Assembly (NCBI GenBank): GCA_934547065.1
Contig: CAKTEF010000003.1
Location: 1-64,000 of the forward strand
From: an uncultured Faecalibacterium sp.
GTDB lineage: Bacteria; Bacillota; Clostridia; Oscillospirales; Ruminococcaceae
Length of the DNA: 64,000 nt
Reading direction: 5' to 3'
This document shows, piece after piece, positions 1 through 64,000 of this stretch; positions within the stretch are counted from its first letter, which is position 1; every line of letters starts with the position of its first letter. The position numbers and the translations under genes are program-made. The notes below the pieces were generated by a model, which was not told the DNA's origin, searched no databases, and saw only the letters and a list, made by a program, of their open reading frames with translations.

Positions 1-360
1 ATGACCATGGAGATCAAGGGCCGCAATCTGGTGGACGGCCTGCCCAAGAACATCGTCGTCCACTCCGAGGATGTGCGTGAGGCCCTGCTGGAGTGCCTGG
101 TGAAGATCACCAGCGCCATCAAGGAAACGCTGGAGCGCACCCCGCCGGAGCTGAGCGCCGATATCATCGACCACGGCATTACCCTGACGGGCGGCGGCGC
201 TCTGCTGCGCGGCCTGGATCAGCTGATCCAGAGCGAGACGGGCATCGACGTTCATGTGGCGGAGGATCCGCTGGACTGCGTGGCCAAGGGTGCAGGCGCT
301 GTGCTGGACCATGTGGATGTCCTGCACGATGTGCTGGATACCGACGGCGCACACATGTGA
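1..360 (+). CDS. mreB: Rod-shape determining protein MreB, C-terminal part (cut by window edge)
   Basis: This is the last 119 residues of the bacterial actin MreB, which forms membrane-bound filaments that direct lateral wall synthesis. The frame is open from base 1, so the real start lies outside the window and the ATG at base 1 is an internal codon. The actin-fold phosphate/adenosine motif LTGGGALLRGLD is at about residues 62-73, and the GRNLVDGLPK segment near the start is typical of MreB. It ends in TGA at 358-360 and is followed directly by mreC, mreD and a class B PBP, the usual elongasome order. MreB rather than the paralogue Mbl is chosen because of the mreC/mreD neighbours; Mbl remains possible. 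Confidence 0.93.
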   Translation: MTMEIKGRNLVDGLPKNIVVHSEDVREALLECLVKITSAIKETLERTPPELSADIIDHGITLTGGGALLRGLDQLIQSETGIDVHVAEDPLDCVAKGAGAVLDHVDVLHDVLDTDGAHM

Positions 361-366
361 TAAAGC

Positions 367-398
367 GCGCGGATGGCTCTGGCTGTCCGCGCTTTTTT
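367..398 (+). terminator. Terminator-like hairpin between mreB and mreC
   Basis: A perfect 7-bp stem (GCGCGGA at 367-373 with TCCGCGC at 386-392) is followed by six T residues. It fits an intrinsic terminator, yet it sits 7 bases after the mreB stop and upstream of the mreC ribosome binding site. It would therefore reduce rather than end transcription into mreCD-PBP2. Confidence 0.7.
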
Positions 399-417
399 GC
401 AACCGGAGGATAACCCC

Positions 418-1248
418 TTGAAAGATTTTTTTGATACCTGGAAATTCAGGATCCTGGTGGGCATCGCGGTGTTCCTGGTGGGCATTATGGCCTATGCCGG
501 TGCCAATGGCCGCCTGACGGCTGCCCCGCAGGAGCTGCTGAGCGTCGCGGCTGCCCCATTCCAGAAAGCTGCGGCGGTTGTCAGCGGAAATGTGGCGGCC
601 CTGTGGGAAAAATATACGAACATCGACGCGGTGATGGAGGAAAACGAGACGCTCCGCACCGAGAACGCCGAGCTGCGCCAGCAGATGGTGGATTACGACC
701 GCATCAAGGCTGAGAATGAGGCGTATAAGGCACTGGAAACGATCCAGAGCCAGCGCCCGGAGATGAGCTGCCTTTCCGGCTTTGTCATCGGCCGCGATCC
801 GCTGGATTCGTTCTGGGGCTTTACGCTGGACCGCGGCACGCTGGACGGCGTGGCCGTGGACGATGCGGTGATCAGCGATGAGGGCTACCTGCTGGGCATG
901 GTGGTGGAGGCCGAAAGCACCAGCTGCAAGGTCATGACCATCCTGCATCCAAACTTCAACGCAGCGGCTGTGGTGTCCCGCACCCGGGACAACGGCATCG
1001 TCACCGGCAGCTCGGATTACGCCGCCGACGGCCTGTGCGTGCTGACCAATCTTGCCCGCAACACCCTGACGGAAAAGCACGATCAGGTCGTGACCACCGG
1101 CCTGGGCGGGGTGTTTCCGCCGGATGTCCTGGTGGGCGTGGTGCAGGAGCTGGTGCCGGAAGTCAGCGGCAAATCGACCATTGCCGTCATCAAGCCGGGC
1201 GCAGATCCCCGCACCGTGCGCCATGCATTCATCATTACCGATTTCTGA
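418..1248 (+). CDS. mreC: Rod-shape determining protein MreC
   Basis: MreC is a bitopic membrane protein that links MreB filaments to PBP2 outside the membrane. The start is taken as TTG 418 because GGAGG lies at 404-408; an in-frame ATG at 373 falls inside the terminator hairpin. The 276-residue product has an N-terminal membrane helix (about residues 10-28), a coiled coil rich in Glu/Leu (about 70-110, ENETLRTENAELRQQ) and the beta-rich MreC domain containing GFVIGRDP and GLGGVFPPDVLVG. Length is normal for the family. It sits 12 bases upstream of mreD. Confidence 0.93.
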   Translation: MKDFFDTWKFRILVGIAVFLVGIMAYAGANGRLTAAPQELLSVAAAPFQKAAAVVSGNVAALWEKYTNIDAVMEENETLRTENAELRQQMVDYDRIKAENEAYKALETIQSQRPEMSCLSGFVIGRDPLDSFWGFTLDRGTLDGVAVDDAVISDEGYLLGMVVEAESTSCKVMTILHPNFNAAAVVSRTRDNGIVTGSSDYAADGLCVLTNLARNTLTEKHDQVVTTGLGGVFPPDVLVGVVQELVPEVSGKSTIAVIKPGADPRTVRHAFIITDF

Positions 1249-1260
1249 GGAGGCCCTGGT

Positions 1261-1794
1261 ATGGAATCACGCCGCAAACGCAGCCGCAGCCAGCTGTTCA
1301 AATGGTGCTGCTATGCGCTGCTGCTGCTCCTGTGTACGGTTTTACAGACCACGCCGGGGCTGTTCCAGTTCGGGGCGGTCAAGCCGCTCTGGCTGCTGCC
1401 GCTGGCATTGGCCGTTGCCGTGTTCGAGGGCGAGTTTTCCGGGCCCGTGTTTGGCACGGTGTGCGGTCTGATGTGGGACTGGCTGGCCGGGCGCACCGTG
1501 GGCATGCTGGCTTTGGAGCTGCTGCTGCTCTGCTTTGGCATTGCCGTGGTGATGCAGCTCTATTTCAAAAGCTCTGTGGTGAATTTTACCCTGATCGCCG
1601 CCGGTGCGGCCCTGCTGGTGCTCACACTGGACTGGCTGTTTTTCTACGATATGCCGGGTTACAGCGGCTCTGCGGCCCGGTATCTGGCGTTCGTGCTGCC
1701 TACGGCGGTGCTGACCATCCCGGTCTGCATCCCGCTGTTCTGGGCCGTGCGCCGCATCCATGAAGATTTCAAGATCGACAACGGCGTGGTGTGA
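1261..1794 (+). CDS. mreD: Rod-shape determining protein MreD
   Basis: This is a 177-residue, very hydrophobic protein with about five membrane segments, placed between mreC and PBP2 as in most rod-shaped Firmicutes. MreD is a multi-pass component of the elongasome. A GAGGAGG-type ribosome binding site lies about 10 bases upstream of ATG 1261. Sequence conservation in this family is low, so the call rests on size, topology and position. The basic N terminus (ESRRKRSRSQ) would stay in the cytoplasm. Confidence 0.87.
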   Translation: MESRRKRSRSQLFKWCCYALLLLLCTVLQTTPGLFQFGAVKPLWLLPLALAVAVFEGEFSGPVFGTVCGLMWDWLAGRTVGMLALELLLLCFGIAVVMQLYFKSSVVNFTLIAAGAALLVLTLDWLFFYDMPGYSGSAARYLAFVLPTAVLTIPVCIPLFWAVRRIHEDFKIDNGVV

Positions 1795-1821
1795 GCGTGC
1801 CCTGCGCCGAAAGGAGAATGA

Positions 1822-4032
1822 ATGAACCGAGACGAACACAAAACGGCGGTACGGCGGATGATGGTCCTGATCGGGGCTGCCTGTGTGCTGATGGCCCTGT
1901 ATGGACTGCGCCTGATCTTTTTGCAGCTGGTCAAAGGGGAAGATTTCAAAGCACAGGCCACCAATACCACGGACTATAAGTTCACGGTGACAGCGGCCCG
2001 CGGCGATATCGTGGACAGCAAGGGCAGCCGGATCGCCACCAGCATTACGGGCTACAACGTGGTGCTGAACAAGCTGCTGATGGGGGATCAGGACCTGGAT
2101 GCCATGCTCCAGAAGATCGTGGAGCTGCTGCGCGAAAACGGGGAAAGCTGGAACGATACCCTGCTGATCGGTCAGCCGGATGCGGCCGGGAACTATACCT
2201 TTACGGCGGAGCAGGGCAGCTCCAAAGACCAGAAAGCCCTTTCCGCCATGAAAGAAAACCTGGGATTACAGCAGTATGCCACTGCCAATGATGTGATGGA
2301 AAAGCTGGTGGAGGATTACAGCCTTTCGGATGTTTCGCCGGAATGGCAGCGGGTGCTGGGCGGCATCCACTACGAGATGCAACTGCAGGCCTTTTCCAAC
2401 GTGAACAACTTCATCATGGCCGAAAATGTCAGTGAAAAGACCGTGGCTACCATCAAGGAACACAGCCTTTCGCTGCCGGGCGTGGAGATCGTGGAAACGA
2501 GCACCCGCAGCTACGAGCAGAGTACCGTGCTGCCCCATGTGCTGGGCCGCGTAGGAAAGATCACAGCCGAAAAGTGGAAAGTGACCGATGAAAACGGCCA
2601 GGTGACCTACCCGCTGCGGGAAAAAGGCTACAACATGAACGATATCATCGGCATCTCCGGCCTGGAATCCGCCTATGAGGACGAACTGCGGGGCAAGGAC
2701 GGCGTGGAGACCATTACCCGCAACTCCGACGGCGTGATCGTGAACACGGCCCTGACCACTGTGCCGGAGCCGGGGCACACCGTCCAGCTGACCATTGACA
2801 GCAGCTTCCAGAAAGCCGTGGACAAGGCACTGGCGGAGAACATCGACATGATCAACCGGGTGTACAACACCGGCAATATGAAAGCGGCCGCCGGTGCGGC
2901 GGTGGTGCTGGACGTAAAGGATGGCAGCGTGCTGGCGGCTTCCAATTACCCCAGCTTTGACCAGAACCTTTACGCCACCCAGTACAGCGAATACAGCTCG
3001 GATGCCAGCCTGCCGCTGTTCAACCGCGCATTGCAGGGCCTGTATACGCCGGGTTCCACATTCAAACCGGCGGTGGCGGTGGCTGCACTGGACAGCGGCC
3101 TTATCAACCAGTATTCCACGGTGTTCTGCAACGGTGTGTACACCTATTATAAGGGATACAGCCCCCGCTGCACCCGCCACGGCCACAGCGGCAACATTGA
3201 CGTGGTCACGGCCATCAAGTGGAGCTGCAACATCTTCTTCTACGATGTGGGCCGCCGCCTGACCAGCGATGTCTACGATGCCTACGCCTATAAGCTGGGC
3301 CTGGGCCAGCGCACCGGCGTGGAGGTCAGCGAGGCGCTGGGCCACCTGACCACCAAGAACGACTCCAACTATATCGACTCGCTGGACATCCAGGCCGCCA
3401 TCGGCCAGGGCAATACCGTGGTCACGCCCATCCAGCTGGCCACCTATGCGGCTGCACTGGCCAACAACGGCGTGCGTTACCGCACGCATTTTGTCAAGGC
3501 CATCCTGGACTCCAACACCGGCGAGGTGCTGAAAGAGACGCAGCCGGAGGTCATGGATGTGATCGAGGATACCGGCAATACGTTTGAGCTGGTGCGGCAG
3601 GGCATGAAACAGGTGCCCAGCACCATCACGGGCAAGATCAGCAGCTACCCGTATGCCATTGCCTGCAAGACGGGCACGCCCCAGCGCAGCGAGACGTATG
3701 CGCCGGGCAAGCACTATCTGAACGCTATGATGATCGCCTACCTGCCTGCGGACGATCCGCAGATCGCCATTGGCATCACCATTGAGTATGGCGGCTACGG
3801 TGCCCGCACCGGAGACCTGGTGGTGGATATTGCCAACGCATATTTCGCCATGCAGAACGGCACCCTGAACGAGGACGGCACCATCGGCCCGCAGGAGGCT
3901 GTGGACGAAGCGGACACGGCACAGGATACGGCGGGGACCCAGGAAGCAGCGGATCCCGCTGCGGACGGCCAGGGTACACAGACGACTGCCGACGGTACGG
4001 TCCCGGCCCAGGGCGGGGATGCGGCGGCCTGA
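1822..4032 (+). CDS. mrdA: Penicillin-binding protein 2, class B transpeptidase of the elongasome
   Basis: The protein cross-links peptidoglycan during side-wall growth. A single N-terminal membrane anchor (about residues 9-32) is followed by a dimerisation domain (ARGDIVDSKG) and a transpeptidase domain. The active-site motifs are complete: STFK with Ser412, SCN near Ser468 and KTG at Lys616. At 736 residues it is longer than a minimal PBP2, mainly because of a low-complexity Ala/Glu/Thr/Gly tail of about 50 residues after the catalytic domain. AAGGAG precedes ATG 1822. A RodA partner is not in the window. Confidence 0.94.
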   Translation: MNRDEHKTAVRRMMVLIGAACVLMALYGLRLIFLQLVKGEDFKAQATNTTDYKFTVTAARGDIVDSKGSRIATSITGYNVVLNKLLMGDQDLDAMLQKIVELLRENGESWNDTLLIGQPDAAGNYTFTAEQGSSKDQKALSAMKENLGLQQYATANDVMEKLVEDYSLSDVSPEWQRVLGGIHYEMQLQAFSNVNNFIMAENVSEKTVATIKEHSLSLPGVEIVETSTRSYEQSTVLPHVLGRVGKITAEKWKVTDENGQVTYPLREKGYNMNDIIGISGLESAYEDELRGKDGVETITRNSDGVIVNTALTTVPEPGHTVQLTIDSSFQKAVDKALAENIDMINRVYNTGNMKAAAGAAVVLDVKDGSVLAASNYPSFDQNLYATQYSEYSSDASLPLFNRALQGLYTPGSTFKPAVAVAALDSGLINQYSTVFCNGVYTYYKGYSPRCTRHGHSGNIDVVTAIKWSCNIFFYDVGRRLTSDVYDAYAYKLGLGQRTGVEVSEALGHLTTKNDSNYIDSLDIQAAIGQGNTVVTPIQLATYAAALANNGVRYRTHFVKAILDSNTGEVLKETQPEVMDVIEDTGNTFELVRQGMKQVPSTITGKISSYPYAIACKTGTPQRSETYAPGKHYLNAMMIAYLPADDPQIAIGITIEYGGYGARTGDLVVDIANAYFAMQNGTLNEDGTIGPQEAVDEADTAQDTAGTQEAADPAADGQGTQTTADGTVPAQGGDAAA

Positions 4033-4108
4033 TGGGCGCAGCACCGTTTTTCTTGGAGAAAATTGGAACAAAATTCCGAAAAAATCGTAAGCATTGTCCC
4101 AAAAACGG

Positions 4109-4137
4109 TTGTAAAACCAGAGAAACTGTGATACTAT
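4109..4137 (+). promoter_or_regulatory. Sigma-A promoter of mgsA
   Basis: TTGTAA (4109-4114), a 17-base spacer and TACTAT (4132-4137) with an extended TG at 4129-4130. The start of transcription would be about 45 bases upstream of mgsA. Confidence 0.7.
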
Positions 4138-4189
4138 GATATATGCAAGAAATTGGCCTGCATGGGCAGAGCAAAGGAGAGGTTGACCG

Positions 4190-4597
4190 ATGACGATTGC
4201 ACTGATTGCGCATGACTCCAAAAAAGAGCTGATGGTTCAGTTCTGCACGGCGTATTGCCGGATTTTGAGCCAGCATAAATTGGTGGCCACCGGGACAACG
4301 GGCAAGATGATCGCCGAAGCGACCGGACTGCAGATCCAGCGCTTCCTGGCGGGGGTACAGGGCGGCGACCAGCAGATCGCTTCCCGCATCGCATGCAACG
4401 AGGTGGATCTGCTGCTGTTCTTCCGGGATCCCATCAACGCAAAGCCCAGTGAGCCCAACGAGATGACGCTGCTGCGCCTGTGCGATGTGCATAATATCCC
4501 GCTGGCTACCAACATTGCCACGGCTGAGGTGCTGATCCACGGCCTGGAACGCGGCGACCTGGATTGGCGTGATATCGTCCACCCGCAGAACAGCTGA
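4190..4597 (+). CDS. mgsA: Methylglyoxal synthase
   Basis: The enzyme converts dihydroxyacetone phosphate to methylglyoxal and phosphate, a bypass that frees phosphate when sugar phosphates pile up. All family motifs are present in 135 residues: IAHDSKK at the N terminus, ATGTTG phosphate loop (33-38), GGDQQIAS with the catalytic Asp60, FFRDP (77-81) and the [13 protein letters not shown] segment with His101. The gene has its own promoter and is closed by a strong terminator, so it is a single-gene unit. Many Clostridia keep mgsA next to mre/rod genes, so the position is not unusual. Confidence 0.95.
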
Positions 4598-4611
4598 AAC
4601 TGAAGAACAAG

Positions 4612-4652
4612 CAAAGCCCCCTGCACGGCATCCGCTGTGCAGGGGGCTTTTT
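4612..4652 (+). terminator. Intrinsic terminator after mgsA
   Basis: A 14-bp GC-rich stem (AAAGCCCCCTGCAC at 4613-4626 with its complement at 4637-4650) is followed by a run of T. The A-rich left flank also allows it to work for the minus-strand gene that ends at 4681. Confidence 0.85.
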
Positions 4653-4680
4653 GCATCCGGAGCGGCGGGTTCCGGGATCG

Positions 4681-5208
4681 TCAGAATTTCAGGTCCGCAG
4701 CCATCTCGTCCAGATCGGCGGGCGAAAAATCGCCCAGCGGCAGGATCAGGCGGGCCAGCGTCTCCTGCGGCAGCGCGGCCAGCCGGGCACTCTCGTCGCT
4801 GGCAGCATCGGCGGCGGGGCAGAGCACACAGGTCCCGTCGGCACCCGTCTCCACGCGGGCGTGGTGGCCGGTGGCAATGTACTGGATGCCCAGCCGGTCT
4901 GCCGCAGCCAGCAGGGCGGGGAAGCGCAGGTCGGCTCCGGCGGCATCCTCCGCTGCCAGCTGGCTTGCCAGCTCGCTGGCGTTCAGGGTCACGCACTCAA
5001 TGCCCAGGGCCTTGGCGGCCTGCTTTGCGGCATCCACCGCAGCATCCTCGGCGGCCAGGCGCACCACGGCACCCACCACGGCAAAGCCCTGCTGCTGCAA
5101 AATGCGCACGGCAGCCCGGCAGCCCCGGCCGCCGCAAAGGCCTACCAGGACTTTGTCCTGCTGTTCATAGGTATCGAACCCGTTCCCGGGCAGAAAAGTA
5201 TCGCTCAT
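4681..5208 (-). CDS. Truncated, degenerate MnmA-like PP-loop protein
   Basis: The 175-residue product aligns by eye with the N-terminal half of MnmA, the tRNA 2-thiouridine synthase. It has a Rossmann strand KVLVGL, an alternating helix/strand pattern and the segment [11 protein letters not shown] (110-120), which matches the YIATGHYAR motif of MnmA. The ATP-binding SGGxDS motif is replaced by CGGRGC (25-30), losing both Ser and Asp, and the C-terminal half with the second catalytic Cys is missing. It is therefore unlikely to thiolate tRNA. ATG 5208 overlaps the rnhA stop as ATGA, and GGAGGA lies just upstream, so the two genes are translationally coupled. The coding frame is intact, so it is not treated as a pseudogene. 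Confidence 0.7.
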
Positions 5209-5669
5209 CGTCCCTGTTTTCCTCCGTATGCCTGACTTTGTGCCACAGCCAGCTGGTCGCAGCGTTCGTTTTCCGGGTGGCCCGCATGGCCCTTGACCCA
5301 GACGTAGGTGAGCTTGTGCCGGGCTTCCTGTTCCAGCGCCTGCTCCCACAGGTCGGGGTTCAGGGCGGGGGAACCGTCGGATTTTTTCCAGCCCCGGCGC
5401 TTCCAACCCTTGGCCCAGCCCTTTTCCAGCCCGTTGATCACATACTGGCTGTCAGAGCACAGGCGTACTTCGCACGGCTCCTTGAGCTGGCGCAGCGCCT
5501 CGATAAAGGCGGTAAGCTCCATCCGGTTGTTTGTGGTGCTGGCAGCCCCGCCGCTGAGCTCTTTCTCGTAGACTTTGCCGTTAAAACGGTAGCGCAGCAC
5601 CGCGCCCCAGCCGCCGGGGCCGGGGTTGCCGCTGCACGCGCCGTCGGTGTAAACTTCAACCTGTTTCAT
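5205..5669 (-). CDS. rnhA: Ribonuclease HI
   Basis: RNase HI cleaves RNA in RNA-DNA hybrids. The 154-residue product has the whole DEDD active site: Asp9 in [10 protein letters not shown], Glu51 in NRMEL, Asp73 in CSDSQYV and Asp138 in NERCDQLA. The basic handle [12 protein letters not shown], which grips the hybrid, is also present, as in E. coli RNase HI. It has its own minus-strand promoter and is followed without a gap by the MnmA-like gene. Confidence 0.96.
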
Positions 5670-5706
5670 GCATTTCTCCCGGAACTTGAATTTTTGAACT
5701 GCTTCT

Positions 5707-5736
5707 ATATTAGAGCGGGATTCCGGCTTCTGTCAA
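5707..5736 (-). promoter_or_regulatory. Sigma-A promoter of rnhA
   Basis: Read on the minus strand: TTGACA (5736-5731), an 18-base spacer and TAATAT (5712-5707). It lies about 40-65 bases upstream of the rnhA start. Confidence 0.7.
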
Positions 5737-5779
5737 GAGGAAAGTGCATAATTTCCCGCCCGCCTGCCAAACCTTGGAA

Positions 5780-5808
5780 TTGACAAAAAGAACAAGAAAT
5801 ACTATACT
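5780..5808 (+). promoter_or_regulatory. Strong sigma-A promoter of the rnj leader
   Basis: TTGACA (5780-5785), a 17-base spacer and TATACT (5803-5808). Transcription would begin near 5815, about 260 bases ahead of the RNase J start codon. Confidence 0.85.
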
Positions 5809-5814
5809 GTTTGT

Positions 5815-6050
5815 AACAAAATGCGTATAGGGACACACCACAGAGGTGTGTTCGGGCCACGCAGATGCCGCGCCGCGGTCGCATCGAACAGATGGACTGA
5901 CAGGGTGCAAAGGGCGCTGCAACGGCCGAACAGGCGCTTTCAGAGCGCTGCAACGAAAATTCTATACGATGGTTTCGATGGAGGCAGCGGAGCGCTTTTG
6001 CTGCTTCCTCACGCAGACAGGCAGCCCGGTTTTGGGTGTGCCTGCGTTTT
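5815..6050 (+). ncRNA. Structured leader or small RNA upstream of RNase J
   Basis: The transcript from the promoter at 5780 folds into a branched structure on paper. A closing helix pairs 5824-5830 with 5962-5968 (CGTATAG/CTATACG). Inside it are three hairpins: 5833-5839/5845-5851 (ACACACC/GGTGTGT), 5864-5868/5881-5885, and 5934-5938/5944-5948. A further hairpin spans 5981-6010 and an intrinsic terminator 6018-6050. The region has no plausible reading frame. The layout is that of a riboswitch or other cis-regulatory RNA, or of an independent terminated small RNA; I could not match it to a known class. Confidence 0.55.
6018..6050 (+). terminator. Terminator in the rnj leader (possible attenuator)
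   Basis: CAGGCAGCCC (6018-6027) pairs with GGGT and TGCCTG (6034-6037, 6039-6044) with one bulged base and is followed by CG and four T. It lies only 14 bases before the RNase J ribosome binding site, so read-through is needed to express rnj. Confidence 0.65.
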
Positions 6051-6074
6051 GTGATTTATTTTTGGAGGTACTGC

Positions 6075-7868
6075 ATGGCACAGGCAAAAGAACAGGGCCA
6101 GGTCCTGGCTCAGAACAAACCCAATGAATCCACCGGCGAAAAGCGTCCCCGCAGCCGCCGGCCGTATTATCAGCGGCGCTCCCGCCGCCCCCAGCAGCCC
6201 AAAGAGGCTGCAACGCCCATCCATATCTACCCGCTGGGCGGCCTGGGCGAAGTGGGCAAGAATATGACCGTGTACGAGTGCTGCGGTGATATGATCATCG
6301 TAGACTGCGGCCTGGTGTTCCCGGACAGCGATATGTACGGCGTGGACATGGTCATCCCGGACTTCACCTTTGTGGTGCAGAATAAGGATAAGATCAAGGG
6401 CCTGCTCATCACCCACGGCCACGAGGACCACATCGGCAGCATCCCGTATCTGCTGCAAAAGTTTGATCTGCCCATCTACGGCACCCGCCTGACCTGCGGC
6501 CTGATCCGCAACAAGCTGGAAGAATTCGGCCTGGCAGGCAAGACCAAGTTTGTGGAGATCACCCCCAGGCAGAAGCTCAAGCTGGGCTGCTTTACCGTGG
6601 AGCCCATCCATGTCAACCACTCCATCCCGGATGCGGTGGCCTTTGCCATCGACAGCCCGGCGGGCACCATCATCCAGACGGGCGACTTCAAGATCGACTA
6701 CACCCCGCTGGCCTGCGGTGTCACCGACCTGACCACCCTTTCGGAATACGGCGAAAAGGGCGTGCTGGCCCTGCTGAGCGACTCCACCAACGCCGAGCGC
6801 CCCGGCTTTACCGCCACGGAGCAAAAGGTGGCGGCCGGTGTCCGCAGCCTGTTTGCCCGTGCCCGCAACAAGCGGATCATCATTGCCACCTTTGCTTCCA
6901 ACATCTACCGCGTGCAGCAGATCATTGATCTGGCCGTGGAGGATGGCCGCAAGGTGGCGTTCAGCGGCCGCAGCATGGTCAACAACACGGCCATGGCGCA
7001 GGAGCTGGGCTATATGCACATCCCGGACGGCACCCTGATCAGCGTGGACGAGCTGAACCAGTATCCGCCGGAGCAGGTGGTGCTGATCACCACCGGCAGC
7101 CAGGGCGAGCCGCTGAGCGCGCTTTCCCGCATGGCTTCCTGCAGCCACCGCCAGGTGCGCGTGGGCCCCGGTGATTTCATCATCATCTCGGCCAACCCCA
7201 TCCCCGGCAACGAAAAGAGCGTGACCAAGATCGTCAACGGCCTGCTTCTGCTGGGCGCTGAGGTCATTTACGAGAGTATGTATGACGTGCATGTTTCCGG
7301 CCATGCCTGCCAGGAAGAACAGAAGCTGATGCTCACCCTGACCAAGCCCAAGTATTTCCTGCCGGTGCATGGCGAGTACAAGCAGCTGAAAAAGCATGCG
7401 CTGACCGCCGCAAGCCTGGGCATCCCCACCAGCAACATCCTGATCGCGGAGAACGGTTCCAACGTCATCCTGACCAGAGACGAGATCAAGCTGGGCGAGC
7501 CCGTTACGGCCGGTGCCGTGATGGTAGACGGCCTGGGCGTTGGCGATGTGGGCAATGTGGTCCTGCGGGACCGCAAGCACCTTTCCGAGGACGGCCTGGT
7601 GATCATTGTGGCAACGGTGGACAGCAAGACCGGGAAAGTGCTGGCCGGGCCGGACCTTGTCAGCCGCGGTTTTGTGTATGTGCGCGAGAACGAGAGCCTG
7701 ATGGACGGTGCGCAGAGCATTGTGGAAAACGCGCTGGACCGCTGCGTGGAAGAACATGTCCGCGATTGGAACAGCGTCAAGACCCGTGTGCGGGAGGCGC
7801 TGAGCAGCTATATTTACCGCCGCACCAAGCGCAGCCCCATGATCCTCCCCATCCTGATGGAGGTATAA
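6075..7868 (+). CDS. rnj: Ribonuclease J
   Basis: RNase J is a metallo-beta-lactamase/beta-CASP nuclease with endo- and 5'-3' exonuclease activity that matures and degrades RNA. The metal motif HGHEDH is at 114-119, preceded by the PLGGLGEVGKNM strand typical of the family; the beta-CASP domain (SDSTNAERPG, GRSMVNNT, TTGSQGEP) and a C-terminal domain follow. The start is ATG 6075, with GGAGG at 6064-6068. The 597-residue product begins with a 45-residue Arg/Gln-rich extension (RRPYYQRRSRRPQQP) not found in the core enzyme and probably RNA-binding. Expression is likely set by the structured leader upstream. Confidence 0.95.
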   Translation: MAQAKEQGQVLAQNKPNESTGEKRPRSRRPYYQRRSRRPQQPKEAATPIHIYPLGGLGEVGKNMTVYECCGDMIIVDCGLVFPDSDMYGVDMVIPDFTFVVQNKDKIKGLLITHGHEDHIGSIPYLLQKFDLPIYGTRLTCGLIRNKLEEFGLAGKTKFVEITPRQKLKLGCFTVEPIHVNHSIPDAVAFAIDSPAGTIIQTGDFKIDYTPLACGVTDLTTLSEYGEKGVLALLSDSTNAERPGFTATEQKVAAGVRSLFARARNKRIIIATFASNIYRVQQIIDLAVEDGRKVAFSGRSMVNNTAMAQELGYMHIPDGTLISVDELNQYPPEQVVLITTGSQGEPLSALSRMASCSHRQVRVGPGDFIIISANPIPGNEKSVTKIVNGLLLLGAEVIYESMYDVHVSGHACQEEQKLMLTLTKPKYFLPVHGEYKQLKKHALTAASLGIPTSNILIAENGSNVILTRDEIKLGEPVTAGAVMVDGLGVGDVGNVVLRDRKHLSEDGLVIIVATVDSKTGKVLAGPDLVSRGFVYVRENESLMDGAQSIVENALDRCVEEHVRDWNSVKTRVREALSSYIYRRTKRSPMILPILMEV

Positions 7869-7905
7869 ACGGCCCGCGGCCCTGCGGCAGGAGGCAGAAG
7901 ATTTG

Positions 7906-9915
7906 ATGAAACAGAAACCGAGATGGACGTTGGAGATGCTGACCGCCGCGCTGGCGGTGCTGTGCGGCCTGCTGGTGCTGACGCTGCTGTGGCAGCGCCC
8001 GGCGGGCTGGCCTGTGCTGGCCGTTCTTGCGGCACTGTGGTGTGTTGGCATGGGCGTTTTCCGGTACCGGCTGCGGCGCTGGACCGCCCGCTGGGTGGCT
8101 GGCGGCAGCTTTGAAAACTCCAGGACCCAATACAGCCTGGAAAGCCTTTCGCAGCCTGCGGCTCTGCTCTCCGGCGAAACGGTGCTGTGGTACAATGCCC
8201 GGTTCCGGACCCGCCTGCTGGGCGGCGAGGACCGCCTGGCTGCCCGTGCGCAGAAACTGCTGCCGGGGCTGGATCTCCAACAGTCCCGCACGGAAGAAGG
8301 CCAGCAGCTCAACCTGGCCGACGGCGTGTGGACCGTACACAGCTCCACCGTGCCGGGCAGCAGTGAGAGCATGACGCTGCTGCTGTTCAACGACGAGACG
8401 GAGCTGCGCCGGGTGGAGACCGAGTACAAGGCCAGCCGCCCCGGCTACATGGTGTTCCTGGTGGACGGCTACGACGATGTGTTCGGCGACATGCTGGACA
8501 GCGAGCGTGCCCGCCTGCTGGAGGGCATCAACCGGGTGCTGGAGGATCTGATCGGGCGCGGCACCGGCTTTTTGCGCCGGGTGGCCAGCGGCCGCTATAT
8601 CGCGGTGGTGGAGGAGCGCCATCTGGAACAGTTTTCCAAGCGCGGCTATGATGTGCTGGACAAGATCCGTGCGCTGGATCCCAGCGTGAACCTGTCGCTT
8701 TCCATCGGCATCGGCCGGGGGGCCAAGACCCTGCGTGAAGCGCAGGATATGGCGGTGCAGGCGCTGGACATGGCCCAGGGCCGCGGCGGCGATCAGGCGG
8801 TGGAGATGACTCCGGACGGCTTTACGTTCTACGGCGGCGTGAGCCACGGCGTGGAAAAGCGCAGCAAGGTCCGCAGCCGCATTGTGGCCGATCAGCTGGT
8901 CAAGCTGATCCGGGAAGCAGATCATGTGGTCATCATGGGCCACCGGATGAGCGATCTGGATGCCATCGGCGCGGCCGAGGGTGTGCTGCGCATCTGCAAG
9001 ATCTGTGATGTGCCTGCGGTGATCGCGGTGCAGCGGGATGCCACCCTTGCGTCCAGTCTGATCGATGCCCTGTGCAAAGCCGGGCAGGAGGATGATTTCA
9101 TCGAGCCTAAGGGCGCACTGCCCATCATCTCCAAGCGGACGCTGTGCATCGTGGTGGATACATACCAGGTCGGCCTTGTGGAAAGCAGGGAGATCCTGGA
9201 AAAATGCGGCAAGGTGGCGGTGATCGACCACCACCGCAAGGGCGTGGGCTTTATTGAAAACCCTGCCCTGGTCTGCCACGAGCCTTATTCCTCCTCGGCC
9301 AGTGAGCTGGTCACGGAGCTGCTGCAATACGTCGGCAGCCGGGACGACAAACCCAACCGCGTGGAGGCCGAGGGCCTGCTTTCCGGCATCATGCTGGATA
9401 CCCGCGATTTCACGCTGCATACCGGTGTGCGCACCTTTGAAGCTGCCGCTGCCCTGCGCCGCTATGGCGCGGAGACGGAGCGGGTGCGCCAGCTGTTCGA
9501 TGTGACCATGGTGGAATATAACGCCAAGGCCGACCTGGTGGAAAAAGCGCAGATGTACCGGAACTGCGCCATCTCGGTGAGCGGTGAGGTGGCCTCCGAA
9601 GCCCGTGTGGCTGTGGCGCAGGCCGCCAACGACCTGCTGACCATTCAGGGCGTGGATGCCAGCTTTGTGGCCGTGCAGGTGGGCAGCGGGGTCAATATCT
9701 CGGCCCGCAGCCTGGGCGCGGTGAACGTGCAGGTCATTATGGAATCCTTGGGCGGCGGCGGCCACCAGACCATGGCGGCGGCCCAGCTCAAGCATATCAC
9801 GCCCGAAGCGGCCAAGGCCCGCATCCAGACCGCCATTGACGAATACCGGGAGAGCCAGAAGAAAACGCTGGTGGAGGCCGAGCCGGAACCCCGGAAAAAG
9901 GAGAAACAGGGATGA
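7906..9915 (+). CDS. gdpP: Cyclic-di-AMP phosphodiesterase GdpP
   Basis: GdpP hydrolyses c-di-AMP. Two membrane helices (about 10-30 and 34-52) are followed by a PAS-like region, a degenerate GGDEF domain and a DHH/DHHA1 phosphodiesterase. The metal-binding motifs are complete: GHRMSDLDA near residue 345, DHHRKG at 441 and GGGGHQ near 616. Length, 669 residues, is standard. AGGAGG at 7889-7894 serves ATG 7906 (a TTG three bases earlier is also possible). The gene follows rnj closely and overlaps glf by ATGA. It pairs functionally with cdaA at 49324. Confidence 0.95.
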   Translation: MKQKPRWTLEMLTAALAVLCGLLVLTLLWQRPAGWPVLAVLAALWCVGMGVFRYRLRRWTARWVAGGSFENSRTQYSLESLSQPAALLSGETVLWYNARFRTRLLGGEDRLAARAQKLLPGLDLQQSRTEEGQQLNLADGVWTVHSSTVPGSSESMTLLLFNDETELRRVETEYKASRPGYMVFLVDGYDDVFGDMLDSERARLLEGINRVLEDLIGRGTGFLRRVASGRYIAVVEERHLEQFSKRGYDVLDKIRALDPSVNLSLSIGIGRGAKTLREAQDMAVQALDMAQGRGGDQAVEMTPDGFTFYGGVSHGVEKRSKVRSRIVADQLVKLIREADHVVIMGHRMSDLDAIGAAEGVLRICKICDVPAVIAVQRDATLASSLIDALCKAGQEDDFIEPKGALPIISKRTLCIVVDTYQVGLVESREILEKCGKVAVIDHHRKGVGFIENPALVCHEPYSSSASELVTELLQYVGSRDDKPNRVEAEGLLSGIMLDTRDFTLHTGVRTFEAAAALRRYGAETERVRQLFDVTMVEYNAKADLVEKAQMYRNCAISVSGEVASEARVAVAQAANDLLTIQGVDASFVAVQVGSGVNISARSLGAVNVQVIMESLGGGGHQTMAAAQLKHITPEAAKARIQTAIDEYRESQKKTLVEAEPEPRKKEKQG

Positions 9916-11024
9916 ATCGTTACGATTACTTGATCGTGGGCGCGGGTCTGTACGGCGCGGTGTTCGCCCACGAAGCCCAAAAGGCCGGCAAGACCTGCCT
10001 TGTCATCGACAAGCGCGGCCACATTGCAGGCAATGTCTATACTGAGGCGGTGGAGGGCATCAACGTCCACCGTTACGGAGCGCATATCTTCCACACCAAC
10101 AACAAGGCCGTGTGGCAGTATGTGAACCGGTTTGCGGAGTTCAACCGCTACACCAACAGCCCCGTCGCCAACTACCACGGCGAGATCTACAACCTGCCCT
10201 TCAACATGAACACCTTTAACAGGATGTGGGGCGTGGTGACCCCGGCTGAAGCAAAAGCCAAGATCGAGCAGCAGCGGGCCGAGGCGGGCATTACGGACCC
10301 GCAGAACCTGGAGGAGCAGGCCATCAGCCTGGTGGGCATTGATATCTACGAAAAGCTCATTAAAGGCTACACCGGCAAGCAGTGGGGCCGCCCCTGTACC
10401 GAGCTGCCTGCGTTCATCATCAAACGCCTGCCGGTCCGCTTTACCTACGATGATAACTATTTCAATGCGCTGTACCAGGGCATCCCAAACGGCGGCTACA
10501 CCGCCATGGTGGAAAAGATGCTGGACGGCGTGGAAGTGCAGCTGAACGTGGACTATCTGGCCGACCGCGAAGCTCTGAATCGGCTGGCCGACAAGGTGGT
10601 TTACACCGGCCCGGTGGATGCCTACTTTGGCTGCCGGCTGGGGGCCCTGCAGTACCGCAGCGTCCGCTTTGAGACGGAGGTGCTGGACACCGACAACTAT
10701 CAGGGCAACGCCGTGGTGAACTATACCGATGCCGAGACCCCGTACACCCGCATCATCGAGCACAAGCACTTTGAGTTTGGCACCCAGCCCAAAACGGTCA
10801 TCAGCCGGGAATACAGCGCCGAGTGGAAGCCGGGCGATGAGCCGTATTATCCCGTCAACGACGAGAAGAATGGTGCCCTGTACGCCCGCTACAAGCAGCT
10901 GGCCGATGCCGAGCCGAACGTCATTTTCGGCGGCCGCCTGGGGGAGTATCAGTACTACGATATGGATAAGGTCATTGAAGCTGCGCTGGACGCGGCGGGG
11001 AAAGAGCTGGGGCGAGCCCGCTGA
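9912..11024 (+). CDS. glf: UDP-galactopyranose mutase
   Basis: This flavoenzyme interconverts UDP-galactopyranose and UDP-galactofuranose, the donor for galactofuranose in surface polysaccharides. The FAD-binding GAGLYG (10-15), the RYGAHIFHTNN segment and the active-site stretch GKQWGRP with the Arg-containing RLPVRFTYDDNYF are all present in 370 residues. It overlaps gdpP by four bases, so it is translated with it. No glycosyltransferase genes are nearby, which is unusual, because glf normally lies in polysaccharide clusters. Confidence 0.95.
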   Translation: MNRYDYLIVGAGLYGAVFAHEAQKAGKTCLVIDKRGHIAGNVYTEAVEGINVHRYGAHIFHTNNKAVWQYVNRFAEFNRYTNSPVANYHGEIYNLPFNMNTFNRMWGVVTPAEAKAKIEQQRAEAGITDPQNLEEQAISLVGIDIYEKLIKGYTGKQWGRPCTELPAFIIKRLPVRFTYDDNYFNALYQGIPNGGYTAMVEKMLDGVEVQLNVDYLADREALNRLADKVVYTGPVDAYFGCRLGALQYRSVRFETEVLDTDNYQGNAVVNYTDAETPYTRIIEHKHFEFGTQPKTVISREYSAEWKPGDEPYYPVNDEKNGALYARYKQLADAEPNVIFGGRLGEYQYYDMDKVIEAALDAAGKELGRAR

Positions 11025-11038
11025 CCAGCCCCCGACCG

Positions 11039-11067
11039 TTGACGGAAACGCGCAATTGCTGTATACT
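11039..11067 (+). promoter_or_regulatory. Sigma-A promoter of rplI
   Basis: TTGACG (11039-11044), a 17-base spacer and TATACT (11062-11067), about 50 bases ahead of the rplI start codon. Confidence 0.8.
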
Positions 11068-11115
11068 AGCCATAGAAATCCACCGGTTCCCCGGTGAGAA
11101 GTGAGGGATAACATC

Positions 11116-11571
11116 ATGAAAGTGATTCTGAAGCAGGATGTCAAGGGCATTGGCAAAAAAGACGAGATCCATGAGGTCTCCGACGGCTACGCCCGCAACT
11201 TTCTGTTCCCGCGCAAGCTGGCCTCTGTGGCCGATGCTTCTGCGGTGAATATCGCACGCGGCAAGGAAGCCGCTGCTGATTTCCACGAGGCGGAGAATGT
11301 GGCTGCCGCCAAGGCGCTGGCCGCAAAGATCGAGGGCAAGACCGTGACCATCAAGGCAAAGGGCGGCGCATCCGGCCGCCTGCACGGCAAGGTCACCGGC
11401 AAAGAGGTCGCTGAGGCCCTGACCCAGCTGGCCGGTGCGCCCATCGACAAAAAGAAGATCGAGATGGAGACCAAGGACATCAAGGATGCCGGCGTGTTCA
11501 ACGGCAAGGTGCGCCTGCATGTTGGTGTCGTGGCCGCGTTCAAGATCATGGTGGAAGTAGAGCAGGCCTGA
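11116..11571 (+). CDS. rplI: 50S ribosomal protein L9 (bL9)
   Basis: L9 has an N-terminal 23S rRNA-binding domain, a long helix and a C-terminal domain. The signature [30 protein letters not shown] is complete, which sets the start at ATG 11116 with GAGGG upstream, giving 151 residues. It has its own promoter and terminator. The order gdpP, rplI, dnaB is conserved in Firmicutes, here with glf inserted between gdpP and rplI. Confidence 0.96.
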
Positions 11572-11588
11572 TCGTCTGACTGCCTGTC

Positions 11589-11618
11589 AGCGCCCCCTCA
11601 ACGCAGGGGGCGCTTTTT
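11589..11618 (+). terminator. Intrinsic terminator after rplI
   Basis: A perfect 10-bp stem (AGCGCCCCCT at 11589-11598 with 11605-11614), a 6-base loop and five T residues. It lies only 24 bases before the dnaB start, and no clear dnaB promoter was found in that gap, so partial read-through is probable. Confidence 0.9.
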
Positions 11619-11642
11619 GGGTTTCTGAGAGGAAACAGTATC

Positions 11643-13043
11643 ATGCCGAACGAACGACATTATTCCAATGAATTGAATCTGGAAAGCGTGGGCATCAACC
11701 TGCCCTATAACATGCAGGCGGAGCAGAGCGTGCTGGGTGCGGTGCTGCTCAAGCCCGATACCCTGACCGACCTGGTGGAGATCATCAAGCCGGAGATGTT
11801 CTACACCCGGCAGAACGCACAGATCTGGTCCGAGATGCTCCGGCTGTTCACCAGCGATCAGACCATCGACTTTGTCACCCTGCTGGACGCGGTCATCTCC
11901 GATGGCGTGTTTCCCAGCGCAGACGAAGCCAAGGTCTACCTGACCGGCCTGGCCGAAACGGTGCCCAGCATCTCCAACGTCAAGGCCTATGCGCAGATCG
12001 TGCAGGAAAAATACCTGGTGCGCCAGCTGATGGGCGTGGCCAAGGATATCCTGCAGGATGCAGGCGACGAGCCGGACGCAGACCTTTTGCTGGAAAACGC
12101 CGAGCAGCGCATCTATGAGATCCGCTCCGGGCGGGATTCCAGCGCACTGACCCCGCTTTCCTCCAGCATGGTGGAAACGCTGACCAACCTGCAGAAGATC
12201 AGCGGCCCCGATGCGGATAAGTACAAGGGCATCCCCACCGGGTTCCGCCTGCTGGATACGGTGCTGACGGGCCTTGGCCGCGGCGATCTGATCATCCTGG
12301 CGGCCCGCCCCGGTATGGGCAAGACCAGCTTTGCGCTGAACATTGCCACCCGCGTGGCCATGCAGCAAAAGGTGCCGGTGGCCATCTTCAGCCTGGAAAT
12401 GACCAAGGAACAGCTCACCAACCGCATCCTTTCAGCGGAAGCCGGCATCGACAGCCAGGCGTTCCGCACCGGCGCACTGCGCAGCGAGGACTGGGAATAT
12501 CTGGCCCTTGCCACGGAAAAACTGCACGACGCGCCCATTTATATGGACGATACCTCCGGCATCACCATTACCGAGATGAAAGCCAAGATCCGCCGGGTCA
12601 ACCAGGATCCCACCCGGCCCAATGTGGGGCTGATCGTCATTGACTACCTGCAACTGATGACCACGGGCCAGCGCACGGAAAACCGCGTGCAGGAGATCAG
12701 CTCCATCACCCGAAACCTCAAGATCATGGCCAAGGAAATGAATGTGCCCATCATCGCGCTTTCCCAGCTGTCCCGTGCGGTGGAAAAGCAGGGCAACAAT
12801 TCCAGCCACCGGCCCCAGCTTTCGGACCTGCGTGATTCCGGCTCCATCGAGCAGGATGCGGACTGCGTTCTGTTTTTGTACCGCGATTCCTACTATGCCA
12901 GCCAGAATCCGGACGGGGCCGAGGTGGACGCGGATACCGCAGAGTGCATCGTGGCCAAGAACCGCCACGGCGAGACCAGCACCGTGCCGCTGGGCTGGGA
13001 TGGTGCGCACACCCGCTTTATGGATGTGGACTTCAAACGCTGA
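11643..13043 (+). CDS. dnaB: Replicative DNA helicase DnaB
   Basis: DnaB is the hexameric 5'-3' helicase at the replication fork. The 466-residue protein has the N-terminal primase-interacting domain (PYNMQAEQSVLGAVL) and a RecA-type motor with Walker A ARPGMGKTS (221-229), the GLIVIDYLQLM Walker B strand, and the SQLSRAVE and LSDLRDSGSIEQDAD motifs. No intein is present. Its stop TGA overlaps the tilS start as TGATG, so tilS is coupled to it. Confidence 0.97.
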   Translation: MPNERHYSNELNLESVGINLPYNMQAEQSVLGAVLLKPDTLTDLVEIIKPEMFYTRQNAQIWSEMLRLFTSDQTIDFVTLLDAVISDGVFPSADEAKVYLTGLAETVPSISNVKAYAQIVQEKYLVRQLMGVAKDILQDAGDEPDADLLLENAEQRIYEIRSGRDSSALTPLSSSMVETLTNLQKISGPDADKYKGIPTGFRLLDTVLTGLGRGDLIILAARPGMGKTSFALNIATRVAMQQKVPVAIFSLEMTKEQLTNRILSAEAGIDSQAFRTGALRSEDWEYLALATEKLHDAPIYMDDTSGITITEMKAKIRRVNQDPTRPNVGLIVIDYLQLMTTGQRTENRVQEISSITRNLKIMAKEMNVPIIALSQLSRAVEKQGNNSSHRPQLSDLRDSGSIEQDADCVLFLYRDSYYASQNPDGAEVDADTAECIVAKNRHGETSTVPLGWDGAHTRFMDVDFKR

Positions 13044-14512
13044 TGGACGAACAGACAAAATTTTTGCAGGAGGTAGAGCGCTTTGCCCGGCAGGAACAGC
13101 TGTTTGCGCCGCCAGAGCCGGATGCGCCGCTGCGGCTGTGCGCGGCGGTTTCGGGCGGGGCCGACAGCATGGCCCTGCTGCGCATTCTGCTGGCGCTGCA
13201 GCCGGTGTTCGGCTACCGGCTCTCGGCCTGCCATGTCAATCACGGCCTGCGTGGCGCGGCGGCAGACCGGGACGAAGCCTTTGTCCGGGCCGAGTGTGCC
13301 CGGCTGGGCGTGCCGCTGCGGGTGTTCTGCCCGCAGAACGTGGGCTTTGTGCAGCCGCCCCATGCGGGCGAGGACTGGGCCCGCCGCCTGCGCTATGCCT
13401 GCTTTGAAACGGCGCTGCGCAGCGGGATAGATCGCATTGCAACGGCCCATACTGGTACTGACCAGGCAGAAACGCTGCTGCTGCGCCTGGCGCGGGGCAC
13501 CGGGCTCCACGGGGCGGGGGGCATCCGGCCGGGCAGGCCGGGCTTCTGCCGTCCGCTGCTGGTGCTCACCCGCGCCGGAACGCAGGCGTTCTGCACCGCG
13601 CTGGGGCAGCCCTGGGTGACGGACGAGACGAATGAGACGGATGCTTACGCGCGCAACCGGGTACGCCACACCGTGCTGCCCACGCTGCAAAGCGTGAACG
13701 ATGCGGCCGAAGAAAACCTGACCCGCTTTTGCGAAAAGGCCGCCCGCGCGGATGCCTGCCTGACCCGGCTGGCGGATGCTCTGCTGGCCGGGGCCGCGCA
13801 GGCCCTGCCGCCCGCCCTGCCTGCCGGGGCGCGGTATGCCCGCAGCGCCGGGCAGCCGGTCTGGCGGCTGGAGACACTGGCCGAGGCCGACCCGTTTTTG
13901 CTGGATACCGCCCTGCATGGGCTGGTGGCCCCGGTGCGGGATGCGGAGGAACGCTTTGTCTGCCAGCTGGCCGCACTGGTGCGGCAGGGGAGCGGCGCGG
14001 TGCAGCTGACAGCCGCCGTCCGCTTTTGTGCCGACGGCGGCGTGCTCTGGCGGGAGGAAGCGGCACCTGCTTCCGGCCGGCCGGAGCCGCAGCCGGAACT
14101 TCCGTTTTGCCCTGGCGATGGGGCAGAAAGGGCCCTGCCGGGCGGCTGGAGGCTGAAAACCCGGCTGTGGAAGCAGGGTTTTCCAGAAAAAATACAGGGT
14201 GTTCATAAAAAAGACTTAAAAAATCAGGCGGATTATGCTAGAATAACTACGTTATATCCTGCGCTTGTGCTGCGCTGCCGCCGCAGCGGAGACCGTTTCC
14301 GCCCGGCCGGGCGGGGCGTGAGCCGGGAACTGCGCAAATGGATGAATGAAACGGGCATCCCGCCCCGGCAGCGGGATACGCTGCCGCTGCTTGCGGCGGG
14401 CAGCGAGGTCGTGTGGGTCTGCGGCGCAGGCTTTGCCGAGGGTTTGGCCCCGGCCGAGGATACCGCCTGCATCCTGCAGATGGAACCACGGAAAATGGAG
14501 GAAAAACAATGA
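13043..14512 (+). CDS. tilS: tRNA(Ile)-lysidine synthetase
   Basis: TilS modifies C34 of the minor isoleucine tRNA to lysidine so that it reads AUA. The PP-loop SGGADS is at 37-42, followed by HVNHGLRG and the RVRHTVLP segment near residue 210; a C-terminal TilS domain follows. The start ATG 13043 overlaps the dnaB stop by one base and has no ribosome binding site of its own, implying coupled translation. An AT-rich patch at about 14187-14255, near the start of the C-terminal domain, is unlike the rest of the gene. The tilS-hpt-ftsH order is conserved in Firmicutes. Confidence 0.93.
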
Positions 14513-15057
14513 GCATGCACGATGATATCGAGAAAGTTCTGGTCAGTGAAGAACAGCTCAAGGCCAAGGTGGCCGAGCTGGGCGCGCAGATCAGCCGGGA
14601 TTATGAGGGCAGGAACCTGGTCCTTGTTTCCATCCTGAAAGGTTCGGTCGTTTTTATGGCGGACCTGATGCGGGCAGTGAGCATCCCCTGCAGCATCGAC
14701 TTCATGGTGGTCTCCAGCTACGGCGGGAGCAACACCACCTCCAGCGGTCTGGTCAAGATCATCAAGGACCTGGACGGTGACCTTTCCGGCAAGGATGTTC
14801 TGATCGTGGAGGACATCCTGGATACCGGCATCACCCTTTCCAACCTGGTGCCCATGCTCAAGATGCGCAACCCCAACTCGGTGAAGATCTGCACCATCCT
14901 GGATAAACCCAGCCGCCGCAAGGCCGACATCCAGCCGGATTACGAGGGGTTCCAGGTGCCGGACGAGTTCGTGGTGGGCTATGGCCTGGACTACGACGAA
15001 AAATACCGTAACCTTTCTTACGTTGGTGTGTTGAAACCCAGCGTTTACGAAAAATAA
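14509..15057 (+). CDS. hpt: Hypoxanthine phosphoribosyltransferase
   Basis: The enzyme salvages hypoxanthine and guanine with PRPP to IMP and GMP. The PRPP-binding motif [14 protein letters not shown] is at 97-110, the [13 protein letters not shown] loop at 41-53 and the [16 protein letters not shown] segment near the C terminus. The start ATG 14509 overlaps the tilS stop (ATGA) and has GGAGG at 14497-14501. Product: 182 residues, normal length. It completes the purine branch of the salvage genes in the window. Confidence 0.96.
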
Positions 15058-15086
15058 AAACGAACAAGAACTGGAGTTGATCTCTT

Positions 15087-17219
<2,133 letters not shown>

Positions 17220-17240
17220 CCCACGAAGGGAGAGAGTGTT

Positions 17241-18326
17241 GTGGAGGAAAATTTTAACCCGGTTGCACGGACACGGGCCAATTACTACACCCCCGGCAGC
17301 CCGGTCCAGTTTGTCTGCGTGGAGCTGCTCAAGGGGGAGCTCAGCGGCGAACACGCGGTCTGCCTGACGTTCAAGAACATTTCCAAGGTGACGCTGACAG
17401 CACTGGAGATCCACTTCAAGTGCAAGGGCGTAGACGGCGTGATCCTGTGCGAGGATGCGTTCGAGTACCGTGACCTGAACGCCAAGCCCGGCGAAAGCTT
17501 CGGCATGGACGACGCGGTGTTTGTGACCCAGAAAGCCATTACCAGCGTGGATGTCACCCTGAAAAACGTGTACAGCGGCAAAAAGGTGGTCCACCTGGAT
17601 GCCATCAAGCGGGTGCGCCTGCCGGCCCCCCGCCGCCTGAGCCCGGAGCTGGAAAAGGCACTGGAGTCCCGCATGAACCGCGAGGGCCTGAAATATATGC
17701 CGCAGGTGTTTGAGAACGGCTGGTACTGCGCATGCGGTTCGTTCCACCCCAAAGAGGAGGACACCGTTTACTGCACGGAGTGCGGCTGTGACCGGATCCT
17801 GCTGCAAAACGCGCTGAACACCCTGCTCCAGCCGGAGCAGAAAGAGGCTGCCCCGGCCCCCCAGACGGAGCCGACCCGTGTGGCAGGTGCTGTACCGCCG
17901 CAGACCGAACCGACCCGTGTGGTGGGTGCCGTACCGCCGCAGGCCGAGCCGACCCGTGTGATCTCCGTCCGCCCGGAGGCGGAGACGATCACGCCCCCGG
18001 CCTCGTTTACCCCGCCGGTGGAGCGGGAGCCGGAAGTGGAAGCGACCCGCGTTCTGGATGCAGCCACCCGCGCCGCATTCCCCGGCAGCAGCCATCCGCA
18101 GCAGCCGGAGGACGCGCAGGACGACAGGACCCGCGTGCTGCCCACGACACCGCGTGCCGCCGCCCCGGTGCATCAGCCGGAACCCGAAGCCGAGGAGGAC
18201 GAGGATCTGGAAGATGCCCGCGACGGCGTGGCGGAGACGTTGATCCGCTGGGTCCCGCCGATCACGGCCATTGTCTGTGCAGGCATTGCGCTGTGGGGCT
18301 TTGTGTACTATCAGTTCCTGATGTAA
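17241..18326 (+). CDS. Tail-anchored zinc-ribbon protein with repeated TRV motifs, function unknown
   Basis: I do not recognise a characterised homologue. The 361-residue protein starts at GTG 17241 (AGGGAGAG upstream), 21 bases after ftsH. Residues 1-130 look like a beta-sandwich. A zinc ribbon follows (Cys163, Cys165, Cys178, Cys181). Residues 205-325 form a disordered linker with five TRV motifs (Thr212, 225, 238, 269, 297), three of them in a 13-residue tandem repeat. One membrane helix (about 337-358) ends the protein. The topology predicts a cytoplasmic protein held at the membrane by its tail. Because the motifs are evenly spaced threonines in a disordered linker, they may be phosphorylated; this is an inference. 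Confidence 0.75.
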   Translation: MEENFNPVARTRANYYTPGSPVQFVCVELLKGELSGEHAVCLTFKNISKVTLTALEIHFKCKGVDGVILCEDAFEYRDLNAKPGESFGMDDAVFVTQKAITSVDVTLKNVYSGKKVVHLDAIKRVRLPAPRRLSPELEKALESRMNREGLKYMPQVFENGWYCACGSFHPKEEDTVYCTECGCDRILLQNALNTLLQPEQKEAAPAPQTEPTRVAGAVPPQTEPTRVVGAVPPQAEPTRVISVRPEAETITPPASFTPPVEREPEVEATRVLDAATRAAFPGSSHPQQPEDAQDDRTRVLPTTPRAAAPVHQPEPEAEEDEDLEDARDGVAETLIRWVPPITAIVCAGIALWGFVYYQFLM

Positions 18327-18345
18327 AGAGAAAGGCCGCTGCCGG

Positions 18346-18450
18346 CCCTCTCCGTCATCGCTGCGCGATGCCGCCTCTCCCGAACGGAGAGACGATTGCA
18401 ATTGGCTCCCCCGTTGGAGGAGCCGGCGAGCGTCAGCGAGACTGAGAGGG
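18346..18450. repeat. Dispersed palindromic (MITE-like) repeat, copy 1
   Basis: This 105-base intergenic element begins CCCTCTCCGTCATCGCT and ends CTGAGAGGG, with short inner palindromes (GCGATGCC..., GGCTCCCCC...GGAGGAGCC). The reverse complement of the segment at 51539-51667 has the same order of blocks: CCCTCTCCGTCATCGCT, GCGATGCC, CCTC, GAGAGCTGG-like and CTGAGAGGG. The two copies therefore belong to one family. It lies between the TRV protein and the next gene and has no coding capacity. Confidence 0.75.
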
Positions 18451-18486
18451 CGCAGGCAGCAGCCCTTTTTTGTTTGAGGTGATATG

Positions 18487-19311
18487 ATGCCCGACGAAAC
18501 ACTGCAGGCTGCCTTTGAGATCAAGACCGCCTGCGACGAGATCAGCCGGAAGCTGCTGCGCTGGCACTGGGAGCAAAAGCCCGGTCCCCACACGCTGGAC
18601 AGCCTGCTGGAACATATCCGGCACCGCGCGCAGGAGAACCCGGACTATTACGAGCGGATGCCCGACCTGGCAGGCCGCACCAGCTGGCAGCAGCTGGACA
18701 CCACCCTGTGTATGCGGGTGCTGCTGGACCCGGAAAAAGATGCTGCCCGCCCGCTGGACCTGCTGGGGAACACGCCGCACCCGGCCGCTGCACGCCGCGC
18801 CTGCAACGCCGTGCGCACCGCCCGCAACGAGGCCGCACACGCCTCGGACCGCACCGCCGGGATCCAGGCGGCCATCCTGTTCAACGAGGCCGTAGAGGCG
18901 CTGGAGGAGGGCTATGCGGGTACCGCCCTGAGCACGGCGGAGCTTACCGGCTATTACCGGATGGCGGAATCGTTTTTGGAGCGCTGCGGGGGCAAAAAGC
19001 CGTTGGCCGCAGCCTCGGCGGAGCCGGAACGGAGCGGGGCAGGCCGGAGCCGGTCCGGTTCCGGCCGCAAACCGGCGGATGCGGGCCGTTCCGGTACACA
19101 GGGCAGCCGCGCCGCATCCCGCAGCAGGGCAGGGGCCAGCTCCTCCCGCAGCAGCGGGCGCAGCGCAGGCTCCGGCTCCCGGAGCAGCCGTGCGGCCCGG
19201 AAAAAGCGTGCCCAGGAGAAAAAGCAGGCAGACCGTGCCGTGCTGGTGGTACTTTTGGCCATCCTGGTGCTGGGGCTGCTGCTGCGCGGCTGCACGCTGG
19301 GACAAATTTGA
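18487..19311 (+). CDS. Membrane-anchored protein with a HEPN-like N-terminal domain
   Basis: The 274-residue product has no recognised family name. Residues 1-170 are predicted helical and contain RTARNEAAH, in which Arg113-Asn114-(x)3-His118 fits the RNxxxH catalytic motif of HEPN RNases and the closing motif of Swt1/DUF4145-like helical domains. Residues 178-245 are an extreme Ser/Arg/Gly linker. A single hydrophobic helix (about 248-268) ends with a Cys a few residues from the C terminus. ATG 18487 is chosen because GAGGTGA sits 4-5 bases upstream; ATG 18484 is also possible. Like its upstream neighbour it should be tail-anchored in the membrane. Confidence 0.65.
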   Translation: MPDETLQAAFEIKTACDEISRKLLRWHWEQKPGPHTLDSLLEHIRHRAQENPDYYERMPDLAGRTSWQQLDTTLCMRVLLDPEKDAARPLDLLGNTPHPAAARRACNAVRTARNEAAHASDRTAGIQAAILFNEAVEALEEGYAGTALSTAELTGYYRMAESFLERCGGKKPLAAASAEPERSGAGRSRSGSGRKPADAGRSGTQGSRAASRSRAGASSSRSSGRSAGSGSRSSRAARKKRAQEKKQADRAVLVVLLAILVLGLLLRGCTLGQI

Positions 19312-19320
19312 ACAACAGCA

Positions 19321-19357
19321 AAAAGGGGAGGCCCTCCGTGCGGAGGACCTCCCCTTT
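19321..19357 (-). terminator. Terminator of the pyk-luxS unit
   Basis: AAAGGGGAGG (19322-19331) pairs with CCTCCCCTTT (19348-19357) around a second small hairpin. On the minus strand it is followed by a run of T, so it ends the luxS transcript; on the plus strand the T tract is short. Confidence 0.8.
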
Positions 19358-19369
19358 GGCGTATGAAGA

Positions 19370-19822
19370 TCAATAGTGCAGCCGATCGGCGGTCAGTGCT
19401 TCCAACACCGGCAGCATGGCGGCTGCCTCAGCCTTGGCGGCGGGCAGATCCATATCGCGGTAGTTGCCGCACTCCACCTCGCTGGCACCGGGCACCGGGC
19501 CTTCGAATGCCGCCATAAAGCGGAACGAAGCCACGGTCAGTTCCAGCGCCTGCGCCGGGGTCAGGCCCCGTGTCAGCAGGTAAAAGCCGGTGCGGCAGCC
19601 CATGGGGCCAACGTAGATCACGCCGTCCTTGAACGCGCTGTTCCGGGCGTAGGTGGCAAACAGATGTTCCAGCGTGTGGGCTGCACCGGTGGAAAGATAA
19701 TCGCCGTGGTTCGGCTTTTTCATCCGGATGTCCCAGGTCAGCACATCGCCGTCCTGACGGCTCAGGTACATGCCGCGGTCCAGCCGGGTGTGATCCACAC
19801 AAAAACTTGCAATGCGTTCCAT
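19370..19822 (-). CDS. luxS: S-ribosylhomocysteine lyase LuxS
   Basis: LuxS splits S-ribosylhomocysteine into homocysteine and DPD, the precursor of autoinducer-2. The metal ligands are His49 and His53 in HTLEH and Cys118 in ECGNYRDMD; the catalytic Cys76 lies in GPMGCRTGFY. Length (150 residues) is typical. It lies 18 bases downstream of pyk and shares its promoter, an unusual pairing since luxS usually sits near methyl-cycle genes. No Pfs nucleosidase gene is in the window. Confidence 0.97.
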   Translation of the reverse strand: MERIASFCVDHTRLDRGMYLSRQDGDVLTWDIRMKKPNHGDYLSTGAAHTLEHLFATYARNSAFKDGVIYVGPMGCRTGFYLLTRGLTPAQALELTVASFRFMAAFEGPVPGASEVECGNYRDMDLPAAKAEAAAMLPVLEALTADRLHY

Positions 19823-19840
19823 GAGCGGCCTCCTCTGTCG

Positions 19841-21592
19841 TTAGGCCTGCAGGCACTGGACGCTGCCGTGGGCGCAGTCCACAGCGATGTCCAGGCCGTC
19901 GCGGATGTGGCTGCAGGCACCGGCGGCACCCACGATGGTGGGCTTGAGCAGGGCCTTTCCGGCAATGGCAGCGTGGCTGTTCAGGCCGGCTTCCTCCACC
20001 ACCAGGGCGGCAGCATCACGGACGTAGGAGAGCATCTCGTTGGTCGTGGAGGGGACCACCAGCACCATGCCGGGCTTGAACTTGGCACGGATCTCGGCCA
20101 GGGTGCGGCAGACGCAGGCCTTGCCGCTGGCGCTGGTCAGGTCCGCGTTCTCGCGGCCGACCCCCACACCGGTGGCCAGGCAGTTGCCCACCATGTGGAT
20201 CTTGATCATGTTGGTGGTGCCGGAAACGCCCACGGGGACACCGGCGGTCACAACGGCCAGCTCGCCGTTGTGCAGGTAGCCGTGTTCCTGTGCCAGGGCG
20301 GTGGACATTTCGATCAGCTCATCGGTGCTGTGGGCGGGACCCATCAGCAGGGAGGTGATGCCCCAGCTCAGGGAGAGCTGGCGCTGCACCTGCTCGTCCA
20401 TCACACAGGCGATGATGGGCTGCTGGGGACGATACTTGCTCAGCAGGCGGGCGGTGCTGCCGGACTCGGACACAGTGACGATGGCGGCGGCGTTGACATC
20501 TTTTGCCGTCAGGCAGGCAGCATGGGCGGTTGCATCGCTCACACTGATCTGAACCCCCTCATTGGTGCGCAGATCGTTGTAGTGAGATTCGCTCTCGGTG
20601 CGCTCTGCAATGGCGGACATGGTCTTGAGGGCCTCCACGGGGTAGGCACCGGCAGCCGTCTCGCCGGAAAGCATGATCGCGGAGGTGCCGTCATAAATGG
20701 CGTTTGCCACGTCGGAGATCTCGGCACGGGTGGGACGGGGATTGACCATCATGCTGTCCAGCATCTGGGTGGCCGTGACGATGGGCTTGCCAAAGGAGAA
20801 CGAACGCTCGATGATGTTCTTCTGGATGCCGGGCAGTTCGGTGAAGTCGATCTCCACGCCCAGGTCACCGCGGGCGACCATCACGGCATCGGCGGCTGCC
20901 AGGATGCTGTCGATGTTGTTCACACCCTCGCGGTTCTCGATCTTGGCGATGATGCGGATGTTGGAGTCGTATTCGTTCAGCAGGTTGCGGATGTCGTAAA
21001 CGTCCTGTGCGGTGCGCACAAAGGAAGCGGCGATGAAATCAAAGCCGTTCTGGATGCCAAAGATGATGTCCTCACGGTCTTTCTGGCTCAGGTACGGCAT
21101 CGAAAGATGGACACCGGGCACATTGACACCCTTTTTGGTCTTGATCTTGCCGCTGTTCAGCACAGTGCAGGTGATGTCGGTATCGTTCACCGTCTCAATG
21201 CGCAGCATGATCAGGCCGTCGTCCAGCATGATGATCCCGCCGGGCTGCACATCCTGGGGCAGATCCTTATAGGTAACGGAACAGATCTCCTTGGTGCCCT
21301 CCACCTCGCGGGTGGTCAGGGTAAAGGTCTGGCCTGCTTCCAGCATCTCCACGCCGTTCTTGAACTCTTTCAGGCGGATCTCCGGGCCCTTGGTGTCCAG
21401 CAGGGCAGCAACCGGCTTGCCCAGCTCCTGGCGCAGGGATTTCAGCTTGGCCAGACGGCCGCCGTGCTCCTCGTAAGAGCCATGGGAAAAATTAAAACGG
21501 GCAACGTTCATGCCGTTGGCGATCAGGTCGCGCAGAACATCGCCTTGATCGGTAGAAGGGCCCAGGGTGCAGATGATCTTGGTTTTTCTCAT
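19841..21592 (-). CDS. pyk: Pyruvate kinase with C-terminal PEP-utiliser domain
   Basis: Pyruvate kinase makes pyruvate and ATP from phosphoenolpyruvate and ADP in glycolysis. The N terminus MRKTKIICTLGPST, MNVARFNFSHG with the substrate Arg32, LDTKGPEIR and GDLGVEI are all present. The catalytic and regulatory parts fill about 470 residues. The extra 110 residues (GLNSHAAIAGKALLKPTIVG) are the PEP-utiliser mobile domain seen in Bacillus and Clostridium enzymes, where its role is unclear. The leader upstream carries three tandem hairpins. Confidence 0.96.
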   Translation of the reverse strand: MRKTKIICTLGPSTDQGDVLRDLIANGMNVARFNFSHGSYEEHGGRLAKLKSLRQELGKPVAALLDTKGPEIRLKEFKNGVEMLEAGQTFTLTTREVEGTKEICSVTYKDLPQDVQPGGIIMLDDGLIMLRIETVNDTDITCTVLNSGKIKTKKGVNVPGVHLSMPYLSQKDREDIIFGIQNGFDFIAASFVRTAQDVYDIRNLLNEYDSNIRIIAKIENREGVNNIDSILAAADAVMVARGDLGVEIDFTELPGIQKNIIERSFSFGKPIVTATQMLDSMMVNPRPTRAEISDVANAIYDGTSAIMLSGETAAGAYPVEALKTMSAIAERTESESHYNDLRTNEGVQISVSDATAHAACLTAKDVNAAAIVTVSESGSTARLLSKYRPQQPIIACVMDEQVQRQLSLSWGITSLLMGPAHSTDELIEMSTALAQEHGYLHNGELAVVTAGVPVGVSGTTNMIKIHMVGNCLATGVGVGRENADLTSASGKACVCRTLAEIRAKFKPGMVLVVPSTTNEMLSYVRDAAALVVEEAGLNSHAAIAGKALLKPTIVGAAGACSHIRDGLDIAVDCAHGSVQCLQA

Positions 21593-21637
21593 AAAAATAT
21601 ACCTCCAACTTTCTCGCTCTACTCTCTATGTCCAACC

Positions 21638-21731
21638 GCAGCCCTTGGGGGCTGCATCGCGGCGCAGGCTTGGCCGCCCGCGCCGCGGCGGATAACGCCA
21701 AAGTGGCAGGGGCTGAAAACCCCGCCACTTT
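21638..21731 (-). promoter_or_regulatory. Structured leader of pyk with three tandem hairpins
   Basis: Three stems lie between the promoter and the pyk ribosome binding site: AAAGTGGC(A)GGGG/CCCCGCCACTTT at 21700-21731, CGCGGCGC/GCGCCGCG at 21658-21687 and GCAGCCC/GGGCTGC at 21638-21655. The first overlaps the expected transcription start, so it could also be a DNA operator. None is followed by a T run, so simple attenuation is not indicated. Confidence 0.5.
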
Positions 21732-21733
21732 AT

Positions 21734-21762
21734 ATTATAAACACTTGGATACAATAGAGCAA
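21734..21762 (-). promoter_or_regulatory. Sigma-A promoter of pyk-luxS
   Basis: Read on the minus strand: TTGCTC (21762-21757), a 17-base spacer and a perfect TATAAT (21739-21734). Confidence 0.8.
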
Positions 21763-21822
21763 GAGAAAGTTGTGAAAAGATTTGGTTAAGTTTATATCAT
21801 AGTCTCCGGCGGCACAAAGCCC

Positions 21823-21851
21823 TTGCATCCGGTGCGGGAATTGCATATAAT
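21823..21851 (+). promoter_or_regulatory. Sigma-A promoter of deoB
   Basis: TTGCAT (21823-21828), a 17-base spacer and TATAAT (21846-21851), divergent from the pyk promoter about 60 bases away. Confidence 0.85.
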
Positions 21852-21913
21852 GGAACCGGAAAAAAGTCTCACGTTCCGGTGGGATGTCCTGGAAATGAAA
21901 TGGAGAAAACAGT

Positions 21914-23092
21914 ATGGAAAAACGTGTATTTCTGATCGTTCTGGACAGCTTTGGCATCGGTGCAGAACCGGATGCCGCTGCCTTTGGCGATGCGGGCACC
22001 GACACGCTGGGAGCCATTGCAGCTCACCCGAACTTCAACTGCCCCAACCTGCGCAAGCTGGGCCTGTTCAACATCGACGGCGTAACGGCAGGCGCAAAGG
22101 AGGCCGCTCCGGCCGGTGCCTTTGCCCGCCTGCAGGAAAAGAGCATGGGCAAGGATACCACCATCGGCCACTGGGAGATCGCCGGTGTGGTCAGCCCCAA
22201 CCCCTTGCCCACGTTCCCCAACGGTTTCCCGGCCGAACTGATCCGCGAATTTGAGGAAAAGACCGGCCGCAAGGTGTTGTGCAACAAGCCCTATTCCGGC
22301 ACCCAGGTACTGAAAGACTACGGCGAGCAGGCCATGAAAGAGAATGCCCTGATCGTTTATACCAGCGCCGACAGTGTGTTCCAGGTGGCCGCCAACGAGG
22401 AGCTGGTGCCGGTGCCGGAGCTGTACCGCTGCTGCGAGATCGCCCGTGAGATGCTCAAGGGTGAGTACGGCGTGGGCCGTGTGATCGCCCGGCCGTTCCT
22501 GGGCCACAGCGCCGAGACGTTCTACCGCACCACCAACCGCCACGACCTGAGCCTGAAACCGCCCCGCGCTACCATGCTGGATCTGCTGAAAGAGGCGGGC
22601 AGGGATGTGATCGCCGTGGGCAAGATCTTTGACATCTTTGACGGCCAGGGCGTGACCGAAAAGATCAAGACCACCGGCAACACCAACGGCATTGCGTTCA
22701 CCAAAGCTTTGCAGACCCGCGATTTTGAGGGCCTGGCCTTTGTGAATCTGGTGGATTTTGATATGCTCTACGGCCACCGCCGCGATGTGGCGGGCTATGC
22801 GGCCGCTGCCACCGAGTTTGACCGGTTCCTGGCCGATTTCATCCCTGGGATGCGGGAGGGCGACCTGCTGATGATCACGGCCGACCACGGCTGTGACCCG
22901 TCCTACACCAAGACCACCGACCACACCCGCGAGTATGTGCCGTACCTCATCTGCGGCCAGGGCGTGAAGCCGGGCGTGGATCTGGGCACCAGGCTCTGCT
23001 TTGGCACCATTGCCCGCACCGTGTGCGAATATCTGGGCGTGGATGCTTCGACGCTGGACGGCGAGAGCGTTCTGCCGGAGATCCTGAAATAA
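21914..23092 (+). CDS. deoB: Phosphopentomutase
   Basis: DeoB interconverts (deoxy)ribose 1-phosphate and 5-phosphate, linking nucleoside breakdown to the pentose pathway. It belongs to the alkaline-phosphatase superfamily: the metal Asp is in LDSFGIGAEPDA, the phosphothreonine region is GTDTLG, and the metal-binding TADHGCDP and TDHTREYVP motifs are near the C terminus. 392 residues is full length. GGAG precedes ATG 21914. It is a single-gene unit with its own promoter and terminator, working with deoD and pdp further along. Confidence 0.96.
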   Translation: MEKRVFLIVLDSFGIGAEPDAAAFGDAGTDTLGAIAAHPNFNCPNLRKLGLFNIDGVTAGAKEAAPAGAFARLQEKSMGKDTTIGHWEIAGVVSPNPLPTFPNGFPAELIREFEEKTGRKVLCNKPYSGTQVLKDYGEQAMKENALIVYTSADSVFQVAANEELVPVPELYRCCEIAREMLKGEYGVGRVIARPFLGHSAETFYRTTNRHDLSLKPPRATMLDLLKEAGRDVIAVGKIFDIFDGQGVTEKIKTTGNTNGIAFTKALQTRDFEGLAFVNLVDFDMLYGHRRDVAGYAAAATEFDRFLADFIPGMREGDLLMITADHGCDPSYTKTTDHTREYVPYLICGQGVKPGVDLGTRLCFGTIARTVCEYLGVDASTLDGESVLPEILK

Positions 23093-23103
23093 GAACAGCA
23101 TCC

Positions 23104-23143
23104 AAGAACCTCCGCCTGGGACTGCTCCCGGCGGGGGTTCTTT
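23104..23143 (+). terminator. Intrinsic terminator after deoB
   Basis: AAGAACCTCCGCC (23104-23116) pairs with GGCGGGGGTTCTT, with one G-T pair, and is followed by T residues. Confidence 0.85.
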
Positions 23144-23194
23144 GCGTCCGCAGGAAAAACCGATGAAACTTTGCCGCAAAATGCATCAGAAGCA

Positions 23195-23223
23195 TTGAAG
23201 AATGTTCGGCATTGTGGTAAACT
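23195..23223 (+). promoter_or_regulatory. Sigma-A promoter of the small lipoprotein gene
   Basis: TTGAAG (23195-23200), a 17-base spacer and TAAACT (23218-23223), about 85 bases ahead of the start codon. Confidence 0.7.
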
Positions 23224-23309
23224 AGGCCTTGTACGTCTGGGAAAGACAGCGTGCGGGCTGATTCCCGGACGAAAACATCAAATGCTTGTTAAAATAAGGA
23301 GAACCTATC

Positions 23310-23795
23310 ATGAGAATGAATCGTACCCTGGGTCTGGCACTGGCTGCCGTTGTGCTGGCTGCTGCCATGACCGGCTGCTCCGGCAGCGCTTCTTCCACTG
23401 CATCTTCCGCCGCTTCCTCCGAGGCTGCCAGCGTGGCCGCTTCTGAGAGCGCTGCATCCGGCGAGGCTGCTGCCGCCAGCGTGGTCGGCACCGACTCCCT
23501 GGAGGTTGCAGGCAAGACCTATGAGGCCGACTGCTACGGCGAGTTCACCCTGAGCAACGGCAGCACCATGAAGCTGTGGAAGCTGAACGATGCCTACGCG
23601 GATCTGAGCGCTCTGCCGATGAAGGGCATGGTCGAGGAATTCCCGTTCGAGGCCGAAGCCGAGCAGGTGTATGTGGCCGATGTGACCGCCAACGGCGAGA
23701 CCACCCGCCAGTACCTGCGCACCGATAAGGCTGGCCGCAACGGCACCGTTTCGGTCAAGACCTTTGAGCTGCCGGAAGCGGAGAGCGCCCAGTAA
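23310..23795 (+). CDS. Small secreted lipoprotein of unknown function
   Basis: The 161-residue product has a lipoprotein signal peptide with lipobox AMTGC, so Cys23 would be lipidated and the protein held on the outer face of the membrane. A Ser/Ala/Glu-rich linker (24-60) leads to a small domain of about 95 residues with VAGKTYEADCYGEFTLSNGST and a regular beta pattern. AAGGAG precedes ATG 23310. It has its own promoter and a shared bidirectional terminator. I do not recognise the domain. Confidence 0.8.
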   Translation: MRMNRTLGLALAAVVLAAAMTGCSGSASSTASSAASSEAASVAASESAASGEAAAASVVGTDSLEVAGKTYEADCYGEFTLSNGSTMKLWKLNDAYADLSALPMKGMVEEFPFEAEAEQVYVADVTANGETTRQYLRTDKAGRNGTVSVKTFELPEAESAQ

Positions 23796-23816
23796 GCCGC
23801 AGTTTTCCCGGAACAC

Positions 23817-23865
23817 AAAAAGAGACCCCCGTTTCCGATCGGAGACGGGGGTCTCTCTGTTTTTC
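23817..23865. terminator. Bidirectional terminator between convergent genes
   Basis: A stem of about 16 bp (AGAGACCCCCGTTTCCG with 23840-23856, one G-T pair) has A residues before it and T residues after it. It can end both the lipoprotein gene and the minus-strand LCP operon. Confidence 0.9.
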
Positions 23866-23870
23866 AGGGG

Positions 23871-25556
23871 TCATTCACCGCTGCCGGAACCAAACAGGGC
23901 ATCCAGCACGGTGGAGGCGGCCTGGTGGAGCGACGAAGCAGCCTGCTCTACCTCCTCCTGCGTGGGCAGGGAGAAGGAGGGAGCTTCGGTCTCTGCACCC
24001 GCTTCGCCCTCAGCCGGGGGGGCTTCCGGGGTGGACGCGGTGTCCGCAGGGGCTTCCGCCGGGGGCTCTGTGCCCTCACTGGCGGGGGCCTCCTCCGGCA
24101 TGCTCTCGGCGGGCTCCTCGGCGATCACGCTGTCGGCCGATTCCTCCGGCACCGAAGCGGCGGCATTGGGATCTGCGGTGGGGGTGTGGACCTCGGTCTT
24201 TTCCGGGGTCTGCTGGGTGTCGCTGACCTCGCCGCCCAGCACCGATGCGGCCAGCGCCTTGGCCTGGCTGACGGAGCTTTCGTCCGGTTTCATGACGTAG
24301 AGGTTCTGGCCCTTGGCGGAGTAGCACTGGCTGCTCTTGCCGCTGCTGCCGGTCACGGTATAGCTCTGGATGTTCCAGTTGGCCAGATCGCTCAGCTGCA
24401 TCCGGACCAGTGCAGAGATCTGTTCCTGCGAAAGGCTGGTCACAAAGCAGTCGGAAACGGCATCCATCAGCTTGGAAAAGCCCATCAGCGTGGCAGGGGA
24501 TTTGAGTTTTTCCACCATGGCATTGATGACTTTCATCTGGTTGATGCCGCGCTGGATATCGCCGGAAGCAAAGGCGTGGCGCTCCCGCGCAAAGGCCAGG
24601 GCACTCTTGCCGTCCAGGTGGTTCCAGCCCTCGGCAAAGGTGGTGGGGTCGTAGTAACCGGGGCTGCCCACCGAGGTGAACGCCTGGTCCGAGTAGACAT
24701 CCACACCGCCCACTGCGTCGATGATGCGGATGAACCCGGCAAAATTGATCCGGAGATAATGATCTACGTTGATGCCGTACAGGTTGCCCAGGGTGGCCAT
24801 GCTGGTCTCCACGCCGTACAGGCCGGCATGGGTCAGCTTATCCTTGCTGTTTGTCCCGGCCAGATCCACATAATAATCGCGCGGGGTGTTGATCAGGGCC
24901 ACCTGCTTGGTGGCAGGGTTGACCACGGCCAGGATGTTCACATCACTGCGGGCCTTTTCGGTCAGCCCGCCGCGGTTGTCCACGCCGCTGAGGTAGACCA
25001 CGAAAGGCTCCTTGGTGATCTTGTTGGCCTCGGCACCGGTGAGCAGGCCGGAGGTCACATTGTCCAAAGCGCTCAGGCCCTGCTGTGCCCAGACGCAGCC
25101 CAGCGCCATAAAGGCGCACAGGCAGACCGAGAACACACGGGAAACGATGCCGGGTACTTTGTATTCCTGACACCGCTTGACCAAAAGCCAGAACAGCACC
25201 AGCAGTGCGGCAATGATGACCAGATACAGCGCGGGCAGCATCTGGGTGCGCCAGAGCTGCACAAAGGCAGCCAGGCTCAGAACGGCTTGAAGAAACAGCA
25301 AAACCATACCTCGTTTCGGGGGCGTGACTTCGCCCGGTGCGGCTTCGGCTTTGGGGTGGTGTCCGGGAGCTGCAGGATCCGGGCCGCCAACGGGCCGGGG
25401 CGGCCTGGGCGGCGGGGAGGTCGGGGCGGGAGCATCCGGTTCAAAGAATGCAGAGCTGTCCACCTCCACCGTTTTTTCTTCCGGTCGGCGGATCCCCCGG
25501 TGGATGTGCCGGGTGGTGTCCTCCTCCGGGTGAGAACGATCGTGTTCATGATCCAT
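23871..25556 (-). CDS. LytR-CpsA-Psr (LCP) family cell-wall ligase
   Basis: LCP proteins attach teichoic acid or polysaccharide chains to peptidoglycan outside the cell. The 561-residue product has a Pro-rich cytoplasmic N terminus (40-80), about three membrane helices (84-100, 107-127, 139-157) and the LCP catalytic domain (about 185-400) with SGVDNRGG, the ARSDVNIL Arg/Asp pair, TPRDYYV and SALAFARERH. The last 110 residues are a Pro/Glu/Ala-rich disordered tail. GGAGAG precedes the start. It is the last gene of a three-gene minus-strand unit. Confidence 0.93.
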   Translation of the reverse strand: MDHEHDRSHPEEDTTRHIHRGIRRPEEKTVEVDSSAFFEPDAPAPTSPPPRPPRPVGGPDPAAPGHHPKAEAAPGEVTPPKRGMVLLFLQAVLSLAAFVQLWRTQMLPALYLVIIAALLVLFWLLVKRCQEYKVPGIVSRVFSVCLCAFMALGCVWAQQGLSALDNVTSGLLTGAEANKITKEPFVVYLSGVDNRGGLTEKARSDVNILAVVNPATKQVALINTPRDYYVDLAGTNSKDKLTHAGLYGVETSMATLGNLYGINVDHYLRINFAGFIRIIDAVGGVDVYSDQAFTSVGSPGYYDPTTFAEGWNHLDGKSALAFARERHAFASGDIQRGINQMKVINAMVEKLKSPATLMGFSKLMDAVSDCFVTSLSQEQISALVRMQLSDLANWNIQSYTVTGSSGKSSQCYSAKGQNLYVMKPDESSVSQAKALAASVLGGEVSDTQQTPEKTEVHTPTADPNAAASVPEESADSVIAEEPAESMPEEAPASEGTEPPAEAPADTASTPEAPPAEGEAGAETEAPSFSLPTQEEVEQAASSLHQAASTVLDALFGSGSGE

Positions 25557-25580
25557 AGGAACTCTCCTTTTTTACATTGC

Positions 25581-25937
25581 TCAGGACAGCGGGACGATGG
25601 TCAGCACGGCGCGGGCGGGCAGACAGGTGGCGGACTGGTCCTCGCGGGTAAGCCAGCCGAACCCCTCACAGATGTGGTCGGGGCAGGGCGAATCCACAAA
25701 ACGGGCCGCGCCGTCCGCCACCTCAATGTGTACCGTCAGGTAGCCGGTGTCGATGTCGTAAACGGCATCCTTGTCCAGAGAGATTTTCTGCACCGTGTTG
25801 TCGTCGCCGTAGATCAGCTCGGCACCCAGGGCGCTGCCGGTGGCGTGGCTGCTGCGCAAGGCAAACAGGATGCCGGCAGCGGCCAGAACCACGGCAGCAA
25901 AGAGCAGATTCATCAAAAGTGATTTGCGTTGTTTCAT
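25581..25937 (-). CDS. NusG domain II-containing membrane protein
   Basis: This 118-residue protein has one N-terminal membrane helix (about 8-26) and an extracytoplasmic domain with VHIEVADGAARFVDSPCPDHICEGFGW, which matches the NusG domain II proteins found across Clostridia (two Cys in DSPCPDHIC and one in SATCLPARA). It is not NusG itself and lacks the NGN transcription domain. It lies six bases after nadE and 24 bases before the LCP gene. The role is unknown. Confidence 0.8.
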   Translation of the reverse strand: MKQRKSLLMNLLFAAVVLAAAGILFALRSSHATGSALGAELIYGDDNTVQKISLDKDAVYDIDTGYLTVHIEVADGAARFVDSPCPDHICEGFGWLTREDQSATCLPARAVLTIVPLS

Positions 25938-25943
25938 GAAACT

Positions 25944-27875
25944 TTATCCTTTTTGGGGGAACAGCTGCTCCAACTCAGCCAGCCAGAGCGCGGCGGCGGC
26001 ATCGCTGGGCATCCGCCAATCGCCGCGCGGCGAAAGCGTTACGCTGCCGATCTTTGGGCCGTCGGGCAGACAGCTGCGCTTGAACTGCTGGGCAAAGAAC
26101 CGCCAGTAAAAGTTGCGCAGCCACTGGTACAGCACCTGGTCCGGGTACTCCGGGCGGCCTGCAAAGGCGGCTTTTGCCAGCCGGAAGATCTTGGCCGGAC
26201 CAAAGCCGAAGCGCAGCACATAATAAAGGTAGAAATCGTGCAGCTCATACGGACCCACAAGGTCCTCGGTGCGCTGTGCGATCTCGCCGTTGTCCCTGGC
26301 GGGCAGCAGCTCCGGCGAAACAGGGGTGTCCAGAATGTCCAGCAGCACCTCACGCAGGGCAGGGGTGGCGGCAATGTCGGCTTCGTAGCGCACCAGGTGG
26401 CGCACCAGCGTTTTGGGCACCCCGGCGTTCACGCCGTACATGCTCATGTGGTCGCCGTTGTAGGTGGCCCAGCCCAGGGCCAGCTCCGAAAGGTCGCCGG
26501 TGCCCACCACCAGGCCGCCGGTGCGGTTGGCGGTGTCCATCAGTTCCAGCGTGCGCACGCGGGCCTGGCCGTTCTCATAGGTCACGTCCAGCACACGCTC
26601 GTCCTGGCCGATGTCTTTGAAATGGCTGTGGACGGTGTTGGCAATGTCGATCTCGGTAAAGGTGACGTGCAGTTCATCGCACAGGATCTCGGCATTGCTG
26701 CGGGTGCGCTTGGTTGTGCCAAAGCAGGGCATGGTCACGGCCAGCACATCGGTGGTGGGGCGGCCCAGCTGCTTCATGGCACGCACGGCCACCAGCAGGG
26801 CCAGGCAGCTGTCCAGCCCGCCCGAAATGCCGATGACTGCCGTTTTGGCGTGGGCATGTTCCAGGCGTTTGGCCAGGCCGTCGGCCTGCATCTTCAAAAT
26901 CAGCTCACAGCGTGCGGCGCGCAGCTGCTCGTTGTGGGGGATGAACGGGGTGGGGTCCACCCAGCGGGTCAGGGACGTTTCGGTCAGCGTCAGGTCAAAA
27001 TCCACGGTGCAGTAACCCACGGTGCTGGGCTCAAAGCTGGTGTTGCGGGCCCGCTCCGACTCCATCCGCTGGCAGTCCAGCTCCGTCTGGGCAAAGCCGC
27101 CTGCAAAGGGCAGTGCCTCGCTGAGCAGGGTGCCGTTCTCGGCAATGAGGTCGTGGCCTGCAAACACCATGTCCTGGGTGCTCTCGCCATGTCCGGCCGA
27201 AGCATACAGGTAGCCGCACAGCAGGCGGGCAGACTGGTTTTCCACCAGGGCCCGGCGATACTCGGCTTTGCCCACCGTCTCATCGCTGGCCGAAAGGTTG
27301 GCGATGACGGTTGCCCCGGCCAGGGCGTGGAACGTGGAGGGTGGCAGGGCGCTCCACAAATCCTCGCACAGCTCGACCCCCAGCACAAAGCTGGGCATCT
27401 GGCGGCAGCGGAACAGCAGGGAAGTACCAAACGGTACCTGCCGGCCGCACACGGTGATCGTTTCCACCTCGGTGCTGCCGGGGGTGAACTGGCGCTTTTC
27501 GTAAAACTCGCCGTAGTTGGGCAGGTAGGTCTTGGGGACCAGGCCCAGCAGCTGCCCGCGGCAGAGCACGGCAGCGCAGTTGTACAGCTTGCCCCGCACC
27601 AGCAGCGGCAGGCCGACCAGGGCCACGGTGTCCAGCGTGCGGCTGGCCTCCAGCACGGCCTGCAGCCCGTCCAGCGCGCCCTGCTGGAGGGTGCGCTGCA
27701 AAAACAGATCGCCGCAGGTGTAGCCGGTCAGGCAGAATTCAGGGAACACGGCCAGCTTGACACCCCGCGCGGCGGCATCCCGCAGCGTGTGGATGATCTG
27801 CTGGGTGTTATAGGTGCAGTCCGCCACCCGCAGCGCGGGCGAAAGGGCTGCTGCTTTCAAAAAACCATCTTTCAT
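25944..27875 (-). CDS. nadE: Glutamine-dependent NAD+ synthetase
   Basis: NadE amidates nicotinate adenine dinucleotide to NAD+ using ammonia from glutamine. The N-terminal nitrilase-type glutaminase has the Glu46-Lys115-Cys170 triad (FPEFCLTGY, VPKTYLPNYGEFYE, GVELCEDLW), and the C-terminal synthetase has the PP-loop ISGGLDS. At 643 residues it is the long two-domain form. The only ribosome-binding candidate, AGGA, lies unusually far upstream of ATG 27875 and inside a small AGGAT/ATCCT hairpin, so the start is less certain than for other genes here. Confidence 0.94.
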   Translation of the reverse strand: MKDGFLKAAALSPALRVADCTYNTQQIIHTLRDAAARGVKLAVFPEFCLTGYTCGDLFLQRTLQQGALDGLQAVLEASRTLDTVALVGLPLLVRGKLYNCAAVLCRGQLLGLVPKTYLPNYGEFYEKRQFTPGSTEVETITVCGRQVPFGTSLLFRCRQMPSFVLGVELCEDLWSALPPSTFHALAGATVIANLSASDETVGKAEYRRALVENQSARLLCGYLYASAGHGESTQDMVFAGHDLIAENGTLLSEALPFAGGFAQTELDCQRMESERARNTSFEPSTVGYCTVDFDLTLTETSLTRWVDPTPFIPHNEQLRAARCELILKMQADGLAKRLEHAHAKTAVIGISGGLDSCLALLVAVRAMKQLGRPTTDVLAVTMPCFGTTKRTRSNAEILCDELHVTFTEIDIANTVHSHFKDIGQDERVLDVTYENGQARVRTLELMDTANRTGGLVVGTGDLSELALGWATYNGDHMSMYGVNAGVPKTLVRHLVRYEADIAATPALREVLLDILDTPVSPELLPARDNGEIAQRTEDLVGPYELHDFYLYYVLRFGFGPAKIFRLAKAAFAGRPEYPDQVLYQWLRNFYWRFFAQQFKRSCLPDGPKIGSVTLSPRGDWRMPSDAAAALWLAELEQLFPQKG

Positions 27876-27907
27876 CGGAGGATTTCACATCCTGTCTGTT
27901 GTGTTTG

Positions 27908-27948
27908 ACCACAGCGGACAGCTGAGCCGCTGTGGTGCACATAGTATA
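27908..27948 (-). promoter_or_regulatory. nadE promoter -10 and 5' hairpin/operator
   Basis: On the minus strand TATACT (27948-27943) is a good -10, but no good -35 is present 17 bases upstream. Immediately after it, ACCACAGCGG and CCGCTGTGGT form a perfect 10-bp dyad (27908-27917 and 27927-27936). The dyad lies at the expected transcription start. It may be an operator or a 5' stabilising hairpin. Confidence 0.5.
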
Positions 27949-28002
27949 CCACACTCTGAGGGAAACGAAAAGTGACAGAGCGGTAAAAGTTGCACCCACA
28001 AA

Positions 28003-28038
28003 CAAAAAGAGCCGCTGCGGAGGGCCGCAGCAGCTCTT
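28003..28038 (-). terminator. Terminator of rnpB
   Basis: AGAGCCGCTGCGG (28008-28020) pairs with CCGCAGCAGCTCTT (28025-28038). Read on the minus strand it is followed by a T run, just after the RNase P RNA. Confidence 0.85.
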
Positions 28039-28053
28039 GCCAAAACACAAAAT

Positions 28054-28399
28054 GGAAAACGAGATAGACCGTAAGCCGGGTTCTGTATTAAACGACGATC
28101 TGTCTCGACCTGCCATTGCTGACAGGCTCATGCCACCATCGGGACACGCGAGCAGCGCTATCCGTCCCATTCAGGTGTTGCTTCCGGTAGGGTTTACAAA
28201 GCCGCATGGTCACCCATGCGCTGGTGAGCTCTTACCTCGCCCTTTCATCCTTACCGCATTGCTGCGGCGGTTTCCTTTCTGTTGCACTTTCCCTGAGGTC
28301 ACCCTCGGCTGCCGTTAGCAGTTACCGTGCTCTGTGAGGCCCGGACTTTCCTCAGGGCGGTCAAAGCCGCCCCGCCGCCGTATGTTCCACTCGTTTTCC
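28054..28399 (-). ncRNA. rnpB: RNase P RNA, class A
   Basis: The catalytic RNA of RNase P, which trims the 5' ends of tRNA precursors. On the minus strand the universal 5' signature GAGGAAAGTCCGGGC and the 3' signature ACAGAACCCGGCTTA are both present, with GAGGTAAGAGCTCACC-type conserved core between them. The ends are set by the P1 helix: GGAAAACGAG at the 5' end (28399-28390) pairs with CTCGTTTTCC at the 3' end (28063-28054). The length of about 346 bases fits class A. It has its own promoter and terminator. Confidence 0.96.
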
Positions 28400-28406
28400 G
28401 TTCCTC

Positions 28407-28435
28407 ATGATACCATAAAAAAACAAGAATTGCAA
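28407..28435 (-). promoter_or_regulatory. Promoter of rnpB, sharing its -35 with the divergent promoter
   Basis: On the minus strand TTGCAA (28435-28430), a 17-base spacer and TATCAT (28412-28407) place the start close to the 5' end of rnpB. TTGCAA is a palindrome and also serves the plus-strand promoter. Confidence 0.85.
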
Positions 28436-28458
28436 GCAGCAGTGTTCTTTGGTATAAT
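28430..28458 (+). promoter_or_regulatory. Promoter of the RluA-family gene, sharing its -35 with rnpB
   Basis: TTGCAA (28430-28435), a 17-base spacer and TATAAT (28453-28458). The -35 is the same six bases used by rnpB on the other strand. Confidence 0.85.
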
Positions 28459-28498
28459 AAAACTATATGTGGCGTGAAATTTTCGGGGAGGGACGAAC

Positions 28499-29419
28499 AT
28501 GCGGCTGGTCTTTTTGGTCCCGCCTGAGGCTGATGGGATGCTGCTGCGCAACTTTCTGCGCCGGTGTGCCGTATCCACGGAGCTGGCCCGTGCGGTCAAG
28601 TTCCACGGCAGCGGTTTTTTTGCGGATGGCGTGCCCATCCTGGCCAACCGCCCGGTGGCGGCGGGGCAGAAGATCGCGTTTGAACTGCCTGCCGATGGTG
28701 CAGGCGTGGAGCCGCAACCGGAGATCCCGGTCCGTGCGGTCTACGAGGATGCCTTTGCCGTTGTGCTGGAAAAGCCGCCCCACCTGGCCGTACACCCGAC
28801 GCTGAACTACCCGCTGGGCACACTGGCCAACGGCTATGCAGCCTGGCGGCAGGCACAGGGGGAAAGCCCGGTGTTCCGCCCGGTGAACCGGATCGACAAG
28901 GATACCAGCGGGCTGGTGCTGGCCGCAAAGAACAGCTATGCCGCCCCGCTTCTGGCCCGGCAGGTGGAAAAGCTCTACTATGCCGTTGTGGAAGGGGAGC
29001 TGCCCCTGGGCCCCGGCGTGGTGGATGCCCCCATCGGCTGCCAGCCCGGCAGCATCATCGGCCGCTGTGTGACCCCGGACGGCAAGCCCAGCCGCACCGA
29101 ATATACCATATTAAAAGCAGAAAACGGCCTGAGCCTGGCGGCCTGCGTCCCGGTCACGGGCCGAACCCACCAGATCCGGGTGCATTTTGCATCCATCGGC
29201 CACCCGCTGGCCGGGGATGACCTGTACGGCGGAAGCCGGGAGCGGATCGGCCGTCAGGCGCTGCACTGCGCCCGGCAGACATTCCGGGTGCCGGAAGCTG
29301 TCTGCACCCCGGAGGGCCTGTGCATCACTGCGCCGGTAACGGAGCAGACGGCCCGGTGCGTTACCGTGGAAAGCCCGCTGCCGCCGGATATGCAGGCCTT
29401 GTTTCGGTCCAAAACGTGA
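28499..29419 (+). CDS. RluA-family pseudouridine synthase
   Basis: The enzyme isomerises uridine to pseudouridine in rRNA or tRNA. The catalytic Asp133 lies in NRIDKDTSGLVLAA, the RluA form of the HRLDxxTSG motif, and TGRTHQIRVHFASIGHPLAGDDLYG is the second family block. The 306-residue protein has a short N-terminal region resembling an S4-like fold. GGGGAGGG precedes ATG 28499. Which RNA and position it modifies cannot be read from the sequence; RluD-like enzymes of this size exist in several copies in Firmicutes. Confidence 0.92.
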   Translation: MRLVFLVPPEADGMLLRNFLRRCAVSTELARAVKFHGSGFFADGVPILANRPVAAGQKIAFELPADGAGVEPQPEIPVRAVYEDAFAVVLEKPPHLAVHPTLNYPLGTLANGYAAWRQAQGESPVFRPVNRIDKDTSGLVLAAKNSYAAPLLARQVEKLYYAVVEGELPLGPGVVDAPIGCQPGSIIGRCVTPDGKPSRTEYTILKAENGLSLAACVPVTGRTHQIRVHFASIGHPLAGDDLYGGSRERIGRQALHCARQTFRVPEAVCTPEGLCITAPVTEQTARCVTVESPLPPDMQALFRSKT

Positions 29420-29469
29420 AAACGATGTGAAAACTCCGTGAAAGCTCTGCCCAAATTTTGTGTCAATGC

Positions 29470-29497
29470 TTGTTTCGGCACGGACAGGGTGTATAAT
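29470..29497 (+). promoter_or_regulatory. Promoter of the M23 endopeptidase-deoD unit
   Basis: TTGTTT (29470-29475), a 16-base spacer and TATAAT (29492-29497), about 50 bases ahead of the start codon. Confidence 0.6.
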
Positions 29498-29549
29498 TGA
29501 AATGAATTTGTAACTTTCGACCCAAACCGTCAGGAAGGAGCAACCCCTT

Positions 29550-31448
29550 TTGATCGAAGAAAAAACAAAAGAACCGCAGCAAACCGCTCCTGCGGCCCCG
29601 GAAACACCCAGCCGGAAACAGCGGCTGCGCAGCTTCTGGGCAAGGATCCAGTGTTCCGGATTGCTGCGGCGGCATCGGTTCCGCCGCAAAACGCAGCGCC
29701 ACCTCAACCGGGTATCGCAGCGGCTGAGAGCCAGCTCTGCCGTGCTTGCCGTGGGCCAGCTGCTGTATGCGCTGGGCTTTTCGGCCGAGTACGCTGTGGT
29801 GCGCACCGGACGCGGCATTGCCGCCGTGGCGCGCAGGCTGGCGCATTGGTGCCGCAGCGGCCTGAACGAACTGGCCGTGATCGCATTCCCCGGTGCGTCG
29901 CAGATGTTCAAAGATCTGCTGTCACCGTTTTATCTCTTTTTCCGCGGGCTTGGCCTTGCGGTGATCCATGCAAATCATGTCCGCCGCGAAAAAGGCTTTG
30001 GAGCTGCCGTCAAGGCGGCGGGCCATTACATTGCCGACGGCCTGAAGCGCAACCGGGCCCGCCTGCCCCGGATGATCATGTATCTGCTGCCGCTGGGGAT
30101 GCTGGCTGTTTTTGTCAGCGTGCTGGATACCACCCTGGCCCAGCCCTATGCATTGGCCGTGCAGGTCAACGGCGAGACGGTCGGTTATGTGTCCAATGAA
30201 GATGTGTTCAACCTTGCCAAAGAGGATGTGATGCAGCGCATCAGCTACGCCGGTTCGGACAAGACCGAGCTGACCATCGAGCCGACCTATACCATCTCGG
30301 TGACACACCATGTGATGAACGAGAGCGAGACGGCCGACGCGATCCTGCAGAGCGCCAGCGACCAGATCGGCGAGGGCACGGCCCTTTACCTGGATGGTGA
30401 ACTGACCGCTGTGTGTACAGACGGAAACGTGCTGCGCCGCTATCTGGACAGCCTGCTGGCCCCCTATGAGGACCAGATCGACGAAAATACCACGGTTGGC
30501 TTTAATAAGCAGGTCACACTGGAAGACGGCATCTACTTCAACGACAGCTTTGAGGAGGACAATGCCATTGAATCCATGCTGACCGGAGTTCAGCAGCAGC
30601 AAAAGATCTATACGGTCAAAGCAGGCGATACCCTGTGGGCGATCGCTCAGAAAAACGACCTGACATTCCGCGAACTCTGTGCCCTGAACACCAATTTCAA
30701 GGGGGCACCGCTGACCGAGGATTCCAACATCCAGGAAGGGGACAGCCTGATCGTGACCAAGCAGGAGGCCATGCTGGAGGTGCGGATCACCAAGATCGAG
30801 ACGCGGCAGGAGGAGATCCCCTATTCCACGGAGACCACCCAGTCCAATGAGTACACCAAGGGCACCACAAAGACCCTGCAGGAGGGCGAAAACGGCGTGC
30901 GCCGTGTGACGATGCAGAACGTATACGACACCAACGGCGTGCTGCTGGAGCAGACTGTGATCTCCACCGAAGTCCTGAAAGAGCCTGTGGCCAAAAAGGT
31001 GGTGGTGGGCACCAAGAAAATCACCACCGGTACCAAGTACATCACGGGCAGCGGCCAGTTCATCTGGCCGGTCCCGAATTACCGCTATTGCTCGCGCTGG
31101 TACGGCAGCGGCCATAAGGGCGTGGATATCTGTGCCCCGGCCGGTACGCCGATCTATGCATCGGCGGGCGGCACTGTGACCAAGGCCGGTTACAATAAGG
31201 CCGGTGCAGGCACGGGTTACGGCTACTCGGTCATCATCAGCCATTCCGGCGGCTATACCACGGTGTACGCCCACTGTCTGTCGCTGGCGGTCAGCGCGGG
31301 CCAGAGCGTCCGCCAGGGCCAGCTCATCGGCTATGTGGGCAGCACGGGCCGTTCTTCCGGCAACCACTGCCACTTCGAGATCCGCCACAACGGTTCGTAC
31401 ATTGCCCCGCAGAATGTCTTTAATCGCAGAAGCTATCGGTCACAATAA
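29550..31448 (+). CDS. M23 family peptidoglycan endopeptidase with LysM and G5 domains
   Basis: The 632-residue protein has a basic cytoplasmic N terminus, one membrane helix (about 176-195), a LysM peptidoglycan-binding domain (about 351-408, YTVKAGDTLWAIAQK), a G5 domain (about 411-490) and a C-terminal M23 metallopeptidase. The zinc ligands are in GHKGVDI and HCHFEI. It probably cuts peptide cross-bridges at the outer face of the membrane. The start is TTG 29550, with AAGGAG nine bases upstream. deoD follows after 26 bases, so it may share the transcript. Confidence 0.92.
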   Translation: MIEEKTKEPQQTAPAAPETPSRKQRLRSFWARIQCSGLLRRHRFRRKTQRHLNRVSQRLRASSAVLAVGQLLYALGFSAEYAVVRTGRGIAAVARRLAHWCRSGLNELAVIAFPGASQMFKDLLSPFYLFFRGLGLAVIHANHVRREKGFGAAVKAAGHYIADGLKRNRARLPRMIMYLLPLGMLAVFVSVLDTTLAQPYALAVQVNGETVGYVSNEDVFNLAKEDVMQRISYAGSDKTELTIEPTYTISVTHHVMNESETADAILQSASDQIGEGTALYLDGELTAVCTDGNVLRRYLDSLLAPYEDQIDENTTVGFNKQVTLEDGIYFNDSFEEDNAIESMLTGVQQQQKIYTVKAGDTLWAIAQKNDLTFRELCALNTNFKGAPLTEDSNIQEGDSLIVTKQEAMLEVRITKIETRQEEIPYSTETTQSNEYTKGTTKTLQEGENGVRRVTMQNVYDTNGVLLEQTVISTEVLKEPVAKKVVVGTKKITTGTKYITGSGQFIWPVPNYRYCSRWYGSGHKGVDICAPAGTPIYASAGGTVTKAGYNKAGAGTGYGYSVIISHSGGYTTVYAHCLSLAVSAGQSVRQGQLIGYVGSTGRSSGNHCHFEIRHNGSYIAPQNVFNRRSYRSQ

Positions 31449-31474
31449 ACCACAGAAAAAAGGAGCGTATTATT

Positions 31475-32194
31475 ATGGCAACTCCCCACATCAGCGCTGA
31501 AAAAGGCGATTTCGCAAAAACCGTTCTGATGCCCGGCGACCCGCTGCGGGCCAAGTTCATTGCGGACACGTTTTTGCAGGATGTCCGTCAGGTCACGGGG
31601 GTCCGCGGGATGCTGGGCTTTACCGGCACCTACCAGGGCCGCCCCATCAGCGTGATGGGCAGCGGCATGGGCATGCCCTCCATCGGCATCTATTCCTACG
31701 AGCTGTTCAAGTTCTATGATGTGGAGAACATCATCCGCATCGGCTCCGCCGGCAGCTACACCGACAAGGCAAAGCTCTTTGATGTGGTGCTGGCCACCGG
31801 TGCCGTGAGCGAGAGCAATTATGCCCGTGTCCAGAGCGGCTTTGAGGGCGACATCGCCCTGCCCAGCCAGAGCCTGAACGAAAAGCTGCGCGTCTCGGCG
31901 GCCAAGCAGGGCATCCCCCTGATCGAGGGCAACATCCACTCCTCGGATGTGTTCTACCGCCAGCCTTCCGACGCAAAGCCCACTTACTGGGAAACACTGC
32001 GGGACGAGCGCGGATGCCTGTGTGTGGAGATGGAGAGCTTTGCCCTGTTTGCCAATGCAAAAGTCCTGGGCAAGAACGCCGCCTGCGTGCTGACCATCTC
32101 CGACAGCTTTGTTTCCCCGGAGATCACCACCGCAGAGCAGCGCCAGAACAGCTTTACGAACATGATGAAAGTGGCGCTGGGCGCAGAGTACTGA
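31475..32194 (+). CDS. deoD: Purine-nucleoside phosphorylase, DeoD type
   Basis: DeoD splits purine (deoxy)nucleosides with phosphate into base and ribose 1-phosphate. The family blocks TPHISAEKGDFAKTVLMPGDPLRAK, GSGMGMPSIGIYSYEL, RIGSAGSY and VEMESFAL are complete, and the catalytic Asp is in TISDSFV. 239 residues is the usual length for the hexameric form. It passes ribose 1-phosphate to DeoB. A near-perfect terminator follows immediately. Confidence 0.97.
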   Translation: MATPHISAEKGDFAKTVLMPGDPLRAKFIADTFLQDVRQVTGVRGMLGFTGTYQGRPISVMGSGMGMPSIGIYSYELFKFYDVENIIRIGSAGSYTDKAKLFDVVLATGAVSESNYARVQSGFEGDIALPSQSLNEKLRVSAAKQGIPLIEGNIHSSDVFYRQPSDAKPTYWETLRDERGCLCVEMESFALFANAKVLGKNAACVLTISDSFVSPEITTAEQRQNSFTNMMKVALGAEY

Positions 32195-32205
32195 TTTGCA
32201 TTCAC

Positions 32206-32241
32206 AAAAAGGGTTGTTGTCACACGACAACAACCCTTTTA
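32206..32241. terminator. Bidirectional terminator after deoD and the toxin gene
   Basis: A perfect 15-bp stem (AAAAGGGTTGTTGTC at 32207-32221 with 32226-32240) with an ACAC loop, A-rich before and T-rich after. It serves deoD on the plus strand and the toxin-antitoxin unit on the minus strand. Confidence 0.92.
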
Positions 32242-32245
32242 TGTT

Positions 32246-32509
32246 TTAAGTGTCACTATAATGACCGAAACAGGATGCGATAATGATATTGCCGTCCTGC
32301 TCTTTATAAACAATGCGGTGCGTATCGTTGATGCGGCGGCTCCACCATCCACTCAAATCACCTTTTAAGGGTTTGGGTTTTCCAATGCCCTCGTAGGAGT
32401 TCCGCTGAATGTCTTTCAGGAGCGTGTTGATCCGCTTCAGCAGCTTTTTGTCCTGCGTCTGCCAAAGACAATAATCATTCTATGCATTTTCTTTCTAAAC
32501 TAAATTCAT
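32246..32509 (-). pseudogene. YoeB-type mRNA interferase toxin gene with two in-frame TAG codons
   Basis: Translation of the minus strand from ATG 32509 gives an 87-codon frame starting MNLV*KENA*NDYCLWQ and ending IIIASCFGHYSDT. It lines up without gaps with YoeB, whose N terminus reads MKLIWSEESWDDYLYWQ. The two stops at codons 5 and 10 (both TAG) sit exactly where YoeB has Trp. Everything after codon 10 is intact, including Glu40, the WWSRRI block and the C-terminal His-Tyr, which correspond to the YoeB catalytic residues. The ATG directly abuts the antitoxin stop codon. The simplest reading is a toxin silenced by nonsense mutation; amber read-through is an alternative. Confidence 0.85.
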
Positions 32510-32776
32510 TTAATCTGCCTCCATAAGTTCGTGCTCAGTGAGCGGGATTTTACCTGTATCGATGTCATTGGTGATCTGGCGGAGATGATTGATGTTGCTT
32601 TCCGAGTAGAACGGATCGGCGGAAACCTCAAAGGGAATGCGGTGCTCCCGGGAAACTTTTTTGGCGAAAATCGTGAATGCCGTTGTCATAGAAAGTCCCA
32701 TCTCGGCGCAAACTTCTTCCATGCTGCGTTTCAGGGCTGGGTCCATCCGGAAGTTCACATTGACTGCATTTGCCAT
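32510..32776 (-). CDS. RelB/DinJ-family antitoxin
   Basis: The 88-residue protein starts at ATG 32776, with GGAGGTG about 8 bases upstream; a longer upstream extension of the frame lacks a ribosome binding site. The N terminus (VNVNFRMDPALKRSMEEVCAEMGLSMTTAFTIFAKKV) is the ribbon-helix-helix DNA-binding and dimerisation domain of DinJ/RelB antitoxins, and the C-terminal part would wrap the toxin. It directly precedes the YoeB-like gene, the normal order. Base composition is AT-richer than in the neighbouring genes, suggesting transfer. Confidence 0.9.
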   Translation of the reverse strand: MANAVNVNFRMDPALKRSMEEVCAEMGLSMTTAFTIFAKKVSREHRIPFEVSADPFYSESNINHLRQITNDIDTGKIPLTEHELMEAD

Positions 32777-32806
32777 TCTAATACACCTCCTTCTTGATTC
32801 TATTCT

Positions 32807-32835
32807 ATTATATGCATCTGTAATGAAAAATGCAA
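32807..32835 (-). promoter_or_regulatory. Promoter of the antitoxin-toxin unit
   Basis: On the minus strand TTGCAT (32835-32830), a 17-base spacer and TATAAT (32812-32807). Confidence 0.85.
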
Positions 32836-32849
32836 GAACTTTCATTACA
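32819..32849. promoter_or_regulatory. Inverted repeat over the toxin-antitoxin promoter, probable antitoxin operator
   Basis: TGTAATGAAA (32819-32828) and TTTCATTACA (32840-32849) are perfect 10-bp arms separated by 11 bases, about two helical turns between centres. The spacer contains the -35 element, as expected for autoregulation by a ribbon-helix-helix antitoxin. Confidence 0.7.
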
Positions 32850-32874
32850 CAATAAATGAACAACGAGAAATCTC

Positions 32875-32903
32875 TTGAAGAATTTGAGAACACGCCGTAT
32901 AAT
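32875..32903 (+). promoter_or_regulatory. Promoter of the GNAT gene
   Basis: TTGAAG (32875-32880), a 17-base spacer and TATAAT (32898-32903), divergent from the antitoxin promoter. Confidence 0.8.
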
Positions 32904-32928
32904 TGAAGTGCAAAAGAGGGGATGAAAG

Positions 32929-33372
32929 ATGAACGACTTTCAACCAAATCAGGATATCCGCCTTGTACCTTATTACCCAGCCTATGAAATTGCCCTTCCG
33001 TGGTATCAGGACGCAGAACTGTGCCATCAGGTAGATCATCAGAATCGCATTTATGACCTGTCTATCCTGAAAAATATGTACCAGTATCTGGATCGTCATG
33101 GTGATTTGTTCTACATTGAATATAAGGGCATTCTGTGCGGAGATGTATGCTTGCAGACAAGCGGAGAAATTTCGATTGTGGTCTGCAAAGAGTATCAGAA
33201 TCGGCACATTGGGAGAACAGTGATTGGAAAGATTCTTGCACTGGCAAAAGAGAAGAAGTATCCGCGATGCTATGCGGAAATTTATTCTTTCAACAAGCAG
33301 TCCCGCAAAATGTTTGAAAGGATAGGATTTGTTCAGAAAGACGCAGAAACGTTTGTTTATACCTTGGAATGA
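32929..33372 (+). CDS. GNAT family N-acetyltransferase
   Basis: This 147-residue protein fits the GNAT fold: a beta strand with ISIVVCKEYQNRHIGRTVI carrying the acetyl-CoA pyrophosphate motif (QNRHIG), then AEIYSFNKQSRKMFERIGF, the classic C-terminal Asn/Phe motif. The acceptor is unknown; RimI/phosphinothricin-type small-molecule or protein acetylation are both possible. GAGGGG precedes ATG 32929. It is AT-richer than the genes on either side, runs divergently from the antitoxin and ends 13 bases before cdd, so cdd may be read from its promoter. Confidence 0.85.
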   Translation: MNDFQPNQDIRLVPYYPAYEIALPWYQDAELCHQVDHQNRIYDLSILKNMYQYLDRHGDLFYIEYKGILCGDVCLQTSGEISIVVCKEYQNRHIGRTVIGKILALAKEKKYPRCYAEIYSFNKQSRKMFERIGFVQKDAETFVYTLE

Positions 33373-33385
33373 AAAGGAGGCCCCT

Positions 33386-33835
33386 ATGACCAATCTGACT
33401 TTAGACGAAAAGAAAGCCCTGATCCGCATGGCGCTGAAGGCCCGCGAGGGAGCCTATGTGCCGTACTCGGATTTTATGGTGGGCGCTGCCCTGCGGGCTG
33501 AGGACGGCCGCATCTTCACCGGCTGCAATGTGGAAAACGCTGCTTTCACCCCCACCAGCTGTGCCGAGCGGACGGCCCTGTTCAAGGCCGTGAGCGAGGG
33601 CGTGACCCGCTTCACCGATATTGCCATCGTGGGTTCCCGCCGCGGCGAGGTGAACAAACAGATCACGTCGCCCTGCGGGGTGTGCCGCCAGGCACTGTTT
33701 GAGTTTGGCGGGCCGGAGCTGAACGTCATCATGGCAAGAAGCCCGGAGGACTTTCTGGAGCGCAGCATGGACGAGCTGCTGCCGTTCGGCTTTGGTCCCT
33801 CCAATGTGGCGGGCAACAAGGCCGTGGAGGAATAA
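33386..33835 (+). CDS. cdd: Cytidine deaminase
   Basis: Cdd converts cytidine and deoxycytidine to (deoxy)uridine. The zinc ligands are Cys59 in the CAE motif, with catalytic Glu61, and Cys97 and Cys100 in PCGVC. The 149-residue size is that of the homotetrameric form. AAGGAGG (33374-33380) sets the start at ATG 33386. Together with the importer and pdp downstream it would channel cytidine to uracil and ribose 1-phosphate. Confidence 0.96.
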   Translation: MTNLTLDEKKALIRMALKAREGAYVPYSDFMVGAALRAEDGRIFTGCNVENAAFTPTSCAERTALFKAVSEGVTRFTDIAIVGSRRGEVNKQITSPCGVCRQALFEFGGPELNVIMARSPEDFLERSMDELLPFGFGPSNVAGNKAVEE

Positions 33836-33935
33836 TGGCTCCGGAAGCAGGAAAACGCGCGAAATTGGCTGAAAAGGTGCGACTTTTACGCGAATTTTAC
33901 AAAAAATCTGTAAAGATTTTGTAATCGGAAAGTTC

Positions 33936-33964
33936 TTGCATTCCTCACAGATCCCGGCTATACT
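33936..33964 (+). promoter_or_regulatory. Promoter of the nucleoside-binding lipoprotein gene
   Basis: TTGCAT (33936-33941), a 17-base spacer and TATACT (33959-33964). Confidence 0.85.
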
Positions 33965-33974
33965 TGGGTCAGTA

Positions 33975-33994
33975 AATGTGCAAGTGCGCACATT
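33975..33994. promoter_or_regulatory. Inverted repeat just after the transcription start, possible operator
   Basis: AATGTGC (33975-33981) and GCACATT (33988-33994) form a perfect dyad with a 6-base spacer. It begins a few bases after the expected start, where a repressor would block elongation. Confidence 0.45.
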
Positions 33995-34044
33995 CCATCA
34001 AAAAAACGTAAGTTTTTTGAATGTACAAAAAGGAGAGTTTTCTT

Positions 34045-35220
34045 ATGATGATTTCTCGTCGTAACTTCCTGGCTGTGGCTGGTGCCGCTGCCGCTGCTGC
34101 CGCTTTGACCGCCTGTGGTGGTTCTTCCTCTTCCACCAGCACCGCTTCTTCCGCTGCTGCTTCTTCCGCAGCATCTGCTGGCTCTGAGGCTGCTGGTAAG
34201 ATCACGAAGGTCGCTCTGACCTGCGATACCGGCACGATCGATGACGAGAGCTTTAACCAGGCTTGCTGGACTGCTGTTTCCGGCTACATGGGCGATGACT
34301 GCCAGTACTACATCCCCGAAGCAGATGCTTCCGATGAGGACCGTGAGACCATGATCCGCCAGGCTGTCAACGACGGCGCTGAGGTCATCGTCTGCGTCGG
34401 CTACCTGTACGGCGCTTCTCTGGCATGGGCTGCTGAGCAGTATCCCGATGTCAAGTTCATCGCGATTGATGTCACCCAGGGCGACATCGGCACCGATGCC
34501 ATCCCCGCAAACTGCTACTGCATCACCTTCAAGGAGGAGCAGGCAGGCTATCTGGCAGGCTATGCCATCACCAAGGACGGCAAGACCAAGCTGGGCTTCC
34601 TGGGCGGCATGGCAGTTCCCGCTGTCATCCGTTACGGCTATGGCTTCGTGCAGGGCGCTGACGCTGCCGCACAGGAGCTGGGCCAGAACATCGAGATCAA
34701 CTACTTCTACGGCGGCCAGTTCTACGGCGACGCAAACATCACCTCCCGTATGGAGGGCTGGTACTCCAACGGTACGCAGGTCGTCTTCGCCTGCGGCGGC
34801 GGCATCTACACCTCTGCGGTTGAGGCTGCTCTGAAGAATAACGGCTATGTCATCGGCGTTGACGTTGACCAGAACTACATCGGTGCAAACGGTGTGGCTG
34901 ACGGCACCTACGCTTACAACCCGTTCATCACCTCTGCCATGAAGGGTCTGTCTGAGGCTGTTTCCACCGCTCTGTCCGACATCGAGGCAGGCAGCTGGAG
35001 CGAGATCGCAGCTTCCAACGGCAACTTCGGCCTGGAGGACGGCGATTACGTCGGCCTGCCCACCGCCGAGGACAGCTGGAACTTCGACACCTTTACCGTT
35101 GACGAGTACAAGGAGCTGAAGCAGAAGATCGCTTCCGGCGAGCTGGTCGTCGATAACAGCTCTGACGATGCGACCAAGCCCACCGTCAGCGAGTTTACCA
35201 ACGTTACTTACATCCAGTAA
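34045..35220 (+). CDS. BMP-family nucleoside-binding lipoprotein of an ABC importer
   Basis: This is the substrate-binding protein of a nucleoside ABC transporter (BmpA/PnrA family). The signal peptide ends in the lipobox LTAC with Cys24, followed by a Ser/Ala linker. The mature part has the family blocks TCDTGTIDDESFNQACW, CVGYLYG, EEQAGYLAGYAI and GVDVDQNYIGANGV. The N terminus has SRRNFL, which resembles a Tat motif. AGGAGAG at 34031-34037 supports ATG 34045. It has its own promoter and a terminator, so it can be made in excess of the membrane parts. Confidence 0.93.
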   Translation: MMISRRNFLAVAGAAAAAAALTACGGSSSSTSTASSAAASSAASAGSEAAGKITKVALTCDTGTIDDESFNQACWTAVSGYMGDDCQYYIPEADASDEDRETMIRQAVNDGAEVIVCVGYLYGASLAWAAEQYPDVKFIAIDVTQGDIGTDAIPANCYCITFKEEQAGYLAGYAITKDGKTKLGFLGGMAVPAVIRYGYGFVQGADAAAQELGQNIEINYFYGGQFYGDANITSRMEGWYSNGTQVVFACGGGIYTSAVEAALKNNGYVIGVDVDQNYIGANGVADGTYAYNPFITSAMKGLSEAVSTALSDIEAGSWSEIAASNGNFGLEDGDYVGLPTAEDSWNFDTFTVDEYKELKQKIASGELVVDNSSDDATKPTVSEFTNVTYIQ

Positions 35221-35239
35221 GCGTTTCTGGATCAGACCG

Positions 35240-35284
35240 CATGGGGCGGGGCACTCCGTAGGGGAGGCTCCGCCCCATTTTTTG
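35240..35284 (+). terminator. Terminator after the binding-protein gene
   Basis: ATGGGGCGGGGC (35241-35252) pairs with GCTCCGCCCCAT (35267-35278), with one G-T pair, followed by a T run. Confidence 0.85.
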
Positions 35285-35346
35285 TTTTTGGCGGCAGCTG
35301 CGATGCCGGAAAATTCAGTCAGATTGCACAAAAGTAACACTTTTAA

Positions 35347-35358
35347 GGAAACGTTTCC
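35347..35358. promoter_or_regulatory. CG-centred palindrome upstream of the nucleoside ABC genes
   Basis: GGAAACGTTTCC is a perfect 12-base palindrome with a central CG, the form of operators bound by LacI/GalR-family regulators, including CcpA-like sites. It lies about 45 bases upstream of a TATAAT at 35401-35406, where it could act on transcription of the ATPase and permease genes. Confidence 0.5.
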
Positions 35359-35400
35359 CCAAAAAATAAAAAAGAAGTGTGCAAAACGGTAAAAATACGG

Positions 35401-35406
35401 TATAAT
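35401..35406 (+). promoter_or_regulatory. -10 element of the nucleoside ABC operon
   Basis: Perfect TATAAT. The -35 region (TGTGCA, 35378-35383) is weak, so activation or basal expression is likely. Confidence 0.5.
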
Positions 35407-35458
35407 GGAATGCAGGATAGAAACAGTGTCAAATGGACACGAAAGGAGAGTGAGCAGA

Positions 35459-36994
35459 TTGGCAGAGGATTTTGTGATCGAGATGCTTCACATCACCAAG
35501 GAGTTCCCTGGCATCAAGGCAAACGATGATATCACCCTGCAGCTGCGCAAAGGCGAGGTACATGCCCTTTTGGGCGAAAACGGTGCAGGCAAAAGCACCC
35601 TGATGAGCGTTCTGTTCGGCCTGTACCAGCCGGAGGAGGGGAAGATCCTCAAAAACGGCAGGGAGGTCGCCATCCGCAACCCCAACGATGCCAACGCCCT
35701 GGGCATCGGCATGGTCCACCAGCATTTCAAGCTGGTGGAGTGCTTCAGCGTGCTGGACAACATCATCCTGGGCGTGGAGCCGAATAAGATGGGCTTTTTG
35801 CAGAAAGCCGAGGCCCGCAAAAAGGTCATGGCCCTGAGCGAGAAGTACGGCCTGCGCGTGGATCCGGATGCCCGGATCAGCGATATTTCCGTTGGCATGC
35901 AGCAGCGTGTGGAGATCCTGAAGATGCTCTACCGCGATAACGAGATCCTGATCTTTGACGAGCCGACCGCTGTTCTGACCCCGCAGGAGATCGACGAGCT
36001 GATGGAGATCATGCGCGGGTTCAAAGAGGAGGGCAAGTCCATCCTTTTCATTACCCACAAGCTCAACGAGATCATGGCTGTGGCGGATCGCTGCACCGTT
36101 CTGCGCAAGGGCAAATACATGGGCACCGTGGACATCAAGGGCACCACCAAAGAGGAGCTGTCCCGCATGATGGTTGGCCGCGATGTCCAGCTTCAGGTCG
36201 AAAAGCAGCCTGCAAAGCCGGGAAAAGTGATCCTGGACGTGGAAAACGTGACCATGCACAGTGCCCAGCATAAAAAGGATGCGGTCAAAAACGTCTCGTT
36301 CCAGGTACACGCGGGCGAGATCGTCTGCCTGGCGGGCATCGAGGGCAACGGCCAGACCGAGTTTATCTACGGCCTGACCGGCCTGGAAAAGTTCAATTCC
36401 GGCAAGATCACGCTGGACGGTAAGGAAATCACCAACGAAACGATCCGCCAGCGCTCCAAGGACGGCATGGGCCATATCCCGGAGGACCGCCACAAGCATG
36501 GCCTTGTGCTGGATTACAGCCTGGAGAACAATATGGTGCTCCAGCGCTACTGGCAGCCGGAGTTCCAGAAAGGCGGCTTTATCCGCAGCGATAAGGTGCG
36601 GGAATACTCGGATAAGCTGATCGCACAGTACGATGTGCGCAGCGGCCAGGGCAGCTCCACCATTGTGCGCAGCATGTCCGGCGGCAACCAGCAGAAAGCC
36701 ATCATCGCCCGCGAGATCGACAAGGACCCCAAGCTCCTGGTGGCTGTGCAGCCCACCCGCGGCCTGGATGTCGGTGCCATTGAATACATCCACCGGCAGA
36801 TCGTGGCCGAGCGCGATAAGGGAAAAGCCGTGCTGCTGGTCAGCCTGGAACTGGACGAAGTAATGAACCTCTCGGACCGCATCCTCGTGATGTACGAGGG
36901 TGAGGTCGTGGGCGAGTTTGATCCCAAGACCACGACGGTGCAGGAGCTGGGCCTGTATATGGCCGGTGCCCGCAAACAGGGGAAAGGGGAGTAA
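35459..36994 (+). CDS. Nucleoside ABC transporter ATP-binding protein (two ATPase domains)
   Basis: This energises the importer. The 511-residue protein has two ABC domains. The first has Walker A GENGAGKST, signature VGMQQR and Walker B ILIFDEPTAVL; the second has a changed Walker A (GIEGNGQTEF, lacking the Lys) but a good signature SGGNQQ and the PTRGLDVGAIE loop. This uneven pair is normal for the NupA/YufO family. The start is TTG 35459, with AAGGAG about 10 bases upstream. The permease follows after 6 bases. Confidence 0.93.
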   Translation: MAEDFVIEMLHITKEFPGIKANDDITLQLRKGEVHALLGENGAGKSTLMSVLFGLYQPEEGKILKNGREVAIRNPNDANALGIGMVHQHFKLVECFSVLDNIILGVEPNKMGFLQKAEARKKVMALSEKYGLRVDPDARISDISVGMQQRVEILKMLYRDNEILIFDEPTAVLTPQEIDELMEIMRGFKEEGKSILFITHKLNEIMAVADRCTVLRKGKYMGTVDIKGTTKEELSRMMVGRDVQLQVEKQPAKPGKVILDVENVTMHSAQHKKDAVKNVSFQVHAGEIVCLAGIEGNGQTEFIYGLTGLEKFNSGKITLDGKEITNETIRQRSKDGMGHIPEDRHKHGLVLDYSLENNMVLQRYWQPEFQKGGFIRSDKVREYSDKLIAQYDVRSGQGSSTIVRSMSGGNQQKAIIAREIDKDPKLLVAVQPTRGLDVGAIEYIHRQIVAERDKGKAVLLVSLELDEVMNLSDRILVMYEGEVVGEFDPKTTTVQELGLYMAGARKQGKGE

Positions 36995-37000
36995 ACGGAA

Positions 37001-38170
37001 ATGAAGAAAAATAAACTTTCCCACAGCGGATTCCAGAGCTCGGTCACCAGCGTTCTGGCCGCCCTGCTGTGCATCTTGATCGGCCTGGTCGTGGGCTTTC
37101 TGGTGCTGGTGGCCATCAACCCGGCCCATGCCTGGGGCGACGGCTTTGTGCGCATCCTGAAAGGCGGCTTCCACGATGCCCCCTACGGTGTCGGTAAGGA
37201 GCTGGCAAATGCAGCGCCCCTGATCATGACCGGCCTTTCGGTGGCCTTTGCTTTTAAGACCGGCCTGTTCAACATCGGTGCAGCCGGTCAGTATACGCTG
37301 GGCGCATACGGTGCGCTGTACTGCGCCATTATGCTCAAGCTGCCCTGGTTCGTCTGCCTGCTGGCTGCGGCTGTCCTGGGCGGTCTGTGGGGGGCGATCC
37401 CCGGCTTTTTCAAAGCCTACTTCAATATCAACGAGGTCATCACCTCCATCATGTTCAACTGGATCGGCCTGTATCTGGTCAATGAGCTGGTCTACCAGAA
37501 CGGCACCGGTCCCATGTACGATGTGCGCAACACCCGTACCCTGAACCTGGGCAAGAACGCCGAGTTTGCACAGTCCGTCATCCCGGATTTTGGCCTGAAC
37601 AAGCTGTTCCAGACCAACAGCACCACCATTGCCATCTTTCTGGCGGCCATCGTGGCGGTCCTGATCTGGGTCGTGCTGAACAAGACCACGTTCGGCTATG
37701 AGCTCAAGGCGGTCGGCCTGAACAAGAGCGCCGCCCGCTATGCCGGCATCAACGAGAAAAAAAACATCATCCTCTCCATGGCCATTGCCGGTGCGCTGGC
37801 AGGCTTTGGCGCAGGCCTGTTCTATCTGTCCAATGTGGGCCAGTGGAACCCGCTGAACTCCACCAGCCTGCCCGCCATGGGCTTCAACGGCATTTCGGTG
37901 GCCCTGCTGGCAAGCTCCAACCCCATTGGCACGATCTTCTCGGCGATCTTCATCTCCCACATCTCGGTGGGCGGCACGTTCCTTTCCACAAAGTATTACC
38001 CCACGGAGATCGCAGACCTGATCAGCGGCATCATCATCTACCTGTGTGCATTCTCCATGCTGTTCCGCGGCAAGATCCAGAAGCTGCTGTTCAAGAATGC
38101 GGACAAGACCAATGTGAACGCAGAGCCTGCCCCGGCGGAAAAGGCCAACGCGAAGAAGGAGGGCAAGTAA
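37001..38170 (+). CDS. Nucleoside ABC transporter permease (NupB/YufP type)
   Basis: The 389-residue membrane protein has about ten hydrophobic helices and the branched-chain/ribose-type permease motifs KTGLFNIGAAGQYTLGAYGA and AGIN. It forms the channel with the next gene product. The C-terminal 30 residues are a charged Lys/Ala tail. The next start codon is one base past its stop, so the two permeases are made together. Confidence 0.92.
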   Translation: MKKNKLSHSGFQSSVTSVLAALLCILIGLVVGFLVLVAINPAHAWGDGFVRILKGGFHDAPYGVGKELANAAPLIMTGLSVAFAFKTGLFNIGAAGQYTLGAYGALYCAIMLKLPWFVCLLAAAVLGGLWGAIPGFFKAYFNINEVITSIMFNWIGLYLVNELVYQNGTGPMYDVRNTRTLNLGKNAEFAQSVIPDFGLNKLFQTNSTTIAIFLAAIVAVLIWVVLNKTTFGYELKAVGLNKSAARYAGINEKKNIILSMAIAGALAGFGAGLFYLSNVGQWNPLNSTSLPAMGFNGISVALLASSNPIGTIFSAIFISHISVGGTFLSTKYYPTEIADLISGIIIYLCAFSMLFRGKIQKLLFKNADKTNVNAEPAPAEKANAKKEGK

Positions 38171-38171
38171 G

Positions 38172-39089
38172 ATGCTGCTTTTGATCAAATATACCCTGCT
38201 GTATGGCATCGTCCTGATGCTGGTGGCACTGGGCGGTATGTTCAGTGAGCACTCCGGCATCATCAACATCGCGCTGGAAGGCATCATGGTCATCGGCGGT
38301 GTGGCAGGTGTTCTGACCCTGACCATGCTTCCGGCCGACATGTCGCCGTTCCTGGTGGTGCTGATCTCGGTCCTGGTGGCTGCGCTGGCCGGTATCGTGT
38401 ACAGCCTGCTTCTGGCCTTTGCTTCCATCAACCTGAAAGCGGACCAGACCATCGGCGGCACGGCGCTGAACCTTTTGGCCACCGCCATTGCCGTGGTCAT
38501 TGCCAAGTATTTCAGCGACAGCGGCAGCGCCAAGCTGAACTATTCCAACAAGCCGTTCCTGTTCAGCATCGGCGGCCTGGAGCTGAGCATCTTTGTCCCG
38601 CTGGGCATCGTGCTTCTGATCATCAGCTACATTGTGCTGTACAAGACCCGCTTCGGCCTGCGCCTGCGGGCCTGCGGCGAGCATCCGCAGGCAGCGGACT
38701 CGGTGGGCATCAATGTTTACAAGATGCGCTACGCCGGTGTGCTGATCTCCGGTGCGCTGGGTGCCATCGGCGGCATGGCCTACATCGTGCCCCCGGTGCA
38801 GACCTGGAACTTTGAAGTGGGTGTGGCCGGTGCGGGCTTCCTGGCCATGGCCGTTATGATCTTTGGCCAGTGGAAGCCGTTCAACATCTGCGCGGCAGCC
38901 ATGTTCTTTGCCGTGTTCAAGAGCCTGGCAAACATTGCCGACTCCACGTTCCTGGCACAGCTGCACTGGTCCAGCAACATCTATAACATGATGCCGTTCA
39001 TCGCATCCATGGTCATTCTGGCGTTCACTTCCAAGAACAGCATGGCCCCCAAGGCCGAGGGCATCCCCTACGACAAGGGCTCCCGCTGA
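38172..39089 (+). CDS. Nucleoside ABC transporter permease (NupC/YufQ type)
   Basis: The 305-residue second permease has about nine hydrophobic helices and the family segments MFSEHSGIINIALEGIM and GTALNLLATAIAV, RACGEHPQAADSVGINV. It pairs with the preceding permease. The start ATG 38172 is separated by a single base from the upstream stop; AGGAGGG ends the upstream gene and serves as ribosome binding site. Confidence 0.92.
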   Translation: MLLLIKYTLLYGIVLMLVALGGMFSEHSGIINIALEGIMVIGGVAGVLTLTMLPADMSPFLVVLISVLVAALAGIVYSLLLAFASINLKADQTIGGTALNLLATAIAVVIAKYFSDSGSAKLNYSNKPFLFSIGGLELSIFVPLGIVLLIISYIVLYKTRFGLRLRACGEHPQAADSVGINVYKMRYAGVLISGALGAIGGMAYIVPPVQTWNFEVGVAGAGFLAMAVMIFGQWKPFNICAAAMFFAVFKSLANIADSTFLAQLHWSSNIYNMMPFIASMVILAFTSKNSMAPKAEGIPYDKGSR

Positions 39090-39101
39090 TCGTGACCTGA
39101 C

Positions 39102-39139
39102 AAGGGCGCAGCTGCTTTTTCCGGGCGGCTGCGCCTTTT
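39102..39139 (+). terminator. Terminator after the nucleoside ABC genes
   Basis: AAGGGCGCAGC (39102-39112) pairs with GCTGCGCCTTT, with one bulged G, and ends in T residues. Confidence 0.75.
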
Positions 39140-39174
39140 AGCTTCCAGTGCAGGCAAACGTGCCGGCATTGCAG

Positions 39175-39202
39175 TTGCTTTTGAAGAAAACTATGCTATC
39201 AT
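39175..39202 (+). promoter_or_regulatory. Promoter of pdp
   Basis: TTGCTT (39175-39180), a 16-base spacer and TATCAT (39197-39202). Confidence 0.6.
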
Positions 39203-39243
39203 AAGACTATAAAAGTCCTACTTTTTTAGACAGGAGAAAGACC

Positions 39244-40563
39244 ATGCGTATTTATGATCTGATCGCAAAAAAACGCGATGGCGGCACCCACAGCCGGGCG
39301 GAACTGGAAGCCATCGTCAACGGATTTGTCAGCGGTGAGGTAGCCGATTATCAGATGGCGGCCTGGATGATGGCCGTTTATCTGCGCGGCATGACCGATG
39401 AGGAGACGGCGGAGCTGACCGATGTGATGGCCCACAGCGGCGTGATGGTGGACCTTTCGCCCATTCCCGGCATCAAGGTGGATAAGCACTCCACAGGCGG
39501 CGTGGGCGACAAGACCACCCTGGTGATCGCCCCGGTGGTGGCGGCCTGCGGCGTGAAAATCGCCAAAATGAGCGGCCGCGGCCTGGGCCACACCGGCGGC
39601 ACCATCGACAAAATGGAGAGCGTGCCCGGTACCCGGACGGCCCTCTCGCAGGAGGAATTCTTTGCACAGGTCAACAAGATCGGCCTGTCCGTCATCGGCC
39701 AGAGCGAGGGCATCGCCGTGGCTGACAAAAAGATGTACGCTCTGCGCGACGTAACGGCCACGGTCAGCTGCATCCCGCTGATCGCTTCCTCCATCATGTC
39801 CAAAAAGCTGGCCTCCGGTTCGGATGCCATCCTGCTGGACGTGACCACCGGCACCGGTGCGTTCATGAAAACCGTGGATCAGAGCATTGAGCTGGCAAAG
39901 CTCATGGTGTCCATCGGTACCCATCACGGCCGCCGCGTGGCCGCCATGATCACCGATATGGATACCCCGCTGGGCCACAACATCGGCAACAGCCTGGAAG
40001 TCATGGAGAGCATGGAGGTCCTCAAGGGCAAAGGCCCGGCGGATCTCACCGAGGTCTGCCTGCAGCTGGCCGCAAACATGCTGGTGCTGGCCGGGAAAGG
40101 CACTCCGGCCGAGTGCCGCGCCATGGCCGAAGCGGCCATCGCCGACGGCTCCGCCTTTGCCAAGTGCAAGGAAATGTTCGCAGCTCAGGGCGGCGACACC
40201 CGCGTGCTGGACGATTACAGCCTGTTTGAGAAGCCCGCGGCCAGCTATGAGCTGCTGGCCGAACAGGACGGCTACATTGTGGCGAACGATGCCGAGAAGA
40301 TCGGCTCGGCCAGCGTGCTGCTGGGCGCAGGCCGCCAGAAAAAGGGCGACCCGCTGGACTTTGCCGCCGGTATCATCCTGCACAAAAAACGCGGCGATCA
40401 TGTCCATAAAGGCGAGAGCCTTGCCACGTTCTACGGCGCAGCGGATAAGTTTGAAGCAGCTGCTGCCGAGTATCGCAGCGGCCTTGTCTACGGCACCGAA
40501 AAGCCGGAGGAAGCCCCGCTGGTGTATGCGCTTGTCACCCAAGACGGCGTAGAGCGATACTAA
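39244..40563 (+). CDS. pdp: Pyrimidine-nucleoside phosphorylase
   Basis: The enzyme splits uridine, deoxyuridine and thymidine with phosphate. The N-terminal helical domain, VDKHSTGGVGDKTTL phosphate motif, SGRGLGHTGGT(I/L)DK and the C-terminal domain are all present in 439 residues, typical of the Firmicute Pdp type that takes uridine as well as thymidine. AGGAG precedes ATG 39244. The position after the nucleoside importer supports a salvage role; the sugar phosphate would go to DeoB. Confidence 0.96.
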   Translation: MRIYDLIAKKRDGGTHSRAELEAIVNGFVSGEVADYQMAAWMMAVYLRGMTDEETAELTDVMAHSGVMVDLSPIPGIKVDKHSTGGVGDKTTLVIAPVVAACGVKIAKMSGRGLGHTGGTIDKMESVPGTRTALSQEEFFAQVNKIGLSVIGQSEGIAVADKKMYALRDVTATVSCIPLIASSIMSKKLASGSDAILLDVTTGTGAFMKTVDQSIELAKLMVSIGTHHGRRVAAMITDMDTPLGHNIGNSLEVMESMEVLKGKGPADLTEVCLQLAANMLVLAGKGTPAECRAMAEAAIADGSAFAKCKEMFAAQGGDTRVLDDYSLFEKPAASYELLAEQDGYIVANDAEKIGSASVLLGAGRQKKGDPLDFAAGIILHKKRGDHVHKGESLATFYGAADKFEAAAAEYRSGLVYGTEKPEEAPLVYALVTQDGVERY

Positions 40564-40572
40564 AACAAAATG

Positions 40573-40605
40573 AAATTCCGGGCTGGGCAGGCTCCGGGAT
40601 TTTTT
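40573..40605 (+). terminator. Terminator after pdp
   Basis: AAATTCCGG (40573-40581) pairs with CCGGGATTT (40594-40602), with one G-T pair, followed by T residues. Confidence 0.75.
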
Positions 40606-40789
40606 GCGAATTCTCCGACGATTTGGAATAAAAGGTTGAGGAACGATCGGGAAGCCCGGTGCGGACAGCGCGAAAACGATGCAAAAACCGCGCAAAAGGT
40701 GGAACTATCAGCCGGAATATGCTATACTGCAACATGATTTCACAGCAAAAGCCTCCCCGCTGCGGGAGGAAAGGAAAGGACTTTTTTCT

Positions 40790-42148
40790 ATGAAGATCAT
40801 TCTGGTGGGCGGAGGCAAGGTCGGCACTGCGCTGGCACGTCAGCTCAGTGAGGAAGGCCACAATGTGACGGTCATCGACACCAACAAGACCCGCGTGGAA
40901 CACCTGAGCGAGTCGTACGATGTGATGGGCATTGTGGGCAACGGTTCCTCCATTACCACCCTGTCGGAAGCCGGGATCGAGGAAGCGGATGTGTTCATTG
41001 CGGTGACAGGCTCCGACGAGCTGAACCTGCTGTGCTGCATGTTTGCCAAAAAGGCGGGCCATTGCCACGCCATTGCCCGCGTGCGCAACCCCTCGTACAG
41101 CCATGAGCTGGATTTCATCAAAAAGCAGATCGGCATTTCGGCCATCATCAACCCGGAAATGGCAGCGGCGCGGGAAATTTCGCACCTGCTGCGGTTCCCC
41201 GGTGCCAGCAAGATCGACACCTTTGCGGGCGGCCGGGTGCGCCTGATCAAGTTCACCCTGACCGAAGCGCAGGGGCTGGACGGCGTGGCCATCCATGAGA
41301 TCCCTACCCGCCTGAAAAGCGATATCCTGGTCTGTGCCGTGGAGCGGGATGGCGGGGTTATCATTCCCAACGGTAACCTTGTGCTCCAGACCGGGGATCA
41401 GGTCACGTTCCTTGCCACGCAGGAAAAGGCCCACGAGTTTTTCCAGCGCATCCACCTGGCCGTGCGCCCGGTGCGCAACGCGCTGATCGTGGGCGGCGGT
41501 GCCATTGCGTTTTACCTCAGCCAGGAGCTGCTGGAAAACCATGTCCGGGTGCGGATCGTGGAGCGGGACCCCGCGCGCTGCAATGTGCTGGCCGAGGCCC
41601 TGCCGGAGGCACAGATCCTGTGCGAGGACGGCTCCAACCGCGAGTTTCTGCTTTCGGAGGGGCTGGAATCTACCGAGGCCTTTGTGGCGCTGACCAACAT
41701 CGACGAGGAAAACGTGCTGCTGACCCTGTTTGCCAAAAAGCATTCCGGCGGCAAGCTGGTCACCAAGGTGAACCGGCTGGAATTCGACGATATCCTGGCC
41801 GGGCTGGACCTGGGCAGCATCGTTTACCCCAAGTACATGACCTGTGATTACATCGTGCAGTATGTCCGCGCCCTGCAGAACGAGGCGGGCAGCAACATCA
41901 AGACGCTGTACCGCATCCTGGATGACCGCGTGGAAGCGCTGGAATTCACGGTGCATGAGGAGAGCCGGGCCACCGGTGTGCCCCTGAGCCGGCTGCACCT
42001 GAAAAAGAATACCCTGCTGTGCTGCATCACCCGCGGCAATGAGATCAAGATCCCCCGCGGCGGCGATCAGATCCAGGTGGGCGACAGCGTGATCGTGGTC
42101 ACGCTGGAACATGGCCTGCACGACGTGCGGGACATTGTAGAGGAATAA
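40790..42148 (+). CDS. trkA: Trk potassium uptake regulatory protein TrkA
   Basis: TrkA is the cytoplasmic ring protein that gates TrkH in response to nucleotides. It has two repeats, each with an RCK_N Rossmann domain (GGGKVGTALA near residue 6; GGGAIAFYLS near 230) and an RCK_C domain. The second glycine motif is weaker. RCK_C domains are known c-di-AMP receptors in Firmicutes. The start is ATG 40790, with AGGAAAGGA upstream; the longer in-frame ATG at 40679 lacks a site. A TATACT -10 lies at 40723-40728 with a weak -35. 452 residues. Confidence 0.94.
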   Translation: MKIILVGGGKVGTALARQLSEEGHNVTVIDTNKTRVEHLSESYDVMGIVGNGSSITTLSEAGIEEADVFIAVTGSDELNLLCCMFAKKAGHCHAIARVRNPSYSHELDFIKKQIGISAIINPEMAAAREISHLLRFPGASKIDTFAGGRVRLIKFTLTEAQGLDGVAIHEIPTRLKSDILVCAVERDGGVIIPNGNLVLQTGDQVTFLATQEKAHEFFQRIHLAVRPVRNALIVGGGAIAFYLSQELLENHVRVRIVERDPARCNVLAEALPEAQILCEDGSNREFLLSEGLESTEAFVALTNIDEENVLLTLFAKKHSGGKLVTKVNRLEFDDILAGLDLGSIVYPKYMTCDYIVQYVRALQNEAGSNIKTLYRILDDRVEALEFTVHEESRATGVPLSRLHLKKNTLLCCITRGNEIKIPRGGDQIQVGDSVIVVTLEHGLHDVRDIVEE

Positions 42149-42161
42149 CGGGAGGCACAGG

Positions 42162-43604
42162 ATGAATTATGCGATCGTTCTGCGGCTGCTGAGCTATATC
42201 CTGATGACGGAAAGCGCTTTGCTGCTGCTGCCTGCGCTGGCCAGCCTGTGCTATGGCGAGTGGTTCGTGATGGGCGTGTTCCTGTTCACGGCAGCCCTCA
42301 GTGCTGTGCTGGGCCTGCTGCTCCACCGCGTCAAGGCAAAAAGCCAGATCTTCTATATGCGCGAGGGCTTTGCGACCACGGCCCTGTGCTGGCTGCTCAT
42401 CAGTGTGGTGGGCGCGGTGCCCTTTGTGCTGACCGGCTGCATCCCCAACCCCATTGATGCCCTGTTTGAAACGGTATCCGGCTTTACCACCACCGGTGCC
42501 AGCATCCTGCCCGGCGTGGAAGACCTGCCCAAGGGCATCCTGTTCTGGCGCAGCTTTACCCACTGGGTGGGCGGCATGGGCGTTCTGGTGTTCCTGCTCT
42601 CGCTGCTGCCGCTGACGGGCGGTTCCCATGTCAACCTGATGAAAGCCGAAAGCCCCGGCCCCCAGGTGGATAAGCTGGTGCCCAAGGTGCAGTCTACGGC
42701 AAAGATCCTCTATGGCATTTATTTGGGCCTGACTGTCATCGAGTTCGTGTTCCTGTTGTTCGGCGGGATGCCGGTGTTTGAGTCTCTGCTCACGGCCTTT
42801 GGCACGGCGGGCACCGGCGGTTTCGGCTTCCGGAACGACAGCTTCGGCAGCTTTTCGCCCTACATCCAGTGGGTCGTGACCATCTTCATGATCCTGTTTG
42901 GTGTCAACTTCAACGCCTACTTCCTGCTGCTGATGCGCCGGTTCCGCAAGGCTGCCGCCAGCGAGGAAGTGCGGGCTTACTTTGGGATCATCGCTGTGGC
43001 TGTGGTGGTCATCACCCTGAACATCCGCAGCCTGTACGGCGGCTTTGGCGAGGCGCTGCGGCAGGCGGCGTTCCAGGTGGGCTCCATCATCACGACCACC
43101 GGCTTTTCCAGCTGCGATTTTGACCTGTGGCCCACGCTCTCGAAAGAGATCCTGGTCATGCTCATGTTCGTGGGTGCCTGTGCGGGCAGCACGGGCGGCG
43201 GCATGAAAGTCAGCCGTTTTCTGCTGCTGGGAAAAACGCTGGGCAAGGAACTCAAGCAGGCGCTGCACCCGCAGGTGGTGGCCCCGGTCCGGATGGACGG
43301 CAAGCTGGTCAACCACGAGACGATCCGTTCCACAAACGTCTATGTGGCGGCGTATCTTTTTCTGTTTGCGGCATCGCTGCTGCTCATCAGCCTGGACGGC
43401 TTTGACATGGTGACCAATTTCACCGCCGTTGCCGCCACGCTGAACAACATCGGTCCCGGCCTTGCTCAGGTTGGCCCCATGATGAACTTTGGCGGCTACT
43501 CGGGCCCCGCAAAGCTCGTGATGATCTTTGATATGCTGGCGGGCCGCCTGGAGATCTTCCCCATGCTGGTGTTCTTCCTGCCGGATACCTGGCGGAGGTT
43601 CTGA
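42162..43604 (+). CDS. trkH: Trk potassium uptake channel TrkH
   Basis: TrkH is the K+-translocating membrane subunit. The 480-residue protein has about ten membrane helices and four pore repeats with selectivity-filter segments such as TVSGFTTTGAS, GTAGTGGFGF, TTTGFSSCDF and AATLNNIGPGL. It starts 13 bases after trkA and is coupled to it. A strong terminator follows. Such operons are often a target of c-di-AMP, for which synthase and hydrolase genes are both in this window. Confidence 0.95.
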   Translation: MNYAIVLRLLSYILMTESALLLLPALASLCYGEWFVMGVFLFTAALSAVLGLLLHRVKAKSQIFYMREGFATTALCWLLISVVGAVPFVLTGCIPNPIDALFETVSGFTTTGASILPGVEDLPKGILFWRSFTHWVGGMGVLVFLLSLLPLTGGSHVNLMKAESPGPQVDKLVPKVQSTAKILYGIYLGLTVIEFVFLLFGGMPVFESLLTAFGTAGTGGFGFRNDSFGSFSPYIQWVVTIFMILFGVNFNAYFLLLMRRFRKAAASEEVRAYFGIIAVAVVVITLNIRSLYGGFGEALRQAAFQVGSIITTTGFSSCDFDLWPTLSKEILVMLMFVGACAGSTGGGMKVSRFLLLGKTLGKELKQALHPQVVAPVRMDGKLVNHETIRSTNVYVAAYLFLFAASLLLISLDGFDMVTNFTAVAATLNNIGPGLAQVGPMMNFGGYSGPAKLVMIFDMLAGRLEIFPMLVFFLPDTWRRF

Positions 43605-43611
43605 TTGCAAC

Positions 43612-43657
43612 AAAAAACAGAGCTGTGTGACATTTTTTGCACACGGCTCTGTTTTTT
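43612..43657. terminator. Bidirectional terminator between trkH and a convergent gene
   Basis: An 18-bp stem (AAAAAACAGAGCTGTGTG with its complement, one G-T pair) is T-rich on both strands. Confidence 0.92.
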
Positions 43658-43675
43658 ATGTTGTTGAATTTAACT

Positions 43676-44023
43676 TCAGTCTGAAAGGATCTCCTCCAGG
43701 ATGCTCCTTACCTCATCCAGGAACGCTTCCTCGCCAAGGGTGTTGACCTTGAAGAAAACGGCCTGGCTGCCGCCTGCGGTGATGGCCGAAAGGCGGATGG
43801 GGCTGTCGGCATTCTGGAACAGCGTCAGTGTCAGGCTGAGGCGGTTGCCGCCCATCATGCTGTACCGCTCAAACACCCGCACGCTGCACCGGGCGCTGCC
43901 CTCGGTAAAATCGCTGGAAGCTTCCAGATCAGCCGACCAGCTTCCGTTTACGATCTCCCGTTCCAGCCGGTGGAGCAGTGTGTCGAAGTTCTGATTGCGG
44001 ATGGTACGTTCCAAAATTGCCAT
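43676..44023 (-). CDS. Small conserved protein, DUF6054-like
   Basis: The 115-residue soluble protein has no signal peptide or membrane segment. The pattern GGNRLSLTLTLFQNAD, IRLSAITAGGSQAVFFKVNTLGEEAFL resembles, from memory, the DUF6054 family of short Firmicute proteins of unknown function; I cannot confirm this. AGGAGG lies upstream of its start. It follows comM by 92 bases on the same strand and converges on trkH. Confidence 0.65.
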   Translation of the reverse strand: MAILERTIRNQNFDTLLHRLEREIVNGSWSADLEASSDFTEGSARCSVRVFERYSMMGGNRLSLTLTLFQNADSPIRLSAITAGGSQAVFFKVNTLGEEAFLDEVRSILEEILSD

Positions 44024-44115
44024 AGCGGTTCCTCCTGTATAACAAAATCCCGTCGTCCTTTTACTTGGAATACGAAGGAGCGGCGGGAAAAATTGCAGGG
44101 AAGCGGCGGAGCTTT

Positions 44116-45660
44116 TCAGAACGTCAGCTCCGGTTTTTCCTGGGCGCGGTATTGCAAGGCTTCCAGCAGAGAATCTTCGTCCAGAAGCTGCTTTCCGGCC
44201 AGGTCGGCCACGGTGCGGGCCACCCGCAGGATGCGGTCATGGGCGCGGGCCGAAAGGCCCAGCGTATCGTAAGAAGCGCGGAGCAGCTGCTCGGCGGCAG
44301 GGGTCATCCGGCAGACCCGGCGCACCTGCCCGGCGGTGAGCTGGGCGTTGCAGCGCACCCCCTCAAAGCCGGGGGCGGCGTAGCGCTTTTCCTGGATGGC
44401 CCGTGCGGCCAGTACCTGGGTGCGCAGTTCGGCGCTGCTTTCCGCCGGGGCGGCGGCGTGCAGTTCCTCAAAGGCAACGGGGTCCATCTCCACGCAGAGG
44501 TCGATGCGGTCCAGCAGCGGGCCGGACACCCGGCTGCGGTACTGCCGCACCGCGCTGGGCGAGCAGGTACAGGGCCGGGTGGGGTGGCCGAAATAGCCGC
44601 ACTTGCAGGGGTTCATGGCCGCCACCAGCTGGAAATGGCTGGGATAGGTGGCGCTGCCTGCCGCACGGCTGACCGTGATCTTGCCATCTTCCAGCGGCTG
44701 GCGCAGCACTTCCAGGCTCTCGCGCGAGAACTCCGGCAGCTCGTCCAGGAACAGCACCCCGCAGTTGGCCAGGCTGCACTCGCCGGGGCGGAACGTAGCC
44801 CCGCCGCCTGCCAGCGCCGCGGCACTGGCCGAGTGGTGCGGGCTGCGGAATGGCCGCGCCGCGATCAGGCCCCGCCCTTTGGGCAGCTGCCCGGCAATGG
44901 AGTAGATCTTGGTCGTCTCCACGGCTTCCTCGCGGGTCAGGGGCGGCAGGATGCCGGGCAGGCGCTTGGCCAGCATGGATTTTCCGGTGCCGGGCGCACC
45001 CGTCAGCAGCACGTTGTGCCCTCCGGCGGCAGCGATGACCATGGCGCGGCGGGCCAGCGGCTGGCCCATCACGTCGGCAAAATCGGGTGCAGCGTTCCAG
45101 CCTGCGGCCGGGTCGAACGGGATGGCAGCGGCAGGGGAGAGCGGGGCGGTACCCTGCAAAGCCTCCACCACTTCCCGCGCGGTGCGGGCCGGGAACACCT
45201 GCATGGCATCGCCGCCTGCCTCGGCCGCTTCGGCGGCGTTTTCCACGGGGACATACAGGCTGTGGATGCCATCGGCAGCTGCGGCCAGTGCCATAGGAAG
45301 CACGCCGGAGACCGGGCGCAGGCTGCCGTCCAGGGCCAGTTCGCCCAAAAAGGCGGCATCGGCGGGCGGCTCCTCCATCTGCCCGGAGGAGGCCAGCACC
45401 GCCAGCAGCAGGGGCAGGTCGTAGACCGGGCCGCTTTTCCGGATATCGGCCGGGGCCAGATTGACCGTGATGTGGCGGTCGGGCCACTTGAAGCCCAGGT
45501 TCTTGACTGCCGCGCGGACCCGGTCGCCGCTTTCGCGCACGGCGGAGTCGGGCAGACCCACCAGCGAAAAGGCAGGCAGGCCGCCGGAAACATCGGCCTC
45601 CACCGCCACGGCAAAGCCGTTCAGGCCGTTCAGGCCATAGCTTTTCAAAACGGAATACAT
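44116..45660 (-). CDS. comM: ComM/YifB-like Mg-chelatase-family ATPase
   Basis: ComM is an AAA+ helicase that helps branch migration in natural transformation; similar proteins occur widely in non-transformable bacteria. The N-terminal Lon-like domain (FSLVGLPDSAVRESGDRVRAA) is followed by Walker A TGAPGTGKS, Walker B LFLDELPEF, and a zinc-type CKCGYFGHPTRPCTC segment. The start is ATG 45660, giving 514 residues, with GAGAGGTG upstream; a longer in-frame start at 45705 lacks a site. Its promoter is a perfect sigma-A consensus. The 529-residue alternative only adds a low-quality extension. Confidence 0.93.
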   Translation of the reverse strand: MYSVLKSYGLNGLNGFAVAVEADVSGGLPAFSLVGLPDSAVRESGDRVRAAVKNLGFKWPDRHITVNLAPADIRKSGPVYDLPLLLAVLASSGQMEEPPADAAFLGELALDGSLRPVSGVLPMALAAAADGIHSLYVPVENAAEAAEAGGDAMQVFPARTAREVVEALQGTAPLSPAAAIPFDPAAGWNAAPDFADVMGQPLARRAMVIAAAGGHNVLLTGAPGTGKSMLAKRLPGILPPLTREEAVETTKIYSIAGQLPKGRGLIAARPFRSPHHSASAAALAGGGATFRPGECSLANCGVLFLDELPEFSRESLEVLRQPLEDGKITVSRAAGSATYPSHFQLVAAMNPCKCGYFGHPTRPCTCSPSAVRQYRSRVSGPLLDRIDLCVEMDPVAFEELHAAAPAESSAELRTQVLAARAIQEKRYAAPGFEGVRCNAQLTAGQVRRVCRMTPAAEQLLRASYDTLGLSARAHDRILRVARTVADLAGKQLLDEDSLLEALQYRAQEKPELTF

Positions 45661-45768
45661 GGGGGCACCTCTCGGATCTCCCGCACAGCGGGCCGGGTCT
45701 TGCATGGCTAAGATTTGGTAAAAAATGAAATAGATGCCACGCTTCGACGGAAAATTATTCTGAAATTT

Positions 45769-45797
45769 ATTATAGTTTGGATCGTGATTCTTGTCAA
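45769..45797 (-). promoter_or_regulatory. Perfect-consensus promoter of comM
   Basis: On the minus strand TTGACA (45797-45792), a 17-base spacer and TATAAT (45774-45769). It is the only promoter in the window that matches both hexamers exactly. Confidence 0.88.
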
Positions 45798-45823
45798 TCG
45801 GTCAAGAAAGTGGGGAGAGTGTC

Positions 45824-46174
45824 ATGATCATGAAAGAATATTGCCGTTATGTCCGTTCGTACTCGGAGCTGGAAGGGCTGCAGAGCGCCCGCACCGTGTA
45901 CTATTCTGCCAGCAGGACCCCGGAGGGCATCCTGATGGAGCTGGAACAGCTGGACGCGGGCCGCCATACCCGCAGCCGGATCCTGTGTCCCGGCGGGGAG
46001 TTTGCCCGCGCCATGCGCCTGACGCGCTATCTGTGCGAAAACGGAGTGGAGCCGGGCCAATGGCTGGAGGTGCTGCAGGATCTGGGGCAGCCGTTCCGCC
46101 TCATTCCGGAGCCAAACGCGCCCCAAACGGCGGAAAATGCGGGAACCAATGGCGAATTTGTGGCATTTGTATGA
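45824..46174 (+). CDS. Small protein of unknown function, possibly DUF6514
   Basis: The 116-residue soluble protein starts at ATG 45824 (GGGGAGAG upstream; ATG 45830 is also possible). The order YYSASRTPEGILMELEQLD, a short strand and FARAMRLTRYLCENGVEPGQWLEVLQDLG recalls DUF6514, a small Clostridial family, but this is from memory. It is divergent from comM and stands alone upstream of the pgm promoter. No function is assigned. Confidence 0.6.
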   Translation: MIMKEYCRYVRSYSELEGLQSARTVYYSASRTPEGILMELEQLDAGRHTRSRILCPGGEFARAMRLTRYLCENGVEPGQWLEVLQDLGQPFRLIPEPNAPQTAENAGTNGEFVAFV

Positions 46175-46207
46175 TTTCTGCCGGAAAACTTCTTACATAA
46201 TATGGAA

Positions 46208-46236
46208 TTGACACAGATATGACAAGGGTTTATAGT
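46208..46236 (+). promoter_or_regulatory. Promoter of pgm
   Basis: TTGACA (46208-46213), a 17-base spacer and TATAGT (46231-46236). Confidence 0.85.
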
Positions 46237-46295
46237 ATAAGTAGGTTTGAAAAAACGATCCTTTTGGCAAAAACAATAAAGGTAAGGTGTGCAAT

Positions 46296-47978
46296 ATGTA
46301 TCTGGATGAGTATAAGCGTTGGCTGGCTGCGGACCTGGAGGACGCAGACCTGAAACCGGAGCTGAGCCGGATTGACGGAAATGACGAGGAGATCAAGGAC
46401 CGCTTTGCTGTGGCACTGAAATTTGGCACAGCCGGTCTGCGTGGTGTTCTGGGCGCAGGCACCAACCGCATGAACATCTATGTGGTGCGGCAGGCTACCC
46501 AGGGCCTGGCAAACTGGGTCAAGACCCAGGGCGGCACCCAGACGGTGGCCATCAGCTACGACAGCCGCCTGAAAAGCGATGTGTTTGCCAAGACCGCTGC
46601 CGGGGTCCTGGCGGCCAACGGGATCCAGGTGCGGATCTATGATGCCCTGATGCCGGTCCCGGCCCTGAGCTTTGCCACCCGGTACTATCAGTGCAACGCG
46701 GGCATCATGGTCACGGCTTCGCACAACCCGGCCAAGTACAACGGCTACAAGGCCTACGGCCCGGACGGCTGCCAGATGACCGATGATGCCGCCGCCATTG
46801 TTTACGATGAGATCCAAAAGACCGATGTGCTGACCGGTGCCAAGTACATGTCGTTTGCTGCCGGTGTGGAACAGGGCCTGATCCGCTTTGTGGGCGATGA
46901 CTGCAAGGATGCCCTGTACGCTGCCATTGAGGCACGCCAGGTGCGCCCCGGCCTGTGCAAGACCGCCGGCCTGAAGCTGGTGTACAGCCCGCTGAACGGT
47001 TCCGGCCTGGTGCCCGTGACCCATGTGCTGAACGACATGGGCATCACCGATATCACCATCGTGCCGGAGCAGGAGTATCCCAACGGCTACTTCACCACCT
47101 GCTCTTACCCGAACCCGGAAATTTTCGAGGCCCTGAAGCTGGGCCTGGAGCTGGCCACCAAGACCGGTGCCGACCTGATGCTGGCCACCGACCCCGATGC
47201 CGACCGCGTGGGCATTGCCATGAAGTGCCCGGACGGAAGCTATGAGCTGGTCTCCGGCAACGAGATGGGCGTGCTGCTGCTGGATTACATCTGCGCGGGC
47301 CGCATCGAAAAGGGCACCATGCCCGCAAACCCGGTGGCGGTCAAGTCCATCGTTTCCACCCCGCTGGCCGATGCCGTGGCCAAGCACTACGGCGTGGAGA
47401 TGCGCAATGTCCTGACCGGCTTCAAGTGGATCGGCGACCAGATCGCCAACCTGGAAGCTGCCGGGGAAGTGGACCGCTTTATCTTTGGCTTTGAGGAAAG
47501 CTACGGCTATCTGGCCGGCCCGTATGTCCGCGATAAGGACGCGGTGATCGGCTCCATGCTGATCTGCGAGATGGCTGCTTATTACCGCAGCATCGGCTCC
47601 TCCATCAAGCAGCGCCTGGAAGAAATCTATGCCCAGTATGGCCGTTACCTGAACAAGGTGGACAGCTTTGAGTTCCCCGGCCTGACCGGCATGGAGAAGA
47701 TGGCCTCCATCATGCAGAAGCTGCGTGACGAGCCGCTGACCGAGATCGGCGGCCACAAGGTGGTCAAGGTCACCGACTACAAGAAGCCGGAGGAGACCGG
47801 CCTGCCCGCCGCCAATGTCCTGATCTACACGCTGGAAAACGGTGCTACCGTGGTGGTGCGCCCCTCCGGCACGGAGCCCAAGATCAAGACCTACTTCACC
47901 ACCCTGGGCAAGGACCTGGAAGAAGCCCAGGCCCAGAAAGACGCTTTGGCCGCTGCCATTGAACCGATCCTGAAGTAA
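46296..47978 (+). CDS. pgm: Phosphoglucomutase/phosphomannomutase
   Basis: The alpha-D-phosphohexomutase interconverts hexose 1- and 6-phosphates for glycogen, UDP-glucose and surface sugars. The phosphoserine Ser142 lies in TASHNPAKYNGYK, the Mg site in DPDADRVG near residue 300, the sugar loop in EESYGYL and the phosphate loop in RPSGTEPKIK. It has 560 residues, the PgcA size rather than GlmM (about 450). ATG 46296 with AAGGTG at 46284-46289 is preferred over GTG 46287, which lies within the ribosome binding site. Confidence 0.94.
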   Translation: MYLDEYKRWLAADLEDADLKPELSRIDGNDEEIKDRFAVALKFGTAGLRGVLGAGTNRMNIYVVRQATQGLANWVKTQGGTQTVAISYDSRLKSDVFAKTAAGVLAANGIQVRIYDALMPVPALSFATRYYQCNAGIMVTASHNPAKYNGYKAYGPDGCQMTDDAAAIVYDEIQKTDVLTGAKYMSFAAGVEQGLIRFVGDDCKDALYAAIEARQVRPGLCKTAGLKLVYSPLNGSGLVPVTHVLNDMGITDITIVPEQEYPNGYFTTCSYPNPEIFEALKLGLELATKTGADLMLATDPDADRVGIAMKCPDGSYELVSGNEMGVLLLDYICAGRIEKGTMPANPVAVKSIVSTPLADAVAKHYGVEMRNVLTGFKWIGDQIANLEAAGEVDRFIFGFEESYGYLAGPYVRDKDAVIGSMLICEMAAYYRSIGSSIKQRLEEIYAQYGRYLNKVDSFEFPGLTGMEKMASIMQKLRDEPLTEIGGHKVVKVTDYKKPEETGLPAANVLIYTLENGATVVVRPSGTEPKIKTYFTTLGKDLEEAQAQKDALAAAIEPILK

Positions 47979-47999
47979 CGAAACTCCAAATCCTGTTTT

Positions 48000-48033
48000 T
48001 GCCCCTCTGCCGCCCCGGCAGGGGGGCATTTTT
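48000..48033 (+). terminator. Terminator after pgm
   Basis: TGCCCCTCTGCC (from 48000) pairs with GGCAGGGGGGCA (to 48028), with one G-T pair, then a T run. Confidence 0.88.
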
Positions 48034-48046
48034 GTTGCCCGGCGTG

Positions 48047-48075
48047 TTGCAGTTTGCCGGGCAATACGCTATAAT
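48047..48075 (+). promoter_or_regulatory. Promoter of the ispDF-cdaA-cdaR unit
   Basis: TTGCAG (48047-48052), a 17-base spacer and TATAAT (48070-48075), about 60 bases ahead of the start codon. Confidence 0.85.
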
Positions 48076-48140
48076 ATTCAATGTATTGTTCTATGTTTTG
48101 CTTCAGACACGGAAAAATGGGAAACAGGCAGGTGTCAGAG

Positions 48141-49307
48141 ATGGAAAAACGCGTCACGGCGGTTCTGGTGGCCGCAGGCTCCTCCACACGGATGGGCTTT
48201 GACAAGCTCAGTTTTGATCTGGGCGGAGAAACGGTGGTCGGGCGGAGCATCCGCGCCTTTGCACAATGTCCGCTGGTCAGCGAGATCGTTCTGGTAGCGG
48301 GCAGGAACCGCGCCTTTTTGGAACAGCAGGCCGCCGGGTGTGCAAAGCCCGTGCGGATCGTAGACGGCGGCGCGACCCGTGCCGAGAGTGCCCGCAACGG
48401 CGTACTGGCCGCACAGGGCGAGCTGGTGGCGGTCCACGATGCTGCCCGCCCCTTTGTGAGCGCAGCAGTGATCACCGCCGCGCTGGAAGCGGCGGCCCGG
48501 TGCGGCGCTGCGGCCCCGGCGGTACCGGTCAAGGACACCGTCAAGCGGGCAGAGCGGGGCGACGGCAAGACCGTCCCGGCCGGGTGCATGGTCCGTGATA
48601 CACCGGACCGCAGCACCCTGTATGCGGTGCAGACCCCCCAGTGCTTTGACCGCACGGCCTACCTGGCCGCGCTGGACGAGCTGGATGCGGACAAGGCCCG
48701 CCTGGTCACCGACGACTGCAGCCTGTTTGAACTGACCGGCCGCCCGGTGCAGCTGACCCAGGGCGATTACGCCAATCTGAAGATCACCACGCGGGAGGAT
48801 CTGCCCCGCCCGGAACAGAAAGAGGAGACGAAAATGCGCATTGGTCATGGTTATGATGTTCACCGCCTGGTAGAGGGCCGCAAGCTGATCCTGGGCGGTG
48901 TGGAAGTTCCTTACGAGAAGGGCCTGCTGGGCCATTCGGATGCCGATGTTCTGGCCCATGCCATCATGGATGCCGTGCTGGGCGCAGCAGCGCTGGGCGA
49001 TATCGGCAAGCATTTCCCGGATACCGCACCGGAATACGCCGGGGCCGACAGCCTGGAGCTGGCCCGGCATGTGGCCCGCATCCTGCACGAAAACGGCTGG
49101 AAGCTGGTGAACATTGATTCCACCCTGCTGTGCCAGCGCCCCAAGCTGGCCTCGTACATCCCCGCCATGCGCCGGAACCTGGCCGATGCCTTTGGGCTGG
49201 CGGTGGAAGATGTCAGCGTCAAGGCCACCACAGAGGAGCATTTGGGCTTTACCGGCGAGGGTCTGGGCATTGCCGCCCATGCCGTTGCCCTGATCGAGAA
49301 GCTGTAA
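48141..49307 (+). CDS. ispDF: Bifunctional IspD-IspF enzyme of the MEP isoprenoid pathway
   Basis: One 388-residue frame carries two consecutive enzymes. Residues 1-230 are IspD, MEP cytidylyltransferase, with AAGSSTRMG near the start, HDAARPFV and the TPQ/D motifs. Residues 232-388 are IspF, which makes the cyclodiphosphate, with [28 protein letters not shown] and the [11 protein letters not shown] end. A strong ribosome site AGGAG (48822-48826) sits 7 bases ahead of the internal ATG 48834, so free IspF could also be made. The start ATG 48141 follows AGGTG. Both active sites look intact. Confidence 0.94.
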
Positions 49308-49323
49308 TGGGAGAGAGATACGG

Positions 49324-50226
49324 ATGACTCTGAATTCGATCATAGCCAATTTCCAGACCTTCAAGCTGGCTGATCTGCTGGATATCGTCATCATTGCGTT
49401 CCTGATCTACCAGCTGCTGGGCATCATCAACCGCACCCGCGCGGGCCAGCTGGCCAAGGGTGCGCTGCTGGTCCTGGCGGTGTATCTGGTTGCCAATGTG
49501 CTGAATATGCGCACCGTCACCTGGCTGCTCAACTCATTGCTGCAAGTCGGCCTGCTGACGCTGGTGGTGCTGTTTCAGCCGGAGATCCGGCGTGCATTGG
49601 AACGGATGGGCCAGACCGACCAGTGGGCCTCCAAGCTGTTCAACGTCAAAGGCCGCTACAACGATCCCAGCTTCAAGGGAGCCTGGCGGAGCGCCATCAT
49701 TGCGATCTGTGACGCGGCAGAGCGCTTTTCGGAGACCAAGACCGGTGCTCTGATCGTGCTGGAACGCGGCACCAACCTTTCGGAGATCGTCCGCACCGGC
49801 ACCCCGGTGAACAGCGCTGTGAACCTGGAAGTGCTGGGCACGATCTTCTATGAGGGTACCCCCCTGCACGATGGCGCGGCCATCATTGAAAACGGCCGCA
49901 TCAAGGCGGCTGGCTGCGTGCTGCCCCTTTCCAACAACCTGGATCTGGGCAAGGATATGGGCACCCGCCACCGCGCCTGTCTGGGCATCGCCGAAAACTC
50001 CGATGCCATTGCCATTGTGGTCAGCGAGGAAACGGGCATCATCTCTATGGCGAAAAATGGCGTGCTGATCCGGCACTTTGACCGCCAGACCCTGTACACC
50101 CGGCTGGTGGATGAAATGATCCCCAAGGAGACGGCCAGCGAAAAGGCCGCCTCGGAAAGCTGGCGCGGCAAGGCCAAGCGCCTGCTGAACTGGATGAACC
50201 AGAAAGAGGAGGATGAGCAGTCATGA
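49324..50226 (+). CDS. cdaA: Diadenylate cyclase CdaA
   Basis: CdaA makes c-di-AMP from two ATP. The 300-residue protein has three N-terminal membrane helices (about 15-35, 38-57, 62-80) and the DAC domain with the catalytic DGA in LHDGAAII (near 181) and RHR in GTRHRACLG (near 214). Its stop overlaps the cdaR start (ATGA). In most Firmicutes glmM follows cdaA-cdaR; here it does not. Confidence 0.96.
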   Translation: MTLNSIIANFQTFKLADLLDIVIIAFLIYQLLGIINRTRAGQLAKGALLVLAVYLVANVLNMRTVTWLLNSLLQVGLLTLVVLFQPEIRRALERMGQTDQWASKLFNVKGRYNDPSFKGAWRSAIIAICDAAERFSETKTGALIVLERGTNLSEIVRTGTPVNSAVNLEVLGTIFYEGTPLHDGAAIIENGRIKAAGCVLPLSNNLDLGKDMGTRHRACLGIAENSDAIAIVVSEETGIISMAKNGVLIRHFDRQTLYTRLVDEMIPKETASEKAASESWRGKAKRLLNWMNQKEEDEQS

Positions 50227-51524
50227 GCACCGAACCCAAAAGCAGCGGCACCAAGCCTGCCATCCAGCCCGGTAAAAACCTGCTGAATGACCGGCGTGTC
50301 CGGCTGCTGCTGGCCATTGTGGGAGCCGTGGTGGCCTGGATGGTGGTGACCATCGTGGTCCAGCCCGGCACCACCCGCACCATTGCCAATGTTCCGGTGG
50401 ATTTTACCTACGATTCCGCCGCTTATACCTCCCGCGGGCTGAGCATCGTCAGCGCCCCGGAAAAATTTGTGAACCTGAAGCTTTCGGGCGACGGCTACAC
50501 CATCGGCAGCCTGACTTCCTCGGATTTTGTGGTCTACCCGGATTGGTCCAGTGTCCGTGACAGCGGCGAAAAGACCCTGCACCTGCAGGTGCGCGGGGTG
50601 AACACCCTGCTCAACGGGGTCACGGTCTCCATCGACGGCGGCGACAATACGGTGGACGTGGTGTTTGACGTGGTGGAGGAAAAGACCCTGCCCATCACCG
50701 TGACCACGAACTACCTCTCCATTGCGGATGGCTACATCCTGTATGGGACGGAGCTTTCCAAGGAGACGATCACCCTGTCCGGCCCCAGCACCGAGATCGA
50801 CAAGGTGGAGACCTGCACGGCTGAGGTGACGCACAATGGGGATCTGACGGAATCGGTCACCCTGAACACGGGTCTGCGCTTTTACACCAAGGGCGGCAGC
50901 GAGGTCAGGTTTGAGTATACGACGCTGGAAGAATCCAGCGTGGAAGTCACGCTGCAGGTCTACAAAATGGCCACCCTGCCCATTGAAGTGAGCTTTATCA
51001 ATGCCCCGCGGGACTTTGATTCCTCGGTGCTGGTCTACTCGCTGAGCAAAAAGGCCCTGAATGTGGCCGGGCCGGCTGCGCAGATCAACAAGCTTTCCAG
51101 CCTGTCGGTGGGCACCATCGACCTGTCCACGTTCTCGCTGGACAAGGTGTACGAGCTGCCCATTGAGCTGCCCAGCGAGATCCGCCTGCTGGATAACATT
51201 TCCACCATCACGGTCAGCTTTGACAGCTCGAAGCTGGAGACCAAAACGCTGAACCTGCCTGCAAGCTGCGTGCAGGTGGTCAACCTGCCCTCCACCTATA
51301 CCCTGACCGTGGAGACCGAGCGGCTGATGAACGTGACCCTGTGCGGCCCGGTCGGTTCGCTGGAAACGCTGATCCCGGAACAGGTGGTCATTGAGATCGA
51401 CGCAGACGATTTCTATGTGGCAGCGGGCCGGCAGAACATCGCCTGCCGCCTGTATGTGCCCTCCAATGGTAAAATTTTTGCACTGGGCAGCTATGTCATT
51501 CAGTGCAAAATTGAAAGCAATTAA
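50223..51524 (+). CDS. cdaR: CdaA regulator CdaR (YbbR-domain protein)
   Basis: CdaR binds CdaA at the outer face of the membrane and controls it. The 433-residue protein has one N-terminal membrane helix (about 28-48) and about four YbbR beta-repeats, recognisable by repeated V(x)V(x)G-type strands with TLSGPSTEIDKVE, LNVAGPAAQINKLS and TLCGPVGSLETL. It overlaps cdaA by four bases. A dispersed repeat directly follows its stop codon. Confidence 0.92.
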   Translation: MSTEPKSSGTKPAIQPGKNLLNDRRVRLLLAIVGAVVAWMVVTIVVQPGTTRTIANVPVDFTYDSAAYTSRGLSIVSAPEKFVNLKLSGDGYTIGSLTSSDFVVYPDWSSVRDSGEKTLHLQVRGVNTLLNGVTVSIDGGDNTVDVVFDVVEEKTLPITVTTNYLSIADGYILYGTELSKETITLSGPSTEIDKVETCTAEVTHNGDLTESVTLNTGLRFYTKGGSEVRFEYTTLEESSVEVTLQVYKMATLPIEVSFINAPRDFDSSVLVYSLSKKALNVAGPAAQINKLSSLSVGTIDLSTFSLDKVYELPIELPSEIRLLDNISTITVSFDSSKLETKTLNLPASCVQVVNLPSTYTLTVETERLMNVTLCGPVGSLETLIPEQVVIEIDADDFYVAAGRQNIACRLYVPSNGKIFALGSYVIQCKIESN

Positions 51525-51538
51525 CAGAAACGTGCTCA

Positions 51539-51667
51539 CCCTCTCAGGCCGCTTCGCGTCCAGCTCTCCCAAAGGGAGAGCTCTTGACAAAACCGGAAAC
51601 TTTGCAAGGACTGCCAAGGCCTCCCACTTTGGGGGAGGTGGCATCGCGTGAGCGATGACGGAGAGGG
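51539..51667. repeat. Dispersed palindromic (MITE-like) repeat, copy 2
   Basis: The 129-base segment begins CCCTCTCAG and ends GATGACGGAGAGGG. Its reverse complement follows the same block order as the copy at 18346-18450, including CCCTCTCCGTCATCGCT, GCGATGCC and the GAGAGCT... palindrome. It lies in the 178-base gap between cdaR and the flavoprotein gene, in the opposite orientation to copy 1. AAAGGGAGAGCT and CAGCTCTCCCTTT-type palindromes could form hairpins in RNA. Confidence 0.75.
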
Positions 51668-51702
51668 TGAGGCCGCTGAAGATAGAAAGCGAAACCTGAT
51701 CC

Positions 51703-53298
51703 ATGATACTTGTTCGAGATATCCGCCTGCCCCTCTCCGCCGGGGAGCCGCAGGCCTTTGAAAAAGCACTGCACCTTGCGCACATTCCCCGCAGCAAGGC
51801 CGCCCATCTGGGGGTGGCAAGGCTCTCGGTGGATGCGCGCCATGGGCAGCCAAAACTGGTGTATACCGTAGCGGTCACGCTCAAAGACGAGGGTGAGGAA
51901 TCTGCTTATGCAGGGGCCTCGCCCTGCGTTGCAATACGCGGCAAAACCGATTTTACGGTGCAGAACGGCACCCTGCCGCTGGCGCACCGCCCGGTGGTGT
52001 GCGGGCTGGGGCCTGCGGGCCTGTTTGCGGCGCTGCTGCTGGCCCGGCAGGGCTACCGGCCCATTGTGCTGGAACGCGGCCCGGCGCTGGACGAGCGTGT
52101 GCGGGCGGTAGAGCATTTTTCCGCCACGGGTCAGCTGAACGAAAACGCCAACATCCAGTTTGGCGAGGGCGGTGCCGGAACCTTTTCCGACGGCAAGCTG
52201 ACCACCCGCATCGGCGATGAATTGTGCGGCTTTGTGACCCAGGTGTTCCTGGAGCACGGTGCCCCGGCCGAGATCGCCTGGAAACAGAAGCCCCATGTGG
52301 GAACCGACCTGCTGCGCGGGGTCATCACCTCCATCCGGAAAGAGATCGAATCTTTGGGCGGTGTGGTACACTTCAACACGGCCCTGACCGGTTTTGTGCA
52401 GCAGAACGGCCATCTGGCCGGGGTGCAGACCACAAATGGAACCTTTGCGTGCGAAGCGCTGGTGTTTGCGGTGGGCCACTCGGCACGGGATACGTTCGGG
52501 ATGCTGATGGACAGCGGCCTTGTGCTGGAATGCAAGCCGTTCAGCGTGGGCTTCCGGGCCGAGCACCTGCAAAGCGAGATCGAAAAGAGCCTGTACCATG
52601 AGGCGGCGGGCCACCCGGCCCTGCCGCGCGGCGAATACCAGCTTTCCCAGCATGTGGGCAGCCGGTGCGTGTACACGTTCTGCATGTGCCCCGGCGGCCA
52701 GGTGGTGGCTTCGGCCAGCGAGGCCGGGGGTGTGGTGACCAACGGCATGAGCTACCATGCCCGTGCGGGCAAAAATGCCAATGCGGCCGTGGTGGTCAGT
52801 GTGGGAGCAGAGGATTTTGCAAACGATCCCCGCCGCGCCATTGCATTCCAGCGGGAGCTGGAAGCCGGGGCTTATGCGGCGGGCCGTGCAGGCGGAGCCT
52901 ATGCTGCCCCGGCGGAAAACGTGCAGAGCTTTCTGGCCGGGCGCGGCGAGCTGAAGATCGGCCGTGTGGAGCCTACCTATGACCGGGGCGTGATCCCGGC
53001 TGACCTGGGAGGCTTGCTGCCGGAGGAACTGGCCGAAACGCTGCGGGCCGGGCTGCGTGCTTATGAGCGGAAGATCGCGGGCTACACGGCCCCGGAAGCC
53101 GTCCTCACCGGGTTGGAGACCCGCACCAGCAGCCCGGTACGGCTCAAGCGGGAAGAAAATCTGGAATCGGCGCAGCTGGCGGGGCTGTATCCCTGCGGCG
53201 AGGGAGCCGGATATGCGGGCGGCATCATGAGCGCCGCCGTGGATGGCCTGCGGGTGGCCCGCGCCATCATCAGCCGGTATGCACCGGCAGAGGGGTGA
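51703..53298 (+). CDS. FAD-dependent oxidoreductase (COG2509-like)
   Basis: The 531-residue protein has an N-terminal domain of about 95 residues and then a Rossmann FAD-binding domain with CGLGPAGLFAALLLA near residue 100 and ERG at the end of the second strand. NENANIQFGEGGAGTFSDGKL and CGEGAGYAGGIMSAAVDGL are blocks I associate with a conserved group of putative flavoprotein dehydrogenases of unknown substrate. The start ATG 51703 has no strong site. It leads a long close-packed run that continues to 62602. Confidence 0.85.
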   Translation: MILVRDIRLPLSAGEPQAFEKALHLAHIPRSKAAHLGVARLSVDARHGQPKLVYTVAVTLKDEGEESAYAGASPCVAIRGKTDFTVQNGTLPLAHRPVVCGLGPAGLFAALLLARQGYRPIVLERGPALDERVRAVEHFSATGQLNENANIQFGEGGAGTFSDGKLTTRIGDELCGFVTQVFLEHGAPAEIAWKQKPHVGTDLLRGVITSIRKEIESLGGVVHFNTALTGFVQQNGHLAGVQTTNGTFACEALVFAVGHSARDTFGMLMDSGLVLECKPFSVGFRAEHLQSEIEKSLYHEAAGHPALPRGEYQLSQHVGSRCVYTFCMCPGGQVVASASEAGGVVTNGMSYHARAGKNANAAVVVSVGAEDFANDPRRAIAFQRELEAGAYAAGRAGGAYAAPAENVQSFLAGRGELKIGRVEPTYDRGVIPADLGGLLPEELAETLRAGLRAYERKIAGYTAPEAVLTGLETRTSSPVRLKREENLESAQLAGLYPCGEGAGYAGGIMSAAVDGLRVARAIISRYAPAEG

Positions 53299-53307
53299 AG
53301 AATTTTG

Positions 53308-54624
53308 ATGAACGATCGTGAAAACGATACAAATTATGAGACCGAGGGCCGGCAGGTGCAGCAGGAGCTGGAACGCCAGCTGCATGAGTTCGGGGACACG
53401 ATGTCCGATGCCTTTGCCCATGGCTTTGAGGGAAAAGGCATGGAGATCGGCGACCGTGTCTGGGATGTGGGCCGGGCCGCCGTCCATGCGGCCAACTACG
53501 GCATCTCGGAAGCCGGACGTGCCATCCGGAACGAGCGGGACGCCTGGTCCAAGAGCCAGGGAGAAGCAGCCGGTGCGGCAGACAAACGGGGGATGCCCCA
53601 ATGGGCCAGGAACTTTTTTGCCCAGCGTGCCGAGCTTACTCCTGTGGAAAAGCTGCGCAAGGACGGCAAAAACCGCTATGACGCAGGCGTGGCTCTGCTG
53701 GTTGTGGGCATCACCTTTGCGGTGATCTTCGGGCTGGGCGCTGTGGGCTGCCTGGTGGCACTGGGCCTTGTTTCGCCCGGTGCTGTGATCGACGGCGTGC
53801 TGATGGAGGGCATGGACCTGTTTGCCGATGCAGCCTACAATGCGCTGGGCATCATCAGCAGTGTACTGGCCCTGGTCACAGCCGGGTTCGGCTGGATGAC
53901 GGCCTGCGGTGCAGCCCGGATGAAAGCAGGCAGGCAGATGGGCCAGGTGGCCGACCTGGCCGATGGCATGGACTACAAAAAGGGGCTTTCGGTCCAGATG
54001 CTGGCCGACCTGCTCCACCAGAAAAAGAATAAAACGCTCAAGCGCATCCAAAAGCATCTCCGCAAGGGCTGGCTGAACGCCTGGCTGGACGAGAAAAACG
54101 AGATGCTCTATCTGACAGCGGAGGATTACCGCGCCGCCCGGCAGGCACAGCAGGCGGTTCCGGAGCCGCAGCCCGCGCCGGAACCGGAACCGCAAAAAGC
54201 AGAGGTTCCTCTGAACCTGGAGACCGCCCGCCGCTTTGCGCAGATCCTGGAACGGGAAAAAAAGCTGATGCGGGACGAGCAGGCCGTGGAGGAGCTGGAA
54301 CAGATGCAAAAGACCACCGCTGCCATCTGCAGCTGGCTGGAAGCTCATCCGGAAAGCCTGCCCAAGGCCCGCCGGTTTGCGGAATATTATATCCCCACCA
54401 CCCTCAAGCTGCTGCACACCTACAACGACGTGCAGAGCCAGCAGGGGGAAAATGCCCAGAACATCCGCCGGGATATTGCAGGCATCCTGCATACGCTGAA
54501 CCAGGCGTATGGCAACCTGTACGATAACCTGCTGAGTGATGTGGCCATGGATGTTTCCAGCGAGATCGCGGCCTTGCAGGGAATGCTGGCGAATGACGGA
54601 CTGACCGGGGAGGGAATGCAATGA
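53308..54624 (+). CDS. XpaC-like membrane protein
   Basis: The 438-residue protein has a charged N terminus, two hydrophobic segments (about 130-160 and 175-200) and a C-terminal helical domain in which RRFAEYYIPTTLKLLHTYNDVQSQ and NIRRDIAGILHTLNQAYGNLYDNLL match the XpaC (5-bromo-4-chloroindolyl phosphate hydrolysis) family. XpaC usually sits with TelA-like tellurite proteins, not seen here. ATG 53308 is preferred to TTG 53305. Its stop overlaps the recJ start as ATGA. The function is unknown. Confidence 0.75.
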   Translation: MNDRENDTNYETEGRQVQQELERQLHEFGDTMSDAFAHGFEGKGMEIGDRVWDVGRAAVHAANYGISEAGRAIRNERDAWSKSQGEAAGAADKRGMPQWARNFFAQRAELTPVEKLRKDGKNRYDAGVALLVVGITFAVIFGLGAVGCLVALGLVSPGAVIDGVLMEGMDLFADAAYNALGIISSVLALVTAGFGWMTACGAARMKAGRQMGQVADLADGMDYKKGLSVQMLADLLHQKKNKTLKRIQKHLRKGWLNAWLDEKNEMLYLTAEDYRAARQAQQAVPEPQPAPEPEPQKAEVPLNLETARRFAQILEREKKLMRDEQAVEELEQMQKTTAAICSWLEAHPESLPKARRFAEYYIPTTLKLLHTYNDVQSQQGENAQNIRRDIAGILHTLNQAYGNLYDNLLSDVAMDVSSEIAALQGMLANDGLTGEGMQ

Positions 54625-56756
54625 CCTGCCGGGCCTGGACACTGAAACCGCTGGACCGCACGGCCATCCGAGAGCTGACCGCCGCCATTGCCCAGCAGAA
54701 CACCGAAGAACTGGAAAACCGCGCCGTGGAGCGGGAAGAAGAACCATGGAGTGAGGAAAAATACCGCAGCGTGTTGGCTGCCCAGCAAAAGGAAGCCGGC
54801 CTTCTGGCCGGGATCCTGGCAGCCCGTGGGATCACCGACCCGGCTGAGGCACTGACGCTGCTGGCCGGAGAAGAAGAATTGAGCGACCCCATGCTCCTGA
54901 CCGACATGGACAAGGCCTGCGCCCGCATTCTGGAAGCCATTGACCGCGAGGAAACGATCGTGGTCTTTGGCGATTACGATGTGGACGGCGTGACGGCTAC
55001 GGCCCTGCTGTATCAGCACCTGAAAGGGATGGGGGCCAGCGTCAAATGTATGCTGCCCAGCCGTGAGGGCGATGGCTACGGCCTTTCCAAAAACGCCATC
55101 CGGTCCATCCACGACAAGGGCGGCCAGCTCATCGTGACGGTGGATAACGGGATCTCCGCGCTGGAAGAAGCCGAGTTTGCCGCTTCGCTGGGGGTGGACC
55201 TGATCGTAACGGACCACCACCTGCCTCACGAGGCCCTGCCCAAAGCCGTGGCTGTGGTGGACCCCCGCCGGGCTGACGACCACAGCCCGTTCAAGGGGCT
55301 GTGCGGCGCAGGCGTGGCATTCAAGCTCTGTGCGGCGCTGGATGGCTGCCCGCCGGAGGAAATGCTGGATTACTGCGGCGACCTGGCCGCAGTGGGCACC
55401 GTGGCGGACGTGATGCCGCTGACGGGGGAGAACCGCACGCTGGTCAAGGCAGGCCTGCGGCTGTTGCAGCAGACCGACCGCCCCGGCCTTTCCGCTCTGT
55501 TGGAGGAAGTGGGCCTGGGGGGAAAGCCCGTGACGGCGGAAAACGTCAGCTATGCCATTGCGCCCCGCATCAACGCGGCGGGACGGATGGACAACGCAGT
55601 CACCGCCCTGCAGCTGGTGCTGTGTGAGGACGAGGACCGCGCAGCGGAGCTGGCGCATCAACTGAATGAGATCAATGCGGCCCGGCAGGAAACAGAGCAG
55701 GAGATCGTCAAGGCCGCGCAGGAGCAGCTGGACGCAGACCCGGCCATCCTGGAGGACCGGGTGATCCTGATCTGGGGCCGCGACTGGCACCCCGGTGTCA
55801 TCGGCATCGTGGCTTCCCGGCTGGTGGAAAAGACCGGCCGCCCGGTCATTGTGGTGTCGGTGGACGAACACGGCGAGGGCAAGGGCAGCGGCCGCAGCGT
55901 GCAGGGCTTTAACCTGCACGCCTGCATCGCTTCCTGCGAGGACATCCTGCTCCGCTTTGGCGGCCATGCCATGGCAGCCGGACTTTCGGTGCGGGAGGAA
56001 AACCTGCCCGAACTGCGCCGCCGCCTGAACGAGTGGGCCGCGCGGGAGTGCCCGGTGCTGGTGACCCCGCCGCTGGAATGTGATCTGTCCATCCATCTGG
56101 ACCGCATCACGGTGGAGGCCGTACACCGCCTGGAACAGCTGGCTCCCTATGGAGCCGAAAACCCGGCTCCGGTGTTTTTGCTGGAAAAGGCCGTGATCGA
56201 GGGCATCTACCCGGTATCGGAGGGGCGGCACTGCCGCCTGCGCCTGCGGCAGGGCAGCGCCTGCCTGTATGCCGTCTGGTTCGGGATGCACCCGGAGCAG
56301 CTGGCCTATGCCATGGGGGATACGGTGGATGCCGCAGTCAGCCTTTCGGTGTACGAGTCTGCCCGCGGGGCACAGCTTTCGGGCCGCATTCTGGAGCTGC
56401 ACCCCACCGGGTTTGGCAACGCGGCGGCGGAGCAGGCCGCTTTGGTGCAGGCTTTGCTCCGGGGCACCCCGCTGACGGCACGGCAGCGGGAGCAGATTGC
56501 CCCGGAGCGGAGTGATATCATTGCCGTTTATCGGGAGCTGCAGGCGCGGCGCTGGCACGCCGAGGATCTGCAGCCTCTGTTTGCAAAACTGGGCGAAGAA
56601 CACACCGGCAAGACCCTGGTGGCGCTGACTGCGCTGGAACAGGTGGGTCTGATCGCGCCGGTGGAGCACGGCGGGGCAAAGTTCTGGGAGCTTGTGCCCG
56701 CAGCGGGCAAGAAAAACCTTGCCGATGCGCCGATCCTGAAATGTCTGGAGGAATGA
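54621..56756 (+). CDS. recJ: Single-stranded-DNA-specific exonuclease RecJ
   Basis: RecJ digests single-stranded DNA 5'-3' in recombination and mismatch repair. The DHH domain has DYDVDG near residue 118, VDNGI and TDHHLP near 198, and the DHHA1 domain has GGHAMAAGLS. The 711-residue length suits Firmicute RecJ with a C-terminal extension. It overlaps the XpaC-like gene by four bases and precedes rel, an arrangement common in Clostridia, although the usual apt gene between them is absent. Confidence 0.94.
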   Translation: MTCRAWTLKPLDRTAIRELTAAIAQQNTEELENRAVEREEEPWSEEKYRSVLAAQQKEAGLLAGILAARGITDPAEALTLLAGEEELSDPMLLTDMDKACARILEAIDREETIVVFGDYDVDGVTATALLYQHLKGMGASVKCMLPSREGDGYGLSKNAIRSIHDKGGQLIVTVDNGISALEEAEFAASLGVDLIVTDHHLPHEALPKAVAVVDPRRADDHSPFKGLCGAGVAFKLCAALDGCPPEEMLDYCGDLAAVGTVADVMPLTGENRTLVKAGLRLLQQTDRPGLSALLEEVGLGGKPVTAENVSYAIAPRINAAGRMDNAVTALQLVLCEDEDRAAELAHQLNEINAARQETEQEIVKAAQEQLDADPAILEDRVILIWGRDWHPGVIGIVASRLVEKTGRPVIVVSVDEHGEGKGSGRSVQGFNLHACIASCEDILLRFGGHAMAAGLSVREENLPELRRRLNEWAARECPVLVTPPLECDLSIHLDRITVEAVHRLEQLAPYGAENPAPVFLLEKAVIEGIYPVSEGRHCRLRLRQGSACLYAVWFGMHPEQLAYAMGDTVDAAVSLSVYESARGAQLSGRILELHPTGFGNAAAEQAALVQALLRGTPLTARQREQIAPERSDIIAVYRELQARRWHAEDLQPLFAKLGEEHTGKTLVALTALEQVGLIAPVEHGGAKFWELVPAAGKKNLADAPILKCLEE

Positions 56757-56760
56757 GATT

Positions 56761-59073
<2,313 letters not shown>

Positions 59074-59076
59074 ACC

Positions 59077-59541
59077 ATGCGTGCAGTCATTCAGGCCGTT
59101 TCCTCGGCCAGTGTGCGGGTAAACGGCGGCGAGCCGCGTGCCATCGGGCCGGGGCTTGTGATCCTGCTGGGGGTCAAGGACACCGACACGCTGGACATCG
59201 TGCCCAAGCTGGCCGATAAGTGCGCGGGTCTGCGTATTTTTCCGGACGCAGAGGGCAAGCTGAACCTCAGTGCCCGCGATCTGGGCTATTCGGCACTGGT
59301 GGTGAGCCAGTTCACCCTGTACGGCAACACCCGCAAGGGCTACCGCCCCAGCTTTATCCAGGCCGCAAAGCCGCCGCTCTCGGTGGATGCCTACGAGCTG
59401 TTTCTGGCGGAGATGAACCGGCAGGGGCTCAAGGAGGTGCAGCACGGCGAGTTCGGGGCCGATATGCAGGTCGCTCTTGTGAACGAGGGCCCCTGCACCA
59501 TCGTCATCGACACGGACGAGTGGGCACAGCATCATGCGTAA
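59077..59541 (+). CDS. dtd: D-aminoacyl-tRNA deacylase
   Basis: DTD clears D-amino acids (and Gly) from wrongly charged tRNA. The fold markers MRAVIQAVSSASV, SQFTLYGNTRKGYRPSF and the cross-subunit GP motif in NEGPCTIVID are all present in 154 residues. rel-dtd is a conserved Firmicute pair. Confidence 0.95.
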   Translation: MRAVIQAVSSASVRVNGGEPRAIGPGLVILLGVKDTDTLDIVPKLADKCAGLRIFPDAEGKLNLSARDLGYSALVVSQFTLYGNTRKGYRPSFIQAAKPPLSVDAYELFLAEMNRQGLKEVQHGEFGADMQVALVNEGPCTIVIDTDEWAQHHA

Positions 59542-59598
59542 CGGCGGTTCCGGGTCCCCCGGAAAGCCAGGACATACGAACGGTTGGAAGGATATTCT

Positions 59599-60207
59599 AT
59601 GAAAGCATTTCATCTTCTGGGCGAAGCGCCGCTTTATACCAACAGCTTCGTCCTGATCTCGGACGCAGGCAGTGCGGTGATCATCGACCCTGCTGCCGCA
59701 GTGCAGGAGTACGACAAGCTGCTGCGGGAACACGGCGCAAAGCTGACGCATATCCTGTGTACCCACGGCCACTATGACCATGTGGGCAGCGCACAGGCCC
59801 TGCGCACCGAGTGGGGCGCAAAACTCTACTGCGAGGCAGAGGACCTGGCGGGGGACAGGATGTACCCGCTGGCGGCGGCGGACAGCAGTTACACGGAAAG
59901 CGGCACCATCCGGGTGGATGAACTGGCCTTTACCGTGTGGCACACCCCCGGCCATTCCCAAGGCAGTGTGGTGATCCTGTGCGGCGAATACCTGTTTGTG
60001 GGGGATACCGTGTTCCAGGGCAGCATCGGCCGCACCGACCTGGAAGGCGGCGACATGCGCCAGATGGACCGGAGTCTGCGCAAGTTTGCAGCCCTGCCCG
60101 TTGCCAAGGAAACGCAGCTGCTGCCCGGCCACGGCGGCTTCTCCACGTTCGGGGAAGAACTGGCGGGGAATTTCTATCTCAAACAGGCGCTTCGCGGCGC
60201 AGAATAA
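59599..60207 (+). CDS. Metallo-beta-lactamase-fold hydrolase (glyoxalase II-like)
   Basis: The 202-residue protein has the metal motif THGHYDH (55-61), the downstream HTPGHSQGS and GDTVFQGSIGRTD, and a final GHGG. It resembles YcbL/glyoxalase II-type small hydrolases often found after dtd in Firmicutes. A role in methylglyoxal detoxification, linked to mgsA in this window, is possible but not shown. GGAAGGA supports ATG 59599. Confidence 0.9.
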   Translation: MKAFHLLGEAPLYTNSFVLISDAGSAVIIDPAAAVQEYDKLLREHGAKLTHILCTHGHYDHVGSAQALRTEWGAKLYCEAEDLAGDRMYPLAAADSSYTESGTIRVDELAFTVWHTPGHSQGSVVILCGEYLFVGDTVFQGSIGRTDLEGGDMRQMDRSLRKFAALPVAKETQLLPGHGGFSTFGEELAGNFYLKQALRGAE

Positions 60208-60222
60208 GGCGGAAGAAAGAAC

Positions 60223-61683
60223 ATGAAGATCTATATTACGGGCCTTGGCTCCGGCTATGAAGTGGAGCATCTGGTCCGGCTGTTTTACCCCATGGCCCCT
60301 CTCACCCTGACCCCGCCGGAACCGGCCGAGGATTGTGTGTGGGCGGAAAAAAAGCCGGACGGCCTGTTTGCCCTGGTGCGCCAGAACGGCAAGAGCCGGA
60401 CGGCCGAGGCACCTCTGCCCACGGCAGGAGGGGAGACGGTGGAGTTCAGCCTTGCCAGCCTGACGTATGACCTGCTGCGCAGCTGGACCGGCATCCGCCC
60501 GCCCTGGGGCAAAATGACCGGTGTGCGCCCGGTGCGTCTGATCCACGACAAGCGCGCCGCAGGCTGGACCGAAGCAGAGATCGACCGCTTTTTCCTGGAA
60601 CGGTTCGACTGCTCGGAGGAAAAATACCGGATGGCCCACGCCATTGCGGATCTGCAGGAGCCCATCCTGCGGGTGGGCAGCACCCCCAAGACGTACAGCC
60701 TGTACATCGGCATCCCGTTCTGCCCCTCGCGGTGCAGCTATTGCAGCTTTGTCAGCTGCAACCTGGATCGCGACCGGAAGCTGGTGCAGCCCTATGTGGA
60801 CTGCCTGTGCAAAGAGGTAAAAGCCATCCGGGAACAAGCCCGGCAGGCCGGGCTGAGCCTGTGCAGCATCTACATCGGCGGCGGCACCCCCACCAGCCTT
60901 TCGGCGGCCCAGCTGCGGCAGCTGATGGGAACGGTGCGGGAAAACTTTGACCTTTCCAAAGTTGTGGAATACACCGTGGAAGCGGGCCGCCCGGACTGCA
61001 CCGATGCCGAAAAGCTGGCGGTCATCAAGGAATACGGTGCTACCCGCATCTCCATCAACCCGCAGACGTTCTCGGATCAGGTGCTGGCGAACATCGGGCG
61101 CAGACACTCGGCACAGGATATCCTGAACTGCTATGCCGATGCCCGCAAGGCCGGCCACGAGGACATCAACATGGACCTGATCGCCGGGCTGCCCGGCGAT
61201 ACGGTGGAGGGCTTTGAGCACAGCCTGCGTCAGGCCATTGCGCTGGAACCGGAAAACATCACGGTGCATACCCTCACGCTCAAGCGGGCCTCGCGCATCG
61301 TCATCGAGGACCAGAAAGAAAACGACTACGCCGACGTGGCCGCCATGCTGGAAAAATGCAGCCTGCTGGCCCAGGCGGGCTACCGGCCCTATTATCTCTA
61401 CCGCCAGAAAAATACCCTGCAGAATCTGGAAAATGTGGGTTGGTGCAAGCCGGGCCACGAGGGGTATTATAATATCTATATCATGGAGGAGGTCCAGACC
61501 ATCCTTTCCGCAGGCGCGGGCGGCAGCACCAAGCTGGTGGCCGACGGCGGAAAACGGATGCAGCGCATCTTCAATTTCAAGTATCCGACGGAATATATCC
61601 AGCGCTTTGCGGAGGTACTGGAGCGCAAAAAAGGAGTGGCTGATTTTTATGATCACGATTTGGGTCCCGAAACGTCTGGTTGA
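60223..61683 (+). CDS. hemZ: HemZ-like radical SAM protein
   Basis: This radical SAM enzyme of the HemN/HemZ family acts on coproporphyrinogen III or as a related haem-chaperone-type protein. The cluster-binding motif is CPSRCSYC (Cys167, Cys171, Cys174), followed by YIGGGTPT, the GRPDC and MDLIAGLPGDT segments. The N-terminal 150 residues are typical of HemZ. As this bacterium shows no other haem genes here, its actual substrate is uncertain. It overlaps the next gene by 35 bases. Confidence 0.88.
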   Translation: MKIYITGLGSGYEVEHLVRLFYPMAPLTLTPPEPAEDCVWAEKKPDGLFALVRQNGKSRTAEAPLPTAGGETVEFSLASLTYDLLRSWTGIRPPWGKMTGVRPVRLIHDKRAAGWTEAEIDRFFLERFDCSEEKYRMAHAIADLQEPILRVGSTPKTYSLYIGIPFCPSRCSYCSFVSCNLDRDRKLVQPYVDCLCKEVKAIREQARQAGLSLCSIYIGGGTPTSLSAAQLRQLMGTVRENFDLSKVVEYTVEAGRPDCTDAEKLAVIKEYGATRISINPQTFSDQVLANIGRRHSAQDILNCYADARKAGHEDINMDLIAGLPGDTVEGFEHSLRQAIALEPENITVHTLTLKRASRIVIEDQKENDYADVAAMLEKCSLLAQAGYRPYYLYRQKNTLQNLENVGWCKPGHEGYYNIYIMEEVQTILSAGAGGSTKLVADGGKRMQRIFNFKYPTEYIQRFAEVLERKKGVADFYDHDLGPETSG

Positions 61684-62602
61684 GATCGACCTGTACAACA
61701 TTGCCTCCCGCTGCCCGGAGGAACTGGCGGCCATGAGCGAGCGCAGCTATCGGGAACGGGTGCATTATGCGGCCGAAAAGGTGCGTTTTTCCGGCACAAA
61801 GATCGTCATGCTCACCGGCCCGTCGGCCAGCGGCAAGACCACCAGCGCCCATAAGCTGGCCGAGGAACTGATCCGCCAGGGCACCCCGGCCCATGTGGTC
61901 AGCCTGGATAACTTTTTCCGGGGCGCAGAGCATTACCCGCGCCTGCCGGACGGCACCCTGGATTACGAAAACCCCGATACCCTGGACCTGCCGCTGATCC
62001 GGCAGTGTCTGCACGAGCTGAGCGAAACGGGAAAGACCGTGCTGCCGGTGTATGATTTCAGCGCCGAAAAGCGCTCGGAGGAGACGGAAGCGGTGGACCT
62101 GCAGGGCGGTGTGTGCATCGTGGAGGGGATCCATGCGCTGAACCCGGAACTGACGAGCCTTGTGCCCGGCGACGAGGTCTACCGCATCTACGCGGGCCTG
62201 CGGGAGGAATACTGCATCGACGGCCGCCGCATCATCAACACGCAGGACATCCGGCTGTGCCGCCGCACCCTGCGGGATGCCGCCACCCGCGGCCGCAGCC
62301 CGGCCAAGACCCTGGCCATGTGGGATCGGGTGATGGACGGCGAAACACGGTATATCAAGGGGTTCAAGACCACGGCGGACTTTCTGCTGGACACCTCGTT
62401 CACCTACGAACTGGGCCTGATCTCCCGGCTGCTGGGCATCGTGCGGCGGCAGTTTGAACTGGAGGGCCACAATGCCGAGCTGTGGGACGAAACGGCCCGC
62501 CGCTTTGAGCATGTGGCTCCGCTCAGCCTGGAACTGCTGCCCGCCGACAGCATGCTGCGGGAGTTCTACGGCGGTTCCGTTCCGCAGCAGCCCAAGGCCT
62601 GA
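61649..62602 (+). CDS. Uridine-kinase-like P-loop kinase
   Basis: The 317-residue protein has a 50-residue N-terminal region, Walker A GPSASGKTT (57-64), and the uridine kinase/phosphoribulokinase blocks VVSLDNFFRG, DYENPDTLDLPLI, PVYDFSAEKR and VEGIHALNPEL. The start is ATG 61649, AAGGAG lying 12 bases upstream inside hemZ. Nearest in kind are the nucleoside kinases with an N-terminal domain found in Clostridia. A kinase for uridine or another nucleoside would fit the salvage theme, but the substrate is not proven. Confidence 0.88.
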   Translation: MITIWVPKRLVEIDLYNIASRCPEELAAMSERSYRERVHYAAEKVRFSGTKIVMLTGPSASGKTTSAHKLAEELIRQGTPAHVVSLDNFFRGAEHYPRLPDGTLDYENPDTLDLPLIRQCLHELSETGKTVLPVYDFSAEKRSEETEAVDLQGGVCIVEGIHALNPELTSLVPGDEVYRIYAGLREEYCIDGRRIINTQDIRLCRRTLRDAATRGRSPAKTLAMWDRVMDGETRYIKGFKTTADFLLDTSFTYELGLISRLLGIVRRQFELEGHNAELWDETARRFEHVAPLSLELLPADSMLREFYGGSVPQQPKA

Positions 62603-62675
62603 GCAGGCGCTTGGTGCAAATGCGAAAAAACTGTTTCCAAATCCACACGAAACTGTAAAACTTGCGGCGTTTTCA

Positions 62676-62704
62676 TTGCATTCCCAGGGGGAGTGCGCTA
62701 TAAT
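62676..62704 (+). promoter_or_regulatory. Promoter of the zinc-ribbon protein gene
   Basis: TTGCAT (62676-62681), a 17-base spacer and TATAAT (62699-62704). Confidence 0.85.
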
Positions 62705-62757
62705 GAGACCGTCATCTGAAAGCACACAGGGGAGAACCCGTAAGAGAGGTGTCAGTT

Positions 62758-63201
62758 ATGGATTTCAATAAGATCAAGGAAATGGGCCTGGAATATGCTG
62801 AAAAGGGCAGGAATGCTGCCATGGACCTGGCCGAGCGCGGCAAGACACAGGCGAAGATCGTCAATGCACAGACCAAGCTGGCCAGAGCACAGCGGCAGCT
62901 GGGCGCACTGGTGTACAGCCTGGCCAAAGGCAACGAAGAAAACCAGCCCCTTGTAGATAAGTACATCGAGATGATCGGCACCATCGAGGCAGAGCTTGCA
63001 TCCCTGAAAGAGAGCCTGGGCCCCGCAGCGGTGGAGATCAACCCGGAGCCGACGGAGCCGTCCGCAGAACCGGTGGACGACATCTCTGCGGAGGCGGCTG
63101 CGGAAACCGGCAGCCAGCCGGAAAAAAAGACCTGCCCTCAGTGCGGCGCTCCGGTGTCGGACGATGCACTGTTCTGCAATAAGTGCGGCGCACAGCTGTA
63201 A
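62758..63201 (+). CDS. Coiled-coil zinc-ribbon protein of unknown function
   Basis: The 147-residue protein has an amphipathic helical N terminus (about 1-90), an acidic Pro/Glu linker and a C-terminal zinc ribbon with Cys126, Cys129, Cys140 and Cys143 in CPQCG...CNKCG. It resembles small zinc-ribbon domain proteins common in Clostridia. GAGAGGTG supports ATG 62758 over GTG 62749. It stands alone between its own promoter and terminator. Confidence 0.8.
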   Translation: MDFNKIKEMGLEYAEKGRNAAMDLAERGKTQAKIVNAQTKLARAQRQLGALVYSLAKGNEENQPLVDKYIEMIGTIEAELASLKESLGPAAVEINPEPTEPSAEPVDDISAEAAAETGSQPEKKTCPQCGAPVSDDALFCNKCGAQL

Positions 63202-63230
63202 GCATTTTGTGAGGATCTCAGCCCGCATCC

Positions 63231-63263
63231 GGGCGGTGTCCCTGCGGGGATACCGCCTTTTTT
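63231..63263 (+). terminator. Terminator after the zinc-ribbon gene
   Basis: GGCGGTGTCCC (63232-63242) pairs with GGGATACCGCC (to 63257), with one G-T pair, and then six T residues. Confidence 0.88.
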
Positions 63264-63337
63264 CAGGGGCGTGGGCAGCAAAGTGTGAAAATTCTGGAAA
63301 TAATTGAAATGTGCTGCCGGAAAATGGGCTTGAACCC

Positions 63338-63366
63338 TTGAAAAATGGCGGATTCTGCGGTACAAT
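63338..63366 (+). promoter_or_regulatory. Promoter of mazG
   Basis: TTGAAA (63338-63343), a 17-base spacer and TACAAT (63361-63366). Confidence 0.8.
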
Positions 63367-63402
63367 TAGAGCCTGATTTTTGAGTGGAAGAAAGGGTGTG
63401 CC

Positions 63403-64000
63403 ATGCAGGACTGGCCGGAGCGTGAACACTATACGGCAGAGGATCTGGTGCAGATCATCCGCATCCTCCGCGACCCGGACACCGGCTGTCCGTGGGACAA
63501 GGTGCAGACCCACGCCTCGATCCGGAAAAACTTTCTGGAGGAGACGTGCGAAGCCCTGGAAGCCATTGATGCGGACGACGCTGCCATGCTCCAGGAGGAG
63601 CTGGGCGACGTGCTGATGCAGGTGGTGTTCCATGCGGTGATGGAAGAAGAACGGGGACGTTCCAGTTTTGAGCAGGTCTGCCGCGAGGTGTGCGAAAAGC
63701 TGGTGTTCCGCCATCCGAACATCTTTGCATCCTCGGCCAGAGAAAATGCCGGTATAAACAGCTGGGATGCGCTCAAAAATAAGGAAAAGGGCCGCACGAC
63801 GCTGGCGGATGAGCTGGAAACGGTTCCGGCCACCCTGCCTGCTTTGATGTATGCCCAGAAGATGCAGAAACGGGCGGCCCGCTGCGGGGCCGGGGTCACG
63901 GATGCCGAACAGGCCGCCGCAGCCCTGAAAGCAGCCGAACAGGGCTGGGACACCGCCGGGCCGGACGATGCATCGGAAAAAGCGGGCGAGCTGCTGTATG
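63403..64000 (+). CDS. mazG: Nucleoside triphosphate pyrophosphohydrolase MazG (cut by window edge)
   Basis: The frame is open from ATG 63403 to the end of the window (199 codons, no stop). MazG hydrolyses (d)NTPs to monophosphates and pyrophosphate, cleaning the nucleotide pool, and can lower (p)ppGpp-linked stress. The metal-binding ExxE(x)nExxD pattern is seen in NFLEETCEALEAI and LQEELGDVLMQVV, and GCPWDKVQTHASI is the usual N-terminal block. The second MazG domain is partly present. AAAGGGTG lies upstream. The true end is outside the window. Confidence 0.93.
   Translation, partial: MQDWPEREHYTAEDLVQIIRILRDPDTGCPWDKVQTHASIRKNFLEETCEALEAIDADDAAMLQEELGDVLMQVVFHAVMEEERGRSSFEQVCREVCEKLVFRHPNIFASSARENAGINSWDALKNKEKGRTTLADELETVPATLPALMYAQKMQKRAARCGAGVTDAEQAAAALKAAEQGWDTAGPDDASEKAGELLY

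What the first reader, a model, noticed from the sequence alone, without database searches (positions are those of the whole stretch)
32246..32509. YoeB toxin gene with two in-frame TAG codons exactly at conserved tryptophan positions
The minus-strand frame reads MNLV*KENA*NDYCLWQ..., against MKLIWSEESWDDYLYWQ in YoeB (recalled). Both TAGs fall on Trp codons (TGG to TAG, one transition each), with no frameshift and no other damage. The residues matching YoeB Glu46, Arg65, His83 and Tyr84 remain. One nonsense mutation is enough to kill a toxin; two of the same kind at two Trp codons, with an intact catalytic core, need explaining. Options: toxin silenced while the antitoxin is kept; amber suppression giving conditional or low-level toxin; or sequence drift after transfer.
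Basis: partly seen in the sequence, partly recalled or inferred. Interest (0 to 1): 0.78.

Follow-up and report, generated by a model that had tools for sequence, protein, structure and literature searches.

The report
Broken YoeB toxin beside intact antitoxin
In a gut Faecalibacterium, the toxin half of a common bacterial toxin-antitoxin pair is broken by two stop codons and has also lost a catalytic residue, while the antitoxin gene remains open; this is most likely an ordinary decayed gene, not evidence of a new genetic code.

Summary
In detail: the minus-strand frame 32246-32509 is a YoeB toxin gene with TAG at codons 5 and 10, directly behind an open RelB/DinJ antitoxin gene (32510-32776). 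One key detail of the finding is wrong. The catalytic core is not intact: residue 46 is Lys, where 137 of 138 aligned database relatives have Glu and one has Asp. Two close relatives at the same site between deoD and cda carry open toxin genes with Trp at both positions. Against the closer one, the window's toxin has as many amino-acid-changing as silent codon differences (11:11; intact copies 3:34 and 5:40). The changes cluster in about 100 bases covering the antitoxin tail and the toxin start. TAG is a rare but used stop in two related genomes, RF1 is present in the genus, and no tRNA-CUA was found in one complete related genome; the window's own genome is not held. Three database proteins show Gln at both stop positions. 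They are probably the same allele translated with another code, so the double-stop form seems to circulate, but their DNA could not be read. Best reading: a decayed toxin with an orphan antitoxin. Programmed read-through is unlikely.

The parts
32246..32509 (-). yoeB/txe toxin pseudogene (frame of 87 codons plus TAA)
   Evidence: translation; PF06769 E 1.2e-31 and TIGR02116 E 1.4e-27, both for the piece after the second stop
32495..32497 (-). in-frame TAG, codon 5 (Trp in most relatives)
32480..32482 (-). in-frame TAG, codon 10 (Trp in most relatives)
32372..32374 (-). codon 46: Lys in place of the catalytic general base Glu46
   Evidence: role of Glu46 from PMC3814384 passages
32510..32776 (-). 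RelB/DinJ-family antitoxin gene, open, 88 aa; its TAA stop abuts the toxin ATG
   Evidence: PF04221 E 6.9e-11; TIGR02384 E 2.7e-15, over cut-off
32477..32578 (-). divergent patch: antitoxin tail (codons 67-88 and stop) and toxin codons 1-11; 21 window-only changes at 79 comparable sites against 6 at 331 in the rest of the module
31475..32194 (+). deoD, purine-nucleoside phosphorylase: left neighbour of the module
32929..33372 (+). GNAT acetyltransferase gene, found with the module in L002 and not found in the other 79 deoD loci as held
33386..33835 (+). cytidine deaminase gene: right neighbour

Best explanation
This is a decayed (pseudogenised) YoeB ribosome-dependent mRNA-interferase gene in a chromosomal Faecalibacterium relB-yoeB module; its antitoxin is left as an orphan. 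Translation of the toxin should stop after 4 residues. Even if read through, the product would lack the general base Glu46. Loss of the toxin relieved selection on the rest of the toxin gene and probably on the toxin-binding tail of the antitoxin. The antitoxin's DNA-binding half stays conserved, so the protein may still bind its own promoter or related ones. A short recombination tract from an older decayed allele may have brought the stops into an otherwise L081-like module. Shown: the stops, Lys46, open syntenic relatives, the clustering, and the raised ratio of amino-acid-changing to silent differences. Inferred: no toxin activity, antitoxin expression, the recombination tract, and the order of events.
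For: Two in-frame TAGs and Lys46. Open syntenic toxin genes: L081, 94.1% identical over 1201 bases, and L002. Codons 1-10 of related toxin genes: 17 of 18 rows have Trp at both positions and one has Phe at both (L083 and L002 are one locus), 22 of 25 rows have Trp at both, two have Phe/Trp, and one (L113, register uncertain) has Leu/Met; no stop in these ten codons in any of the 43 rows, some of which repeat places. Window against L081: 11 amino-acid-changing to 11 silent codon differences, versus 3:34 (L081-L087, p 0.0004) and 5:40 (L081-L002, p 0.0014). Antitoxin codons 66-88: 7:3 against 0:8 and 1:13 (p 0.004 and 0.002); codons 1-65: 1:2. The only in-frame ATG, GTG or TTG after codon 10 is codon 52, past residue 46. 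RF1 over cut-off in 28 of 31 genus genomes. TAG ends 11 of 254 and 5 of 119 sampled ORFs in two relatives. No CUA tRNA in a complete relative.
Against: Downstream of codon 11 the frame has no further stop or frameshift in 76 codons, and the ratio there alone (4:9 against 3:32) is only weakly raised (p 0.07). Three database proteins show Gln at both stop positions in an otherwise open frame; if their DNA has CAG, open relatives of this allele exist. The changes are not spread evenly as in simple decay (10 of 14 window-only toxin changes fall in codons 1-11; p about 6e-7). 11 of the 14 are G-to-A on the toxin strand and none is C-to-T (p 0.006), which I do not explain. Against a tract limited to the patch: P0001 shares Ser38 and Asn61 with the window, outside the patch, where L081, L087 and L002 differ.
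Confidence: 0.87

Rival explanations
1. The two TAGs are read as sense (amber suppression or reassignment), giving low-level or conditional toxin.
For: Three database proteins carry Gln at both positions. TAG is a rare stop here: 0 of 47 window ORFs, though this is not unusual at the 16 of 373 rate seen in relatives (p 0.13). The frame after codon 10 stays open.
Against: RF1 over cut-off in 28 of 31 genus genomes; TAG ends ORFs in both relatives sampled; no CUA tRNA in a complete relative. The product would carry Lys46. In one search the other alignments with stops lie in antisense or out-of-frame ORFs or in extensions upstream of the start, by my reading of their coordinates, so no second interrupted gene was seen in the part of the window that those five loci cover.
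Confidence: 0.03
2. The database Gln codons are real CAG: a Gln-bearing open toxin allele exists and the window's TAGs arose from it, or the reverse.
For: P0001, P0002 and P0006 are open over 87 residues, keep Glu46 and come from five contigs by the table's count.
Against: Of 138 other aligned relatives none has Gln at position 10 and one has it at position 5. The database seems to hold proteins called with other codes on short contigs: P0122 has Trp-Trp where the DNA of L002 has two TGA, as table 4 would read it (the DNA of P0122 itself was not seen). The longest contigs of the three are 557, 1087 and 777 bases.
Confidence: 0.2
3. Sequencing or assembly artefact, such as a chimera of two alleles joined at the conserved middle of the module.
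For: The mosaic pattern; several YoeB database hits from short contigs look like chimeras of two alleles (by eye).
Against: The antitoxin tail recurs exactly in P0121 and in the partial P0184, and the toxin start recurs in similar form, with Gln at the stops, in P0001, P0002 and P0006, so the patch itself seems to exist in other samples.
Confidence: 0.05

Closest known systems
Txe/YoeB family toxin of type II modules (E. coli YoeB, PDB 2a6q; PF06769, TIGR02116)
   Same: Sequence family, length, place behind the antitoxin, Arg65, His83 and Tyr84 retained.
   Different: Two nonsense codons at conserved Trp positions and Lys at the general-base position 46.
RelB/DinJ-family antitoxin annotated beside Txe/YoeB on plasmids of Clostridia (Flavonifractor plautii NZ_CP095095, Butyrivibrio proteoclasticus NC_014390)
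   Same: Same pairing, by the annotation under the match; gene order there was not inspected.
   Different: The window's partner toxin is broken and its antitoxin tail has diverged from close relatives.
Orphan antitoxins beside degraded toxins (the review PMC7354431 names a parE pseudogene in Caulobacter and a frameshifted YacB in Shigella; passages read)
   Same: Antitoxin gene kept, cognate toxin non-functional.
   Different: Here the damage is two nonsense codons plus loss of a catalytic residue, with changes clustered at the antitoxin/toxin junction.

Membership tests
Txe/YoeB toxin | Profile match over the curated cut-off | tested here: met
   PF06769 108.9 bits against cut-off 27; TIGR02116 95.7 against 51.8, for the piece after the second stop
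Txe/YoeB toxin | Open reading frame from start to stop | tested here: not met
   TAG at codons 5 and 10; no alternative ATG, GTG or TTG between codon 1 and codon 52
Txe/YoeB toxin | General base Glu46 | tested here: not met
   Lys46; Glu in 137 and Asp in 1 of 138 relatives
Txe/YoeB toxin | Arg65, His83, Tyr84 | tested here: met
Txe/YoeB toxin | Ribosome-dependent mRNA cleavage | not testable with these tools
   needs expression
Orphan antitoxin (RelB/DinJ) | Open antitoxin frame matching its family | tested here: met
Orphan antitoxin (RelB/DinJ) | No functional cognate toxin | tested here: met
   by sequence only; other YoeB copies in the genome could not be checked
Stop-recoded genome | TAG absent as terminator, suppressor tRNA present, RF1 lost | tested here: not met
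   Tested in relatives only: TAG used, no CUA tRNA in one genome, RF1 over cut-off in 28 of 31. In the window alone 0 of 47 ORFs end in TAG, which is inconclusive

The most novel reading that the evidence does not exclude
The double-TAG allele is a stable, circulating form (window plus the sequences behind P0001, P0002, P0006 and P0121) in which the junction of antitoxin tail and toxin start was rewritten together, with a strand-biased G-to-A cluster. Its TAGs would be translated in some strains, giving a conditional toxin, or the allele would be kept as an antitoxin-only form selected for its altered tail.
Probability: 0.08. Interest if true: 0.6.

Novelty: new member of a known kind. Interest (0 to 1): 0.2.

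Why it matters
Mostly it closes a lead: two nonsense codons at conserved Trp sites looked like programmed silencing, but the catalytic residue is gone too. If the same double-stop allele is confirmed in independent strains, it would be a tidy natural case of how an antitoxin evolves once its toxin is dead, with its DNA-binding half kept and its toxin-binding tail set free.

Tried and rejected
Reinitiation downstream: rejected, the only in-frame ATG, GTG or TTG after codon 10 is codon 52. Recoded genome: rejected for the relatives tested. DNA of the Gln-bearing relatives: not found. Two pattern scans of viral contigs gave nothing; the toxin-piece search there gave 6 loci, best 72% identity, five with Trp at both positions and one with Phe/Trp; the antitoxin search gave one locus at 54%; pattern one search found no match in the 128 loci then held. 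Metagenome scans were not allotted, so none was tried. A DNA search of 396 family genomes, drawn evenly from a larger group, gave 19 with a match; the best after the two Faecalibacterium genomes G012 and G002 was 69% identical. A wider ORF filter picked antisense ORFs and was replaced by the one, which still contains at least one antisense ORF (32845-33429), so the stop counts are approximate. In one search the clustering figure was computed for 11 of 14; the right count is 10 of 14, redone. Literature: five searches (listings) and passages of three papers (PMC3814384, PMC7354421, PMC7354431); I saw no report of this locus in these.

Full report
What is there. The window is Faecalibacterium: its DeoD is 95% identical to that of Faecalibacterium sp. 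I4-3-84. On the minus strand, directly after the TAA of a RelB/DinJ-family antitoxin gene (32510-32776; PF04221 and TIGR02384 over cut-off), lies a frame of 87 codons whose part after codon 10 is a clear YoeB (PF06769 E 1.2e-31). Codons 5 and 10 are TAG. A GGAGG stands eight bases before the toxin ATG, so the start signal looks usable.

Position 46, the general base in E. coli YoeB (PMC3814384, passages read), is Lys in the window. It is Glu in 137 and Asp in 1 of 138 database relatives. These 138 are what remained of 155 candidates (P0001-P0120 and P0241-P0275) after keeping 80-90 aa, dropping P0021 and P0046, and setting aside P0001, P0002 and P0006. Arg65, His83 and Tyr84 are kept. So the frame is damaged at the catalytic centre too. 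The paper's figure legend calls Glu46 required for activity; elsewhere it speaks of compromised activity of a Glu46 mutation, so Lys46 alone need not mean zero activity.

Relatives. Of the 80 loci fetched around deoD, only L002 (F. prausnitzii APC923/61-1) shows the module in the stretch held, between deoD and cda and with a GNAT gene; its toxin frame is open. A 5.9 kb faecal record filed as 'Bacteriophage sp.' (MT837931, L081) is 94.1% identical over 1201 bases and carries the module with an open toxin at the same site. Among 31 Faecalibacterium genomes, 11 have a YoeB match, 15 places in all; 14 of these have no stop in the matched part and one has a TGA. One search read the ten codons before the matched part in 18 rows (17 loci): 17 rows have Trp at both positions, one has Phe at both. 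One search did the same for 25 rows from other loci, of which at least L104, L105, L124 and L125 repeat places already read: 22 have Trp at both, two Phe/Trp, one Leu/Met in an uncertain register. None of these rows has a stop in the ten codons.

Selection. Between the window and L081 the toxin differs at 11 codons that change the residue (the two stops counted) and 11 that do not. Between intact copies the numbers are 3:34, 5:40 and 6:28 (p 0.0004 and 0.0014 for the first two). After codon 11 alone it is 4:9 against 3:32 (p 0.07), suggestive only. In the antitoxin, codons 66-88 show 7:3 against 0:8, 1:13 and 1:13; codons 1-65 show 1:2. This fits loss of the toxin freeing the toxin-binding tail of the antitoxin while its DNA-binding half stays conserved. 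The role of the two halves is general knowledge of RelB/DinJ antitoxins, not tested here.

A patch. At sites where L081, L087 and L002 agree, the module has 27 window-only changes; 21 fall at 79 sites of the antitoxin tail and toxin codons 1-11, and 6 at the other 331. Of the 14 in the toxin, 11 are G-to-A on the toxin strand and none C-to-T (p 0.006 given the G and C at risk). The antitoxin-tail changes show no such bias. Another antitoxin, P0121, has exactly the same last 22 residues but differs elsewhere, so the tail belongs to an allele that exists in other samples. A short recombination tract from an older, decayed allele would account for the patch. Against a tract limited to it, P0001 shares Ser38 and Asn61 with the window outside the patch, where the three intact relatives differ; Asn61 is seen in only 3 of the 138 relatives. 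The strand bias is left unexplained.

The Gln-bearing database proteins. P0001, P0002 and P0006 begin like the window's toxin and have Gln at exactly the two stop positions. Their longest contigs are 557, 1087 and 777 bases. Another database protein, P0122 (longest contig 532), has Trp-Trp where the DNA of L002 has two TGA after the antitoxin, as table 4 would read it, so the database seems to hold proteins called with other codes on short contigs. I take the three as the same double-TAG allele read with TAG as Gln, at about 75-80%. If right, the double-stop allele is older than this strain and not a sequencing error. P0001 keeps Glu46 but has residues at positions 28 and 32 not seen there in the 138 relatives, which also fits relaxed constraint.

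Is TAG read through? RF1 (TIGR00019) is over its cut-off in 28 of 31 genus genomes. TAG ends 11 of 254 ORFs sampled from 400 kb of G001 and 5 of 119 from G002; 0 of 47 in the window has p 0.13 at that rate. In G001, Infernal found 65 tRNA matches. ARAGORN on the stretches fetched around them found 63 distinct tRNA genes, counted with their flanks (51 distinct sequences), none with anticodon CUA; every stretch fetched for a tRNA held at least one. The window's own genome is not held.

Verdict. A decayed YoeB gene with an orphan antitoxin: ordinary in kind, as the review PMC7354431 describes for other toxins (passages), with an unusual clustering of the damage.

Noticed in passing
L081 (MT837931.1) 1-5949: A record filed as 'Bacteriophage sp.' (UNVERIFIED) aligns with the Faecalibacterium window over nearly its whole length (two blocks, 81% and 91% identity): it looks like a bacterial contig mislabelled as phage.
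   Followed up: partly
window 1-64000; samples of G001 and G002: TAG is a rare terminator in Faecalibacterium: 0 of 47 (window), 11 of 254 (G001), 5 of 119 (G002) ORFs by a GC-frame filter.
   Followed up: partly
32477-32578: Window-only changes cluster at the antitoxin/toxin junction; those in the whole toxin are mostly G-to-A on one strand (11 of 14, none C-to-T).
   Followed up: partly
L091 (G009:C25:8785-9003): Another YoeB copy in the genus has one in-frame TGA, so a stop inside a YoeB gene is not unique to the window.
   Followed up: no
32206-32240: A GGGTTGTTGTC/GACAACAACCC inverted repeat flanked by A and T runs lies between deoD and the toxin gene, probably a two-way terminator (seen by eye).
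   Followed up: no
P0122: Database protein with Trp-Trp where a relative's DNA has a double TGA after the antitoxin: a caution for using protein databases to argue about stop codons.
   Followed up: partly
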